Below are positions 1 through 44,733 of a DNA stretch of 44,733 nt, piece by piece. The DNA is from a virus. Made by a program: the position numbers and the translations under genes. The DNA lies in IMG/VR virus record IMGVR_UViG_3300007539_000041, positions 1 through 44,733 of that record; one strand, 5' to 3'. Numbering within the stretch: the first letter of the stretch is position 1; each line of letters opens with the position of its first letter. The notes under the pieces were generated by a model. The model saw only the letters and a program-made list of their open reading frames with translations. It made no database searches and had not been told where the DNA came from.

Positions 1-510
1 TCAAGCAAACTTAAGGTTGGGATGACCGTAAGCGGAACAGGTATCACGGGAACAACTTCTACTATCACTTCTATCACGGACTCAACAAATGTTGTTCTTT
101 CTGCGGCGGCAAGTGGGAGTGGCACAAATGTTCTTACATTTACAACCACCGATGAAATTCCAGAAGTCTGCACTCTAAGTTCCTTTACGGACAAAGATAA
201 CATGAAACGAGATGGAAGTTATTGGCTATTAAATGAGGAGGGTCGGATTTTCTTCTTACAAGATTACCCCTACCATACGCGAAACTCTGTTCTTGTTTCT
301 TACATCGCTGGAAATGCAAGGGTTCCCGCCGCAGTTCACGAAGCCGCTACGAAATTAGTTGCGGCAGAAATTATTCGGCATGATGACCAAAGTATTCTTA
401 TTGCTGAAACAGGAGCAAATATTTCAACAAAAGAAAAGTATGATATTCTCAAGAAAGAAGCGATGGATATTCTCAAAGGCAAATCCGATATTGTCTATTT
501 TATTGATTAG
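1..510 (+). CDS. Head-tail connector / adaptor protein (5'-truncated by window edge)
   Basis: The reading frame is open from base 1, so the protein probably begins upstream; the first in-frame ATG is at 22. The visible 162-169 residues have a Ser/Thr/Gly-rich beta segment at the start, then a helical C-terminal part containing VPAAVHEAATKLVAAEI and ISTKEKYDILKKEAMDIL. This 'xPAAVxEAAxxLVAxxI...' pattern is typical of gp6-like phage connector proteins that sit under the portal. Its position as the first gene of a head-to-tail gene order supports this role. The Ser/Thr-rich N-terminal part looks like an added beta domain, possibly surface exposed. Family assignment is by pattern and context only. 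Confidence 0.6.
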   Translation, partial: SSKLKVGMTVSGTGITGTTSTITSITDSTNVVLSAAASGSGTNVLTFTTTDEIPEVCTLSSFTDKDNMKRDGSYWLLNEEGRIFFLQDYPYHTRNSVLVSYIAGNARVPAAVHEAATKLVAAEIIRHDDQSILIAETGANISTKEKYDILKKEAMDILKGKSDIVYFID

Positions 511-518
511 GTGATAGT

Positions 519-1079
519 ATGTGGAAAGATGTTATTAGAAAAAGTCGTTATAAGATGCCTGATGAAGAAAAGGTTTTTGCAGAGATTGACAGGATTGTTG
601 ATTACTATGAAGGTAGGCTCCATGCAGAGATTAGAAGTGCGGCTATGAGAATATACGAAAGAGATAGTCCCTATACCGGAGACGGGTTTATATTAGATAC
701 AATTAAGAAGGGGAATGTTCAGGTTGAGGCTTTGGGATTAGAATATAGAGACTCTAATCGGAGAGAGGAAGATGATAATTTAGTAGAATATCAATTTTAT
801 TATGTTGACCCACATTCTAGCGGCTATGATAAAATTAAAATTAATTCTGTAGTAATTTACGGTAAGAATGAAAAACAAGGCAATAGCAAAATTACAAACT
901 ATCCCGATGTTGAAGATTACGATTCAAGAAAGTTCAAAAGAAGTGCCAAAGGTTATGCTAGAAATAAAGCCATGATGATGGAACCTCCAGAAGAAGAAGG
1001 ATTACAGCAATACAAAAAGTATGCAGATATAACAGAAGATTTGATGGAAAACATCGTAAGGGATATTATGGGGTTGTGA
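519..1079 (+). CDS. Head-tail region protein, unknown (186 aa)
   Basis: The gene begins 9 bases after the connector with a GTGATAGT leader and ends at a TGA beside the next start. The product is charged and soluble, has no membrane segment or signal peptide, and is rich in acidic and Tyr residues (for example the EDYDSRKFKRSAKGYARNK stretch). The position between connector and tail-completion genes is where head-closure or neck proteins (HK97 gp10-like) are usually found, and the alpha/beta make-up with a C-terminal helix fits that class. I do not recognise a specific motif, so the role rests on gene order. Confidence 0.5.
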   Translation: MWKDVIRKSRYKMPDEEKVFAEIDRIVDYYEGRLHAEIRSAAMRIYERDSPYTGDGFILDTIKKGNVQVEALGLEYRDSNRREEDDNLVEYQFYYVDPHSSGYDKIKINSVVIYGKNEKQGNSKITNYPDVEDYDSRKFKRSAKGYARNKAMMMEPPEEEGLQQYKKYADITEDLMENIVRDIMGL

Positions 1080-1081
1080 AT

Positions 1082-1297
1082 ATGTGGGAAGATATTTTAA
1101 AAAGAGTGGACAATAACTACGACAGATTAGAAAGTGCTATTGAAGATGCAATAGATGAAGCAGAAAATACAAAGAAACCCCAATATATCAAAGAGAGCGA
1201 TGATGGGACATACTTTATAGACAGTAAAAAACAAAGATATTATGGCGATTACATAGTAGCAATTGTTAATGCCGATGGCAAAGTAGAAAGAAAGTGA
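1082..1297 (+). CDS. Small acidic protein, unknown (71 aa)
   Basis: An ATG two bases after the previous stop was chosen; a GTG six bases upstream is possible. The protein begins MWEDILKRV, resembling the MWKDVIRKS start of the preceding gene, and continues with an acidic amphipathic helix (IEDAIDEAE) and a C-terminal part with several Tyr. No known domain is recognised. It lies inside the neck/tail operon with 4-base spacing to the next gene, so it is likely co-translated. Confidence 0.5.
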   Translation: MWEDILKRVDNNYDRLESAIEDAIDEAENTKKPQYIKESDDGTYFIDSKKQRYYGDYIVAIVNADGKVERK

Positions 1298-1301
1298 TAA
1301 A

Positions 1302-1517
1302 ATGGCAATTGAAATTGACATGAAAGTGTTCAATGAACTATTGCAGATTCAAAAAGAAAGAAAACTCGCTATGGATGAATTGTCTCTTGTACTTGGTTAT
1401 GATGTTTCATTTTCCGATGATGAAGTAAAGCAATTTGCTATGGAAGAATATGAAAAATACATCAATAAACAAATTAATGAGGAGGTGCAAAAATGGATGA
1501 AGTCTCTTTACTCATAG
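1302..1517 (+). CDS. Small helical protein, unknown (71 aa)
   Basis: This is a short, mostly helical, charged protein (MAIEIDMKVFNELLQIQKER...) with no cysteines or membrane segments. Its 3' end overlaps the next gene by 25 bases, and the strong ribosome-binding site GAGGAGGTG for that gene lies inside its coding sequence. Function unknown; the location suggests a morphogenesis accessory role. Confidence 0.5.
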   Translation: MAIEIDMKVFNELLQIQKERKLAMDELSLVLGYDVSFSDDEVKQFAMEEYEKYINKQINEEVQKWMKSLYS

Positions 1518-2005
1518 ATTTACTTAGCAATAACTGGTCTTCTAATGCCACGGCTTTAGTCTCTAGTGGGGATATTGGTGCTTCTCATGCTGTTGTTCCC
1601 CAGTTTATTGACATTAGAACAACCACTGCAAATAAAGGTGTTCGTGTTGATTTGAACCAATCTCCGGCAACAATCGTTGTTTTTGAAGATTCTCAAAATT
1701 TAGAATACCCTACGGTTCATTATGATGTAAGGAATGAAACCTATTCGTTCACTTTACACATCCGAGTCCTTCATGATGAGAGGGGAGGACTGGATGCAAA
1801 CTACGGGAAAGACAGGCTAAGGGCTATATACTTGATACTTCGTAGGGTTCTTGAGAGCAAGCGTACTGGTTATACTGCTTCGGACGGTTCCCGTTTCCAG
1901 CAATTATTTGTAGGTTCCCGAAGTGAGTCAAATGACCGAGCAAAGCGATTATTTGGATATAAAGTGAATTTAGAAGCGAAACGATTTGCAGTAAGTATTC
2001 CCTAG
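1493..2005 (+). CDS. Tail completion/terminator-like protein (170 aa)
   Basis: The start is supported by GAGGAGGTG 7-8 bases upstream. The sequence has an N-terminal helix (MDEVSLLIDLLSNNW), then a beta-rich centre in which NETYSFTLHIRVLHDE resembles the core strand of tail terminator proteins, then a helix (DRLRAIYLILRRVLESK) and a final strand. Size and gene order (connector, neck, terminator, tail tube) match siphovirus tail terminators, which cap the tail tube and join it to the head. The call rests on context and fold pattern, not on a recognised signature. Confidence 0.5.
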   Translation: MDEVSLLIDLLSNNWSSNATALVSSGDIGASHAVVPQFIDIRTTTANKGVRVDLNQSPATIVVFEDSQNLEYPTVHYDVRNETYSFTLHIRVLHDERGGLDANYGKDRLRAIYLILRRVLESKRTGYTASDGSRFQQLFVGSRSESNDRAKRLFGYKVNLEAKRFAVSIP

Positions 2006-2035
2006 TAGGTTTGTTAAATAGGGGAGGAAAACAAC

Positions 2036-3655
2036 ATGGCGATTAATACGGACATATTTTTAGGTAGCGGAGCAAATCTGGCGTTAGTGCCGGAAACTGA
2101 TTTGTATATTGGTTTGAATCACAGCACAACTACTGCAACTGTTATTCAAGCAGAAGTAGATTTTGTAAATAACTATCTTCTTGTTGAGGATATTTATGTT
2201 GGATGCGTTGTTGATTATTACGCAGCAGGAACAACAACTCCTGCTTCTTCCCACACTTGCACAGCAAATGGTGTTTCTAGTATTACAATTAGCCCTGCTC
2301 ATACCCATACTGAAGCAAATGGTGATTTTATCATTATCAGAGGTTATGGCGCACCATGCGTTGGTCAAAAGCATGGGACTGTTAAGAGATTAAATGCTGA
2401 TAACTGGCTCGGTGTTGTAGAATCTGCTTCTTTCCCGAATGTTGATGTTGAGGTTAAGCAACTCAATTTATCCCTCGGAACAGCAAGAAATTATGAATAC
2501 CAATATAAAGGTATAGAAACTGCAAGTGGCGCGAACATTAACTTAGTTGCTAACCACGGTGCATTTTTGTATTATGCTTTGGGTTCTTGTAGCCAAGTTA
2601 TCGCAACAATCATAAACGACCACCCCTCAGACCGATTAACTGCTGATGCGGCAGGAGATGTTTATATTGACACGGGCAATGCAGGAGCAGGACAAAAAAC
2701 TATTACGACTCATTTAAGTCAAGGCCCAATTTTCTACAAAACAGGATATGCCGCAACAGGAACGGCAGGGACGGCATTAACTCCGCCATTGTTAAATCAC
2801 TTGGATGCTCACACCAATGTTGAGCAACTGACGAGAACAACCACTACCGCTACTGCTCTAACGGCCCCAATTACTTACACCTTTACCGAAGCCAACGGTG
2901 AAGAATTGCCTTCGTTTGCCCTTGAGCAAACCCTTAGCAAATTGGAATCCTCAAACACTTTCATCACGGGAGACACCACCTTAGCCACCGAGTCGCATAA
3001 CTTTGTGCGAATCGCAAGAGGCAATCGTGTTCAAACGCTCACATTTACGGCAAATGAAAACGAAGAATTGAAAATGACGATGGACTTAAGCACCCGTGGC
3101 GTTCACCGACTTAAGACCAATGAATCGTATGAGGCGAGAGGCGGTGCAGGTAGCGATAACGACAAACTGTTCAACCTTAACGATACTTCCGGTGATGCAG
3201 AATTCCTTGAACCGTTCTTCTTTTCTTCGGGTTCTTTCACCATTTTCGGTGAACAATTCCTCAAGATTACGAACCTTAGTTTGACTATCAACAACAATCT
3301 GCAAGAGAAGCGATTTATTGGAATCGGAAATAAGTCTCTTAAGACGGACATTCCTTCTTTCCGAAACTATGAATTGTCTTTTACTGCATTAATCACCAAT
3401 AACAGACTGTTTGAAGAATTGTTTGACCAAGCAGAGCAAACTGGAACGGGCCTTACTGATGATAACGGCTTGATTCAGTTAGTCTTTGATAAGGCCAACG
3501 GTGAACAAATTAAACTCCAGTTCAAGAATTATATGATTAATGCTGCTAATTACACCATTCCCGATGATAAAGGGGCAATTACTGTTGAAGCAACGGTCAT
3601 GCCAAGAGACTTACACCTCTGTGAAGTTAAGACCCACTGGGTTTTGCAGGGGTGA
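2036..3655 (+). CDS. Major tail (tube) protein (539 aa)
   Basis: The start has a strong GGGGAGG ribosome-binding site 6-7 bases upstream. The product is a large beta-rich protein; its C-terminal half ends with NYTIPDDKGAITVEATVMPRD, the kind of closing strand seen in tail-tube subunits, and contains repeated 'LSLTINNNLQEKRFIG' and 'YELSFTALITNN' strands typical of tube proteins (a statement about how a template conformation and a deviation strand alternate). It directly precedes the tail-assembly chaperone pair and tape measure, the usual place of the tube gene. The length, about twice that of typical tube proteins, implies an inserted surface domain in the first half, which is Thr/Ala/Gly-rich. 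Confidence 0.7.
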   Translation: MAINTDIFLGSGANLALVPETDLYIGLNHSTTTATVIQAEVDFVNNYLLVEDIYVGCVVDYYAAGTTTPASSHTCTANGVSSITISPAHTHTEANGDFIIIRGYGAPCVGQKHGTVKRLNADNWLGVVESASFPNVDVEVKQLNLSLGTARNYEYQYKGIETASGANINLVANHGAFLYYALGSCSQVIATIINDHPSDRLTADAAGDVYIDTGNAGAGQKTITTHLSQGPIFYKTGYAATGTAGTALTPPLLNHLDAHTNVEQLTRTTTTATALTAPITYTFTEANGEELPSFALEQTLSKLESSNTFITGDTTLATESHNFVRIARGNRVQTLTFTANENEELKMTMDLSTRGVHRLKTNESYEARGGAGSDNDKLFNLNDTSGDAEFLEPFFFSSGSFTIFGEQFLKITNLSLTINNNLQEKRFIGIGNKSLKTDIPSFRNYELSFTALITNNRLFEELFDQAEQTGTGLTDDNGLIQLVFDKANGEQIKLQFKNYMINAANYTIPDDKGAITVEATVMPRDLHLCEVKTHWVLQG

Positions 3656-3659
3656 TTTT

Positions 3660-3773
3660 ATGGATAAGTATGAAAAAGCCCGCTATATTGAAGAATCAAA
3701 GGCTAAGACCAAGAAAAAAAAGGTCATCAAAGAAAAAGTTGAGGAACCTAAGAAATCCAAGTTAGCAGAATGA
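3660..3773 (+). CDS. Lysine-rich microprotein (37 aa)
   Basis: The ATG follows the tail-tube stop by four bases with a GGGGTGATTTT leader. The peptide is very rich in Lys and Glu (KAKTKKKKVIKEKVEEPKK) and is predicted to be a charged helix or disordered. No domain is recognised. A small Lys-rich tail-tube-adjacent protein could bind DNA or act as an assembly aid, but this is only a guess. Confidence 0.45.
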   Translation: MDKYEKARYIEESKAKTKKKKVIKEKVEEPKKSKLAE

Positions 3774-3780
3774 TATTCCA

Positions 3781-3805
3781 CCAACACCGTTTGTTTGTTT
3801 GTTGG
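3781..3805 (+). promoter_or_regulatory. Short hairpin before the tail-chaperone gene
   Basis: CCAACA (3781-3786) can pair with TGTTGG (3800-3805) across a 13-base loop rich in TTTG repeats. It lies in the 48-base gap between the Lys-rich peptide and the chaperone start at 3822. It could modulate expression between the abundant tube protein and the downstream genes. The stem is only 6 bp, so this is weak. Confidence 0.25.
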
Positions 3806-3821
3806 TTTGAAGGTGGAGAAT

Positions 3822-4193
3822 ATGTTAAGTGATAAGAAGATTGTATCAGATAAGAGTGCTTTATTTGCACTAACCGAGCCTACGCTACATTATATCCGTG
3901 TAGCACCCGAAAGTGATGAATACCTCAAAGTGTGGATTAAAGAACCCACATGGCTTGAGGTGGACAAAGCCATGAACGCTATGATGAAAATTGATGCAAA
4001 GCGTCAAGACATGGACATTGACCTAAATGCAATGTTTCGCTTCATGGTTGAAAACTTCATTGTGAAGACAGAACCTTCTCTTTCGGCGGTTGATATTCTC
4101 CGCTTGACACCTTATGTTGGAAACCAACTCAAGGAAATTCTCCCAAATCCTTTAACGGCCTTAGAGGGGGATGAAGAAAAAAACGAAGAATGA
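3822..4193 (+). CDS. Tail assembly chaperone, G-like frame (123 aa)
   Basis: ATG at 3822 is preferred because GGTGGAG lies 5-6 bases upstream; an upstream in-frame TTG at 3795 lacks one. The protein is a soluble helical domain containing WIKEPTWLEVDKAMNAMM and ends in an acidic tail, as in lambda gpG-type chaperones. It lies between the tube gene and the tape measure, the conserved place of the G/GT pair. The last codons contain the slippery heptamer A_AAA_AAC in the correct frame 6 bases before the stop, which would fuse it to the next frame. It is thought to hold the tape measure protein during tail assembly. Confidence 0.75.
   Translation: MLSDKKIVSDKSALFALTEPTLHYIRVAPESDEYLKVWIKEPTWLEVDKAMNAMMKIDAKRQDMDIDLNAMFRFMVENFIVKTEPSLSAVDILRLTPYVGNQLKEILPNPLTALEGDEEKNEE
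4178..4184 (+). promoter_or_regulatory. Programmed -1 ribosomal frameshift site (A_AAA_AAC)
   Basis: In the zero frame the codons read GAA AAA AAC GAA GAA TGA, so A|AAA|AAC fits the X_XXY_YYZ rule exactly. Slipping back one base after AAC leads into the frame that encodes 4190-4399, giving a fusion of about 192 residues in place of the 123-residue product. The arrangement and position match the G/GT frameshift of tailed phages. Frequency and any downstream stimulatory structure cannot be read from here. Confidence 0.8.
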
Positions 4194-4399
4194 GAAAAAT
4201 GTTGAGAGGAGGACAAGGTTCTCCTAGCGATATTTCTCTCATTATTGTCTATACTTTAGCCAAAGCGTTAGGAATTAGCCCCTTAGAAATATATAAAATG
4301 CCAGCAAGTTTGGTTTCAGACTTATTATCTGTCCATAGAGTCATGTCCGAAATAGAAAAGGAAGAAATGGATAAGATAGAAAAGAAGGCTAGGAAGTGA
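4190..4399 (+). CDS. Tail assembly chaperone, T-like extension frame (69 aa alone; about 192 aa as -1 fusion)
   Basis: This frame begins with an ATG overlapping the previous stop (ATGA), but it is also reached by the -1 slip at 4178-4184. The content is a helical segment (SDISLIIVYTLAKALGISPLEIYKMP) and a charged C-terminal helix; similar short 'ALGISPxEIyxMp' domains follow G-type chaperones in many phages. It is probably made mainly as the GT-like fusion, which links tube subunits to the tape measure. Independent initiation is possible but no strong ribosome-binding site is seen. Confidence 0.65.
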   Translation: MRKMLRGGQGSPSDISLIIVYTLAKALGISPLEIYKMPASLVSDLLSVHRVMSEIEKEEMDKIEKKARK

Positions 4400-4415
4400 T
4401 TTTATTTCTTCATAC

Positions 4416-6209
4416 ATGGTGAGCCAGCGATTGGATAAATTGCTTGACCAAATGGAAAAATACAATAGCCTACAAGATAAAGCAAAAGAAATCACAGAAA
4501 AAGCCGAAAAAGAGATGAAATCTCAGGCAATGATTGCTGAAAAACTCGGATTAAAATTTAAAAGCGCAAATAAATATCTTGATGAGAATAATAAACTTGT
4601 AGATTATATGGGAAGAGAAATCTCAAGAGTCGGAGAAGTGGTCACCAATTTTAATAAAAGAACAAGTGTCTTAACTAAAACAATTGAGAGCCTAAATAAG
4701 AAAGGTAAATCATTTGAAATATTTTCTGCTGACTCTCTAAAAACCTATAAACGGCTTGGAGGAAATACCTTTGAGTATTTAGCCGAGGCTATTTCTGGAA
4801 CAAGAGAAGAAATTACTATTTTGGGACAAGAAGGCGCAAAAGTTAGAAAGTTTGCTTATGGTTTCTTACCAAGCGGTACTTTCCGAGCCTTAAATAAAGT
4901 TTCTTCTGTTTTACAGGCTATTGGTAGTGCTACAAGAAGAGGCACTAGAAATTCTCAAAACTATTCTAAGCAAATAAATATTCTTAAAAAGGACTTAAAA
5001 GGCCTAACAGAAGGTTCAATAGAATATACAAATGTAGCGGAAACCATCAGAGAACTTGAAGCAGATATGGCTCCTTCCGGTTTAGGTGGAAGCATCATGG
5101 CAGGTATTGGTAAAATCGGTAAAGTGATACCTACTATGGATTCTATCTCTCAAGTTTTAAGCGGTTCTACTATCTATTCAGGTGTTGGTCGCCCAAGAAA
5201 TACCGATTATGCGGGAACCCCTTCTTTTAACAGGCTTGGCCAAGGAGATATCATACGAAACCGTAGGCAACAATTTGGAGCATTCTTCCAAAAGGGGGGC
5301 TTTAAGGGAATGATGGGAAGGTCTTTTGAGCAAGGAAAAGAAATGAGAAAGGCAATGAAACTCGCCTTAATAGGAACCCTTGGAAAAGCGCAAAATGTGG
5401 CAAAAACATTTAAGATGTTTGCCGGTGTTTTAGGAAAAGCATTGTTAAGATTTGCTATTATGGCAACTATTTATATTACTCTATTCTTTGTGTTAGTCTA
5501 TGCCTTTAGAAAACCAATCATGGCAGGATTTGAACTGATGAGAACTGCGCTTTCAAAAACTCTACCCTTTATTCTTGAAGGGATTAGTACCGTTTTTGAC
5601 GGCATTTCAGAAATATATCAAGGATTCGTTGATGGTGATTTATTCGCTGTCTTCTCTGGAGTATGGGAAATTGCATGGGGATTGCTTCAAATATCTTTTG
5701 GTGTGCTTTCTAGTTTGCTCGGTGCTTTGGGGGGTCTTATTGTAGGATTTGCTAAACAGGCTTTTACACAGGCAAAGGATTATGTATTCGGCATATTTGC
5801 TAGAGGAAAGAGTATAGAGGCTCGCTTAAAGAGTATAGGAGTTGTTTTGCTGGCTATATCTCTCTTCTTCTTCACTATCCCTACTTTGATAGGTGTTGTT
5901 ATTACCGCAGTTGTTGGTGGATTATTGAAGAAACTAGACATATTCCCCTTTGCTAATGGTGGAGTCGTTGGTTCGGGTATGCAATTGGTCGGAGAAAGAG
6001 GCCCAGAGTTGGTTAAATTACCACAAGGCTCAAGAGTATATTCTAACAGAGACTCAAGAAAGATGGGTGGCGGCACAGTCAATAACTTCAACATTACAGT
6101 CAATGCTAAGGATTCTTCAAAGGCAGAGATGCGAAGAATGGCAGATGAAATCGGTAGAATGATTAATTCAAAAATTAACAGAAGCACATCTTCTAGCACA
6201 TTGAGGTGA
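4416..6209 (+). CDS. Tail tape measure protein (597 aa)
   Basis: The N-terminal 70 residues are a charged coiled coil. Residues about 340-370, 420-450 and 475-515 are strongly hydrophobic, membrane-like segments. The C-terminus has the typical tape-measure ending FANGGVVGSGMQLVGERGPE followed by LPQGSRVYS and a VNNFNITVNA strand with a terminal helix. It acts as the ruler of tail length, fills the tube and is ejected on infection. Using the usual ratio of about 0.15 nm per residue, the tail would be about 90 nm long. It follows the chaperone pair, as expected. Confidence 0.85.
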   Translation: MVSQRLDKLLDQMEKYNSLQDKAKEITEKAEKEMKSQAMIAEKLGLKFKSANKYLDENNKLVDYMGREISRVGEVVTNFNKRTSVLTKTIESLNKKGKSFEIFSADSLKTYKRLGGNTFEYLAEAISGTREEITILGQEGAKVRKFAYGFLPSGTFRALNKVSSVLQAIGSATRRGTRNSQNYSKQINILKKDLKGLTEGSIEYTNVAETIRELEADMAPSGLGGSIMAGIGKIGKVIPTMDSISQVLSGSTIYSGVGRPRNTDYAGTPSFNRLGQGDIIRNRRQQFGAFFQKGGFKGMMGRSFEQGKEMRKAMKLALIGTLGKAQNVAKTFKMFAGVLGKALLRFAIMATIYITLFFVLVYAFRKPIMAGFELMRTALSKTLPFILEGISTVFDGISEIYQGFVDGDLFAVFSGVWEIAWGLLQISFGVLSSLLGALGGLIVGFAKQAFTQAKDYVFGIFARGKSIEARLKSIGVVLLAISLFFFTIPTLIGVVITAVVGGLLKKLDIFPFANGGVVGSGMQLVGERGPELVKLPQGSRVYSNRDSRKMGGGTVNNFNITVNAKDSSKAEMRRMADEIGRMINSKINRSTSSSTLR

Positions 6210-6213
6210 TAAC

Positions 6214-6864
6214 ATGACATTGGTTGGCGGAGAGTTTGTTTATCTTAAATTACAACAGCATAAAGGCACTAGCACAACTGAGGATATTATTCCCCTAAAG
6301 GTGCAAAGCATTTCGGTGAGCGTAGATAAAACAATTCCAAATTTGCCCGTTCCTTTAAGCGGTTTAGCCACTGGCGAATCTGCCACAGTTGCCTTAGACT
6401 TGGGAATGTCAAACAAAAGAATTTCTTTGAGTGGGGTCATATTAGAAACATCACTTACAAGAAGCCACACCTCCGGCGCACTAACCTTTACGCCTCAAGA
6501 AGTCGCCCAAATGATTGCTTCCGGTGTTGATTCAACGGGTGCGGCGAGATACCAAGCAATCAATGAATTGGTGGTGCTGATTGACTCCAAGGTTAATGAA
6601 AATTATGTTGATAGGGGAAAAGCCGCAGATGCCTCCGAGACGAGTAATGGAACACTAACCGCACAAATTCCCCTTACATTTAGGTCAAGAGGGGCCTCCT
6701 TAGAAAAAGACAATAAATTCGTAGTGTTGGCAAAGGACTTTCCGACCTCCAATACTTCTACTGGACTTACAGGTTTTATTCAAAGTTTCAGTTTTGAACT
6801 AAATGCTGAAACAGTAGAAGTTGCTTTTAATATGGAATTTGTCGTAGCCAATGTTCTTCCTTGA
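6214..6864 (+). CDS. Probable distal tail / tail-tip protein (216 aa)
   Basis: The start has GAGGTGATAAC upstream, overlapping the tape-measure stop region. The product is beta-rich, with IPLKVQSISVSVDKTIPNLP near the N-terminus and the closing strand SFELNAETVEVAFNMEFVV. The position immediately after the tape measure is that of Dit-like proteins, which form the hub ring below the last tube ring. No cysteine clusters or membrane segments are seen. The specific Dit assignment is inferred from order and beta content. Confidence 0.5.
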   Translation: MTLVGGEFVYLKLQQHKGTSTTEDIIPLKVQSISVSVDKTIPNLPVPLSGLATGESATVALDLGMSNKRISLSGVILETSLTRSHTSGALTFTPQEVAQMIASGVDSTGAARYQAINELVVLIDSKVNENYVDRGKAADASETSNGTLTAQIPLTFRSRGASLEKDNKFVVLAKDFPTSNTSTGLTGFIQSFSFELNAETVEVAFNMEFVVANVLP

Positions 6865-6873
6865 GGTTTTATT

Positions 6874-8061
6874 ATGTCGTATTCCATTTTCACAGGAAAG
6901 CAACGCTCGCTTGTTTTTCCAATTATGTGTAATGGTTTTTTAACGATAGATTATACCGATAATGTGGCCTCAACAGGAACAGGGATTACCTATGGTCTTT
7001 GGGATTTAGACGACAACTTTACCTTTGAGTGTGTCTTAACTCCCTATGAAATCAACGGTTATGGGACTCATAGCAGTACGGGCGACACTTACATACCCAC
7101 CACTGGGAACCTTTCAAAGGTGAGCCATAGCGATGGTTTAGGCATAGTTTCCAGTAGCAAAAAAATCATGTCTGCGTTAGAAGAATCCATCTACACCGCA
7201 GGGACACAGAACAATCATCAAAGCGAAGTTTATCTGCCAAGAGCAAATCGCAAAAATCACGAAATGAGAATCTTTCATAGCACCAACTTTCAAGTGAGTT
7301 TGGTAAATGATACTCTACACAATGAGAATAACCCTGCAAGATACAAAATTAAGGTAGGCATAAAATTAGGCACTGCTTCTATGGAGTATTTCACAAGCGA
7401 TGCAGTTATTTTGCCAAACGAAGGGGGGCAATATGATTACTCTTCCGTACCTGACTTACAGGGTTTTGATACCGATGGCAAGTTAAAATACAGAAGAATA
7501 AGTTTTGCTCTCGCCGGTTCATCGGGAACGACTCTTAAAATGACAACAGGCGCAGGAATTGATGATAAGTTATTTGAAAATGTTGAATTATTCACTAGAA
7601 GCGGAACAGATTTAGTATCTATTGGCCTATTTGATAGTAAGCCTTCTGCTAGCACTATTACTTTAAAGTCTGCATTAACAACAACTATTTCATCGGGCGA
7701 CCCAATTTTTATCAAACATATTCAAGAACCAAGTTATATTAACAACACATATCATATTGCTTGTTCTTGGGATAATCAAAACAAAGTTGCTAATGTGTTC
7801 TTCAATGGTCGCTTGGTCAAGACTGGAACGCATACGCAGACAACTTCTTTTGCTATGGCCGCAGAAGATTTTTACATTGGGGCTAACGGTGGAGGCGCAA
7901 CGGGGGCAAATTCGGCAACTACTAATAATCAATTCATGGGGGAACTCCATGAGTTGAGCATTATGAATATCAATAAAAGAGAGTTTAATGCCGTGAATAA
8001 CTTAATGCCTAATTTAAATGATACTGTTTTGTATTTGAGATTTGAGGAGGTGGATGATTAA
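6874..8061 (+). CDS. Tail-tip protein with LamG/concanavalin-like domain (395 aa)
   Basis: The C-terminal third has the pattern of a LamG-type jelly-roll lectin: YHIACSWDNQNKVANVFFNGRLVKTG, then a 'FYIGANGGG' strand and 'FMGELHELSIMN', ending LYLRFEEVDD. The N-terminal part also reads as a jelly roll (FTFECVLTPYEI). Such domains bind glycans and are common in tail tips and fibres. It ends in TAATG, overlapping the start of the giant downstream gene, so the two are translationally coupled and probably assemble together. Confidence 0.6.
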   Translation: MSYSIFTGKQRSLVFPIMCNGFLTIDYTDNVASTGTGITYGLWDLDDNFTFECVLTPYEINGYGTHSSTGDTYIPTTGNLSKVSHSDGLGIVSSSKKIMSALEESIYTAGTQNNHQSEVYLPRANRKNHEMRIFHSTNFQVSLVNDTLHNENNPARYKIKVGIKLGTASMEYFTSDAVILPNEGGQYDYSSVPDLQGFDTDGKLKYRRISFALAGSSGTTLKMTTGAGIDDKLFENVELFTRSGTDLVSIGLFDSKPSASTITLKSALTTTISSGDPIFIKHIQEPSYINNTYHIACSWDNQNKVANVFFNGRLVKTGTHTQTTSFAMAAEDFYIGANGGGATGANSATTNNQFMGELHELSIMNINKREFNAVNNLMPNLNDTVLYLRFEEVDD

Positions 8062-11000
8062 TGGCACTAGATATAAAAGATAGTAATATCTTCAATGCAC
8101 CCACTAACCCATATTTAATTGACACCAGCCCAACTGACGGGCATAGAATATATACTGCAATTACGACAGAAGACACTTCTGTTGCGATTACTGGTTGGGG
8201 CGGAACTATTACAGAAAATTCTAATCTAAATACAACGAAGGGATTTAGAATCAAATGCTATGATTCATTGACCACGACAGGGATTAGGTTTAACCCTACT
8301 GCTACAAACTTAACAGATAATGACTTTTTTGTTCTGATTTATTCTGATAAGCCTTATCAACATCACTTTGCTAAAATTACTGAAGTTTTAACAGAAGACG
8401 AATATGGTGATGCCTTTGAATTTGAACCAAAGTTAGGAAATGAAATCCCAAAAGATACCAAGTTCATTATTTTCCAAATGACCAAGAATGGGAGCGTTGT
8501 TGCCGTCTCAATGGGCATGCTCCAAGATGATAGTTTGGGTTCTGCATCAAATGATTTTGAAGGGGAGTTATGGAGAAGAATGGCAGTGGCAAGGCCACTA
8601 TTTTATTTCCCCGCAAGAGAAAGTAATCTTGATGGCATGGATAAATCTAATGAGTTGAACCATAATCGCAAGTTTTATGCTATGAGGGAAAGCGGTACAG
8701 CCAACAGTTATACGCTATCAAATGCAGATAACTGCCAAGTTTTTACAACCATGCAAGACTTTGGTAAGTCTGTTGTAGATTACAGCAGGTTCTCATACAA
8801 GATAAAATTGACTGATAAATTAAGAGACTTGGATGCGGCACAAGTAGCAAGTCCAAGCACTTCTGCAACTAACGAAGGGACGATTGTTTCAGCAGATGAT
8901 ACTGACTATAACGACAGCCATTTTAATGCAAGAAGAATTGCCGATGATGTAATCACTTCTCCTGTTTTTACCGGCCCTCTAAGATACCTAAGTTATGATT
9001 TTTCTCCGACAAAATCAAATCTACTTTACAATGTTTATGACCACAACAATACAGAATCCATTGACGGGAAAGGTGGTTTTGCAGAAACATCAGTTATTGA
9101 TAACGGAAGAATTATGCCAAGAAAGGTAAAAGAGTTTGACGCATACCGTGTAAGACATACCATCCATACTGGGGATATGAATGAGTTCTTTGCTTTAAAG
9201 ACAACATACAATTCTTCTACTTCTGCCACAGTATTTTCATTCAATACTGAGTATGATTTGGGAACCGTATTGAACACAGGTGATGAAGTCAAAATTGATG
9301 ATGAGATTTTGATTGTGAAGACTATCGGTTCGCTATCGGGAACAACTCAAGCCCTCACCTTTGAGAATGACACTTCAAACCCCTATGCAAGAACCGAGAG
9401 CGAAGGGGAATTTACCGCACAATCAATCACCCCCTCAAGTGGTGCAACGCTCCACAGGCGAGCATATAACGCCAAAGACGGGACACTTATGCTTGACACC
9501 ACACTACTTAACGGCAGGTTCAGTAAAATGTATCTGTCGTTCACTTCTTTAAATCACAATGAAAGATTTGCCACTATTACTGCTTGCGATGCCACTAAGG
9601 GAATGATTACTCTTTTGTTTAGTGATGCTTCTTATAACACCAATCCGTTGAGTTTTGCTCAAGGAGAATACAGATTACACATTGAAAGGTTCAATGGAGA
9701 AATTGAAAATATTCAAAGTAAAAAGGAAGATGGTCAGACCATTATGGAAATTCAGGGGAGAGACAAGTTTAATAAGTTGCTTTCTCCAGTTGTGAATTTA
9801 AACAGTTTGTTTAGTGAAGATATTATTTATTCTACAAATAGCCCGTATAATAAATTGGGAAATGTTAGAAGTGCTTCAACATTTACCATAACACTAGGAC
9901 AGGAAACTTGGCAAACAACAATTCCTTGTGATTCTAGCAATACTGGGCCTAACTTTGATAATTTTCCGATAGTGGGAACAAAACTATTTACTGCTAATGG
10001 GTATGTTGGAGAGGTTCTCACTTCCAGTCTTTATTCTCATGGAGGTGGGGCAGCAAGACAATATACCATTACTCCTGCTTTAACTGAAGCAAACTCAGAA
10101 GCAATCTATATGGACATTGAGAAAAATTATGTTCTCTCAAAAGCACTAGGTTCTTCTCACCTTGCTACGAATAAACCCTCTTCTCTTACAGGAGCCGCTA
10201 ATAAGGGATTAATTTTTACATCAGGAAACAAAATCACAATGTCAAGCGGTGCTGAAAGTGATTCTTTAGTTTCAAGTAGTGCAAATGCAAGTGCTGGTGC
10301 AATTGGATATGCAATTAATAAACCATCATCTATTTCAAATGACTTTGCTTTCCAAGCGTTATTAAAAGACGAACATGGAAGCGCAGGGTCATCCTCCTTT
10401 GATACGGTAAATACTTTGATTGATTTTGAGGTGGTTTCTACTTCAAAGAAAGATAATATAACTCAAATAGAACTTGCACCATATATTCCCATTACTTTAG
10501 GAAGAAAAACAAACTATTTCACAGATACTAGTGAAATGACATTTACAGAAGTTGGGACTATTACTGCCTTTAGCAACATTAATGATAGGTATTTTGAAAC
10601 TACAAATACTAATGCTTATTCACTTTTATTGGGAGAGCCTCTCTTTGTAGGAACTTCCAAGACATTTGTAGGTTTAGTTTTTGATATTGTTCATTTAACC
10701 ACAACAGCGGCGGCAAATACTAGAATAGCATTAGATAGAACAATCGTAGATTTATCTACTGGAAATACGATTTACAAAGCAGCAAAGCCGACAAATGACC
10801 TTGTTTTAGTGAATGGTTCTCATTTATGGGGAGGCAAAATATTAACTTCGCCGCATCTTAAATTCTTAAATTCTCAAATTGTTCCCTTAAATATTGAAAG
10901 CACAACTATTGCAGGAGACAACAGTAGTAGATTCGGCCAAGCATACTATAAAACCCACGGTGTTTCATTTGGAAATTTTGGTTTAAATAAGCCGCTTGTT

Positions 11001-14000
11001 TTTGACTTAGGAAAGAAAATACCCAACTTATACGCAAATAAATCTAATTTTAATTATTATGCTAGCGCATATAATTTTAAACCCAATACAGGGTCAAGCA
11101 ATATAAACAACACAGATAAGACTGACTCTTCTTATAGGGTTTTGCCACCGCATCAAAGAGGCTTAACTAGCCCCTACGGTTCTAATTTAAACAATGTAAG
11201 AATACACACCGATGGAATTGAAACAAAAATGCAGAACCAATTTACTAACGAAATGCAAATACAAGCAAGATACACAGACATAGATGAATCTAATGCAAGG
11301 CTATTTTTGTATATCAATAGCGATATTTTGCCTTATACTGCTTTACGAGAAGATAGTCTTTTACATGAAACATCTAATGCTATAACTAAAAATATTCTAA
11401 ATTACAATCTATTTCTTTTGGAAAATAATAAAACAAAGGACTCTTCTATTGAGTCGGGTAATAGACTGCTTTTAAATGACAATTCCTTTCAAACCATCGG
11501 GTTTAGCACAGAAGAAGATATTTCTCAACTAAAAAGGTTTGGCTTAATGCGACTAACAGAATTATGTGTAGACTTCATGTTTAATCCTGTTAATCCAGAA
11601 AAAAGAATTAAGAAAAAATATGAAAATATTTTTAGTAGGGAATTTAAAACTTATGCAATCACAAGCGTTGGGACAATTAATACAATTAGTGGGGCTGCTA
11701 TGGCTTTTACAGGAAGTGTTTCTTTAACAGATGGCGACTATTTGGTTGATGAAAATGGACTATTTCTTGGAATTGTAGATACAACACAAACTGCTGCATC
11801 CCACGCATTTAAATCAAATGTTATATTAACCAATAATGGGTCTAAAGCGACTTCTGCCTTTAAAGTGGTATCTACTGACAACAATATAAAAGGCAGAGGT
11901 AATAAAGACTCTTTTAGCGAATTAGCGTCAAATGAATTACATCCACTTAAATGTTGTATTATCCCAGAAGGTAGCACTTATGGGGGAGATTCTGGCGATA
12001 AAGCAAATGGAATATCGTTAGTATCAAATCAAGAAATTACTTTGCCCCTTGCTTTTACCTCAGACTTAATGGGCCTTTCAGCAGATGTGTCTAGTGATTT
12101 TAGACCCTTTACTCATTTAATAACACATGATTATGGAAAAGCGCATAGTGGACTTATAGGGGTTGTTTTAGATAGATTTGATATTGAGGATGGTGGGGAA
12201 AGCAAAGCAGAAAGCGGGAATACTACACAAGTCTTGAAAGGTGTCGCTGGAGGAATAAACTTCAACTCTATGTTCCATGCCGCTTTATCCTCTGATAAGC
12301 ATTTCAAATCATTTGATTATCCTTCAGACACTTCCGAAGGATTCACAACAGCAAGACCATATGAAGTGGACGGTGCTTATATGGCATTTAAGCCTAGACT
12401 TTGGGTTGATTCTGGTAATTATTCTACTGCTACAATTACTTCGTCTTCTGGTAATTTGCATAAAAATGTTATTGATGTGGAAACTAGCAGTTTAGATAAC
12501 AACTTTTTAAAATTCATTGATTTAACTGGTTGCTATTTAGTGCCAGAAGAGGGAGTAGATATTGATGGAACCAGTATTACAAAAGGCACAGAATTTTTAT
12601 CAAAGAGTATGAATGGCGCAACTCCCTCTACTTCAGGCACTCCTAAGTTAATACACATTTATTCTCATGAAATTTCTAATTCAAATGATAAAGACCATCA
12701 TTTAATTTGTGATGAGGCTTTAGTTAATGACACCCCTTACAGAATATTGCAGCCTAACCAAACTTGCTTATATGATTTTATGCCAGAAAAAATATTTTTG
12801 AATACTTTGTCTTCGGAATATACTAAAATGGCGAATGAGAATAAAGTGTATGATATGGAAAATCACTATCACTATAAGGAATCAAAAGACATATCAGGAA
12901 ACACTAATTATAGGGACGATGCTGTATTATCCATGTTTGTTGCCATTGACCTAAACAATAAAAGCAGTGATGGAAATGTTATTATCAAATCACCTAATAA
13001 TTTCGTCAATAATCTTCTTCCTGCTGGAGACTACAATATGTTGTTTAGTGATGGAGAAAACTCCGAAAAAATTTCAATACGAGCAGATAAAGATGACCAA
13101 ACATCAGGAATTAACTTAGGTTCTCTTACCTTGTCCAAAGGATTTAATGGACAAGGTATTGTTTCTATTTCGGAAACTTTTACCCTTTTATCAAATGAAG
13201 AATTAAAAATTAACCCAACAAGAGCCTGTATTGGTTCTACTGTTAGCGTTGGTCTTGAAGGTGAAGACCTTATCAATGAATTACTTGAGCAAGAAGGAAT
13301 TGAATTCACAACTACTTCGACGGACACACCGATGTATTTAGCACCCAACTATCAAGGCGTAGATTTGTATTCTGCAATCCGATATATTCTTGATAGAAAG
13401 GATATGAAACTTGTTGAGGAAAATGATGTGTTCAAGATTATTCCCGAAGATGAAGACTCCCTAAGAACAAATATTACTATTGACGACAGCGACGAATTCC
13501 TTATCATTGACTTTGATAAAGTATCTACCCTCTTTGATTTCTTCAATGAAATTAATGTTTATGGGAATGCTCACAAAGCAGTTCGTAAAGACATTCGCTC
13601 AATTCAAAAGAGGGGAAGAAAGACCTTAGAAGTTGTAGATAATACTCTACTAACTCAAGAAGAAGTGGATAAGCGAGCCACTAAACTCTTAAGGATTCAT
13701 TCTCGCCTCAATCAAAAGTTATCTTTTACTTTACACAGTAGGGGTATTGCTCAAGTAAGAGTCGGAGATATTGTAAATGTCTCTATCCCAAGAGAAAACA
13801 TTGAGATGAACGAATACATTGTTTTGGAAATGGAACATCAATTGACTGGCTTTATCAAACTACAACTTGGCCGATACAGCAAGGACTTGTCTGATGTCTT
13901 CTCCGAATTGTTGATTTCCAGTAAGGAAACGAAGGCGGCATTGAGAAGCAACGACTTAAGCACACAGGAAGTCTCCTTTAATTTCCTTGACACAGTGGAC

Positions 14001-14153
14001 ACCAAAGAGATTAAATTGTTGGTTCGGAAGAGAAGTGCGGGAGGCGCAGGTCGGACTCTCGGCTTTGGGACAGCGTTAGGATTTACTACTCCTTTAGGAT
14101 TTACAGGTGGGGCAATCACAATTACTGATTTAGTGGAGGAAGATTTAGCATGA
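8061..14153 (+). CDS. Giant tail protein, baseplate hub/tip-like (2030 aa)
   Basis: This is the largest gene in the window. The long middle part (about residues 200-1650) is Ser/Thr/Asn-rich beta sequence and contains short repeats of a 'hFDxGxxFTIGQETW' kind only loosely, so I name no repeat. The C-terminal 330 residues change character: DRKDMKLVEENDVFKIIPED, then INVYGNAHKAVRKDIRSIQK and RIHSRLNQKLSFTLHSRGIA with VGDIVNVSIP. That region resembles the hub (gp27/late-control D type) domains of tail tips. A NIQSKKEDGQTIMEIQGRDKFNKLL segment near residue 555-580 is similar to a hub OB-like domain. The gene is coupled to neighbours by TAATG and ATGA overlaps. It probably forms the tail tip with host-contact domains inserted in the hub. 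Confidence 0.6.
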   Translation: MALDIKDSNIFNAPTNPYLIDTSPTDGHRIYTAITTEDTSVAITGWGGTITENSNLNTTKGFRIKCYDSLTTTGIRFNPTATNLTDNDFFVLIYSDKPYQHHFAKITEVLTEDEYGDAFEFEPKLGNEIPKDTKFIIFQMTKNGSVVAVSMGMLQDDSLGSASNDFEGELWRRMAVARPLFYFPARESNLDGMDKSNELNHNRKFYAMRESGTANSYTLSNADNCQVFTTMQDFGKSVVDYSRFSYKIKLTDKLRDLDAAQVASPSTSATNEGTIVSADDTDYNDSHFNARRIADDVITSPVFTGPLRYLSYDFSPTKSNLLYNVYDHNNTESIDGKGGFAETSVIDNGRIMPRKVKEFDAYRVRHTIHTGDMNEFFALKTTYNSSTSATVFSFNTEYDLGTVLNTGDEVKIDDEILIVKTIGSLSGTTQALTFENDTSNPYARTESEGEFTAQSITPSSGATLHRRAYNAKDGTLMLDTTLLNGRFSKMYLSFTSLNHNERFATITACDATKGMITLLFSDASYNTNPLSFAQGEYRLHIERFNGEIENIQSKKEDGQTIMEIQGRDKFNKLLSPVVNLNSLFSEDIIYSTNSPYNKLGNVRSASTFTITLGQETWQTTIPCDSSNTGPNFDNFPIVGTKLFTANGYVGEVLTSSLYSHGGGAARQYTITPALTEANSEAIYMDIEKNYVLSKALGSSHLATNKPSSLTGAANKGLIFTSGNKITMSSGAESDSLVSSSANASAGAIGYAINKPSSISNDFAFQALLKDEHGSAGSSSFDTVNTLIDFEVVSTSKKDNITQIELAPYIPITLGRKTNYFTDTSEMTFTEVGTITAFSNINDRYFETTNTNAYSLLLGEPLFVGTSKTFVGLVFDIVHLTTTAAANTRIALDRTIVDLSTGNTIYKAAKPTNDLVLVNGSHLWGGKILTSPHLKFLNSQIVPLNIESTTIAGDNSSRFGQAYYKTHGVSFGNFGLNKPLVFDLGKKIPNLYANKSNFNYYASAYNFKPNTGSSNINNTDKTDSSYRVLPPHQRGLTSPYGSNLNNVRIHTDGIETKMQNQFTNEMQIQARYTDIDESNARLFLYINSDILPYTALREDSLLHETSNAITKNILNYNLFLLENNKTKDSSIESGNRLLLNDNSFQTIGFSTEEDISQLKRFGLMRLTELCVDFMFNPVNPEKRIKKKYENIFSREFKTYAITSVGTINTISGAAMAFTGSVSLTDGDYLVDENGLFLGIVDTTQTAASHAFKSNVILTNNGSKATSAFKVVSTDNNIKGRGNKDSFSELASNELHPLKCCIIPEGSTYGGDSGDKANGISLVSNQEITLPLAFTSDLMGLSADVSSDFRPFTHLITHDYGKAHSGLIGVVLDRFDIEDGGESKAESGNTTQVLKGVAGGINFNSMFHAALSSDKHFKSFDYPSDTSEGFTTARPYEVDGAYMAFKPRLWVDSGNYSTATITSSSGNLHKNVIDVETSSLDNNFLKFIDLTGCYLVPEEGVDIDGTSITKGTEFLSKSMNGATPSTSGTPKLIHIYSHEISNSNDKDHHLICDEALVNDTPYRILQPNQTCLYDFMPEKIFLNTLSSEYTKMANENKVYDMENHYHYKESKDISGNTNYRDDAVLSMFVAIDLNNKSSDGNVIIKSPNNFVNNLLPAGDYNMLFSDGENSEKISIRADKDDQTSGINLGSLTLSKGFNGQGIVSISETFTLLSNEELKINPTRACIGSTVSVGLEGEDLINELLEQEGIEFTTTSTDTPMYLAPNYQGVDLYSAIRYILDRKDMKLVEENDVFKIIPEDEDSLRTNITIDDSDEFLIIDFDKVSTLFDFFNEINVYGNAHKAVRKDIRSIQKRGRKTLEVVDNTLLTQEEVDKRATKLLRIHSRLNQKLSFTLHSRGIAQVRVGDIVNVSIPRENIEMNEYIVLEMEHQLTGFIKLQLGRYSKDLSDVFSELLISSKETKAALRSNDLSTQEVSFNFLDTVDTKEIKLLVRKRSAGGAGRTLGFGTALGFTTPLGFTGGAITITDLVEEDLA

Positions 14154-14488
14154 TTACAGATGAATTAAAAACATTGATTGCCACACATATCAAAGATAGC
14201 CTCTTTGATACCGCAGAAGTCGGTCTTGGAGGAAATGCCACAAGCCCAACCGCTACCGATTTAGATGTTCCTTTATCCGCCGCTACCACATTAACAATTA
14301 CAAACTCCACATTAAATGTTATTGAGGTAAAAGTATCAGTAGCGGGTAGCGCAATTCAAGGTCAAGTTATTCGTGAGGTTGGTTTATTTAATGCTGGCAG
14401 ATTAGTATATAGAGCCAACTTTCAAGGAGTTGGCCCATTTTCCACAACAGAAACACTAGAACTGTTTATATTGTTGGAGGTTGAGTAA
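14150..14488 (+). CDS. Tail-tip accessory / fibre attachment protein (112 aa)
   Basis: The start overlaps the stop of the giant tail gene (ATGA). The protein has an N-terminal helix (ITDELKTLIATHIKDSLF) followed by a small beta domain with VGLGGNATSPTATDLDVPL and VIREVGLFNAGRLVYRANF. The latter pattern ('vxExGLFna...l..R..f') is seen in small tail-collar/baseplate proteins of phages and archaeal viruses. It likely connects the tail tip and the fibre encoded next. Confidence 0.5.
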   Translation: MITDELKTLIATHIKDSLFDTAEVGLGGNATSPTATDLDVPLSAATTLTITNSTLNVIEVKVSVAGSAIQGQVIREVGLFNAGRLVYRANFQGVGPFSTTETLELFILLEVE

Positions 14489-14489
14489 T

Positions 14490-16217
14490 ATGGTAAGTAA
14501 TCCGAACTTTTACGGGCAAAGCACACACGGAACGCCTAATCAAATTGAAGATGGTGTAGATTTTCCTCATACAGGGATTATTAAAGCCCTTTCAGATGGT
14601 TTAGGTCAAAACTATGCAATTAGTGGTTTTGACATTACTATTGATAGCGCAACACAAATTGATGTTGGTGCAGGAGTTATTTTCCGTGATGGTAAAAGAG
14701 TCGCAGTTTCAGCAGTTTCTAATTTAACATTGAGTTCAACATATACGAATGGTTATCATTTACTAATTGCTAGTAGTGCTTCTTCTCCTGTTTTAACGAT
14801 AAGAAACCCTACTGCGGCGGATAAGGTCGCTCAATATACGGCAGGAGATACTATTATTGCAGTTATTACCCATAACGGAACTGCAAATGTAGGTATTCAA
14901 TATCTTACTGTTAATAAAACTGAAAATTCTTTAAGCCTTGGCTATAATAATTCAGGATATACTGAAACAGGAACCTTAACTGCTGATGCCAATGGAATTA
15001 CAATGACAGGATTACATAAACTAGATACTTTAACAACGGCAACTGCACATGGAACGAATAGTAAAGTTTTAATTCAAGATGGTGCTAACGGTGAGGAAAT
15101 TAGAACCATTACTGCTCAATCTATTGCTGACCTTGCACCACAGGGAGATATTACTGGCATAACTGCTGGAGCGGGCTTAACTGGAACTGATTTGACCGGC
15201 CCTGTTCCTACATTAAATGTAGAGGTAGATGATTCCACCATTGAAATTAATTCGGACGCATTGAGGGTAAAAGATGATGGAATAACTTATGCTAAAATTC
15301 AAAATGTTTCTCAAACAAATGTTGTTCTTGGAAGAGATACTGCGGGCGCGGGCGTTATTGAAGAAATAGGTGCTACTGCTTTAGGCACAATGATTGGAGA
15401 TACATTACAAACTATAACTACTCGTGGTGCTACTACTGCTATTGGTATCACCAATAATGGATATAGACACTACCAAATTCCATTACCAGCCGCAGGTTTA
15501 ACCGATTTAACGGTTGGTGCGCCCCCTGTGTTTAGTCATTATTACATTAACGCTAATGCTGCGTTAGTGGTGGGAACAAACGGACAAGTTATTACAATCA
15601 AAAATATAGACACCAACCCTATTTTAATTACACATGCAACAGCGTTTGAAGGAGGTATTGCTTTTGCTAAAGACCAAAGACATACGGCTCCCGACACCAT
15701 TACTTTAGAAAGTCTTGAAACAATAAGGCTTCAATATTTGTTAGATTCAGCAGGTGTTCCTACCGCTACTTGGTATATTACTGAAACTGATACTGGGGGA
15801 ACTGCTGGAATTGCTAATGTTGTAGATGATACAAGTCCTCAATTGGGCGGTAATTTAGATGTTAATAGTAATAAAATTACTGGAACTATTGTTTTTGATG
15901 GTGATGTTAATATTGAAGCAGGACATACATTAAGAACAACCACTTTACCCGTTGTAGATATTAACTCCGACCCTAACCCGTTAGTCTTAGATACTCACGC
16001 AGGGAGATATTTATTGTGTAGTTCAAATATTACCTTACCTGCTACTTCAACACAAGGCGACCAATACTTTTTGCTTAACGATTCAGGAAGCAGTATTAGC
16101 ATTTTAAGAAACGGAAATAACATAAATGGGGCGGCTAGCGATGCAACTTTAACCGCATATAAGGGTGCTACATGTATTGCTATTGGCTCAAATAATTGGA
16201 TTGTATTAGGTGTTTGA
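14490..16217 (+). CDS. Tail fibre protein (575 aa)
   Basis: ATG at 14490 is chosen because GGAGG lies 9 bases upstream inside the previous gene; a TTG at 14481 is less likely. The N-terminal 150 residues carry a conserved-looking fibre head (MVSNPNFYGQSTHGTPNQIE, then VGAGVIFRDGKRV). The middle has the GDITGITAGAGLTGTDLTG segment and 'NVEVDDSTIEINSDALRVKD', a motif that recurs in marine phage tail fibres. The C-terminus is a beta domain ending NGNNINGAASDATLTAYKGA, like a capping/knob domain. It should mediate cell attachment. Confidence 0.7.
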   Translation: MVSNPNFYGQSTHGTPNQIEDGVDFPHTGIIKALSDGLGQNYAISGFDITIDSATQIDVGAGVIFRDGKRVAVSAVSNLTLSSTYTNGYHLLIASSASSPVLTIRNPTAADKVAQYTAGDTIIAVITHNGTANVGIQYLTVNKTENSLSLGYNNSGYTETGTLTADANGITMTGLHKLDTLTTATAHGTNSKVLIQDGANGEEIRTITAQSIADLAPQGDITGITAGAGLTGTDLTGPVPTLNVEVDDSTIEINSDALRVKDDGITYAKIQNVSQTNVVLGRDTAGAGVIEEIGATALGTMIGDTLQTITTRGATTAIGITNNGYRHYQIPLPAAGLTDLTVGAPPVFSHYYINANAALVVGTNGQVITIKNIDTNPILITHATAFEGGIAFAKDQRHTAPDTITLESLETIRLQYLLDSAGVPTATWYITETDTGGTAGIANVVDDTSPQLGGNLDVNSNKITGTIVFDGDVNIEAGHTLRTTTLPVVDINSDPNPLVLDTHAGRYLLCSSNITLPATSTQGDQYFLLNDSGSSISILRNGNNINGAASDATLTAYKGATCIAIGSNNWIVLGV

Positions 16218-16219
16218 TT

Positions 16220-17182
16220 ATGTTCGGTGGTTCCTGCGCTCAACAAAAAGTGTTGTCTAACGCTTATTCATTACAAACAATTAAGGACAAATATGATACC
16301 GGAAGCGAAGTCCCCTATGGGAGAAATTTTAATTTTACAGAACAAAACAATGGTTGGCAGACTGGAATTAGAGTGTTTGGGCAGGACATGTTTATTTCTA
16401 ATAGAGGAAATAATAATTCATTTGATAGCGATAGCGTGTTTTTGCATAAACTTAAGATTGTAAATTCAAATGGAACATACGACCAGCGTTTAACTATTAG
16501 TAGCGGAAATGCAAATTTTACTTCCATTGATGGTTTTGATTTGGCTAATGGAACTAATTTGCTTATTTGTGGTTTTCATAGTAATAGTATAAAGAGTGCA
16601 ACTCTCGCTACTCCATATGATTTGTCTTCTACATTTACAATAACTGGGACAAAAACCATAACTACGGGCATGAGAGGTTGTTCTTGGGGGAATGGTGGAA
16701 ATAAGTATTTTGTGGTGTATCACGACCAATTGAGGCAATTTACTACTTCAACACCCTATGAAGTAGCAAGCGGAGATACAGAAGGAACATCAAAAACTCT
16801 TTCTTTAACAGCGGCAAGTGATATTTCTTTTAGCGATGATGGTCTTACAGTTTGGATTTCGGAACACGATGGAAACCTGCACCAATTTACCCTATCCTCC
16901 GCTTGGGACACTACTACAATCGGTTCTCAAATTACTGTTGATACCGCTACCTTTTACGGGAATGAAGGGTCAAGTCCAGCAAGAAGTTCCTCCGCCACGG
17001 GAACAACTCAATGGATATGCGGCATGTATTGGAACGATGATGGAACGAAACTGTATGTTAATTCTCTTTGGGGGATGACTGATACGAGCGAAGTAGTGGG
17101 AAGTCCAGCCCCTACAAATGTTATAGGAGAGGGTGGAAGTAGAACAAATACATTTGCTGTAATAGAATATTCCGTGGGTTAA
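16220..17182 (+). CDS. Beta-propeller-like receptor-binding protein (320 aa)
   Basis: ATG at 16220 follows the fibre stop by two bases. The product has repeated blade-like units, each with a 'dDGlxxwi/yv...hQFTLSsawdtt' pattern: LRQFTTSTPYEVAS, ISFSDDGLTVWISEHDG with LHQFTLSSAWDTTT, and WNDDGTKLYVNS. Comparable 'DGTKxYv..QYtLst.yD' repeats occur in marine viral proteins and predict a propeller. It is the last large structural gene and likely binds the host surface. A single Cys near the N-terminus (GGSCAQQ) is notable but no lipobox is evident. Confidence 0.6.
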   Translation: MFGGSCAQQKVLSNAYSLQTIKDKYDTGSEVPYGRNFNFTEQNNGWQTGIRVFGQDMFISNRGNNNSFDSDSVFLHKLKIVNSNGTYDQRLTISSGNANFTSIDGFDLANGTNLLICGFHSNSIKSATLATPYDLSSTFTITGTKTITTGMRGCSWGNGGNKYFVVYHDQLRQFTTSTPYEVASGDTEGTSKTLSLTAASDISFSDDGLTVWISEHDGNLHQFTLSSAWDTTTIGSQITVDTATFYGNEGSSPARSSSATGTTQWICGMYWNDDGTKLYVNSLWGMTDTSEVVGSPAPTNVIGEGGSRTNTFAVIEYSVG

Positions 17183-17186
17183 TTTC

Positions 17187-17291
17187 ATGATATTTTATTT
17201 ATTTCTATTAAGTTTTGCATTTGGCTTTGTTATAACTTGGTTCGCAATTGAACCAGAAAAAAGCACGACTATTTGGCTCTACAAGAAATAA
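17187..17291 (+). CDS. Single-TM microprotein at the end of the structural operon (34 aa)
   Basis: The ATG lies four bases after the propeller-gene stop. Residues 2-20 form one hydrophobic segment (IFYLFLLSFAFGFVITWFA) followed by a polar EPEKSTT tail and a basic end WLYKK. Size and place (last gene of the late operon, next to the terminator) would suit a holin-like or pinholin-like peptide, but no sequence signature proves this. A leader TTAATTTC gives only a weak ribosome-binding site. Confidence 0.45.
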   Translation: MIFYLFLLSFAFGFVITWFAIEPEKSTTIWLYKK

Positions 17292-17354
17292 GTTTTTCAA
17301 ACGAATAGAATTTTGCGTTAGTTTCGGCCTAAAAATTGGCATAAAAAAAAGCGT

Positions 17355-17379
17355 CGGGAGGGGAATCACTCCCCTCCCT
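17355..17379. terminator. Bidirectional terminator hairpin between convergent operons
   Basis: GGGAGGGGA (17356-17364) pairs perfectly with TCCCCTCCC (17370-17378) over a 5-base loop. An A8 run (17343-17350) lies on the left and TTTGTTTTCTTT on the right, so both strands see a GC-rich stem followed by a U-rich tract. It sits exactly where the + structural genes and the - replication genes converge. The TGA of the final - strand peptide (17366-17368) lies in its loop. Confidence 0.85.
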
Positions 17380-17518
17380 TTGTTTTCTTTGACCAAATGC
17401 CAAGGCATAGCCTACATTCCCACAAAAGGGCTTGACTATCCGAGCCTAAATAGAACCCTTTCATTCTTCTTGCGATGGTTTTTTCACCGCAATATGGGCA
17501 TTTTTGCTTAAGTCCCAT
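17366..17518 (-). CDS. Zn-ribbon microprotein (50 aa)
   Basis: This is read on the - strand from ATG at 17518 to TGA at 17366. It begins MGLKQKCPYCGEKTIARRM and continues to WECRLCLGIW, giving two CxxC pairs at Cys8/Cys11 and Cys35/Cys38, a typical zinc ribbon. The start overlaps the stop of the upstream membrane peptide (TGATGG), indicating coupling. It is the last gene of the long - strand operon; its stop codon lies in the loop of the terminator hairpin. Binding target unknown (nucleic acid or protein). Confidence 0.65.
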   Translation of the reverse strand: MGLKQKCPYCGEKTIARRMKGFYLGSDSQALLWECRLCLGIWSKKTKGGE

Positions 17519-17667
17519 CACTTTCCGCCCTTATCGTCAGACATCAAACGCTTCATGTATTCTTCAACGCTTTCATCGGTGATAGAAGTACCACCGAATG
17601 CGGCAAAGAATAGAAGCATAAGAACGCCAACGAAAAAGATTAAAGAAAACCAATCCCATGTCGTCAT
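17518..17667 (-). CDS. Single-TM microprotein (49 aa)
   Basis: The ATG at 17667 overlaps the stop of the exonuclease gene (TAATG), with GGAGGTGAG upstream as ribosome-binding site. Residues 5-24 form a hydrophobic span (DWFSLIFFVGVLMLLFFAAF) and the remainder is polar and charged, ending SDDKGGK. It is a membrane peptide of unknown function; a holin-like or membrane-anchor role is possible. The strong ribosome-binding site and precise overlap make it a credible gene. Confidence 0.65.
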   Translation of the reverse strand: MTTWDWFSLIFFVGVLMLLFFAAFGGTSITDESVEEYMKRLMSDDKGGK

Positions 17668-18269
17668 TACCAACTCACCTCCAAGTCTTTATGTTCTCCC
17701 TTTTCAATAGAAAAGGCTTTTACAATTCCATTTTCTTGACCATGTTTCCAAAGGTCATACACCAATTGGGTGTCTTTTAGACAATACTCAACTACTTCAT
17801 CATACTGGCCCATTTTCCAAAGGCGAGGAGCGTCTGCACTCTCCATGAGTTTAGAATCCTGCATTGTGCATTTAACTAAATTTTTAAGTTGAAACCTTTC
17901 ACCATGTTCTTTTAGCAGAATTTTTGAAGTATCAATGTATTGTTTTTCTTTGATGTATTTTGTAATACAAAAGATGTCCATTGAGTCTCGCAATACGGGT
18001 AAGTCAAATGCGGCTAAGTTATGCCCAAGAAGAAGACCGCCCTTTTGGAAATGGTCATCCAAATCATACTTTAATTGCTTAAGAGGCTTGACTCCAACAT
18101 TTGATTTTTGGAAGGTATCAAGGGGAGCATCAACATAAACTGTTCCTTTGTCGCCATCCCAAGTGGCAACAGTTGAGACTTGAAACATATGCGTGTTAGC
18201 AAATCCGCCAATTTCATAAGACATATTCTTTGTCTCAATGTCCAAGGCAAGAACAGACACTCTAATCAC
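17667..18269 (-). CDS. DnaQ-like 3'-5' exonuclease, DEDDy family (200 aa)
   Basis: The RNase H-fold exonuclease motifs are all present: ALDIET (Asp10, Glu12), LLGHNLAAFDLPVL (Asp89) and EYCLKDTQLVYDL (Tyr162, Asp166), giving the DEDD plus Tyr arrangement. It probably removes 3' nucleotides from DNA or RNA, as a proofreading or nucleic-acid-recycling enzyme. The start is a GTG at 18269 overlapping the upstream stop by 8 bases; no other start lies before the first motif. It works near the end of the replication operon, in addition to the intact proofreading domain of PolB. Confidence 0.8.
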   Translation of the reverse strand: MIRVSVLALDIETKNMSYEIGGFANTHMFQVSTVATWDGDKGTVYVDAPLDTFQKSNVGVKPLKQLKYDLDDHFQKGGLLLGHNLAAFDLPVLRDSMDIFCITKYIKEKQYIDTSKILLKEHGERFQLKNLVKCTMQDSKLMESADAPRLWKMGQYDEVVEYCLKDTQLVYDLWKHGQENGIVKAFSIEKGEHKDLEVSW

Positions 18270-18486
18270 CGTTAGACCAGAGTTTGCTAATCTTCTCTTC
18301 TTCCTTGTTCACTGGCTCATCAGTATCGGTTCGTCGCTTAAGGAAGCAAACAATCTGCTTATTGGCTACAATCAATTGAGAACAACATTCCCAACCTTCT
18401 TCGCCATATGTGTTCAAAGACTCAATAATAGCCTTTGGCCCTTTCTCAACTTGAAATACCAAATAGGTGTTTTCCCACTTCATCAT
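18262..18486 (-). CDS. Small DUF4177-like protein (74 aa)
   Basis: The ATG overlaps the stop of the helicase-like gene (ATGA), with GGAGAGTG as ribosome-binding site. The sequence MKWENTYLVFQVEKGPKAII then SLNTYGEEGWECCSQLIV and a basic end resembles the small DUF4177-like fold, in which 'lNxyGxeGWElvs' is the hallmark. Function of that family is unknown. The position between helicase-like ATPase and exonuclease suggests a helper of replication. Confidence 0.55.
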   Translation of the reverse strand: MMKWENTYLVFQVEKGPKAIIESLNTYGEEGWECCSQLIVANKQIVCFLKRRTDTDEPVNKEEEKISKLWSNGD

Positions 18487-19982
18487 TCTACACTCTCCAA
18501 TAATCTAACATACCAACTTCGGCCTTCTTTGATTTCTTCGTATCTGTGTCTAACCACATCATAATGTCGGTAAATTTGCGCTCTTGAGATTTTTGCTTTT
18601 GCTCTCACTTGAGTTAAATACAAGTTTTTATTCACAAATCCTGCTTCATCAGCCTTAATGTTGGTAAATTTTCCAGCCTTGATATCTTCATAAACACTGA
18701 TAAATGTGGTTTCAAAGGACTTTTCGTGCATCTGCTTACGCTTCGCTCGCAGGCTTCGCTCTAACCACCCCACCAGTTGGCTATAACAGTTTTGTACGAT
18801 TTTGCCGGATGCTTGCACATGTTCACCCCGAACAATGAAGCGTTCTTCGGGCTTCACAATATCGGCTGATTCTCCAATACAACAGAGAGCAGACAACTTA
18901 ATCATCGTCTGCATTAACCTTGTTGTGAAGTTTGAAGCAATTTCAGCAACATGGGGAGGGCAATTCATCAACTCTTTGTTCAGTCGGTTGTATTCCAATA
19001 ACAATGATGGCCTAAATGATTCGTGAAAAGTTAAGGTCTTCATTGGGTCTTGGCCGACATCATTCCAGCGTTCCCTTACCATTTGATAGATTTTGTAAAA
19101 GCCATCTGCAAATTTATCAATTGGTGCATGGACATCCTCAATTGTTCCTGCTTTTTGTAGTTGCTCTAATCGCATTTGGTGTTGAGTATGGAAAGGTACT
19201 TCCCACACATACAGAAGCATTCTTTGTAGAACACCCTTTTCTGCCATAACATCGTTAAGATTCTTTGGTGGATAGGTCATAGCAATAACAGAGCGTTCCG
19301 AATAGCAGTTCATTTCCATTCCTTCCATAGAATCCAGTGCCTTGGAAATAACCCAAGACTTTCCTGCAAGACTATTCATAAGAGTATTCAAATAGACGAT
19401 GCTTTGTTCTTTATGCTGGCTTTGTTTGAAGATACCCGAATACTCAAATTCATCCCAATGGGCTAATCCGCTTCCTTCAAGAATACCGGCCTGTCTTTTC
19501 ATTTCATCCTCGCCATCATCGTTCTTAAATTGCTTCCATTTGCCAATAAGAACTGAATCAGTATAGTCGGTCACCCCGAAAATATCGTACTTACGAGGCA
19601 TTTCTACGCCATCCTTTCTTGTTAGAGAAGGGTGGTTTGGCCGGTTTGCATTAATCTTCTCAAAGGTTTTCTCTGCAACTGGGCCAACAAAATTCCATAG
19701 AGTAGATTTACCCGTTCCGCTTGTTTGAACCCAACATAGATGTATTCTTGAATCCTCAACATTTCTTCCGTTGGGGATTCTTACAAAGTCTTTACATATG
19801 CTTCCAAGAAGCACAAAGCCACTGATTGCGGCAGGGATTTCGTTCCGTAGGGAAACTTCGCTTGCTGATTGATAGAATCGCTCAATAATTGAGGGCAAAC
19901 CCGATACTGCTTTAGCATCCAGTTCTTCCTTTTGTTGCATGTATTCTTCAATGTTTTCTTCTTCATAAAATTCTTCATTCAT
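18483..19982 (-). CDS. Helicase-like P-loop ATPase with C-terminal winged helix (499 aa)
   Basis: A Walker A motif (VQTSGTGKST, residues 85-94) and a Walker B-type motif (LAHWDEFE, 173-180) are followed by a sensor-like strand (SVIAMTYPP) and an Arg-containing GVLQRMLLYVWEV segment. The C-terminal 70 residues (ISRAQIYRHYDVVRHRYEEI) look like a winged helix. The architecture resembles DUF3987/primase-helicase or MCM-like viral ATPases, and it is the only replicative-helicase candidate in the window. ATGA overlap links it to the XPF-like gene. It probably unwinds DNA ahead of PolB, but the family assignment is not certain. Confidence 0.6.
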   Translation of the reverse strand: MNEEFYEEENIEEYMQQKEELDAKAVSGLPSIIERFYQSASEVSLRNEIPAAISGFVLLGSICKDFVRIPNGRNVEDSRIHLCWVQTSGTGKSTLWNFVGPVAEKTFEKINANRPNHPSLTRKDGVEMPRKYDIFGVTDYTDSVLIGKWKQFKNDDGEDEMKRQAGILEGSGLAHWDEFEYSGIFKQSQHKEQSIVYLNTLMNSLAGKSWVISKALDSMEGMEMNCYSERSVIAMTYPPKNLNDVMAEKGVLQRMLLYVWEVPFHTQHQMRLEQLQKAGTIEDVHAPIDKFADGFYKIYQMVRERWNDVGQDPMKTLTFHESFRPSLLLEYNRLNKELMNCPPHVAEIASNFTTRLMQTMIKLSALCCIGESADIVKPEERFIVRGEHVQASGKIVQNCYSQLVGWLERSLRAKRKQMHEKSFETTFISVYEDIKAGKFTNIKADEAGFVNKNLYLTQVRAKAKISRAQIYRHYDVVRHRYEEIKEGRSWYVRLLESVE

Positions 19983-20671
19983 ATTTTCACCTTCTCTTCT
20001 GAGTTTAATGTGGAGATAATTCTTTTGGCTAAGGTTTCTCCAATACCTTCAACGCCTTGAATTTCAAATTCAGTGCATTCACCAATTTCCATAATTGAGC
20101 CGAACTCTTTTATGAGGGCTTTCGCTTTTTTAATTGAAACTCCCTTTATGCTTGTTAGCAAATCAATCCTCAAATCATCTGTTGTAATTCTCTTGAATAC
20201 TTGAGGTTGAATTGTTGTTCTCTTGAACGGTTTGATTTTGGAAACGCCCGTGATGATGAGGGCGGCTTCACTTTCAGTTGAAACCCAAACGGGCTTCGCA
20301 TCCATATCAAGAATAATTCTTCCTATTGCCCCCAAGAATTTATTTCTTAACATGATTGCCCTGCCTTTTGGGGGCATTTTTGATTGAGAGTTTTCAATAA
20401 TAGTAAGAATTGCATCATCCATACTACCGTAAATAATCACAACATTTGTTTGATAGTGCCTATCCATATTGTCTAACTGAGTCCAAAGCCTCTTTGAAAG
20501 GACTGAACCCAAAAAATCTACTGCTGATTTTGCTTCAAAACAAACATCATCATACACATAGTCGCCTATTTCAATCCACTTCTTTTCCGTGGCAATGTTT
20601 AGGGACTTGGCCTTTCTTTCAACTAATTCCGACAACTTGGAGTTTTCTCTTGAATCAATAATTAGCATCAT
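19979..20671 (-). CDS. XPF/ERCC4-type structure-specific nuclease with HhH domain (230 aa)
   Basis: ATG at 20671 lies just after GGAGGT, overlapping the primase stop; a GTG at 20686 is less likely. The N-terminal nuclease has IDSREN, then IEIGDYVYDDVCFEAKSAVDFLGS, matching the GDY...ExK signature of the ERCC4 fold (the usual ERK is EAK here). The C-terminal 60 residues carry tandem helix-hairpin-helix motifs: ITSIKGVSIKKAKALIKEFG and IQGVEGIGETLAKRIIS. This is the domain order of archaeal XPF without the helicase half. It would cut branched DNA at replication or recombination intermediates. Confidence 0.8.
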   Translation of the reverse strand: MMLIIDSRENSKLSELVERKAKSLNIATEKKWIEIGDYVYDDVCFEAKSAVDFLGSVLSKRLWTQLDNMDRHYQTNVVIIYGSMDDAILTIIENSQSKMPPKGRAIMLRNKFLGAIGRIILDMDAKPVWVSTESEAALIITGVSKIKPFKRTTIQPQVFKRITTDDLRIDLLTSIKGVSIKKAKALIKEFGSIMEIGECTEFEIQGVEGIGETLAKRIISTLNSEEKVKI

Positions 20672-21696
20672 GCATACCTCCAACACTTTCCAATACAGAA
20701 CCCTTCGCTAATTAATTTTTGACAATGTGGTGTGTTGTAGTTATTATACACTGTGAACTTTGCGTGTTTCTTTGTTGTTCTTTTATCCCAATCAAGCCAT
20801 ACCGAATTCGATTCTCCAAAGACTCTTTCCAGTTCATCAACTACGAGGTTTAGCACTTCTTCTTTAAGTTGCTGTGTATTTAGGTCTTGGTAGCCGGACA
20901 ACAAATCCCGATACCACGAAACCAAATATGCTCTTGCTATGTGGGAAGGATTCTCAGTCATGGTTGCATTGTGGAGACAGGGGAGGATAGGCAATTTGCC
21001 TACCGTTTTAGGCACTGATACTTCGCCTTCTACGGCCTCTATGGGTGGGGCTGATGGGAACACTACCTTAGCATTTCCTTGCTTGCGAAAGGGAATATAA
21101 CGAGGCCCCTTAGCAAGACTTAAGATGCTTTCAACATCACCTTCTAAATCCTCTTTTAACAAAGGAATGCAAAAGTAAGGGTTTCCTGTTTCATCCGAAG
21201 AAGACATATTAACTGTGTTTGGGATTCTTCTAAGGCGGGTAATTTGTCCCACCCTGTCATCAAGCGTTATGTTCTTTCCAACTTGTTCAATCAAATACTG
21301 CTTAACATCACGGAAAAAGAATTGAATGCTTCTCATGCTTTCTGCTATTTCACCAAAAACAAATAGATGAAAACCTCGGCCAGAGAAAAATAGAGTGTGT
21401 TCGTAATCTTTCTCATAGACTAAACCCATGATAGTTTTCAAATCCCTCCATGCATCATGGATTGAATCGTCGTGTGCATCAAAATCAAGAAAAACCCTGT
21501 CAAGAATAACCGAGGAGTCATCCTTTGCAGTTTCATAGAAACGCTCAAAATCATAAACCGTCGTATAGACATTGGTTCTATTGTTCTGTGCGTTTATGAA
21601 ATTGATGTATTCATTCCTTGAGGACACTATTTTTCTTTTCATTTGTGGGGCGTTCCTTATGTGGCTCCCCGCCCAAACTTCCCGTGGATATTTCAT
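20668..21696 (-). CDS. Archaeal-type DNA primase, PriS-PriL-like fusion (342 aa)
   Basis: ATG at 21696 is chosen because GGAGGT lies 7 bases upstream; a TTG/ATG at 21732 is weaker. The N-terminal AEP domain has FLDFDAHD (DFD 71-73), FFSGRGFHLFVFG (105-110, sGxxH) and RLRRIPNTVN (154-163), the three catalytic motifs. The C-terminal 110 residues resemble the PriL iron-sulfur domain: LPCLHNA with Cys240, a HIARAYLVSW helix, then Cys325, Cys334 and Cys338 in PHCQKLISEGFCIGKC. It synthesises primers for PolB. Fusion of small and large subunits in one short protein is compact but known from some archaeal viruses and plasmids. Confidence 0.8.
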   Translation of the reverse strand: MKYPREVWAGSHIRNAPQMKRKIVSSRNEYINFINAQNNRTNVYTTVYDFERFYETAKDDSSVILDRVFLDFDAHDDSIHDAWRDLKTIMGLVYEKDYEHTLFFSGRGFHLFVFGEIAESMRSIQFFFRDVKQYLIEQVGKNITLDDRVGQITRLRRIPNTVNMSSSDETGNPYFCIPLLKEDLEGDVESILSLAKGPRYIPFRKQGNAKVVFPSAPPIEAVEGEVSVPKTVGKLPILPCLHNATMTENPSHIARAYLVSWYRDLLSGYQDLNTQQLKEEVLNLVVDELERVFGESNSVWLDWDKRTTKKHAKFTVYNNYNTPHCQKLISEGFCIGKCWRYA

Positions 21697-21985
21697 TTTT
21701 ATTACCTCCAAAATTAACTGTGGCTTCACCAAGCATTGAACGAATTGTTTCCGCTATTTCTCCGCTTAGTGTTATTTTTACTGCTTCTCTCATACAGTCT
21801 TCGTATGTTTGTCCGACAAATACTTCTTGTATTCGTATCTCTCTAATCAATTGAAATCTTTCAGTGAATGTCATTTCCGAATACAATTCCGAACATAGTG
21901 AATCAATCGTTGCCTTGAGATTTGAGATTTCAGTAAATGTCCATTGTTTTGATAAGACCTTTGCTCTAATCATCTCTTCCATCAT
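21611..21985 (-). CDS. Unknown helical protein overlapping the primase start (124 aa)
   Basis: ATG at 21985 (or 21982) overlaps the stop of the Cas4-like gene. The product is mostly helical (SELYSEMTFTERFQLIREIR, then MREAVKITLSGEIAETIRSM) and ends in a polar, Lys/Glu-rich tail. Its last 86 bases overlap the primase gene in another frame, and the primase ribosome-binding site lies within it. No domain is recognised. The tail could be disordered as a result of the overprinting. Confidence 0.5.
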   Translation of the reverse strand: MMEEMIRAKVLSKQWTFTEISNLKATIDSLCSELYSEMTFTERFQLIREIRIQEVFVGQTYEDCMREAVKITLSGEIAETIRSMLGEATVNFGGNKNEISTGSLGGEPHKERPTNEKKNSVLKE

Positions 21986-22893
21986 AACCACGAATCCTGT
22001 TGCGCTCCTTCGCAAATACCAAAGAAAGAACAATGGCTACAAGTTTTGTAATAAAACTTAGGCGCAAAGTGTTTATTTTCATAGGCATGAATTAATTCGG
22101 CAATATGATTCATAACAGAGGTCATTGTTCTTGTTTTGATAGGCTCAACTGTTATGTGATTTGCCACGGGATAATACCAGCCCCAATGAGATACTTCCAT
22201 ATCCTTTGATAGGCCATGCATTTGAAGAACTTCTTCTGTTGAGTTTTCAATCATCAATTGGTAGAATGCCATTTCCTTTCTCATACCCGTTGCTTTGTAG
22301 TCTTTCCATCCTCCGGTCTTGTATTCAAAGGGAATCAGTTTTCCGTTTTCAATAAATACTCGGTCAATAATTCCTTGGAGACGCACCTTGTAATCTCTTT
22401 GCAGAGTGAATTTCTTATGAGTGTCTTTAGGAATCATTACTTCGCAATCAAATTTCTTTTCATTAATGACTGGCAAAAATTCATCTGTCTTTCCTTCCGC
22501 TACTGCTTCAATAAAGCGTTGGGCTTCAAATGCCGCCACCGTTAAAGAAACATCGTAGTATTCATCTACTGGCATCAAAGAGTTGCAGTATTCCATGATT
22601 TCTGTATTGTTCATTTTCTCTGCCTTCTTAATGTCAAAATCATCAAAAAATGCTTCTCTGTGGTTGTGAAGAATTGTTCCTTTACGCATTGCTTCTGTTT
22701 GGTCTTGAGACAAACGCTCAACATAGGAGAACTCATATTTCTTAGGACACCAAACGAATGACATAAGAGAAGACTTAGAAATCTTCAAAATCGGTTCCGA
22801 TGGGTCGGAATAGTTCTCCGGCATCCACTTATATGTGAATTCTTTCATTTCTCCAAGCGATGCTTCGTATGCTTCTTCTTTATTCAAAACCAT
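21982..22893 (-). CDS. Cas4/RecB-like PD-(D/E)XK exonuclease with Fe-S cysteines (303 aa)
   Basis: The pattern fits Cas4/AddB-type nucleases: a first Cys in SFVWCPKKYEF (Cys49), GTILHNHREAF (His76), IDRVFIENGKLIPFEYKTG with Asp177, Glu190 and Lys192 as catalytic residues, a QMxFY-like KEMAFYQLMIE helix, then TCSHCSFFGIC (Cys285, 288, 294). The four Cys would hold an Fe-S cluster. The enzyme resects DNA ends in replication-linked recombination. The start ATG overlaps the PolB C-part stop, and GGAGG of the last PolB codons serves as ribosome-binding site. There is no CRISPR array in the window, so a role in spacer acquisition is not suggested. Confidence 0.8.
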   Translation of the reverse strand: MVLNKEEAYEASLGEMKEFTYKWMPENYSDPSEPILKISKSSLMSFVWCPKKYEFSYVERLSQDQTEAMRKGTILHNHREAFFDDFDIKKAEKMNNTEIMEYCNSLMPVDEYYDVSLTVAAFEAQRFIEAVAEGKTDEFLPVINEKKFDCEVMIPKDTHKKFTLQRDYKVRLQGIIDRVFIENGKLIPFEYKTGGWKDYKATGMRKEMAFYQLMIENSTEEVLQMHGLSKDMEVSHWGWYYPVANHITVEPIKTRTMTSVMNHIAELIHAYENKHFAPKFYYKTCSHCSFFGICEGAQQDSWL

Positions 22894-23771
22894 TCCTCCA
22901 GTGTTGTTTGTCCTTTTATTGTTCTAATGTTGTTAATTTGCCAACCCATCGCTTCATAGATAGGTTTAGCCTTTCTGATAAGTTGCTCTGCATAGTGGTG
23001 ATAGTCGGGCGTATAGGTGTTAAAATCCGAAAGGATTGTCCCCGAAACATACTCAACATCTCGCCTCTCTTTTGTCAAAGGGTTCGTGTATTTATCATTG
23101 ACCCCCGACACCTTCAAGAAAATGTAAGAGTCATCAAAGGTAGTGTTCTGCTTTTCCCAAGCATAGAGAACGCCAGCAATACCGGAACCAATTGAAGGGC
23201 GTTTGTCTTGTTCGGTTGTGAAGTTTTTCGGATTCTCTCCGCATCTTTCACACGCATAGACATTTAACATATCACGCATATTGAACTTTGCTCGGCACTT
23301 TTTACATTTCAGTTTAAATCTCTCTTCTTTCAACCTACTTCTCTTTGCTAAGTCGCTGATGGGTACTTCTCCATTCACCACTTTTTTGTAAGTTTCTGCG
23401 AGATAGGTGTTTATCTCAGCAAATGTCTTTTGGTTTGCCCACATCTTTAACAAAGTTGTTTGGAACTCCTTTGCTAATTTTGTTTCGCTAACTCGCTTTG
23501 CAGTGAAGCCAGTCATGGTGAATTTTGGTTCATCCAAATAAGAACCATCTTCCCATGTAATCATTCCTGCGTTTCTGTTTTTGACCGTACCGACACCCAA
23601 CGCTGAATAATACTTCTCAAACTCCAAACTAACGGGATGCTGTTCAAGTCCGAGAACATTCGGGAAACTTTTTTTGACTTCATCTTCAATCACCTTGATT
23701 GCTTTTTGTGCGGCTTCCACGGAATCAATTTGCACATAGATAGAATCGGTATGTCCATAAACCACTTTCAT
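22884..23771 (-). CDS. polB: Family B DNA polymerase, C-terminal part (palm motif C, thumb, PIP box; 295 aa)
   Basis: The chosen ATG at 23771 gives the start MKVVYGHTDSIYVQ, placing motif C at residues 5-10; GAGG lies 8 bases upstream. Motif C is YGHTDS, so the first Asp is His but the essential second Asp (Asp9) is kept. The thumb carries a zinc-ribbon-like insertion (FKLKCKKCRAKF ... ACERCGEN). The last residues GQTTLEEWF are a canonical PCNA-interacting (PIP) box, QxxLxxWF. It needs the N-terminal part encoded 580 bases upstream to be a working polymerase. An upstream in-frame ATG at 23822 is possible but would add residues alien to PolB. Confidence 0.85.
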   Translation of the reverse strand: MKVVYGHTDSIYVQIDSVEAAQKAIKVIEDEVKKSFPNVLGLEQHPVSLEFEKYYSALGVGTVKNRNAGMITWEDGSYLDEPKFTMTGFTAKRVSETKLAKEFQTTLLKMWANQKTFAEINTYLAETYKKVVNGEVPISDLAKRSRLKEERFKLKCKKCRAKFNMRDMLNVYACERCGENPKNFTTEQDKRPSIGSGIAGVLYAWEKQNTTFDDSYIFLKVSGVNDKYTNPLTKERRDVEYVSGTILSDFNTYTPDYHHYAEQLIRKAKPIYEAMGWQINNIRTIKGQTTLEEWF

Positions 23772-23775
23772 GTTA

Positions 23776-23976
23776 TCAGCCTCGGTAATGCACGAATAGC
23801 ATTCCAACGGGTTCACCTGCAAGTTTCGCTACCGTTTCTTGTAGTTCCGTAATTTGTGCTTTGATGTTTTGTAGTTTCTGCATATCAGCATACAGAGAAT
23901 CCATTTCATCAGCAATATGTTCCTTCATTTGTTTAATTTCTTTTAGGGTTTCAAAATATAGTTTTTCTTCTTTCAT
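23776..23976 (-). CDS. Coiled-coil microprotein inside the PolB split (66 aa)
   Basis: The ATG overlaps the stop of the TM peptide (TTATGA). Residues 1-50 form a charged, heptad-like coiled coil (LKEIKQMKEHIADEMDSLYA, then MQKLQNIKAQITELQETVAK). The C-terminus EPVGMLFVHYRG ends four bases before the PolB C-part start and contains its GAGG ribosome-binding site. Coiled-coil proteins of this kind often partner with small membrane proteins such as the neighbour. Function unknown. Confidence 0.6.
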   Translation of the reverse strand: MKEEKLYFETLKEIKQMKEHIADEMDSLYADMQKLQNIKAQITELQETVAKLAGEPVGMLFVHYRG

Positions 23977-24104
23977 AATACCACCACCAGTAAGGTAATA
24001 ATTGTTGCGATATTGACGACATTTACCATCATCAAAATCTTGTTGCTTCTATTTATCATGGCTAGCAACTCTTCCAGTAATTCATTCGTTCTGTCCATCA
24101 TCAT
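23973..24104 (-). CDS. Single-TM microprotein inside the PolB split (43 aa)
   Basis: It is read from three consecutive ATGs at 24104, 24101 and 24098 with GGTGTG upstream. The N-terminal half is a charged amphipathic helix (MDRTNELLEELLAMINRSN), followed by one hydrophobic span (ILMMVNVVNIATIITLLVVV) that runs to the end. Its start overlaps the upstream 57-residue gene by 23 bases in another frame, and its stop overlaps the next ATG. It may be a membrane partner of the 66-residue coiled-coil protein. Confidence 0.55.
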   Translation of the reverse strand: MMMDRTNELLEELLAMINRSNKILMMVNVVNIATIITLLVVVL

Positions 24105-24255
24105 TTTTATTCACACCTTGATTAATCTCAACTATTTGAGCGTGTCTTTTGAGATTATTCATCATGCTAAGAATCTCTTGGACTTCTTCTAAAGTAATAT
24201 CCCAAGTTTCCTCAGTATCGTATTCTACTTTAACCAATACAAATTTAGTTCTCAT
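24082..24255 (-). CDS. Small acidic protein inside the PolB split (57 aa)
   Basis: ATG at 24255 has GGAGATG 7-8 bases upstream; longer in-frame starts would overlap the Zn peptide more. The sequence begins MRTKFVLVKVEYDTEETWDI and continues as a helix (LEEVQEILSMMNNLKRHAQI) and a polar Asn/Asp-rich tail. It looks like one beta strand plus one helix. No domain is recognised. Confidence 0.5.
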   Translation of the reverse strand: MRTKFVLVKVEYDTEETWDITLEEVQEILSMMNNLKRHAQIVEINQGVNKNDDGQNE

Positions 24256-24346
24256 TTGCCCATCTCCATTCTTTGTAGCATTTCCAGCAAAGTCCATGAT
24301 TTGGATGAATAGCCGTTCTTTTTCTGCATCGTTTGCATATTTTCAT
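24245..24346 (-). CDS. Zn-ribbon microprotein at the PolB N-part stop (33 aa)
   Basis: This short gene starts at an ATG that overlaps the PolB N-part stop (GTATGA) and ends at TAA 24245. The peptide MKICKRCRKRTAIHPNHGLC then WKCYKEWRWANEN has CxxC pairs at Cys4/Cys7 and Cys20/Cys23, so it is a minimal zinc ribbon with basic and aromatic residues. GGAG lies about 10 bases before the ATG within the PolB codons. It could bind nucleic acid or bridge the two PolB pieces, but this is conjecture. Confidence 0.55.
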   Translation of the reverse strand: MKICKRCRKRTAIHPNHGLCWKCYKEWRWANEN

Positions 24347-25980
24347 ACTTTCATCTCCTTAGCCTTAAATGCCGCTAAACGAATTGCTTCTCTTGCACTT
24401 GCAGTAATAGATGCGGCTAAATCTACATCAGCCCAACCAAAACCTTGGAAGGCAACGATACCATAGAAAGAAGCCATGAGTCTTTTAACCGCCATTTGAT
24501 TGTTATACCACTTTTGATATTCTCCATTGTTCGTCTCTCTTGCTTCTTTCATCAGTCGCTTGTAATCGTTCCGCAACTCTTTCAACTCAAGGACGGCTCT
24601 CGGAAGAAGCCCCAGTTTATCAGTCTTATAGTAGAGCATATCCCGGTGTTTTACATCGCTGAAATCTCTTGGCGTTGAGATGTTCACGGCAAACTCTGTT
24701 GGTTCTTCCGACTTGGTTTCCCAAGAAATGTTTCGTGCAATCATCATTGAAGGGTAAAGTCCTGCATAGTCAAATGCGGCCACATTCAAATGAAGCCCTT
24801 GAGTTTGTTCACTCAATGGGTCGTAAATCATAGCCCCGTCATATTCTCGGCGTTCAATATCTCTGTTTCCTGTTGGTGCTTTCCAAGTAGCGTTTCGCAT
24901 AAAATAGATTGAACCCATATGACTTGCATAAAAACAAGCATCAAAGGGTGCTTTCAACAAACGCTGTAATGAAACAATTGCTTCACTACAAAAGTTTGTT
25001 TCGTCAATACGCACTAATAATTCAACATCAACCACAGCATACTCCAAATACACTTCTGTATCTTCTAACCATGCTCTGCGGAAAAATTCGTTTTTGTCTT
25101 CAAATTTACCCTTCTTTACTTTACCTTCACCAAAAAGTGTTTGTGAAACATACTCAAGACTTAGAGAAGGTAATGTTCCTCTTTGTGAGTCATTCCATTG
25201 ACGCTCAAAAGCAAGGTCAAGAGAGAGACTTATGCGGCCCCCTACGGGCTGTTCAATGGGTGAGAAACCCTTTTCAGCATAGGCAAAAGAAAAGCCTCCC
25301 TTAGTCGCCTTAACCCCCTTAACGCTGGCAGTTGGAGATATGATGCGGGGGTCAATTCCCAAAGCACAAGCCCTCTTGAGAAGATGAGGCAAGTCAAACT
25401 TATTTCCAAACCAAGCAATTAACATATCGGGGTCTTTCATAATCATTGTATTCAAAAAAGAATCTATCATATCCCTTTCACTGCTAAAAACAAAACAGTT
25501 TGTCTCAGTATTGGTTTCTTCGGGAAACCAAACCCACTGTAAATACTCTTTATCGTAGTTATCATATGCAACAATCGTTGTAATGCAATCGTGAAACTCT
25601 CCACCCTGTTGCCATTCCATATCCCAATACCACTTACGCATTTCATACTCTGGCATTTTGTTGATTTCATCAACAGCATACCTAAAGTGATAAGGAACAT
25701 CGGCTTCATAGGTTTTAGAAAACTCTTCTTTTGCTTTACGAATATCAAAGGAAGATTCAACATAAACTTTCTTCAACTGTTGTCCTTCCAAATTAAAGAA
25801 GTCGCCTTCTTCATATTCAAATTGACGCTCAATGTATTTTGATGGCTTGTAGTGTCTAGGGGTTTCATTTTCATGAACATAAAAATATGGACGGAACGGA
25901 ACGATGTTCCATTTCTTCTCGCCATTTTCTCTCCAAGATGTGTATATATTTTGACCTTTATTCATTTTACTAATTATCAT
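24343..25980 (-). CDS. polB: Family B DNA polymerase, N-terminal part (exonuclease + palm A/B; 545 aa)
   Basis: The proofreading 3'-5' exonuclease is intact: YWDMEWQ (Asp120, Glu122), AWFGNKFDLPHL (Asp196) and YAVVDVELL (Tyr314, Asp318). Polymerase motif A is FDYAGLYPS (Asp404), and motif B is AVKRLMASFYG (about 498-507), with Ala in the usual Asn position of NSxYG. The protein stops after ...AAFKAKEMKV, exactly where an uninterrupted PolB would continue into motif C. The start follows directly after the PCNA stop (TGAATG). It must pair with the C-terminal part for activity. Confidence 0.9.
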   Translation of the reverse strand: MIISKMNKGQNIYTSWRENGEKKWNIVPFRPYFYVHENETPRHYKPSKYIERQFEYEEGDFFNLEGQQLKKVYVESSFDIRKAKEEFSKTYEADVPYHFRYAVDEINKMPEYEMRKWYWDMEWQQGGEFHDCITTIVAYDNYDKEYLQWVWFPEETNTETNCFVFSSERDMIDSFLNTMIMKDPDMLIAWFGNKFDLPHLLKRACALGIDPRIISPTASVKGVKATKGGFSFAYAEKGFSPIEQPVGGRISLSLDLAFERQWNDSQRGTLPSLSLEYVSQTLFGEGKVKKGKFEDKNEFFRRAWLEDTEVYLEYAVVDVELLVRIDETNFCSEAIVSLQRLLKAPFDACFYASHMGSIYFMRNATWKAPTGNRDIERREYDGAMIYDPLSEQTQGLHLNVAAFDYAGLYPSMMIARNISWETKSEEPTEFAVNISTPRDFSDVKHRDMLYYKTDKLGLLPRAVLELKELRNDYKRLMKEARETNNGEYQKWYNNQMAVKRLMASFYGIVAFQGFGWADVDLAASITASAREAIRLAAFKAKEMKV

Positions 25981-26745
25981 TCAATCACCAATTTGTGGGG
26001 CTTTTAGAATCATTCTGTCTTCTGCTACAATAAGCAGGGGAAAGTCATCCTTCACATAGAAGTTTAACAACTGTTCTTTATCAAAGAAGTTATGGATGGG
26101 GCTAGTATAATCAAGAGAAGCCGCTTCACCAAGAACGCTTACTGGGGTAATTGTTTCCGTGTATCTGTTCTGCACATTCTGTTGTGAAGAGAGAGTAATT
26201 GTTTCCTTGTTAAAGTTAAGGCTATACACTCCACTCTTGACCAATTCGCAATTCTTGATACAAGATTTGAATTGGTCGGACACTAAAGAAAAGGCTCCCT
26301 CAAAGGTTGTCTTGCCAAAGGTAGGCAATTTATCCAATACAGCCGACCATACGATTCCTTTCGTTCTTTCCAAAGAGTTTTCTAAAGCATCCATAGCAGG
26401 ATGATTTACAACTTTAGGTAGGCTCGCTTGTTTTCCTGTTTGGGTGATTGAAATAAAATCACCACCCGCCACAGTAATATTGTTCTTGAATGATTTTAAG
26501 TACGGTAAAACAACCGTTGCATCAACGACACAGTTTCCATTTTCTTCACCAATAACGGGAAGGGTAATTTTAGCCATGAAGATGGCTGAACCATTTACAA
26601 TAGAAAGGGTGTTTCCTTCAAGAACAACATAGATGTAGTCGCCCATTGAAGCGTTGCCGAAACCCTTTGAGGTTAGGGACTTTCCTTTGACACGAATACT
26701 TTCAATTGCTTGTTCTAGTTCTTTTGCGCTAACTGTAAATTTCAT
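25981..26745 (-). CDS. PCNA-like sliding clamp (254 aa)
   Basis: The length equals archaeal PCNA, and the C-terminus EDRMILKAPQIGD matches the typical ending with 'APRI'. The sequence starts MKFTVSAKELEQAIESI and shows two similar alpha/beta domains. The N-terminal domain (VVDATVVLPYLKSF) is also reminiscent of a bacterial beta-clamp strand-helix pattern, so the fold family is clear but the closest relative is not. A GGAGA ribosome-binding site precedes the ATG. It tethers PolB, whose C-terminal PIP box would bind it, and is loaded by the RFC proteins of the same operon. Confidence 0.75.
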   Translation of the reverse strand: MKFTVSAKELEQAIESIRVKGKSLTSKGFGNASMGDYIYVVLEGNTLSIVNGSAIFMAKITLPVIGEENGNCVVDATVVLPYLKSFKNNITVAGGDFISITQTGKQASLPKVVNHPAMDALENSLERTKGIVWSAVLDKLPTFGKTTFEGAFSLVSDQFKSCIKNCELVKSGVYSLNFNKETITLSSQQNVQNRYTETITPVSVLGEAASLDYTSPIHNFFDKEQLLNFYVKDDFPLLIVAEDRMILKAPQIGD

Positions 26746-27212
26746 TCTAATTTCTCCTTTAGTTTGTTCAATTCTAATTCTAGTTCTGCTATCTTTTGCA
26801 GGGTTTTCTTATTCTCTTTTCTTTTCTTAGCGAGAGAAACAATATCCGACCAAAGATGATTATACTCTTTATATACGACCAAACAAATGATTCTTAGTTT
26901 TTCAATATCCTTTTCTTTCAAAAGAAAATCTGGAGCATCCAAATTTATAGAACTCCAACGGTTAAATAGATAGTCATAGTTAGCCTTTCCTTCGTGAAGT
27001 GTTGATTTATGTCTCTTTCCCCGATTACTTCGTGTTTCGTAAGTATCTAAACAATATGCACAATCACAGTGCATAAAGCATAGGTCTTTGTTGTGGTTTA
27101 GGCACTTCTTAAGTCTGGTATTAAAATCCTTTACCATGACTTTACATCTGTCTCCTTTTTTAGAGCCACCACCACTGGCAGAATTAATACCGCAACATTG
27201 TTTCGGTTTCAA
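26742..27212 (-). CDS. Cys-rich putative Zn protein with C-terminal coiled coil (156 aa)
   Basis: The start is a TTG at 27212 that overlaps the preceding stop (TTGA), with GGGAGGG 5 bases upstream; the next Met is at codon 25. The N-terminal 65 residues contain ten or so Cys/His (QCCGINSA, DRCKVMV, KKCLNHNKDLCFMHCDCAYC), suggesting zinc binding. The C-terminal third is a basic coiled coil (LAKKRKENKKTLQKIAELEL). Located between clamp and recombinase genes, it may bind DNA. Family unknown. Confidence 0.6.
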   Translation of the reverse strand: MKPKQCCGINSASGGGSKKGDRCKVMVKDFNTRLKKCLNHNKDLCFMHCDCAYCLDTYETRSNRGKRHKSTLHEGKANYDYLFNRWSSINLDAPDFLLKEKDIEKLRIICLVVYKEYNHLWSDIVSLAKKRKENKKTLQKIAELELELNKLKEKLE

Positions 27213-28000
27213 ATTTTACCCTCCCGTAATTCGGGAATACCGTTCCAAACAATATTTGGTGGGGTTCCTTCTCGGACTGTCCAGCGTGTGCCGACCAAGT
27301 TTCCGTTTGTTCTTGAACCAATCAATTGTGCGACATAGTGCATTTCACCTTTGACATTCTTTCGGGTGCAGTGAATCTCTTGCTCAAGTTTTCCGCCCCA
27401 ATCACGCCATGCTGGTTGAACACCAACAGGAACATTGTCCACATATTTTTCTGCTTCGTGAGTAATGTAAATCACATCACACTTCAAACGATAAATAGAA
27501 ACCATTAATGCTTCAAATGTTTTATTTCTTGCACCGTATTGAAACGGCATAATTTTCGTCACCTTCGTTGGGTCAGGATTAACTTTGAGAATACAACTGT
27601 TAAACCAAGTGTCCACACCATCAAGAACAAAGATAGGATTCTCCCCTTCTTCAATCTTTGAATGAACATACTTCACAAAGTCTCTTGAGTTTTGCTCGGA
27701 CTTGTGAATATCCAATTGTGCTTCTTTGTCTTGAACGATAGGGTCAAACACTTCAATTCTTTCTGTTGCGTCATGGCAAGTAATCCATGTAGATTCTACG
27801 CCACTATCCCAATCAAGAACATAGATTTTCCTATCGGGGAAATCAAGTGCCAGTCCAGTTTTTCCAGTCTTGGGCATGCCCCAAATACCTAAAACCATTC
27901 TTGATTTTTTGTTCTCTCTTTTCTTCTCCATTTGTTTCTTATGCATTTCCAAGAATGTTTCACTTGGTAAAGCATTTCCTTTACTATTTGTTAGTCCCAT
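27209..28000 (-). CDS. RecA/Sak4-like P-loop ATPase (263 aa)
   Basis: Walker A is GMPKTGKT (residues 41-48), and the Walker B strand is PIFVLDGVDTW (about 122-132). The core DWDSGVESTW and IYITHEAEKY segments follow the RecA-fold order. The protein is smaller than RadA and lacks its N-terminal HhH domain; it resembles the Sak4 type of phage single-strand annealing ATPases. It likely acts in recombination-coupled replication or repair, next to the SSB-like and PCNA genes. A radA paralogue is an alternative. Confidence 0.65.
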   Translation of the reverse strand: MGLTNSKGNALPSETFLEMHKKQMEKKRENKKSRMVLGIWGMPKTGKTGLALDFPDRKIYVLDWDSGVESTWITCHDATERIEVFDPIVQDKEAQLDIHKSEQNSRDFVKYVHSKIEEGENPIFVLDGVDTWFNSCILKVNPDPTKVTKIMPFQYGARNKTFEALMVSIYRLKCDVIYITHEAEKYVDNVPVGVQPAWRDWGGKLEQEIHCTRKNVKGEMHYVAQLIGSRTNGNLVGTRWTVREGTPPNIVWNGIPELREGKI

Positions 28001-28006
28001 TTTTCA

Positions 28007-28255
28007 TCACACCAATTTATTTTCGTCAATTCTAGTTTTTGAATTCTTACTCATTGTCCAATACTGAATAATACTACGAAGCGATTCAAGGTCATAACAA
28101 ACATACCTCGCTTCTTTCTGTCCAATATGAAACTTCACCCAGTAAGTTCCAATTTCATTTTCGTTTTCTTTGTAAGTAATAAAATCTACATTTGCTAAAT
28201 CAACAACATATGCATTTTTCTTCACTAAAAATCTTTCTCCGATTAAATCTTTCAT
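28007..28255 (-). CDS. Small protein, unknown (82 aa)
   Basis: ATG at 28255 is preceded by AAGGTGA at 7 bases; an upstream in-frame start at 28288 is unlikely. The protein is a small alpha/beta fold (MKDLIGERFLVKKNAYVVDL, then KFHIGQKEARYVCYDLESL) without recognisable domain. It may be a helper of the neighbouring ATPase. Confidence 0.5.
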   Translation of the reverse strand: MKDLIGERFLVKKNAYVVDLANVDFITYKENENEIGTYWVKFHIGQKEARYVCYDLESLRSIIQYWTMSKNSKTRIDENKLV

Positions 28256-28274
28256 TTTTTTCACCTTTTGGTTT

Positions 28275-28293
28275 GATAGGCTTCGCACCTATC
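28275..28293 (-). promoter_or_regulatory. Short hairpin in the gap before the 82-aa gene
   Basis: On the - strand GATAGG (28293-28288) pairs with CCTATC (28280-28275) over a loop TGCGAAG, in which a U-G wobble can close a GCGAA loop. It lies in the 99-base gap between the SSB-like stop (28355) and the next start (28255). It is not followed by a U-tract, so it may be an mRNA processing or stability element. No TATA box is evident in the gap. Confidence 0.35.
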
Positions 28294-28354
28294 CGAATGT
28301 CATTCTACCGCCAACATTTACACGGTTCCCAAGGTTTCCAGCGCAAGGGAGGAA

Positions 28355-29566
28355 TCAAAACCAGTCAAAGTCTTTCTCCACGGGTTGGGCGGATTCAACG
28401 GGTGAACCCACACGCTCAACACAAAGCACACCAGCAACATTGATTGTTGTTGGTTCTGCTTCTCCATCAACCATTCTTTGACTTGTTCGGCCAATCACGA
28501 TAACAGTAGAACCGATACCGAAGTCCAATTCAAGATGTTCGGGAATCCAACAAGTTGTCATGGCATCCGATTCAAAGTCAATTTCAGCATTGAGGTCTGT
28601 AATGTTGATGATTCGGTTTCCGTTCTTTGTTGGAGTCATGTTCATATTGCACACGGTTCCATCGGTAATCACGAAACGCTCCTTTGAAGCCTTACTCTGC
28701 AATAGAATGTGAGCCTTATCAATTTCAACCAAGGCTGAAATGTGGTCGTTGAAATGTTCCTTCAAACAGTTCTCAAAGGAAAAGTCGGACATATCTCGGT
28801 AGGCGTCGGCTTCGGGGTCAATCTCCGAATTGATGAGAAGACTCTTGAGAGTCGTATCAGTTGCTCCGTAAATGTCAGTCCCATTAGAACCGGCAACACA
28901 AATGAAGTGAACCCATTCAAAGGTACTTGGAGCAAAGTCAATTCCTCCTTGATTCTTGTAGGAGAAGAAATACGGTTGCATTTCTCCACCGGCAACGGAA
29001 CCAAAGAAAATACCAGTGCGGCGGAATTGTTCTTTTGGTAGGGGCTTACCGTAATTGTTGTTTTTGCCACCATTCATGTAGGTTGCCGTAGCATCAAGGG
29101 GAATGTAGATTCTACCATCATCAAGAGTTTCTGCTCCTTTGGGTAAAGTACCTACAACCTTTTCTTCATAGTTTCCGTTGAAGTAGCGAGACACCGTAAA
29201 TTTCCCAAGAGCGTTTTCTGTTGCTACTGCAACAATTCCATTCTCAAGAGCATTATCGGAATCACGAAGGTATTCTTCCTTTGCTTTGTTTCGGTTCCAC
29301 GACATCATATCCCGTGGTGCATCAAGAGACAAAAAGAATCCAAATGCTGGCTTGAAAAGAGAATCGCTTTGTTGCTGTTGCTTTCCGCTTGATGCAGAGC
29401 GCTTCGCATTTGCGACATAGTTTCTCCATAGTCCAAGACCGATGGGGTTGTTCGTTTCAATGTGGCTTTCGCTACAAATCTCGGCAAACTTAGTGTTTGC
29501 CTCTTCAGTGGTAAGACCAAGAATCTTAGCACCTGCTTCTATTTCTTTCACAGTTTTTTCTTCCAT
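28355..29566 (-). CDS. Putative single-stranded DNA-binding protein, RPA-like (403 aa)
   Basis: No single signature is decisive. The C-terminal 80 residues have the pattern of an OB fold (LDFGIGSTVIVIGRTSQRMV, then TINVAGVLCVERVG). The end SAQPVEKDFDWF is an acidic, aromatic tail like the interaction tip of SSB proteins. A Gln-rich stretch (KQQQQSDS) follows an N-terminal helical domain. The gene sits between RFC and the RecA-like gene, where SSB/RPA is expected and otherwise missing. It would coat single-stranded DNA during replication. Confidence 0.5.
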   Translation of the reverse strand: MEEKTVKEIEAGAKILGLTTEEANTKFAEICSESHIETNNPIGLGLWRNYVANAKRSASSGKQQQQSDSLFKPAFGFFLSLDAPRDMMSWNRNKAKEEYLRDSDNALENGIVAVATENALGKFTVSRYFNGNYEEKVVGTLPKGAETLDDGRIYIPLDATATYMNGGKNNNYGKPLPKEQFRRTGIFFGSVAGGEMQPYFFSYKNQGGIDFAPSTFEWVHFICVAGSNGTDIYGATDTTLKSLLINSEIDPEADAYRDMSDFSFENCLKEHFNDHISALVEIDKAHILLQSKASKERFVITDGTVCNMNMTPTKNGNRIINITDLNAEIDFESDAMTTCWIPEHLELDFGIGSTVIVIGRTSQRMVDGEAEPTTINVAGVLCVERVGSPVESAQPVEKDFDWF

Positions 29567-29581
29567 GTTTTTTCACTTCCA

Positions 29582-29609
29582 TTTTTTGTTTTGTTTTTTT
29601 TTTGTTTTT
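29582..29609 (-). promoter_or_regulatory. A-rich leader between RFC-S and SSB-like genes
   Basis: On the - strand 25 of 28 bases are A with three C, just after the RFC-S stop and before the ribosome-binding site GGAAGTGA of the next gene. On the + strand this is a T-rich run. It could be an unstructured leader that aids translation of an abundant protein, or a terminator for + strand antisense transcripts. It is the most extreme homopolymeric stretch I see in the operon. Confidence 0.4.
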
Positions 29610-30519
29610 ACAACAGTTGTCCCACCATCCATGATAAAAGCACTTTTGGGGTCATACTATTGGAACGGTATTCACATTCTCCGATTGTTCGGAGAAATTT
29701 AAATTTCAAGGTGCTATCAAGCCCCTTTGAGTTGATGACTGAATCGTGTAAGCCGACACAAATTTCTTTTGTTGTTCGGCCTTTGTATAACAAATCATGT
29801 AATTCACCTAATACATTTGAATTCTTATTCGTAAGTTTAATGAGTATTTTATGGTATTCTTCCAATGAAACATCAATTTGTTTTTTGAGGGTTGAATTGC
29901 TGGCTTTAGCAGCCTGTATCTCGGTAATCGCCCTCCGCATATCACCGTTCATAGAGTATATAAAAGACCCTAACTCTTCATCGTTAAAACGACTTATTTC
30001 TTCTTTAAGAAGAATATCTTTTACCATATCTAACATATGGTCATTTGAAATCGCTTTGAAATGATAGTTCGCACATCTACTTTGTAGAGCAAAAATGATT
30101 TTGTTTCTATCATTGCAGGTAATAACAAAGCGAATATTACTTGCATAACGCTCCATAATTCTCTTTAAGGCATTTTGAGCATCAGTAGTCATTCCATCCA
30201 TTTCGTCAAGAAGCATCATTCGGAAAGGAACCTCTCCAATAGTTCCGCTTTGGGCTACTTGACGAATAGTTGTCCTAACAGTCTCAAGCCTTCTATCATC
30301 AGAAGCATTTACTTCAAAGAAGTTATCTTTGAAGTTATCTTTCAAAAACTCTTTAGCAACAACAATTGCGGCAGATGTTTTGCCATTTCCAGGATTTCCG
30401 TATAATAGAAGATTAGGCATATCTTCTGTCTCAATCCAAGAACGAGCATCCATTACAAAGTGTTCTTGTCCTTTAATATCGTTAATTTTATTTGGTCTGT
30501 ATTTTTCTGTCCATAGCAT
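29608..30519 (-). CDS. rfcS: Replication factor C small subunit (clamp loader; 303 aa)
   Basis: ATG at 30519 is chosen because it gives the family start MLWTEKYRPNKINDIKGQE; an ATG at 30531 adds four residues. Walker A GNPGNGKT is at residues 41-48, followed by FEVNASDDR, the LLDEMDGM DEAD-like box and the arginine-finger motif LQSRCANYHF. These are the RFC box II-VIII hallmarks. The protein is slightly shorter than host RFC-S (about 320). It forms a clamp loader with the RFC-L-like protein encoded just upstream. Confidence 0.9.
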   Translation of the reverse strand: MLWTEKYRPNKINDIKGQEHFVMDARSWIETEDMPNLLLYGNPGNGKTSAAIVVAKEFLKDNFKDNFFEVNASDDRRLETVRTTIRQVAQSGTIGEVPFRMMLLDEMDGMTTDAQNALKRIMERYASNIRFVITCNDRNKIIFALQSRCANYHFKAISNDHMLDMVKDILLKEEISRFNDEELGSFIYSMNGDMRRAITEIQAAKASNSTLKKQIDVSLEEYHKILIKLTNKNSNVLGELHDLLYKGRTTKEICVGLHDSVINSKGLDSTLKFKFLRTIGECEYRSNSMTPKVLLSWMVGQLL

Positions 30520-30524
30520 TTTAA

Positions 30525-30662
30525 TCACCATATATAATCTTTCATGTGCATTTTACATTTAAATGCGGGTCTTCGGCATAGAAGGCAAAAAGCATTTCTA
30601 GCCAAAGTAATTCTTGTGTTTCCACAGTTTGGGCATTCTTTTATTTTCCAAACTGGGCGCAC
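30525..30662 (-). CDS. Zn-ribbon microprotein (GTG start; 45 aa)
   Basis: The start is GTG at 30662 with GGAGG 7 bases upstream, overlapping the upstream stop (TAGTG). The peptide has CPNCG at Cys10/Cys13, CLLC at Cys26/Cys29 and a fifth Cys36 in FKCKMHM. This is a zinc ribbon with a basic C-terminal part. It ends at 30525, six bases before an RFC-S possible start, and links the 87-aa gene to RFC-S. Confidence 0.6.
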   Translation of the reverse strand: MRPVWKIKECPNCGNTRITLARNAFCLLCRRPAFKCKMHMKDYIW

Positions 30663-30925
30663 TACTCTTCCTCCATAACATATGTCCAATATGCAGGAGA
30701 CTTTCCTTTCTTGCTGACCCTTACAAATTGAGGGTAAAGTCCCGAACTAAGGATAGAAGAGACTTGTTGTTTCGTTGGAACATTTCTCCAACGCTTTGTT
30801 TTCCCTTTGCGGGTATAGGCTAACAGCCCTAATAATCTATCAAAAATGATATGAGTGGGTAAAGTCTGTCCTTTGAGGACTTCCGTAATTTTCTCTGGTA
30901 TTTTCTTTTGTAATTTCAATTTCAT
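30662..30925 (-). CDS. Small basic protein, possible winged helix (87 aa)
   Basis: The ATG overlaps the RFC-L-like stop (ATGA at 30925-30922). It contains GQTLPTHIIFDRLLGLLAY and VPTKQQVSSILSSGLYPQFV, which could be a small winged helix, and a basic strand FVRVSKKGKSPAYW. No family is recognised. Its place in the clamp-loader cluster suggests a DNA-binding accessory protein. Confidence 0.5.
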   Translation of the reverse strand: MKLKLQKKIPEKITEVLKGQTLPTHIIFDRLLGLLAYTRKGKTKRWRNVPTKQQVSSILSSGLYPQFVRVSKKGKSPAYWTYVMEEE

Positions 30926-31764
30926 ATAAAATCCCCCAATGAGGTTTGCTGAACCTTGATAGGGTCAGTCTTCTTTCGCCGTTTCTTTTCACCAAGTTTA
31001 AGCAGACGACATTCTGCATTGTTCAACTTTGTTTTTGCCCAAGTCTTGAAGTCTTCATCCTCAAATAACTGAGAAAGAAGTTTCGGGTTTCTTACACCGA
31101 GCCTTCTTGAAAGACTTGGGATTTTTGAATAGGTGCCTCTTCTTGGCATTTGAATGCGACCAATCATGTTTCCCACATGAGCATAGGAAAGCATTTCATA
31201 GAAGTATCGCTGGCTCCATCTTCTTCTCACGATACCATCAACGAATACTAAGCGATTTGGATGCATATTTTCCGAGAGCCAAGTTAGAATTTGGGTGTCG
31301 GATGGTTTGTTGAATAGCATTAACTCACAAATCATATCCCTATCCTTTGTTTTAAGATATTCCATCACCAAGGAATAGGTATCTCTTTCATATGAAAAGG
31401 GGGCCTCGCTCCTTGGAGCAAGAGTTTCTATGCTCTCTCTTAAATGGTTTTTTGAACCGGCCCTTTTTACTTGGCACATTGTTTTAATTTCCTTTGGAAC
31501 GCTCTTTTCATTAACAGAAGTCAAAACTACTTGACCTCTATAATTTCTAAGAATGGTTAGGATAGCATCTTTCTCTGGTTTGTAGTGAACATCTTCAATG
31601 ATAATTCCATTCTCTACGGGAATAGAGCCAATATCATAATCAATTGAATTAGCATAGAAAACAACTGGGTTTTCCACAAAGGTTTTTGCCTTTTGTGATT
31701 TACCTGTGCCTACCTTTCCTGTGAGAAGTATTGCTCTTTTTTTATTGAGATTCGTCAGTCCCAT
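30922..31764 (-). CDS. RFC large-subunit-like ATPase with C-terminal PIP box (280 aa)
   Basis: ATG at 31764 is used (the GTG at 31773 is weaker). Walker A is GKVGTGKS (residues 16-23), after a RAILLTG strand as in AAA+ loaders. The expected Walker B DEx is altered (GIIIEDVH). The C-terminus is Lys/Arg-rich (KRRKKTDPIK) and ends QTSLGDFI, a PIP box like that at the end of archaeal RFC-L. At 280 residues it is much shorter than host RFC-L (about 450-500). Its position just upstream of RFC-S supports the role. Confidence 0.65.
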   Translation of the reverse strand: MGLTNLNKKRAILLTGKVGTGKSQKAKTFVENPVVFYANSIDYDIGSIPVENGIIIEDVHYKPEKDAILTILRNYRGQVVLTSVNEKSVPKEIKTMCQVKRAGSKNHLRESIETLAPRSEAPFSYERDTYSLVMEYLKTKDRDMICELMLFNKPSDTQILTWLSENMHPNRLVFVDGIVRRRWSQRYFYEMLSYAHVGNMIGRIQMPRRGTYSKIPSLSRRLGVRNPKLLSQLFEDEDFKTWAKTKLNNAECRLLKLGEKKRRKKTDPIKVQQTSLGDFI

Positions 31765-32182
31765 GTAATACACCTTTTAATTTCAGTATTTGTTCTAGTC
31801 CCTTTAGCGTCCGGTGTTGTTTGGTATCAACAATTGAAGCAATTTGCACGAAGGGATTGAGCGTATCATTGTGATTTAAATTATTCCAAGTATAGGGGGT
31901 TTCGCTAACAATGATATTTAGAACGCTCTGTATGTTTTTAATTCCCCTAACTGAGAGAATCGGACTTTTTCTTCTTACCGATTCGTTTCTTCTTACTTTA
32001 CTTTCAACACCATAAGTAGTCATGGCTCTGGCAACCCCGCATAAAAAATCATATGATGGCATCCTGATGTCTATTGCTAATTTAATAGCATACCCGATTC
32101 TCATTCTTTCATCCGATTGAACACGGCAATGAAACTGCGCCTTGGAAAGTAAAATTCCTGTAAGCATCGCCCGACTAAACAT
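31742..32182 (-). CDS. Degenerate LAGLIDADG-like protein (146 aa)
   Basis: The N-terminal half matches the archaeal LAGLIDADG core in order: AMLTGILLSKAQFHCRVQSD in place of LAGLIDADGSxxxRxxxD, then RMRIGYAIKLAIDIRM, YDFLCGVARAM, YGVESKVRRNESV and ILSVRGIKNIQSVL. The acidic catalytic residue of the LAGLIDADG helix is missing (LTGILLSKAQF), so it is probably not a working endonuclease but a DNA-binding relic or regulator. The C-terminal part is unrelated. Coupled to neighbours by short overlaps. Confidence 0.5.
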   Translation of the reverse strand: MFSRAMLTGILLSKAQFHCRVQSDERMRIGYAIKLAIDIRMPSYDFLCGVARAMTTYGVESKVRRNESVRRKSPILSVRGIKNIQSVLNIIVSETPYTWNNLNHNDTLNPFVQIASIVDTKQHRTLKGLEQILKLKGVLHGTDESQ

Positions 32183-32534
32183 TACTCTCAGTCTCCTTCA
32201 TTCCCAAATAGTCTGCTTTGTATCTTAGATACTGAAAACCGTCCAAAATAGTGTCTTTTATTATTTCTTCATCAAGTTCATTTTCAGCAACGCCAAAAAT
32301 TATTCTTGTCCCTTGATAACAGTTAAGGAGATTAGCCTGTTCTTCTTCTATGTTTTCAACAATAACAACAACTCGTTCCTTTCTTATTTCAGTGGCATGA
32401 ACAATTCTAAAAAAGAGTCCACGATTAACTATTTCAATCTCTTCTTGGCTTGGATTACCAAATATAAAAAAGGTGAAAGTTCTCACCTTTTCAAACTTAG
32501 CAAGTAGTTCATTTAGTTCTGGATATATAAACAT
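32175..32534 (-). CDS. Small alpha/beta protein, unknown (119 aa)
   Basis: The ATG lies two bases after the histone-fold stop, with AAGGATTGA upstream. The sequence shows an alternating strand/helix layout (TFTFFIFGN, RVVVIVENIEE, TRIIFGVAEN) suggesting a small Rossmann-like or ACT-like fold. No catalytic motif is seen. It overlaps the next gene by 8 bases. Confidence 0.5.
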   Translation of the reverse strand: MFIYPELNELLAKFEKVRTFTFFIFGNPSQEEIEIVNRGLFFRIVHATEIRKERVVVIVENIEEEQANLLNCYQGTRIIFGVAENELDEEIIKDTILDGFQYLRYKADYLGMKETESNV

Positions 32535-32538
32535 CTAA

Positions 32539-32991
32539 TCAATCCTTGATGTATTTTTCGTTGGCTTTCCAATAACCAGCAACTCTTTCATTTGTTTCAA
32601 GCCAGTGAATATGGGCGGCAGTGATTCGGGCATCGCCTCGCTCCAATGCGTTTTGTTCGGCATTTGTTATCACATTTGCGATAGCGGTTTCTGCCCATTC
32701 ATAGAGAAAGTTCTTTGCAGTTCTTGAAATCTGCAAGTCTGTATTTTCTTTCATTATGCTTGTGAGGTTTAATTTGCTTCGTGTGCGAGGCCTAATGACT
32801 ACTGGTTTTTCGGGAGTAATTAATTTACCATCTGCCATGTACGGGCATTCCCTTACAGGGATTTTTGTTGGTCGCCCTTGGTCATGTAAAACATTCTTAA
32901 GGTGAGCAATCTCCTGTTCAATTTTGATGCAACGATAGGTATTTCTTTTCCCGTTATTTACGATAATGGTCAATCCACCAACTTCAATCAT
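32539..32991 (-). CDS. Histone-fold protein with N-terminal extension (150 aa)
   Basis: The C-terminal 60 residues have the helix-strand-helix-strand-helix layout of an archaeal histone: LTSIMKEN (helix 1), NTDLQIS loop, RTAKNFLYEWAETAIANVIT to NALERGD (long helix 2), ARIT and AAHIHWLE (helix 3). 'RxSxxA...fl...a..i...A...A...gR.ri....I' spacing is right. The N-terminal 70 residues are an extra domain with a coiled segment and a basic RPRTRSKLN linker. It could compact viral DNA or modulate transcription. It overlaps the ligase stop (ATGA), with GGAGG upstream. Confidence 0.6.
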   Translation of the reverse strand: MIEVGGLTIIVNNGKRNTYRCIKIEQEIAHLKNVLHDQGRPTKIPVRECPYMADGKLITPEKPVVIRPRTRSKLNLTSIMKENTDLQISRTAKNFLYEWAETAIANVITNAEQNALERGDARITAAHIHWLETNERVAGYWKANEKYIKD

Positions 32992-34532
32992 TCCATAGCC
33001 TCCAAGTCTTTGAGCGTATTAATGTCCGAAACAAATTTATCATCACGAATACGCTTACATCGTGGGAAGCGCAGACCGATGTTGTTTGCCGTATCTCTTG
33101 AAATCAAGTCTGCTCTTACTTCAAGAACAACAACAGGATTTACATTGTAGGAATTACCTTCATAGGAAACAATATTTCTTCGTAGGGTGTTGGTCAATGA
33201 AATTAAATCCATATCGCTGAATCCTGTTCCGACATATCCGATGCTTTGAAAACCATCATCCGTGGCCACAGCCATTTCAAATGTGGCAAAGACATTTGAT
33301 TTCTTTCCTTCACCGTATTGGGCTGAAAGAACCACCACATCAAGTTCAATCAAAGGTGGCTTGTATTTTGCCCAACCCTTTGAGCGCTTACCTGCTTCAT
33401 ATGGAAGAGAAGCGTCTTTAACAATAATTCCTTCAAATCCTTCGCTAATTGCGACATTGTAGAAAGCCATCACATCTCCATCTTCGGGCATTCGTTGTGC
33501 TTGGTCAGGGTTGTCCTTAAATCGTTCAAGGCGTTGGTCATAGCGCAAGCCCATAATCGTCTCGCCAGCCCACTTTAAACAATCAAAAATGACCCATTTC
33601 ACCTTAACCCTTTCCATGGCTTCTTCAACATTCTTTGAATGAACACGGGTTCCCATCCGTTTGTGTTCGGCAGGAGAACCGTCTTCATTGATGGGGTAAA
33701 TCTCTCCATCAAAAATCACATTATCCACTTCATAATTGCGAACAATTTCTGCAACATCTGGGAATTGCTTTGAAACAATTTTGCCTTTCCGATTGAAAAT
33801 AATAACAGATTCACCTTCTTTGTGAATTTGATAACGGTTTCCATCGTATTTGAAATCAACAATTTTATTTGCCGGCCACTTATTCATAGGCAAATCTTGT
33901 GCAAGCATGGGTTTAACAAAACTACCATGACTTAGAGTAGTCGGGGGCTTCTCTCCCATGTCGTAGTATTGTGAAACAATATCAACTGAGTTGAAATTCA
34001 AATCTCTTTTGACATCTGTAATTTTCTTGAGATAATACGAAGCCATGATTTTCTCAACGGTTCCCCGATTGATTCCGTTCCGTGGTTTTCGCAACCAATA
34101 GCGAACAAACCAACGGCGTTCATTTGCTGACATATTCAGCATGGCCTGTTGAATCATCCGATATTCCTTTGAATCAAATTTACCACAATTCAATTCTAAA
34201 AGGCGATGCACATAATTCAGCGTGTATTTCTTTTGTGTCTCTGCGGAAGGGTCTAACTGATAGACGACCTCCCCTAAATCATTGTGTAGATACAATTCGT
34301 TATCTATCTCATCATCAAACATATTAAAAATGCTTGAAATCCATTTCTTTGCTTTAGCCAATGCGATGCTATTTGCTTTCAAAGAGTCTTTATTCAAGAT
34401 AGATAAAGCAGTTCGCCTTGGGCTGGTTTGAGTATTAAAACTCGCCATTCCCTCGGAAAACATTTTTATCGTTTGTGTCGGCTTCAATCTGTCCGTTGCT
34501 TGTAGTAGTCTCGCTAAGTTCGTCCATGTCAT
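32988..34532 (-). CDS. lig: ATP-dependent DNA ligase (514 aa)
   Basis: Adenylation motif I is VDFKYDGNRYQIH with Lys228. Motif III reads VIFDGEIYP (about 272-280), motif IV EGIIVKDAS, and motif V RSKGWAKYKP. The N-terminal 200 residues are the DNA-binding helical domain (including WFVRYWLRKPRNGI) and the C-terminus is the OB domain (VVVLEVRADLISRD). The start at 34532 has AAGGAG 10 bases upstream; a start at 34448 would remove part of the N-domain. It seals Okazaki fragments. Length is a little below archaeal ligases (about 560-600). Confidence 0.9.
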   Translation of the reverse strand: MTWTNLARLLQATDRLKPTQTIKMFSEGMASFNTQTSPRRTALSILNKDSLKANSIALAKAKKWISSIFNMFDDEIDNELYLHNDLGEVVYQLDPSAETQKKYTLNYVHRLLELNCGKFDSKEYRMIQQAMLNMSANERRWFVRYWLRKPRNGINRGTVEKIMASYYLKKITDVKRDLNFNSVDIVSQYYDMGEKPPTTLSHGSFVKPMLAQDLPMNKWPANKIVDFKYDGNRYQIHKEGESVIIFNRKGKIVSKQFPDVAEIVRNYEVDNVIFDGEIYPINEDGSPAEHKRMGTRVHSKNVEEAMERVKVKWVIFDCLKWAGETIMGLRYDQRLERFKDNPDQAQRMPEDGDVMAFYNVAISEGFEGIIVKDASLPYEAGKRSKGWAKYKPPLIELDVVVLSAQYGEGKKSNVFATFEMAVATDDGFQSIGYVGTGFSDMDLISLTNTLRRNIVSYEGNSYNVNPVVVLEVRADLISRDTANNIGLRFPRCKRIRDDKFVSDINTLKDLEAME

Positions 34533-34662
34533 TCGTAATCATCTCCTTGTTATTGTGTATTTCTTTTATCAGTTGTTTTAGAAGGGTACTGATTCTTCCT
34601 TCGTGTTTTTCCGAGTATTGCCACATGGCTCTCGCCAAATAGTTCCAATCACTCTTCTTCAT
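34435..34662 (-). CDS. Small protein overlapping the ligase start (75 aa)
   Basis: ATG at 34662 lies inside the end of the upstream gene. The product starts MKKSDWNYLARAMWQYSEKH and is helical, then becomes polar and acidic (SNGQIEADTNDKN) where it overlaps the ligase gene by about 98 bases in another frame. No domain is recognised. The overprinted tail is probably disordered. Confidence 0.45.
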   Translation of the reverse strand: MKKSDWNYLARAMWQYSEKHEGRISTLLKQLIKEIHNNKEMITNDMDELSETTTSNGQIEADTNDKNVFRGNGEF

Positions 34663-34999
34663 TTGTTTCCACATCCAATGTAGATAGTAGGCGCACAAAA
34701 TTAATCATCATATTGTGCGCCAATTGTGCTTCTTGTTCTCTGTTTCTTTCAAGAAGTCTTTGGGCAAGGTGCATCAAAGACGCTTGAGTGATAGAAGGGG
34801 CTACCTTTGCTAAAGAACCGTTTCCATGTATTTCCCAAAAGCAAACGAAAGTCGCTCTTGTGTAAAAACCAGCATTTGCTGATTCATTGTAGCCCATGTT
34901 AAACATGTCCAAAAAGTGGCCTTCAAGGTTCTTCTTTTGCTTCTTTGCCCACTTCTCAAAGCGTTGGTCATTGGTTGCTATACGGTACAAAATTTCCAT
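34649..34999 (-). CDS. Helical protein, unknown (116 aa)
   Basis: ATG at 34999 overlaps the upstream stop (TAATG) and has GGAGGAAG upstream, so it is favoured over 35023. The protein is mostly helical with basic N-terminal part (QRFEKWAKKQKKNLEGHF) and a C-terminal helical pair (LMHLAQRLLERNREQEAQLA, then NMMINFVRLL). No signature is recognised. Confidence 0.5.
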   Translation of the reverse strand: MEILYRIATNDQRFEKWAKKQKKNLEGHFLDMFNMGYNESANAGFYTRATFVCFWEIHGNGSLAKVAPSITQASLMHLAQRLLERNREQEAQLAHNMMINFVRLLSTLDVETNEEE

Positions 35000-35283
35000 T
35001 ATTCTTCCTCCTCTAAATTCCAACTTGCATTTCTCAATGCTTCAAATAGAGCAACCCTAAATCGGTTGTAGGCATTTTCAACATTCTCCTTTTGGATTCG
35101 TGTTCCACGGCCACCAAGAGGCGGCATGGATTGTTCAACGAATAATAAAAACTCATCAAGAATTTGCCCACAATAACGGTTGGCTCTACCAACTGCTTCA
35201 TAGGTGATACTTCTTCCTTTACAACCATTTTTGATGGCCGCTTCTCTCATCGCTTGCTCAGTGTGTTTCTTAACTGTCTTCAT
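34999..35283 (-). CDS. Small helical protein, possible second histone fold (94 aa)
   Basis: The layout is helix (VKKHTEQAMREAAIKNG), short basic loop (KGRSITYEA), long helix (VGRANRYCGQILDEFLLFVE), then loop GGRGTRIQKEN and helix VENAYNRFRVALF. This order and the 'gR.tRI..e.v..A' turn resemble histone-fold proteins of the NF-Y/TAF kind. It is less convincing than the protein at 32539. The start overlaps the PC4-like stop region. Confidence 0.45.
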   Translation of the reverse strand: MKTVKKHTEQAMREAAIKNGCKGRSITYEAVGRANRYCGQILDEFLLFVEQSMPPLGGRGTRIQKENVENAYNRFRVALFEALRNASWNLEEEE

Positions 35284-35476
35284 CTAACTCTCTCCTTAAT
35301 ATTTCATACAGCATTTTCGCTTCTTCAATGTTTAAGCGAATGCCTTTTCTTGTCGGTTTATCGTTTTGAAACCAACGAATGTCAAGCACTTCAATGTTCC
35401 AATACATTCCACGCTTGACAATGATTTCATCCTTTTCGTTTCGGATAATTCTTCCTGTAATTTGTAAATCCGTCAA
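35270..35476 (-). CDS. PC4-like transcriptional coactivator / ssDNA-binding protein (68 aa)
   Basis: A TTG start at 35476 overlapping the upstream stop (TTGA) with GGGGTGG upstream is preferred; a GTG at 35485 is the alternative. The sequence contains YWNIEVLDIRWFQNDKP and TRKGIRLNIEEAKMLYEILR, matching the PC4 fold in which 'vDIRew...pgrKGIsLtxeqwxxL' is the signature. PC4-like proteins bind single-stranded DNA and modulate promoter opening, which fits beside a viral TFB and histone-like protein. Confidence 0.65.
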   Translation of the reverse strand: MTDLQITGRIIRNEKDEIIVKRGMYWNIEVLDIRWFQNDKPTRKGIRLNIEEAKMLYEILRRELDEDS

Positions 35477-35868
35477 TTCATCCACCCCTGTTTAAATTTG
35501 TCAAGTTCTTGTTTTGAGGTAAAGTATCTCGGCGTATCTAAATCATCTAAACGATTTACAATCCAACAGGCCCCACCAAGAGAAGAAATTTGAACAACTT
35601 CATATTGGCCTTGATTTACTTCAAGGACTTCAATGGTGTTCACTTCCGGCGTTAAGCCATACTTCTTGGTTAATTCCGAGGCAACTGTTCTAATGTTCTC
35701 CGCCACATATTTGATGATGTGCGCTCTTTGAATTGGTATTTTGGGAGCAACATCAATCTTTAATGAGCCTGTCATTTTACAGACATGGCATTTATTTCCC
35801 TCACAAATAGGGCATTTAATTTGAGCCTTATGTGGTGCGGGTAAAACAACTGTTATGGCCTTCTTCAA
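35473..35868 (-). CDS. Zn-knuckle protein (131 aa, TTG start)
   Basis: The start is TTG at 35868 overlapping the upstream stop (TTGA), with GGGGTGG 5 bases before it. CPICEGNKCHVC gives Cys19, 22, 27 and 30, a compact zinc knuckle. The rest is a helical-plus-beta domain (AHIIKYVAENIRTVASELTK, then YEVVQISSLGGACW). No family is recognised. It may bind nucleic acid. Confidence 0.55.
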   Translation of the reverse strand: MKKAITVVLPAPHKAQIKCPICEGNKCHVCKMTGSLKIDVAPKIPIQRAHIIKYVAENIRTVASELTKKYGLTPEVNTIEVLEVNQGQYEVVQISSLGGACWIVNRLDDLDTPRYFTSKQELDKFKQGWMN

Positions 35869-35984
35869 TCAGTCCACCCCATGATTTTATTGACTCTTTC
35901 TTGAAGTATCTTGGAAACATCGGGCCTTCCCATCGTTGAAATGATGGCCATAGCATCATTAATTACGGCTATTAGCGTGTCCAT
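35865..35984 (-). CDS. Helical microprotein (39 aa)
   Basis: ATG at 35984 has GGAGGAAT 6 bases upstream. The peptide MDTLIAVINDAMAIISTMGR then PDVSKILQERVNKIMGWTD forms two short helices. It ends in TGA overlapping the TTG start of the next gene. No function can be assigned. Confidence 0.5.
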   Translation of the reverse strand: MDTLIAVINDAMAIISTMGRPDVSKILQERVNKIMGWTD

Positions 35985-35986
35985 GT

Positions 35987-37471
35987 TTATTCCTCCACCA
36001 ATACTGCAACTTCTGTTGAATAGAACAACTGTGCAATTGACATAGCGGCAAGAAGACTATTCTTGGCAACCTTTACTGGGTCAAAGACTCCTTCTTCTTC
36101 CAAGTTAGCCATTTTGCCACTTAATGCATTAAAGCCCATAGGATATTCTTCGGGAGGAACGGGGGATAGATTACTATTCTCAAAGAGGGCTTCGTAGGGT
36201 GCGCTCATAGCGTCCTTGAACCAATTTGGTGCATCAATTCTTTGAGAAACTTCCATCAAAGCACGACCCCCACCAACAACAATACCTTCTTCTAAAGCCG
36301 CCTTTGTTGCATTCAAAGCATCGTCAAGGCGTTCTTTCTTCTCAAGCATTTCAATTGAAGAAGAAGCACCGACTTTGATTGTGGCTACCTTTCCACGAAG
36401 GCGAACAATACGGGACTTTAGGCGAGCCGCTTCAAAACCTTCCATTGATTTGACTTGTTCTTTCAAGTAGTCAATTCGGTTAAGTGTGTTGCCTTTGCCA
36501 CCAATCAAAACGGTTCTTTCCTTTGAAATAATAATGCGCTCGCATTCTGCTAAATCACCCTTGACAAATTGAGAGGCACTATCCTTGCTTTCTTCGGTGA
36601 AGACTTTACCGCCCATCAAACATTGAATGTCTCCTAATTCATCCAATTGTTGGTCGCCAAAGTTAGGCGCAAGAACAACCGCACATTCCACGGTTTTATT
36701 GATGATATTTGCCAGTAGATTATTCAATGCTGAACCATCCATCCCTTTACAGAAGATAACCAACGGTCTGCTTTGATTAGCGGCATATTCCAACAGCCCG
36801 ATAATGTCCTTGAAGTTTCGGAATTTCATGTTTGACATGAACACCAAAGGATTCTCAAATACGGCTTTACCGTTTGGTTGGTTTGCCATCAAGTGGCTGA
36901 TGTAGCCTTCGGGAATCTGCATTCCTTCTCGCACAATTAATTCGGTAATATGGGTTTTTGATTCTTCAACAGTCAAAGCACCTTCACGCCCTACTTCTTC
37001 AATTCCTGCTTGAATCAAAACACCAAGGTTTGGGTCATTGTTTGCCGCAATTGTAGCGACATTGAGAATATCATCATCCTCAATTTTGATTGACAATTCA
37101 TCCAAACCTTGAAGCATTTTTACCTTCAAGTCGTCAAGAGTTTCATAGAACTTGTGAGCGTTCATCTCAGGCAATTGAGAAATCTTGGTGCAAAGCATTC
37201 TCGCAAGAATACAAGCCGTTGTGGTTCCGTCTCCCGAACCTTCTTGTGCTTTACTTGCTAGATTTTGAACCAATTGCACACCCATTTGAACATAAGGGTC
37301 TTCGTGAGAAATGTATTTGGTAATGGTCACCCCGTCATTAATCACAATTGGAGGGTTGTTTTGTAGAATAACAGTTTTGGCTTGAGGCCCAAGTGTTGGC
37401 TGAACGGTATCAGCCACCAAGTTAATTCCCTGCAATAGTTTCTGCTTTACTTCTTCTCCGTTGATAATCAT
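35987..37471 (-). CDS. groEL: Group I chaperonin, GroEL-like (494 aa)
   Basis: Hallmarks are clear: LGPQAKTVIL, VINDGVTITKYI, DGTTTACILARM, the apical-domain GYISHLMANQ, FGDQQLDELGDIQCLMGG, then RLDDALNATKAALEEGIVVGGG and a nucleotide-binding C-terminal DPVKVAKNSLLAAM segment. This is group I (GroEL), not the archaeal group II thermosome. It is about 50 residues shorter than bacterial GroEL and lacks the GGM tail. It forms an ATGA overlap with the GroES-like gene. It likely folds capsid or tail proteins in an archaeal host. Confidence 0.9.
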   Translation of the reverse strand: MIINGEEVKQKLLQGINLVADTVQPTLGPQAKTVILQNNPPIVINDGVTITKYISHEDPYVQMGVQLVQNLASKAQEGSGDGTTTACILARMLCTKISQLPEMNAHKFYETLDDLKVKMLQGLDELSIKIEDDDILNVATIAANNDPNLGVLIQAGIEEVGREGALTVEESKTHITELIVREGMQIPEGYISHLMANQPNGKAVFENPLVFMSNMKFRNFKDIIGLLEYAANQSRPLVIFCKGMDGSALNNLLANIINKTVECAVVLAPNFGDQQLDELGDIQCLMGGKVFTEESKDSASQFVKGDLAECERIIISKERTVLIGGKGNTLNRIDYLKEQVKSMEGFEAARLKSRIVRLRGKVATIKVGASSSIEMLEKKERLDDALNATKAALEEGIVVGGGRALMEVSQRIDAPNWFKDAMSAPYEALFENSNLSPVPPEEYPMGFNALSGKMANLEEEGVFDPVKVAKNSLLAAMSIAQLFYSTEVAVLVEE

Positions 37472-37683
37472 TCAACCACCGCCATAACCATTTCATAGGG
37501 TACGAATTTGTAGCCATCATATTCTTGAATTGTTTTTGCCATAGAGAAAATAATAGTTTTCCCAACGAGGTTTTCATCACAAGCACAGGACAATACTTTG
37601 CCCAGATTGTTCTCTTTCATGGTGATAATACCATGACTTTGAACTTCTTGCTCAACAATCACAAAATTATTCATGGCCTTCAT
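37468..37683 (-). CDS. groES: Minimal GroES-like co-chaperonin (71 aa)
   Basis: ATG at 37683 overlaps the previous stop and has GGAGGAAG upstream. The strand order FVIVEQEV, GIITMKENNLGKVLSCA, VGKTIIFS and the ending VPYEMVMAVVE matches GroES, where the last is like 'DILAVVE'. The mobile loop that contacts GroEL is reduced but keeps a GIIT (IVL-like) hydrophobic core. GroES is normally about 95-100 residues, so this is a stripped version without roof loop. Adjacency to GroEL is decisive for the call. Confidence 0.8.
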   Translation of the reverse strand: MKAMNNFVIVEQEVQSHGIITMKENNLGKVLSCACDENLVGKTIIFSMAKTIQEYDGYKFVPYEMVMAVVE

Positions 37684-37997
37684 TCTTCTTCCTCCGAAGG
37701 AAGTGCAATCCATCCACGGCGAGTATTTGAAATCCAAGTATAAACATGAGTCTTGTAAAACTCTTTCAATTTCTTATCTCTTTCAGTCTTCTTTGACTTA
37801 GCCCATTGAATGCCCTTTTCTGTTTTTTGTTCATTCTTATCATTCGGGTGGTTCTTCATGTGGCGTTCCTTTCTTTCCGTCATAGGCATAGACTCATAGT
37901 AATGATTAGGCCTATCAGGGTATTTTGCCGCAGTATCTAATCCACTTTTAATGGACTTGTATGTTTGTTTTGACGATGTAAATTCTTTCTTCTTCAT
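37680..37997 (-). CDS. Basic lysine-rich protein, unknown (105 aa)
   Basis: The ATG overlaps the JAMM gene stop (ATGA). The sequence is highly basic and polar (KNHPNDKNEQKTEKGIQWAK, then KKTERDKKLKEFYKTHVY), ending in a WISNTRRGWIALPSEEEE strand. A basic C-terminal part might bind nucleic acid. No domain is recognised. Confidence 0.5.
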   Translation of the reverse strand: MKKKEFTSSKQTYKSIKSGLDTAAKYPDRPNHYYESMPMTERKERHMKNHPNDKNEQKTEKGIQWAKSKKTERDKKLKEFYKTHVYTWISNTRRGWIALPSEEEE

Positions 37998-38566
37998 TCT
38001 TCTTCACCTCTTGGTCTTTGTTGTGTTTGTTCCGGTTCTCCATTCTCATAGATTTCCAGTTCGTTTTTATTGTGCTTGCTCCAAAAGCCATAGTGTCCTT
38101 TCGTGGACATAAAACTCCCAAGAACATATGCACAATTCATATGTTCTTCCCAAATGTTGATTGTTCTCCAATCCGTTCCGCTAAAATATGCGGCTCCAAA
38201 TGGGTGAGTGTGAATCCAGCACTTGATAGGTAATTTCATTCCAATAAGTGTGGATGGGTCAATAGTCAAGTAATCAACATATCCTGCTGTTCCCGTAGAA
38301 ACATAGATGTTATTCTTTGAATCAATAACCGCTTGGACTTCCAAGTGAGGAAGTATGTTTGATGAAGCATACCAAATAGCATCATGTAAAGCCAACGAAT
38401 GTTCAGCATCTTGAACAACAGTAAAGTCTTCCCAACCCACTGTTGATGTTGCTTCCATCAAACATTTATTCCATGTTTCTTCAACATGACGACACGCTTC
38501 AATTCTTGCTTCTTCCAATTCCTTTCTTTTTTGCACGATTATTTTTGCTCTTTCTTCATTATTCAT
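37994..38566 (-). CDS. JAMM/MPN (JAB) metalloprotease (190 aa)
   Basis: The HxHx7SxxD motif is complete: HTHPFGAAYFSGTD (His119, His121, Ser129, Asp132), with an upstream Glu in HLEVQAVI as catalytic base. This is the zinc isopeptidase fold that removes ubiquitin-like proteins. An N-terminal basic coiled helix (IVQKRKELEEARIEACRHV) precedes it. ATG at 38566 with GAGGTG upstream is preferred over the GTG at 38575. Together with the E1-like gene it forms a possible ubiquitin-like system. A tail-assembly JAB role is less likely because it lies outside the structural block. Confidence 0.75.
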   Translation of the reverse strand: MNNEERAKIIVQKRKELEEARIEACRHVEETWNKCLMEATSTVGWEDFTVVQDAEHSLALHDAIWYASSNILPHLEVQAVIDSKNNIYVSTGTAGYVDYLTIDPSTLIGMKLPIKCWIHTHPFGAAYFSGTDWRTINIWEEHMNCAYVLGSFMSTKGHYGFWSKHNKNELEIYENGEPEQTQQRPRGEEE

Positions 38567-39053
38567 TTGTTTCACCTCTTAGGCGCATCAACTTATCGTT
38601 GAGTTTGTTCATTTTAGCGATTATACGCTTCTCCTTACGGCTTGAAGGAATCTTGGGTATGTAAGGTTCCTTTCGTTCTCGGACGGTCATAGCGGCCTTC
38701 CTAACAAGTTCTATGTGGGTCAGTTCTGTGCTGTCAATCAGTTGCTCAAGACGACCAGCACATTCAGCATAACTACAATTAAACCATTGTCGCACTTCAT
38801 CAATACTCATGTCATAGAAATTAACCAGCAAGAATAAATCTTTCTTCGCATCCCAATCCGATGAAGTTTGAGTTTCTTCAACAATAACTTTAGTTTGTTG
38901 TAGTTTCTTCCATTTCATTTTTGTTGCGTGTGCTGAACGCTTATTTCCAGAAACGGATTCAACCGCATAAGCGACTGATTCAAATTCAGTCGCATTGGTA
39001 ATCTTCAACAATAATTCCTCTTCTTCCTTTGTCCATTTTATTCCTCGGCTCAT
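38559..39053 (-). CDS. Myb/SANT-like tandem helix DNA-binding protein (164 aa)
   Basis: The N-terminal part IKWTKEEEELLLKITNA with SVSGNKRSAHATKMKWKKL resembles a Myb/SANT repeat (W..EE..LL...). A second one is DWDAKKDLFLLVNFYDMSI then VRQWFNCSYAECAGRLEQL. The C-terminus is basic (SRKEKRIIAKMNKL). It could be a viral regulator of transcription. It lies between the E1-like and JAMM genes with ATGA overlaps. Confidence 0.55.
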   Translation of the reverse strand: MSRGIKWTKEEEELLLKITNATEFESVAYAVESVSGNKRSAHATKMKWKKLQQTKVIVEETQTSSDWDAKKDLFLLVNFYDMSIDEVRQWFNCSYAECAGRLEQLIDSTELTHIELVRKAAMTVRERKEPYIPKIPSSRKEKRIIAKMNKLNDKLMRLRGETNE

Positions 39054-39607
39054 ACATTCACCACCATATATTCTCTAACTTCTTCGCCGTTAAACCAGCG
39101 TTGAATCCATTGTGCGCCCAATCCTGCAATTGCGACTTGCATGTAATGAACGCCTTTATTTGTTCCATCCCATGAATCTCCTTGACAACTAAAAGAACCT
39201 TCTTCTCCGGCTAAAAGCATATCATACATCTTCGGGTCTGCTTTATGACTCACAAGTGCGGCGTTCCTACCTTGCGCCCGTAAGTCAAGCCACTTAACAT
39301 TTGTGTTGTAAAGGGTTCGTCGCAACCCGATGTTATCAACACAACAAATAACCAAATCAAATCCTTTCATTTGTGATTCTGCAAGAATAGGATAGGGACT
39401 CATATGAACAACAGACCCATACTCGTCTCTCATCACGCTTGCTTTGTTTTGCCCAATGTGTCCTTTCTTGAAATTTTGGTATGACATATTCTTTTTCTCT
39501 ACCTTATCTGGGTCGGAAACTGAAATGTTATACAACCCTGCTCTGTGTAGAATAGGAATTAGAAAACTTCCAATTCCACCTGCTCCAATTACTAATACCT
39601 TTCTCAT
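39050..39607 (-). CDS. ThiF/E1-like adenylyltransferase (185 aa)
   Basis: ATG at 39607 overlaps the upstream stop (TAATG), with GGAGG 9 bases before, so it is chosen over starts at 39670 and 39616. The Rossmann motif VIGAGGIGSF (8-13) and SDPDKVEKKNMSYQNF (Asp32, Asp34, Asn40) match the E1/ThiF/MoeB fold that adenylates the C-terminus of a ubiquitin-like protein. The usual Arg of NxxRQ is Tyr. Only one candidate Cys remains (GSFSCQGD), so CxxC zinc pairs are missing. No ubiquitin-like partner is visible nearby. Confidence 0.75.
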   Translation of the reverse strand: MRKVLVIGAGGIGSFLIPILHRAGLYNISVSDPDKVEKKNMSYQNFKKGHIGQNKASVMRDEYGSVVHMSPYPILAESQMKGFDLVICCVDNIGLRRTLYNTNVKWLDLRAQGRNAALVSHKADPKMYDMLLAGEEGSFSCQGDSWDGTNKGVHYMQVAIAGLGAQWIQRWFNGEEVREYMVVNV

Positions 39608-39786
39608 TATTCCCATCCTCCATTTTCTATTGTGTATTTTATTGTTTCTAAATCCCAAATCTTTTGACATTCAAGACATTCTGCTGTTTTATCTGTTGGT
39701 TTCCATTGAACCACCGTTGGATGGTCGCCAAAATGAACATCAGCGCAAAGGCAACTAAAGCCCAAAATTAATTTATCTTCTCTCAT
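39607..39786 (-). CDS. Zn-binding microprotein (59 aa)
   Basis: ATG at 39786 has GGAGGAAT upstream, and its TAA forms TAATG with the E1-like start. Two CxC/CxxC-type pairs (SCLCADVH and AECLECQKIW) flank a beta segment with His residues, suggesting a zinc ribbon. The start and stop overlaps make it a real gene although very short. Function unknown; the coupling suggests it acts with the E1-like enzyme. Confidence 0.55.
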   Translation of the reverse strand: MREDKLILGFSCLCADVHFGDHPTVVQWKPTDKTAECLECQKIWDLETIKYTIENGGWE

Positions 39787-39798
39787 ATTTATTCCTCC

Positions 39799-40122
39799 TT
39801 AAAACGATTTGCCATGCATAAATTCACGGCTTTTATTGTATTCAATCTTAGCGAGAATCGCACCCGCTACATCTAAGTCCATACCAAAAGCATAGTCCAT
39901 AATCCGAATTATCACATCTGCAAATTCTTCTTCAACACTACTAAACTCCATGATTTTATTTGATGACGGATTTCCATCACGCATGGCTTCCAATGCTTCG
40001 GATAATTCCGAATGCATAAGAGCAACTGCTTCTCCATCATTTCTATCTACTTGCCAAAAGCCATGATTCACGGCATTGGTGTAAATTGTTTTTGCTAATT
40101 TATTCCATTCTTTTTCAAACAT
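39799..40122 (-). CDS. MazG-like NTP pyrophosphohydrolase (107 aa)
   Basis: The all-alpha MazG fold is seen in LMHSELSEALEAMRDG (ExxE) and EEEFADVIIRIMDYAF (ExxD), the four metal ligands. An ATG at 40122 overlaps the TFB stop region; AGGTGA lies 5-6 bases upstream. Enzymes of this kind hydrolyse NTPs or dNTPs, keeping the nucleotide pool clean or regulating alarmones during infection, and are common in marine viruses. Confidence 0.75.
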   Translation of the reverse strand: MFEKEWNKLAKTIYTNAVNHGFWQVDRNDGEAVALMHSELSEALEAMRDGNPSSNKIMEFSSVEEEFADVIIRIMDYAFGMDLDVAGAILAKIEYNKSREFMHGKSF

Positions 40123-40981
40123 CTGTTTCACCTATTTTGTTTATATCTTTGCCTCTTAATTGTTTTACCGACTCTTTCCCAATCAAGGCTAAAAGGGATT
40201 TTGTCTGTTGATATATATTCTTTTCATCAAAAGAACATAACTTGCTAATTTCTTTACGGCTCGGTAGTTTTCTCTCAAAAATATTTGAGGTTATCCAACA
40301 AATCGCCGCATAGTAGCATTTGCCTTTTGTGAAATTACTATTGCTCACAATATTCTCAAATCGGGCAAGGACTTCCAAACATTGTTGGAGATAAATTCTA
40401 TCCTTTGTTATCTGCAACACATGGTATTCTAGTTGATATGCAGGATTAACTTCGGTATAATTGATTTGATTACGATAAAGAGAGTTGAGTCTCCTAATTA
40501 TCTTACGCACATTTTTTGGCTTGACTTCAAATTCTACCATAATTTTCTTAAGAGGTAGGGGCGTACCTCGCTCTTTCAAAGCATAGAAAACAACGGCAGT
40601 GGCTCTATCTTCAAAAGGAGTTTTACCGAACACTCCTTTTCTGTATGCCTCCATGTAAATTTTCTCAACTCTTTCTTTCAAAGACGGAGAAGGGGAAAAG
40701 TTCGCCAAAACCATATTGCAGTGTAGTAGAGCCTGTTGGATGTTTGTGGGTACAACGCTTCTTTTAAGGCGGTTAAACTTGTAAGACCCTTCTCCGGTGA
40801 TAATGGAACCCAAATATCCCTTATCGGGAGAGCGAGCCACCTCACCTTTACTGTCCAAAATGTGAACAGTTTCTTCAAACATCTCAGTTATGAGAACAAG
40901 ACCGCATGAATCACACACACGCTCTCCCATCTCTTCATCAAAACTACTATCCGTACTACCGCATTCTTCGCATTTGTTCAT
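40115..40981 (-). CDS. tfb: Transcription initiation factor TFB (288 aa)
   Basis: The N-terminal zinc ribbon is MNKCEECGST then RVCDSCGLVL (Cys4, 7, 23, 26). A B-finger-like linker follows (SPDKGYLGSIITGEG). Two cyclin folds make up the rest (SPSLKERVEKIYMEAYRKG ... RATAVVFYALKERG, and YLQQCLEVLARFENIVSNSN ... CYYAAICWITS). A viral TFB would steer RNA polymerase to viral promoters. Its start overlaps the upstream gene by 26 bases. Confidence 0.9.
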   Translation of the reverse strand: MNKCEECGSTDSSFDEEMGERVCDSCGLVLITEMFEETVHILDSKGEVARSPDKGYLGSIITGEGSYKFNRLKRSVVPTNIQQALLHCNMVLANFSPSPSLKERVEKIYMEAYRKGVFGKTPFEDRATAVVFYALKERGTPLPLKKIMVEFEVKPKNVRKIIRRLNSLYRNQINYTEVNPAYQLEYHVLQITKDRIYLQQCLEVLARFENIVSNSNFTKGKCYYAAICWITSNIFERKLPSRKEISKLCSFDEKNIYQQTKSLLALIGKESVKQLRGKDINKIGETDV

Positions 40982-42122
40982 TTATATCCGCCCTATTTTC
41001 ATTTGGTTCTCCTGTGATGTAAGAATTAATCGTACTCACAATCTTAATTGTAAAATTATCATTGAGTAATGCCATTGCTCTTGCGGCAAATTGGTCGCCA
41101 ACAGATGAATGAACAGTCATATTGTCAATGCAAATTGGCCCATGCCACTTGCTTTTTTCCTCACCTTTTTGCCAAACATAAGTTGAAACATTTTGAGTTC
41201 CACTCGCTTTGTAGTTTTTACAATCAAGTTTCCAATCATAACCTTTACCCCGAACAAAGAGAGTGTTCAAGGTCTTATCGTCGTTCCAAACAGGGAACAA
41301 TCTTTCCGGTTGTTTTTCCACCATGTCTGTAATGAGTTGAAAGGCTCTCCTTTCCACAAGGTCTTGCTTTCTGTTTTGTTGTAGAAAGGCAATCATTAAT
41401 TTTAATTCAGCCGAAGTGGGTTCTCGCTTTACAAGTTTGGTAAAGAGATTTTTGGGGGAAGTAAAAGGCCAAGAACCTCTTTTCTTACCATGAACATAAA
41501 AATTACAATAACGGTCTAATTCTTTAAAAGATATTTCTCCCCAAACACCATCACTTACTTCTACTGCACAAGTGCTAGTTCCGGTTCGTTGAACATTTAT
41601 TCTCACATCATGTTTTTCATAATCTTCGTAAAAAAAGAAAGGAAGACGATTCTCAAGAACATACGATACATTCTCAGGTATTTGTAAATTATTCCAAAGG
41701 ACTTTATTCAGTTCTGTTGCCGAATCGGTGAAACAACTTCTGTAAATAACTCTAGCCAGCACATCTGACATGTTCTCAAGAGAAAGATAAATACCATTTA
41801 CATGATGTCGCCCCGAATTTTTCTGTATAAATACAGAAAGTTCTTTTATTTGTAATACACCTGTGTAGTTTGCTGGTATGTTTCTTCTGCCATAATAAGT
41901 GCGCCTAGATTTTTGAAAAATGCCCTTGATGAAGTCCTTAATTCCATCGTGAATTGGATTTACCGAGCGACTCCCACCCCTACTTACTCTTCGGTGTACG
42001 GGTTTTTCTCCGAAAAGCCTTTCATCATTGGTATGATAAAATGCTTCGGAAGAGATAGTTGTTGTGTAGGTTCCGCCGGAATCATCGGGTCTATTTATTT
42101 CTAATCTGTAAGTTGGTATCAT
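40956..42122 (-). CDS. Unknown protein upstream of TFB (388 aa)
   Basis: The protein is soluble, alpha/beta, with a basic N-terminal region (FGEKPVHRRVSRGGSRSVNP). Near the C-terminus WKLDCKNYKASGTQNVSTYV and WHGPICIDNMTVHSSVGDQF are conserved-looking. No catalytic motif is recognised. It overlaps the TFB start, so the two are probably translated together; a replication or transcription accessory role is possible. Start ATG at 42122 overlaps nothing; GATGTGATG is a weak ribosome-binding site. Confidence 0.5.
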   Translation of the reverse strand: MIPTYRLEINRPDDSGGTYTTTISSEAFYHTNDERLFGEKPVHRRVSRGGSRSVNPIHDGIKDFIKGIFQKSRRTYYGRRNIPANYTGVLQIKELSVFIQKNSGRHHVNGIYLSLENMSDVLARVIYRSCFTDSATELNKVLWNNLQIPENVSYVLENRLPFFFYEDYEKHDVRINVQRTGTSTCAVEVSDGVWGEISFKELDRYCNFYVHGKKRGSWPFTSPKNLFTKLVKREPTSAELKLMIAFLQQNRKQDLVERRAFQLITDMVEKQPERLFPVWNDDKTLNTLFVRGKGYDWKLDCKNYKASGTQNVSTYVWQKGEEKSKWHGPICIDNMTVHSSVGDQFAARAMALLNDNFTIKIVSTINSYITGEPNENRADINEQMRRMR

Positions 42123-42126
42123 TGCA

Positions 42127-42288
42127 TCACATCATATATATTTTGGTATTGTCTTTGTTGCATTTATCATGCATTTCATTTTTAATTTCGTCTGGTGAGT
42201 ATAGTTTATTGCCGCATACTCGGCACATCGTGGCAACTCTATTGCCTTTTCTGTTATTTAGAATGTATTCAGGATTCTTTTCTTTCAT
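42127..42288 (-). CDS. Zn-finger microprotein (53 aa)
   Basis: An ATG at 42288 lies inside the end of the 115-residue gene; AGGTTGGG is upstream. The peptide contains RVATMCRVCGNKLYSPDEIK then EMHDKCNKD, giving Cys22, Cys25, His40 and Cys43, a CxxC...HxxC finger. It ends four bases before the next gene's ATG. The pattern resembles small zinc fingers of phages and archaeal viruses. Confidence 0.6.
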   Translation of the reverse strand: MKEKNPEYILNNRKGNRVATMCRVCGNKLYSPDEIKNEMHDKCNKDNTKIYMM

Positions 42289-42616
42289 AATTAATACCCA
42301 ACCTTTTTTGGATTACTTGTCTATCTTGACAAATTAAGCATGGTTCTCCTGAACAGTTTTTGGAATGGTAAGCGAACACTTCCTCGTATTCTTGAATATG
42401 TCTTTGTAAGTATTTAGCAAAGCCTTCATCTATGGCTTTAGGAATAGACCATAAACAATCATATATCGTATGAGTTAATGAAAAAGAATTAAAATAATGG
42501 TCATCATGTTTTGCTAATTTGGCCCAACGCTCTATTCTTTTAAATTCTTTTGGAGGAAGGTCGTTGAAAAGTTTAGTGCAAGAAGATAAAAGAAGTTCCA
42601 CTTCCAACTTTAACAC
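42269..42616 (-). CDS. Helical protein with C-terminal Cys cluster (115 aa)
   Basis: The start is a GTG at 42616 overlapping the upstream stop (GTGTTAA). The body is helical (LLLSSCTKLFNDLPPKEFKR, then FAKYLQRHIQEYEEVFAYHS). The C-terminal HSKNCSGEPCLICQD has three Cys and a His that could bind zinc. It overlaps the Zn-finger microprotein by 20 bases. Function unknown. Confidence 0.5.
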   Translation of the reverse strand: MLKLEVELLLSSCTKLFNDLPPKEFKRIERWAKLAKHDDHYFNSFSLTHTIYDCLWSIPKAIDEGFAKYLQRHIQEYEEVFAYHSKNCSGEPCLICQDRQVIQKRLGINYERKES

Positions 42617-42990
42617 CTGTATTTCTTTCGCATAGGTATTTTTTGTAGGGTATCAAAGAAGTAAAGAGACTCTTTACCATCTTTTGTTAAAACCCATTCT
42701 TTTTCTGCTAAGAAAGTCCAGTTGTTAAAATCATTGAGAGCGTATTTCCATTTGCCAAGTAGTTCTTGCACAGAATTAAATTCTTGGTCTTTGTATTGGA
42801 TAACTGTATAACCTTTCGCCCAAATATATCCACGCTTTGCTAAAGCAATAACATGGTTATTGGGATAAAAGTCTGGTTTGAATACTGCTACATCCTCATG
42901 AATGTAGGGATTCATTAATTTCCAACCCAACACATCAAGTTGGATTTGGAGGGCTTTGGGCGATATAAAAAACTTGTAATCGGTTTGCAT
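42610..42990 (-). CDS. Unknown protein (126 aa)
   Basis: ATG at 42990 is chosen, with GGGTG directly upstream; an upstream TTG at 43041 and an overlapping short frame exist. The sequence MQTDYKFFISPKALQIQLDV then AVFKPDFYPNNHVIALAKRG and WKYALNDFNNWTFLAEKEW is alpha/beta with many aromatic residues. No signature recognised. The start codon is uncertain. Confidence 0.45.
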   Translation of the reverse strand: MQTDYKFFISPKALQIQLDVLGWKLMNPYIHEDVAVFKPDFYPNNHVIALAKRGYIWAKGYTVIQYKDQEFNSVQELLGKWKYALNDFNNWTFLAEKEWVLTKDGKESLYFFDTLQKIPMRKKYRC

Positions 42991-43055
42991 CACCCAAAAA
43001 TGGGGATGCCTCCATGTGGTCGGACATGGCGACACCCCCAAGGGTAATAGGAAAC

Positions 43056-43089
43056 ATCGTTAGGAGGTTCAGTATTGGCCTCCAACGAT
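43056..43089 (-). promoter_or_regulatory. Strong RNA hairpin at the end of the 71-aa-like gene
   Basis: ATCGTT (43056-43061) pairs with AACGAT (43084-43089), and after a bulged A62 GGAGG (43063-43067) pairs with CCTCC (43079-43083), an 11-bp stem with one bulge and an 11-base loop. The stop codon of the small gene (43071-43069) lies in the loop. There is no U-tract, so it is more likely an attenuator, processing or stability element than a terminator. Confidence 0.5.
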
Positions 43090-43278
43090 GGCGGGGGTTA
43101 AGTCCACAGACTGAACCGTTTCCCAGTTGATTTGTTCAATTCCTTCACGGGCAACCATTTCACCGTCAATGAACACCCAATGCGTTGGGTGGTCGTAGAT
43201 TTGGTCAATCACTTCGGTTGCCGCAAGGCTAAGTTCCGTATGTCCTGTTTCGTTCAAAATTCGTAGTGTAATCATCAT
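43069..43278 (-). CDS. Small acidic protein, unknown (69 aa)
   Basis: ATG at 43278 has AGGAAGTGAG upstream. The protein begins MMITLRILNETGHTELSLAA and has DQIYDHPTHWVFIDGEMVAR and a C-terminal strand. It is a small alpha/beta domain of unknown function. It is preceded by a good TATA box at 43313-43320 and followed by a hairpin, so it may be expressed separately and strongly. Confidence 0.55.
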   Translation of the reverse strand: MMITLRILNETGHTELSLAATEVIDQIYDHPTHWVFIDGEMVAREGIEQINWETVQSVDLTPAIVGGQY

Positions 43279-43312
43279 TCTCACTTCCTGTATTTTCCTA
43301 TGTTTTGTCTCC

Positions 43313-43320
43313 TATTTAAA
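43313..43320 (-). promoter_or_regulatory. Archaeal TATA box (TTTAAATA)
   Basis: On the - strand TTTAAATA (43320-43313) is a perfect archaeal TATA consensus. It lies 35 bases upstream of the small gene's ATG at 43278, placing transcription start about 25 bases downstream near 43290 with a 10-base leader. The gap between the small membrane gene and this gene is one of the few intergenic spaces in the operon. It is likely bound by TBP with host or viral TFB. Confidence 0.6.
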
Positions 43321-43325
43321 GCACC

Positions 43326-43433
43326 CTATACTTCGGGGTCGTCGCCGTCTGCCAAAAGCCCGACCAAGACTATGCCTGCGACTGGTACTGTAATTGCTAC
43401 TGTTGCGTAGATAATATCTTTTAAAAATCCCAT
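43326..43433 (-). CDS. Single-TM microprotein (35 aa)
   Basis: ATG at 43433 follows the 417-residue gene with AGGTGA in its last codons as ribosome-binding site. The peptide MGFLKDIIYATVAITVPVAG then IVLVGLLADGDDPEV has a membrane-like span and acidic end. Its stop (TAG at 43326) lies just upstream of the TATA box. Function unknown. Confidence 0.5.
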   Translation of the reverse strand: MGFLKDIIYATVAITVPVAGIVLVGLLADGDDPEV

Positions 43434-43434
43434 T

Positions 43435-44688
43435 TTATTCACCTTTTAGTTCTCCAATTTTTCTGCTTGCGAATTGTTTAGAAGGTATTCTACCTTCCCA
43501 ACCTAAGTCTCGCAAATACTTGACCTGTTTATTAGTTGGAGGGTTTTCCAACATGATTTCCTTCAATGAGTTTATTTGAGCATTGCTCAGTTCCTTTCTT
43601 GCAGAGAGTTTTAATTTCACGCTTTTTAGAAACTTGGCTTCCCAAGCGTTTCCAGCAAAAGATTCATCAAATTCGGGAATGCCATAAAAGCCACACATAT
43701 TTTTGAACGATTCGTTCGGGGCCAATGCAAGTTCTAGTGCGGCAACTCTAAGTTCCTCTGCTTCTCGTTGTTGTCGGACTCTTGCTCGCCTAGCCTGTTC
43801 GTCTCTTGCTTTACGCGCTCTTTCGGGTGCGCCCTTTTCCCATTCAATTTGCTGTAATCGTCGGAATTCTACCGCCTCTGCATGTCTTCGCTCACGGTCA
43901 ATTCTTTCCGCTTCCCTTCGGGCTTGTCTGCGGATTCTTTCTTCTTCAAGAGCAACTAGACGCTGTTTTCTTTCCTCTTTCCATTCTTCAAATGCAGGTC
44001 GCATTTGCACCGATTGAGCAAAGAACAGAGATAAGTCCATCATCAATTTTTCGTTAGGAAAACCACGGGTTTTGATTTGTGCCTTTGGATTATCGGGGTG
44101 ATTCCACCGCCAAACAATAGAAGCCATATCATAATCAAGACCAAAGGTTCCTTTACCTTTCTTTCGCAAGACTCTTATTGGTTCGTAGCGATTATATTTT
44201 GAACTATATACTTGATTTTTGATATAAACATTGTGCCAAACATCAATTTCTTTTACAGCATCAAACATCGTTGTGAATGCCGAACCGTTTTCTTCCCACC
44301 ATGCTTCTGCTTTCATTGAACCTACTCGTTCCTTGAGCCAAATCTCAACCTGTTCATCCGAAACTTCGGCAAGGTTGATTTGTTTCTCCTCTGCAATTTG
44401 CCGCATAATGAGGTATGAATTGATATGGTCGCTTCCAACAATTTCTTCAACTCCATTCTCAGTATTTTGAATACGGAAATGATAGACGATTGGATGCCCA
44501 CAAAGACAATAGTTCGCATGAGAGGAATTGCTAACCCAATCAGGCATATCGGCGGAACCTGCCCACCAAACATCTCCGGTAGCAATCCATTCCTCTTTTG
44601 CCTCTTCGTAGTTATCAGCAACGGATAGTTCCGTCATCTTTCTAATGAGAATTTTATCCCATCGTCCGTTTCCTAGTTCTCTTCGCAT
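43435..44688 (-). CDS. Zn-motif protein with long charged coiled coil (417 aa)
   Basis: The N-terminal region has NYCLCGHPIVYHFRIQNTEN (Cys61, Cys63, His65) followed by GSDHINSYLIM, a pattern seen in uncharacterised phage proteins that carry a CxCGxPI zinc-like site. Residues about 240-330 form a very charged Arg/Glu coiled coil (ARREAERIDRERRHAEAVEF). The C-terminus PPTNKQVKYLRDLGWEG is a SAP-like helix-extension-helix often found in DNA-binding proteins. It may bind DNA. ATG at 44688 has GGAG about 10 bases upstream. Confidence 0.5.
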   Translation of the reverse strand: MRRELGNGRWDKILIRKMTELSVADNYEEAKEEWIATGDVWWAGSADMPDWVSNSSHANYCLCGHPIVYHFRIQNTENGVEEIVGSDHINSYLIMRQIAEEKQINLAEVSDEQVEIWLKERVGSMKAEAWWEENGSAFTTMFDAVKEIDVWHNVYIKNQVYSSKYNRYEPIRVLRKKGKGTFGLDYDMASIVWRWNHPDNPKAQIKTRGFPNEKLMMDLSLFFAQSVQMRPAFEEWKEERKQRLVALEEERIRRQARREAERIDRERRHAEAVEFRRLQQIEWEKGAPERARKARDEQARRARVRQQREAEELRVAALELALAPNESFKNMCGFYGIPEFDESFAGNAWEAKFLKSVKLKLSARKELSNAQINSLKEIMLENPPTNKQVKYLRDLGWEGRIPSKQFASRKIGELKGE

Positions 44689-44733
44689 TCATCTTCAACT
44701 CCAAAGTGTCTTACATATTTATTATTTACTTCA
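44673..44733 (-). CDS. 3' end of an upstream gene (partial)
   Basis: On the - strand a frame is open from the window edge (...EVNNKYVRHFGVEDECEEN) to TAG at 44673. It overlaps the start of the 417-residue gene by 16 bases, as is usual in this operon. Too little is visible to name a function. Confidence 0.4.
   Translation of the reverse strand, partial: EVNNKYVRHFGVEDECEEN

Follow-up and report, generated by a model that had tools for sequence, protein, structure and literature searches.

The family B DNA polymerase (PolB) of the virus studied here is encoded in two parts, and we give a probability of roughly 0.87 to the reading that it is an obligate two-polypeptide enzyme, assembled non-covalently, and that the junction between its two genes is a gene-capture site. 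The stretch analysed, called the window below, comprises the 44,733 nucleotides (44.7 kb) of the IMG/VR virus record IMGVR_UViG_3300007539_000041; related loci are designated by L and a number.

The polymerase gene is divided just before motif C

The upstream part, PolB-N (24343..25980, minus strand, 545 aa; Pfam DNA_pol_B_exo1 and DNA_pol_B), contains the exonuclease, palm motif A and fingers motif B, and its translation ends in AFKAKEMKV-TGA, short of motif C. The downstream part, PolB-C (22884..23771, minus strand, 295 aa), starts at 23771 with MKVVYGHTDS and thus opens on the catalytic motif C (YGHTDS, 23742..23759, minus strand, from the translation), followed by the remaining palm and the thumb. 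The Pfam DNA_pol_B profile is covered consecutively, positions 40-193 by PolB-N and 222-372 by PolB-C. The C-terminus of PolB-C is a PIP-box-like QTTLEEWF (22887..22910, minus strand), a putative sliding clamp binding element. A gene for a PCNA-like sliding clamp lies directly upstream of PolB-N (25981..26745, minus strand; PHROG DNA polymerase processivity factor, a weak match at E 0.0012), and one for a PD-(D/E)XK nuclease comes after PolB-C (21982-22893, minus strand).

The stop-to-start gap between the two parts is 571 bp and holds four small ORFs, all on the minus strand: a variable module encoding a CxxC-type Zn ribbon of 33 aa (24245..24346), the constrained microprotein ORF57 (24082..24255, from its translation), the membrane-helix microprotein TM43 of 43 aa (23973..24104) and a fast evolving coiled coil of 66 aa (23776..23976). 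The end of PolB-N, AAGGAGATGAAAGTATGA (24343..24360, minus strand), provides a Shine-Dalgarno sequence and a stop-start overlap for the next ORF. The repeat ATGAAAGT occurs at 24354-24347 and 23771-23764; the figure of 583 bases given for the insert in the original prediction is the distance from one repeat start to the other. All the coordinates proposed there for PolB-N, PolB-C, the repeat and the small ORFs were found to be correct.

The window also encodes a chaperonin (Cpn60), a ligase, an RFC-like AAA protein, ERCC4, a clamp-like protein, a TFB-like Zn ribbon protein and tail genes. The ligase and chaperonin, together with the RFC-like, ERCC4 and TFB-like proteins, match the make-up of the magroviruses of Poseidoniales, which are viruses of marine archaea (PMC10768690, PMC10160649), and on gene content the virus belongs with the aoguangvirid-like Magrovirales, this placing being informal at the family level. 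A ThiF/E1-like adenylyltransferase gene (39050-39670, minus strand; Pfam ThiF, E 3e-18) is also present, as is a gene for a TFIIB-type Zn ribbon protein (40115-40981, minus strand), probably a viral transcription factor B.

The split is found throughout a group of magroviruses

In two more IMG/VR records, the 2200 bp that span the junction match the window with 100% identity. A search of IMG/VR with PolB-N matched 484 stretches; the best 80, together with two further searches, gave at least 104 magrovirus loci with both PolB parts and 88 distinct inserts between them. The break point is identical in all 104 split loci: the N-part ends soon after the SITASAREAIR helix, typically with ..AAFKAKEM.., and the C-part starts with M.VVY[G/A]HTDS, or with V in place of M, motif C being invariant among the split relatives except for A instead of G in a few. 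When the C-part of L048 was the query, four loci only were retrieved. IMG/VR gave no hit for FKVVYGHTD, as would be expected of an unsplit polymerase carrying F where the split ones have the start codon. The genomes of the relatives measure 88-103 kb and most encode a chaperonin; in all 13 near-complete split genomes of this size the split pair gives the sole PF00136 matches. The gene thus consists of two ORFs with their own starts that make up one polymerase, with no other copy, and Pfam, tree and fold matches over both parts together place it in the magrovirus/halovirus branch of family B. Because two records match perfectly across the junction and 104 related loci are cut at the same point, the split is real and is not an assembly error, and the prediction of a naturally split PolB broken just before motif C is confirmed.

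Some oddities were met among the split and unsplit loci. IMGVR_UViG_3300021958_000021 (184733 bp) contains two different split PolB pairs, L018 (35147-44811) and L164 (127966-136916); this 184.7 kb record is about twice the size of a magrovirus genome and perhaps represents two genomes joined in assembly. In L046, PolB-N has an in-frame TAG (~4063-4065) that is absent from its close relative L040. L104, a near copy of the unsplit PolB of L103, is interrupted by an in-frame TAG immediately past motif C (~5426), which could be a variant, decay or a sequencing error.

The two parts together correspond to a complete polymerase

In the original prediction the two parts were overlapped at the MKV that both contain, with no missing or extra residues. 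This is wrong: plain concatenation of N and C gives the length of the unsplit PolB of HVTV-1 and VOLN27B within ~1 residue, and merging the two MKVs would cost three residues. The N-part tails differ among the split relatives (MEV, MEI, IET, MEE, ME, KIDE and others) and the ATGAAAGT repeat is present in only 3 of the 88 distinct inserts, so that both the repeat and the MKV overlap are due to chance; a target-site duplication, a hop site and a recombination scar were ruled out as explanations of the 8-bp repeat on the same count.

Each part was modelled singly with AF2, on shallow alignments of 41 and 39 rows for the two parts. The PolB-N model (pLDDT 89.4) is least sure at residues 371-410, around motif A, and its terminal helix (519-542) is the one that precedes motif C. 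In the PolB-C model the thumb is confident, and the palm strands at residues 1-10 (motif C) and 50-94 are low. Foldseek matched the PolB-N model to archaeal PolB (E 1e-24) and the PolB-C model to the PolB of P. abyssi (E 1e-6). Since the first model ends in a helix and the second opens with the motif C strand, the break is predicted to fall in the loop between them. Low confidence in the palm of both parts would be anticipated for a palm that the two form jointly, and could also be explained by the shallow alignments.

The split arose once and preceded the present insert

The original prediction had proposed a search of related viruses for an unsplit PolB and for the same insert. Unsplit PolB does exist, in haloviruses (HVTV-1, VOLN27B) and in the marine magrovirus-like records L103, L106, L111 and L112, and the content of the insert proved variable among the 88. 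The GHTDS form is common to the unsplit L103 and L111 and to the split polymerases, and the records of L103 and L111 also encode a chaperonin. In a tree of 69 rows, one branch with a support of 100 separated the split from the unsplit sequences, and a slower tree of 36 rows gave the same separation (100/100, in all 200 bootstrap trees). Both trees indicate that the split arose once and is ancient. The nearest unsplit relatives in the tree are other marine magrovirus-like genomes and then the haloviruses, several of the unsplit rows having long branches that leave their mutual order unsure.

Among the split loci, L116/L160, with inserts of 222-243 bp, and L109/L136, with inserts of 102 and -4 bp, branch off first (their mutual order is weakly supported, 80/82), and it is these earliest branches that have the shortest inserts. 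In L136, where the N stop overlaps the C start, the two parts might conceivably be fused by a -1 frameshift, a point against the two-polypeptide reading. The original prediction had the four-gene cassette splitting PolB. As inserts extend from -4 bp to 2.8 kb without frame constraint, are shortest in the earliest branches and are dispensable in L136, which is split without any insert, the split is older; the current cassette came after the break and did not cause it.

Insertions of another kind were seen in two further loci. The unsplit PolB of L101 (3935-7477) has a 393-aa in-frame insertion within YGDTDS that ends in ..MLVHN-TDS and is a probable intein, and L105 has a 437-aa insertion starting near motif B.

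The junction gains and loses small genes

The 88 distinct inserts have a median length of 874 bp, with extremes of -4 and 2819 bp and modulo-three remainders of 36/26/26. The N stop lies in an ATGA context in 68 of the 88, where the next ORF mostly starts. A Shine-Dalgarno sequence of at least 4 bases precedes PolB-C in 79 of the 88, compared with 31% of internal ATGs, and one of at least 5 bases in 49 of the 88, compared with 3.6%. PolB-C has, in most members, a ribosome-binding site of its own.

ORF57, TM43 and the coiled coil (the last in 66/88) form a core in most members. The modules ahead of this core change, and comprise wHTH-like ORFs (in 51 inserts; so called from their sequence appearance, with library matches to none), Zn-binding ORFs and endonucleases. 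The Zn ribbon ORF is missing from the close relatives L005, L007 and L008, and related ORFs occur in 16 of the 88 inserts. No endonuclease gene lies between the PolB halves in the window; such genes are found in some relatives only, by a profile match in L029 (HNH, PHROG 1271, E 2e-6) and by an HNH motif in L121/L123 and L031. The first insert ORF of L159 (563 aa) matches PHROG 22677 (no function named, E 9e-11) and displays, by eye, the motif YEFHGDVFHGNP; it may be a Vsr-like endonuclease.

Pairs of loci with and without a given gene were informative. L136 lacks and L109 has a 38-aa membrane ORF, their flanks being 91-95% alike; L042 lacks and L029 has a 662-bp HNH gene; L018 and L031 differ by 592 bp; and L005 and L002, the latter of the window's type, differ by ~91 bp with the Zn ribbon. 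The HNH gene of L029 is flanked on either side by ~22 bp from the N end (AAAGGAGATGrAAGnATGAA), and a copy of the PolB-N end sequence stands at the 3' end of some captured genes. As the copied N end carries its own Shine-Dalgarno sequence and start, a captured gene would land in a translatable place. Altogether, these comparisons indicate that the PolB gene junction is a site of small-gene gain and loss, for which homing and short-homology recombination are candidate mechanisms.

ORF57 and TM43 are constrained

The median dN/dS was ~0.10 for each of the junction ends of PolB-N and PolB-C, 0.13 for TM43 and 0.16 for ORF57, as against 0.81 for the coiled coil and 0.83 for the wHTH-like ORF, poor alignment possibly contributing to the last two values. 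ORF57 is present in 64 and TM43 in 74 of the 88 inserts. Matches in Pfam and PHROG to the three core proteins, the coiled coil included, were weak and we do not credit them. An alignment search of IMG/VR with TM43 gave 233 loci, of which the best 80 were looked at: a PolB half adjoins TM43 in 78, and the two exceptions are a 279-bp scrap and L198, which has no downstream room and whose 2.5 kb of upstream sequence contain no N part. Among these 80, TM43 therefore appears to be confined to the split PolB junction. The split does not need it, because L048, L165, L116, L160, L136 and L144 have neither TM43 nor a strong membrane segment. The early-branching L109 and L154, also without TM43, carry unrelated short membrane peptides in the same gap.

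ORF57 and TM43, both constrained much as the polymerase is and the latter met only between its halves, could conceivably act together with the two-part enzyme, for example by holding the replisome at the membrane or by timing its assembly. We consider this unlikely. For the earlier suggestion of a regulated two-part enzyme we obtained no support.

A probable two-polypeptide polymerase and its alternatives

We infer that the two parts assemble non-covalently, are active and bind the clamp. PolB-N and PolB-C would be translated separately from one operon beside the clamp gene and then assembled without a peptide bond, PolB-N bringing the exonuclease, the fingers and motifs A and B, and PolB-C bringing motif C, the remaining palm, the thumb and the PIP-like box. 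The palm would be built from both subunits, with the break in the loop that leads from the palm helix into the motif C strand. In Aeromonas phage 25, the two polymerase parts 43A and 43B co-purify and are active (PMC2988022). A PIP-like box terminates the thumb part in 82 of 83 C-parts (Q-x-x-L-type in 78, F in the place of L in 4 more), so PolB-C probably carries the clamp contact, and this box would tether the enzyme to the sliding clamp. The split had one origin, in the ancestor of the aoguangvirid-like magrovirus clade, and was retained; the stop/start junction, with its Shine-Dalgarno sequence and ATGA overlap, later gained and lost small genes, endonucleases among them.

A broken polymerase or an assembly artefact is refuted for the clade: single metagenome contigs can be chimeric, and isolated in-frame stops do occur elsewhere in the PolB of L046 and L104, but the split is present in independent records and in a whole clade, both parts are under purifying selection and the genomes have no other PolB. 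A single chain might also be restored by removal of the insert, through a group I, group II or bulge-helix-bulge intron or through ribosome bypassing. The join is clean at the protein level, and PolB genes often harbour group I introns and inteins; however, insert lengths run from 2819 bp down to a -4 bp overlap that cannot be an intron, the insert borders have no signals in common but the stop/start and Shine-Dalgarno ones, a separate start signal precedes PolB-C in ~90% of cases, and the ORF content of the inserts changes freely. No Rfam intron match was obtained in the insert up to E 1, and the L136 overlap and the changing borders speak against a bulge-helix-bulge intron in particular. We therefore hold insert removal to be extremely improbable.

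It is also very improbable that the split is the remnant of an intein that lost splicing, as could be imagined from the probable intein at motif C in the related L101 and from the erratic intein excision proposed for the split of Methanobacteriales (PMC4104785). The L101 insertion interrupts YG(D)TDS roughly seven residues past the position of the break, and neither PolB part retains intein ends. An intein or split intein is further countered by lengths that are not multiples of three, by stops at the N end and by the lack of an intein ORF, in agreement with the earlier statement that no intein or intron signature is present. A homing endonuclease gene might instead have inserted before motif C, caused the split and later decayed, the present ones being later arrivals or relics. 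This reading concerns the origin of the split and is thus compatible with the two-polypeptide enzyme. HNH-type genes at the site (L029, L031, L121/L123), the ORF with a Vsr-like motif in L159 and the splitting of phage genes elsewhere by endonuclease insertion argue for it; the earliest branches, L116/L160 and L109/L136, have no endonuclease, and those present today occupy a site that had been split before and vary from one lineage to another. We hold an endonuclease origin to be less likely than not. The two-polypeptide polymerase is the reading that we retain.

Here, then, a replicative polymerase has been kept in two parts, cut beside a catalytic motif, throughout a marine virus radiation. 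Close pairs differing by one captured gene form a natural series on how split enzymes arise, persist and gain genes, and the two constrained microproteins, TM43 and ORF57, have no known function. A gene caller or PolB survey that expects a single full-length ORF will misread or drop the clade.

Comparison with known systems

The split itself is not new, since PolB-NTD and PolB-CTD are already labelled in the type virus, Aobingvirus yangshanense YSH_150918 (order Magrovirales), in a figure legend of the Aoguangviridae ICTV profile (PMC10768690). This virus of ~92 kb has a clamp, a clamp loader, a ligase and a chaperonin, and aoguangvirids encode a PCNA-like sliding clamp (PMC10768690). The likeness to our virus lies in the two-part PolB and the replication genes; the record of the type virus did not turn up among the hits in the collections searched. 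The profile does not discuss the split, no mention of it was met in the other magrovirus texts searched, and it may have been described in Philosof 2017. Within the literature that could be searched, we met no description of a single origin for the whole clade, of a fixed break point with revolving content, or of the constraint on TM43 and ORF57.

The PolB of M. thermautotrophicus (Methanobacteriales) also consists of two polypeptides (PMC7776575, PMC4104785), and is comparable as a two-polypeptide archaeal PolB; it is, however, a cellular PolB3 for which an intein origin has been proposed, and a literature search on MTH1208/MTH208 found nothing. In Nanoarchaeum equitans, PolB comes from two genes that a split intein could rejoin (PMC4104785), whereas the magrovirus split has no intein. 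The polymerases of L103, L106, L111, HVTV-1 and VOLN27B are full-length homologues, but in one uninterrupted chain. Another two-piece viral PolB is that of the T4-like Aeromonas phage 25, gp43A/gp43B, in which the intervening gene is a homing endonuclease; the window, having none between its halves, is not of this type. The phage 25 junction is not, as far as seen, a clade-wide gene-capture site, and its break lies in the fingers before motif B, whereas that of the magroviruses lies before motif C.

Follow-up and report, generated by a model that had tools for sequence, protein, structure and literature searches.

A likely virus-encoded core pathway of ubiquitin-like conjugation with homologues in Poseidoniales

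Described systems and the viral gene block

To our knowledge, the prokaryotic ubiquitin-like protein (Ubl) conjugation systems described so far are cellular or plasmid-borne, and several of them are antiviral; Bil and CBASS share a logic of E1, E2, JAB and Ubl. The bacterial antiphage conjugation of Bil and of CBASS Cap2 is described partly in these terms in PMC11354881. According to passages of PMC6043591, the ubiquitin operon of Caldiarchaeum comprises a ubiquitin precursor, an E1, an E2 and a JAMM protease which cuts the precursor exactly after Gly-Gly, and Haloferax possesses an archaeal Ubl, E1 and JAMM in its SAMP/UbaA/JAMM system (PMC4895103). Borg elements, which are mobile archaeal elements, carry many JAMM proteases (deSAMPylases) and one SAMP, the E1 named in passages of PMC12660748 being that of the host. 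For archaeal viruses, passages of the RaFAH paper (PMC8276007) place a ThiF-family gene among the most prevalent AMGs and mention ubiquitination; an Ubl, JAMM or E2 partner of this ThiF/MoeB AMG is not described in these passages.

The stretch of DNA analysed here (the window; 44,733 nucleotides, IMG/VR virus record IMGVR_UViG_3300007539_000041) likely encodes the virus's own core Ubl conjugation pathway, which would have split long ago from a related cellular system of its probable archaeal hosts. This reading is built on an Ubl with a Gly-Gly end, the motifs of E1 and JAMM, the arrangement and conservation of the genes, homologues in the hosts, and the natural fusions of Ubl with E1 and of E1 with JAMM. 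The virus and its relatives are probably magroviruses that infect Poseidoniales (Marine Group II archaea), an assignment based on gene content and on genes with homologues in the host; magroviruses were absent from the matches listed in our searches for relatives, and short peptide patterns retrieved close relatives from genome contigs in 0 of 78 stretches. If true, a prokaryotic virus with a modifier, an E1, a probable E2 and a JAMM would reverse the usual picture, in which the host tags the virus. The Caldiarchaeum operon differs from this set in being cellular, in having E3 proteins and in the resemblance of its JAMM to Rpn11.

Four open reading frames had been named in an earlier note on this DNA, those of an E1-like enzyme, a JAMM protease, a Zn microprotein and a Myb-like protein, and all four are there on the minus strand. 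The note had proposed a viral Ubl conjugation or counter-defence module; conjugation is well supported, and the module extends past these genes to a Gly-Gly modifier and a probable E2. The E1-like gene and the JAMM gene are only 0.5 kb apart, and both were detected in 135 of 140 related virus loci (some contigs being counted twice), with JAMM downstream of E1 on the same strand in all 135. In the five exceptions, L015 lacking JAMM and L116, L119, L131 and L140 lacking E1, the absent gene would fall at or past the end of the available DNA. The pairing of E1 and JAMM is more than chance. Among the 74 virus loci found by the Ubl alone and with at least 8.9 kb downstream, 73 show the gene order Ubl, E2-like, TFB, E1, JAMM.

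Several accessory genes, likewise on the minus strand, are interspersed. Between the TFB and E1 genes are those of a MazG-like pyrophosphatase (39799-40131; PHROG 3301 pyrophosphatase, E=1.6e-30), which is not in all relatives, and of the cysteine-containing microprotein (39607-39786, 59 aa), an open reading frame outside any Pfam family for which six distinct sequences including that of the window were recognised. The Myb-like protein (38559-39053, 164 aa; Pfam Myb_DNA-bind_6 at E=0.018, under the cut-off) is a variable accessory located between E1 and JAMM that could be identified in 57/140 of the related loci. Downstream of JAMM follow a 105-aa accessory protein (37680-37997; 65/140 loci), a GroES-like protein (37468-37737, 89 aa), which matches no Pfam family and is named by its position next to GroEL and its length, a linked but not always present GroEL-type chaperonin (35987-37471; Pfam Cpn60, E=4.5e-36, and NCBIfam GroEL models; 5/8 genomes read in pieces) and, at the end of the block, a conserved 131-aa protein (35473-35868), kept in 128/140 loci and in 7/8 genomes read in pieces.

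So constant a set would also suit a structural module, and Ubl and JAMM might mature or cap structural proteins of the virion, a role that has been suggested in phage lambda for tail protein I and for the JAB domain of tail protein K. We know of no E1 in lambda-type tail clusters. An Ubl is indeed paired with a JAB domain in phage tail clusters (passages of PMC1779556), but the block sits with TFB, PolB and ligase in the minus-strand half of the window, away from the tail tube gene, and we regard a role in virion morphogenesis as very improbable.

Modifier, E1-like enzyme and JAMM protease

The modifier (43069-43284, minus strand) is a 71-aa Ubl with the C-terminus PAIVGG-QY, the Gly-Gly codons being located at approximately 43078-43083 and followed by a two-residue tail. 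Its presence contradicts the statement of the earlier note that no ubiquitin-like modifier is visible, and answers its proposal to look for a beta-grasp protein ending in GG elsewhere in the genome. The family was traced via a natural Ubl-Ubl-E1 fusion in one Poseidoniales genome, and an hmmsearch with a model based on the Ubl repeats of hosts matched the window protein at E=4.6e-20. The Ubl is present in 28/28 long related contigs searched, and all 80 distinct viral Ubls collected end in Gly-Gly plus none (12), one (15) or two (53) further residues, which is as would be expected of a precursor trimmed by JAMM. Its AlphaFold (AF2) model (pLDDT 85.7) has the b-b-a-b-b-a-b order of a beta-grasp fold; the matches listed in a structure search with this model were mostly Ubl-type chains at Z 4.9-5.9. 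At the sequence level, the window protein matches no Pfam family, and an Ubl profile search of PDB sequences returned no match to any Ubl.

A ThiS/MoaD-type viral modifier was rejected: the ThiS family PF02597 occurs in 0/28 virus records at E<=10, and the modifier was reached via the host Ubl-E1 fusion. The viral E1 scores 29.3 against the UbaA model (cut-off 450 bits), which places it outside SAMP/UbaA. Because the virus encodes its own modifier, the need for a host SAMP/Urm modifier falls, and with it the premise on which action upon a host protein had been suggested. In crAss-like phages, none of five neighbour families compared has a conserved Gly-Gly end (gp73 has GG near its end in 3/7 sequences).

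The open reading frame of the E1-like adenylating enzyme spans 39050-39670 on the minus strand; a start conserved in relatives (MRKVLVIGAGG) at 39607 gives a protein of 185 aa (39050-39607). The assignment as an E1-like enzyme with a Rossmann adenylation domain and its motifs was confirmed by Pfam ThiF (E=2.8e-18 for the open reading frame, whose 66.4 bits exceed the cut-off of 28.1) and by invariance of GxGGIG, Asp34, Asp36, Asn42, Gln46, Lys57, Asp93, Arg98 and Cys143 in 39 viral sequences (numbered by a 187-aa query beginning at 39613). Cys143 (codon near 39185-39187) is conserved in 66 of 67 rows, namely virus 25/25, host 31/31, PRTRC 4/4 and crAss-like 6/7, the last crAss-like row having a gap, and is a candidate thioester or persulfide Cys. 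The Arg following the Asn (NxxR), which we take to be the usual catalytic Arg of MoeB and E1, was sought at position 45 and is not conserved in the viral or host rows: Tyr stands there in 24/25 viral and His in 30/31 host sequences, and Arg in 4/4 PRTRC sequences. Because the viral E1 is short, it presumably has no separate Cys domain.

The nearest named relatives of the viral E1 are the ThiF protein of plasmid PRTRC loci, with which it has an SC motif in common, and the E1 of crAss-like phages (hhalign 99.3% and 99.1%), yet its score of 43.7 with the PRTRC_ThiF model is far under the cut-off of 144.75, and the other PRTRC-locus proteins (some of the A and F labels being ours where the records say hypothetical) match no viral neighbour. 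Adjoining genes for an E1 and a JAB protein occur in crAss-like phages of the Steigviridae, and each is a homologue of its counterpart here. Membership of CBASS, also raised earlier, or of Bil is not borne out: the NCBIfam Cap2-type model gives 46.1 against a cut-off of 320 bits, and PADLOC E1-E2 models, which come without given cut-offs, are matched partially, over about 40-100 residues among the matches listed.

The JAMM metalloprotease (37994-38575, minus strand, 193 aa) carries the motif HTHPFGAAYFSGTD at about 38171-38212. Its metal site, Glu plus HxHx(7)SxxD, is intact, with Glu79, His122, His124, Ser132 and Asp135 unchanged in all 36 aligned proteins (31 viral, 5 host), in agreement with the complete motif reported before. 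The score of the window protein with Pfam Prok-JAB (18.2) is under the cut-off of 25, and named JAMM relatives were absent from the matches listed for the phage collection. Runs of Glu occur at the C-termini of JAMM and of the 105-aa protein; they were considered as a processing motif and dropped, as they probably stem from start codons that overlap the next gene.

JAMM proteases trim sulfur carriers in the CysO/Mec+ and Qbs systems. The viral E1 could accordingly turn the Ubl into a thiocarboxylate for RNA thiolation or for cofactor or cysteine synthesis, with JAMM just trimming the carrier. The E1 does belong to the ThiF superfamily and matches ThiF/MoeB NCBIfam models, though all under their cut-offs, and Ubl, E1 and JAMM also co-occur in sulfur operons (passages of PMC1779556). 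However, in a scan of 30 window proteins no rhodanese, sulfurtransferase or cofactor enzyme other than the E1 exceeded its Pfam cut-off, so that the neighbourhood lends no support to thiamine or molybdopterin synthesis; beside their Ubl system the hosts retain a ThiS/MoaD-like protein and a ThiF protein (E<=7.5e-76) in 15/15 genomes searched, and conjugation is suggested by the E2-like partner, which is constant, and by the tandem Ubl proteins of the hosts. We therefore consider a sulfur carrier unlikely. The "MoeB/ThiF metabolic gene" reported in archaeal viruses may, in this group, belong to protein tagging rather than to metabolism.

The E2-like protein and its transcription factor neighbour

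A conjugation pathway is further suggested by P388 (40956-42122, minus strand, 388 aa), a probable E2-like enzyme according to its predicted fold and Cys motif; sequence profiles give no support. Cys331, within GPICID near 41130-41132, is invariant in 60/60 and 48/48 viral sequences of two sets. In the AF2 model (pLDDT 89.2) a UBC-like C-terminal domain extends over approximately residues 250-382, and Cys331 (GxICID) directly follows a strand (324-330) and is succeeded by a helix (341-353). All 50 matches listed in a structure search with this domain were E2/UBC-fold chains, although weak ones (Z 4.6-5.6; the tool cautions that values below 8 may reflect no more than a common arrangement). Foldseek with the P388 model gave no match at E<=0.001, and a profile search of PDB sequences gave none. 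The score of the P388 profile against three E2s (18.4) was near chance, 4 of 100 shuffles being equally high, and the window protein has no HPN motif upstream of the Cys. A match with the host family reached 85.9% solely with nine host proteins pooled, host subgroups taken singly giving 68, 23, 20, 2 and 0.3%. Homology with crAss gp78 or gp75, the families tested for a P388 homologue in crAss-like phages, or with PRTRC-locus proteins was rejected (0.1-0.3%).

The enzyme activities, the role of P388 and the conjugation to proteins in the following scheme are what we infer. JAMM would release the short tail from the Ubl precursor by a cut behind Gly-Gly, and would probably also strip the tag from conjugates. 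The E1 would adenylate the Gly-Gly end with ATP and form a thioester at its conserved Cys, from which the Ubl might move to Cys331 of P388, the E2-like enzyme of the scheme, and on to target proteins.

The gene of P388 is adjoined or overlapped by that of a TFB-like transcription factor (40115-40981, minus strand; Pfam Zn_Ribbon_TF, E=2e-6, just under the cut-off). A TFB match was found in 113/119 loci with P388, at a gap of at most 84 bases in all 113, and TFB is present in 74/74 loci found by the Ubl. Because this neighbour is constant, transcription proteins come to mind as targets, but this is a guess and a rather doubtful one. With slightly more confidence than not, we propose an ocean virus lineage with a self-sufficient core Ubl cascade of modifier, E1, E2 and deconjugase, parallel to the poly-Ubl system of its host; this viral cascade would retag the infected cell and perhaps eliminate transcription factors of the host, to the advantage of the viral TFB that the block encodes.

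The related system of Poseidoniales

Genomes of Poseidoniales carry homologous E1 and JAMM genes, Ubl genes, many of them tandem, and E2-like genes. On the chromosome these host genes recur in one neighbourhood, among genes that look metabolic (names assigned by reading). Titles and passages retrieved in a literature search gave no account of a cellular E1-JAMM-Ubl system in this order. Such homologous parts in both host and virus could mean that the viral proteins hijack or poison a host Ubl system which is itself antiviral like Bil or CBASS, and many JAMM proteases of Borg elements have been proposed to act so (passages of PMC12660748). The viral set, however, is no lone inhibitor or protease: it comprises a modifier, an E1, an E2-like protein and a JAMM with largely intact catalytic residues, and it is a constant rather than an accessory feature of the sampled viruses. 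The metabolic-looking neighbourhood of the host genes likewise argues against this reading, and we judge counter-defence to be improbable. In particular, a pure anti-defence device is not favoured over a working pathway, because conservation holds at the main catalytic positions in both E1 and JAMM and at the E2-like Cys (with the exception of the one usual E1 Arg).

The set that is constant across the virus group thus has a counterpart in the poly-Ubl system of an archaeal order which is abundant. Together they offer defined proteins for testing, natural fusions of Ubl with E1 and of E1 with JAMM, and a further branch for the question of how E1-E2-Ub cascades in archaea originated. Ubl matches were detected in 120/292 Poseidoniales genomes. 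In contrast to the separate genes of the virus, the cellular system includes tandem Ubls, a fusion of two Ubl repeats to E1, fused E1-JAMM proteins (L310 and L320, 2 of the 20 host stretches read) and a 78-aa protein after JAMM. The latter (cl5) was dropped as a candidate modifier; it has no Gly-Gly end and its sequence looks helical. Host Ubls may also end without Gly-Gly, as five tandem Ubl open reading frames end in LLAG-Q and the Ubl of L301 in VFG. The viral E1s fall into a distinct group that neighbours the group of the host E1s. A member of the E2-like family is encoded in 7/20 host stretches, and in one of the host genomes (G158, stretch L319) a TFB-like gene adjoins it.

Gene block and its constancy among viruses

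The gene of the ubiquitin-like modifier (Ubl; 43284-43069) is the first in transcription order of a minus-strand block in the window. It is followed by two ORFs of 115 and 143 aa with no assigned function (42269-43041), by P388, a 388-aa candidate E2-like protein (42122-40956), and by genes for a TFB-like protein (40981-40115), a MazG-like protein (40131-39799), a Zn microprotein (39786-39607), the E1-like adenylating enzyme (E1; 39607-39050), a Myb-like protein (39053-38559) and the JAMM metalloprotease (JAMM; 38575-37994). Directly after JAMM come a 105-aa protein, a GroES-like protein, GroEL (37471-35987) and, last, a conserved 131-aa protein (35868-35473). From P388 to GroEL, neighbouring window ORFs overlap or lie at most about 12 bases apart. 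The chaperonin pair (GroEL-type plus GroES-like, 35987-37737) sits beside JAMM in a probable archaeal virus. Elsewhere the window encodes an AAA ATPase, by our reading RFC-like, a ligase, an ERCC4-type nuclease, a tail tube protein and a PolB split over two ORFs (22884-23822 and 24343-25980) with about 520 bases between them; a weak, below-cut-off match to the histone fold CBFD_NFYB_HMF was noted at 32539-32991. By gene content the window, a virus record of 44,733 bases, is probably a magrovirus, an archaeal tailed virus of Poseidoniales (Marine Group II).

A scan of virus DNA with Ubl only (best 80 of 213 relatives) yielded 74 loci whose downstream DNA extends for 8.9 kb or more. All 74 have P388, TFB and E1 after the Ubl, and 73 also JAMM, in the order Ubl-P388-TFB-E1-JAMM; GroEL was found in 42 and the 131-aa protein in 37, many loci ending too early for either. 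Among eight virus genomes read piecewise, all have Ubl, P388, TFB and JAMM, seven have a called E1 (that of the eighth spans a piece boundary and is known from virus locus L059), five GroEL and seven the 131-aa protein. TFB was hit in 113 of 119 loci with P388, always within 84 bases of it. Two further IMG/VR scans, with E1 (best 80 of 99 relatives) and with JAMM, gave 140 virus loci, some contigs being counted twice; E1 is present in 136, JAMM in 139 and both in 135, counts that are biased because the loci were picked by E1 or JAMM. JAMM lies downstream of E1 on the same strand in 135/135 loci with both (median gap 784 bases). The main catalytic positions are invariant in E1 (39 diverse viral sequences) and in JAMM (36 viral and host sequences).

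The modifier in hosts and viruses

In a host (Poseidoniales) locus, L319 of genome G158, the N-terminal part of E1 is a pair of ~70-residue repeats, both ending GLVGG; a search with the pair gave matches at E<=0.001 in 120 of 292 genomes of the order. Of 28 host Ubl ORFs read (L319 and L321 being the same gene), 25 contain two to four repeats and three a single one, tandem forms being over-represented because the loci were retrieved with a two-repeat query. In L310 and L320 a single Ubl ORF directly precedes the fused E1-JAMM gene; in L301 such an ORF lies immediately ahead of JAMM, and its product ends VFG. Most host Ubls carry Gly-Gly at or near the C-terminus; five two-repeat proteins (L331, L336, L337, L338, L345) end LLAG-Q instead and are possibly a non-conjugated form. 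Proteins with three or four repeats (L325, L328, L334, L335, L339, L340) represent a polyubiquitin-like arrangement in archaea.

A model built from 52 distinct host repeats gave 77 matches, including the window Ubl (E=4.6e-20). With a viral Ubl alignment, the modifier was found in 28/28 virus contigs of 65-185 kb, in one copy each save two in a 184-kb record. All 80 distinct viral sequences have a terminal Gly-Gly, followed by no (12), one (15) or two (53) residues. The structure model of the window Ubl (pLDDT 85.7, pTM 0.67) comprises strands 5-9 and 16-20, helix 22-31, strands 35-39 and 42-44, helix 46-51 and strand 59-64. A Foldseek search gave no row at E<=0.001; the top row is a ubiquitin-like domain (E=9.8e-3), and some rows are not ubiquitin-like. 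In a second structural comparison, MoaD, SUMO, ubiquitin, UFM1 and a bacterial Ubl are among the 50 rows listed (Z 4.9-5.9).

P388 and the proposed cascade

For P388 (model pLDDT 89.2, pTM 0.66), Foldseek found nothing at E<=0.001, and its first rows mix unrelated chains with kinetochore and BRCA1-A chains, which we take to be RWD or UEV (UBC-like) proteins. In the second comparison 229 of 994 chains reached Z 2, and each of the 50 chains listed is an E2 enzyme or a relative such as Mms2 or FANCL (Z 4.6-5.6, rmsd 3.2-5.2), aligned over residues ~250-382. Z values below 8 may reflect just a common arrangement, and P388 may have an RWD-like, non-catalytic role. An invariant GPICID (Cys331) stands directly after a strand and ahead of a helix; in E2 enzymes the Cys of GxICLD likewise lies between strand and helix. 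Weighing the E2-type rows and this placement against the low Z and against sequence profiles, which gave no support for an E2, we consider P388 quite likely to be E2-like. Its profile match to nine pooled host proteins is 85.9% (103 columns, with the Cys and a GD motif in common), versus 0.3-68% for host subgroups taken singly. By reading, eight of the nine host proteins have the Cys; it is absent from that of L309, which is apparently interrupted.

Beyond the gene set, gene order, conserved residues, viral Gly-Gly ends and natural fusions, which are observed, we infer a pathway in which JAMM would trim the Ubl precursor, E1 would activate Ubl, the putative E2-like P388 would carry and then transfer it, and JAMM could also reverse the tag. 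In the Caldiarchaeum system JAMM cuts the precursor exactly after Gly-Gly, a precedent for the proposed trimming (PMC6043591). Since P388 pairs with a TFB-like gene, transcription proteins are a possible target, which is a guess; in Haloferax, the basal transcription protein TBP2 is marked by an archaeal Ubl for the proteasome (PMC4895103).

A virus-borne Ubl cascade kept across a virus group would, if true, surprise specialists. In the literature on magrovirus, Poseidoniales virus or Marine Group II together with ubiquitin(-like), as far as accessible outside most subscription papers, we found no report of this system. The terms ThiF, JAB, ubiquitin and chaperonin are absent from the main text of a 2023 magrovirus paper (PMC10160649). 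According to the RaFAH paper, which also refers to ubiquitination, a ThiF/MoeB gene is one of the commonest accessory genes in genomes of archaeal viruses (PMC8276007). A survey reports that one genome of Marine Group II carries genes for RING and UCH proteins (PMC4327156).

Relatives in Poseidoniales and other elements

A 16S probe scan provided 67 host DNA stretches, titled Poseidoniales, Poseidonia or Thalassarchaeum relative, Marine Group II, Euryarchaeota or (one) Thermoplasmatota. The genomes of 15 were searched for ThiS/MoaD, ThiF and Prok-JAB: all 15 encode a ThiS/MoaD-like protein and a ThiF protein at E<=7.5e-76 (one with an internal stop), which we read as UbaA/MoeB-like, and 13 gave Prok-JAB matches, just three above cut-off. 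In 243 genomes of the order scanned with the viral E1 alignment, 210 gave a match at E<=1e-8; by hand count the best match reaches E<=1e-15 in 105, mostly in open frames of ~190-300 aa, and the rest match weakly.

Separate short E1 and JAMM ORFs lie close together in 13 of 20 host stretches read, and in two (L310, L320) they are fused as one protein. In L314, L316 and L318 JAMM alone appears, an ORF overlapping E1 having been kept instead, and the E1 search places E1 in these three genomes. L303 lacks both genes, and the only ThiF ORFs of L307 are larger ones. Common flanking families occur in 13 or 14 of the 20 and a P388-like family member in seven; the contig that holds the L302 locus is 2.06 Mb long and bears the title MG-II chromosome. 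The host-type operon of L319 (TFB-like, P388-like, Ubl-Ubl-E1, JAMM, 81-aa protein) might represent a mobile element instead of a fixed host locus. In L307 (4753-12495; G039) a separate cluster comprises two ThiF ORFs and a JAB-like one, all large, and is possibly a defence operon; three ORFs in this stretch start with identical 25 residues.

An E1 tree was built from 67 rows: 31 from hosts, seven crAss-like, four from PRTRC, a plasmid system with ThiF, and 25 viral ones, which make up roughly half of the non-redundant viral set. It separates virus and host from PRTRC and crAss-like sequences (branch 97/81), with a single host group (99/88) and a single virus group (93/93). The root is the midpoint, for drawing, and the deep joins are unsure because of several long branches, including host L281. 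Cys143 is kept in virus, host, PRTRC and crAss-like rows, save one gapped crAss-like row, and position 45 is Arg in PRTRC, Tyr in the viral rows and His in the host rows. Like the viruses with their E1 and JAMM, crAss-like phages (Steigviridae) have an E1 and JAB gene pair. The two genes adjoin (L143, 2256-4654; L142, L145, L186-L189), and some records annotate them as thiamine biosynthesis protein and metalloprotease, respectively. The N-terminal stretch of the neighbouring gp79, a protein without a Gly-Gly end, looks beta-grasp-like by eye.
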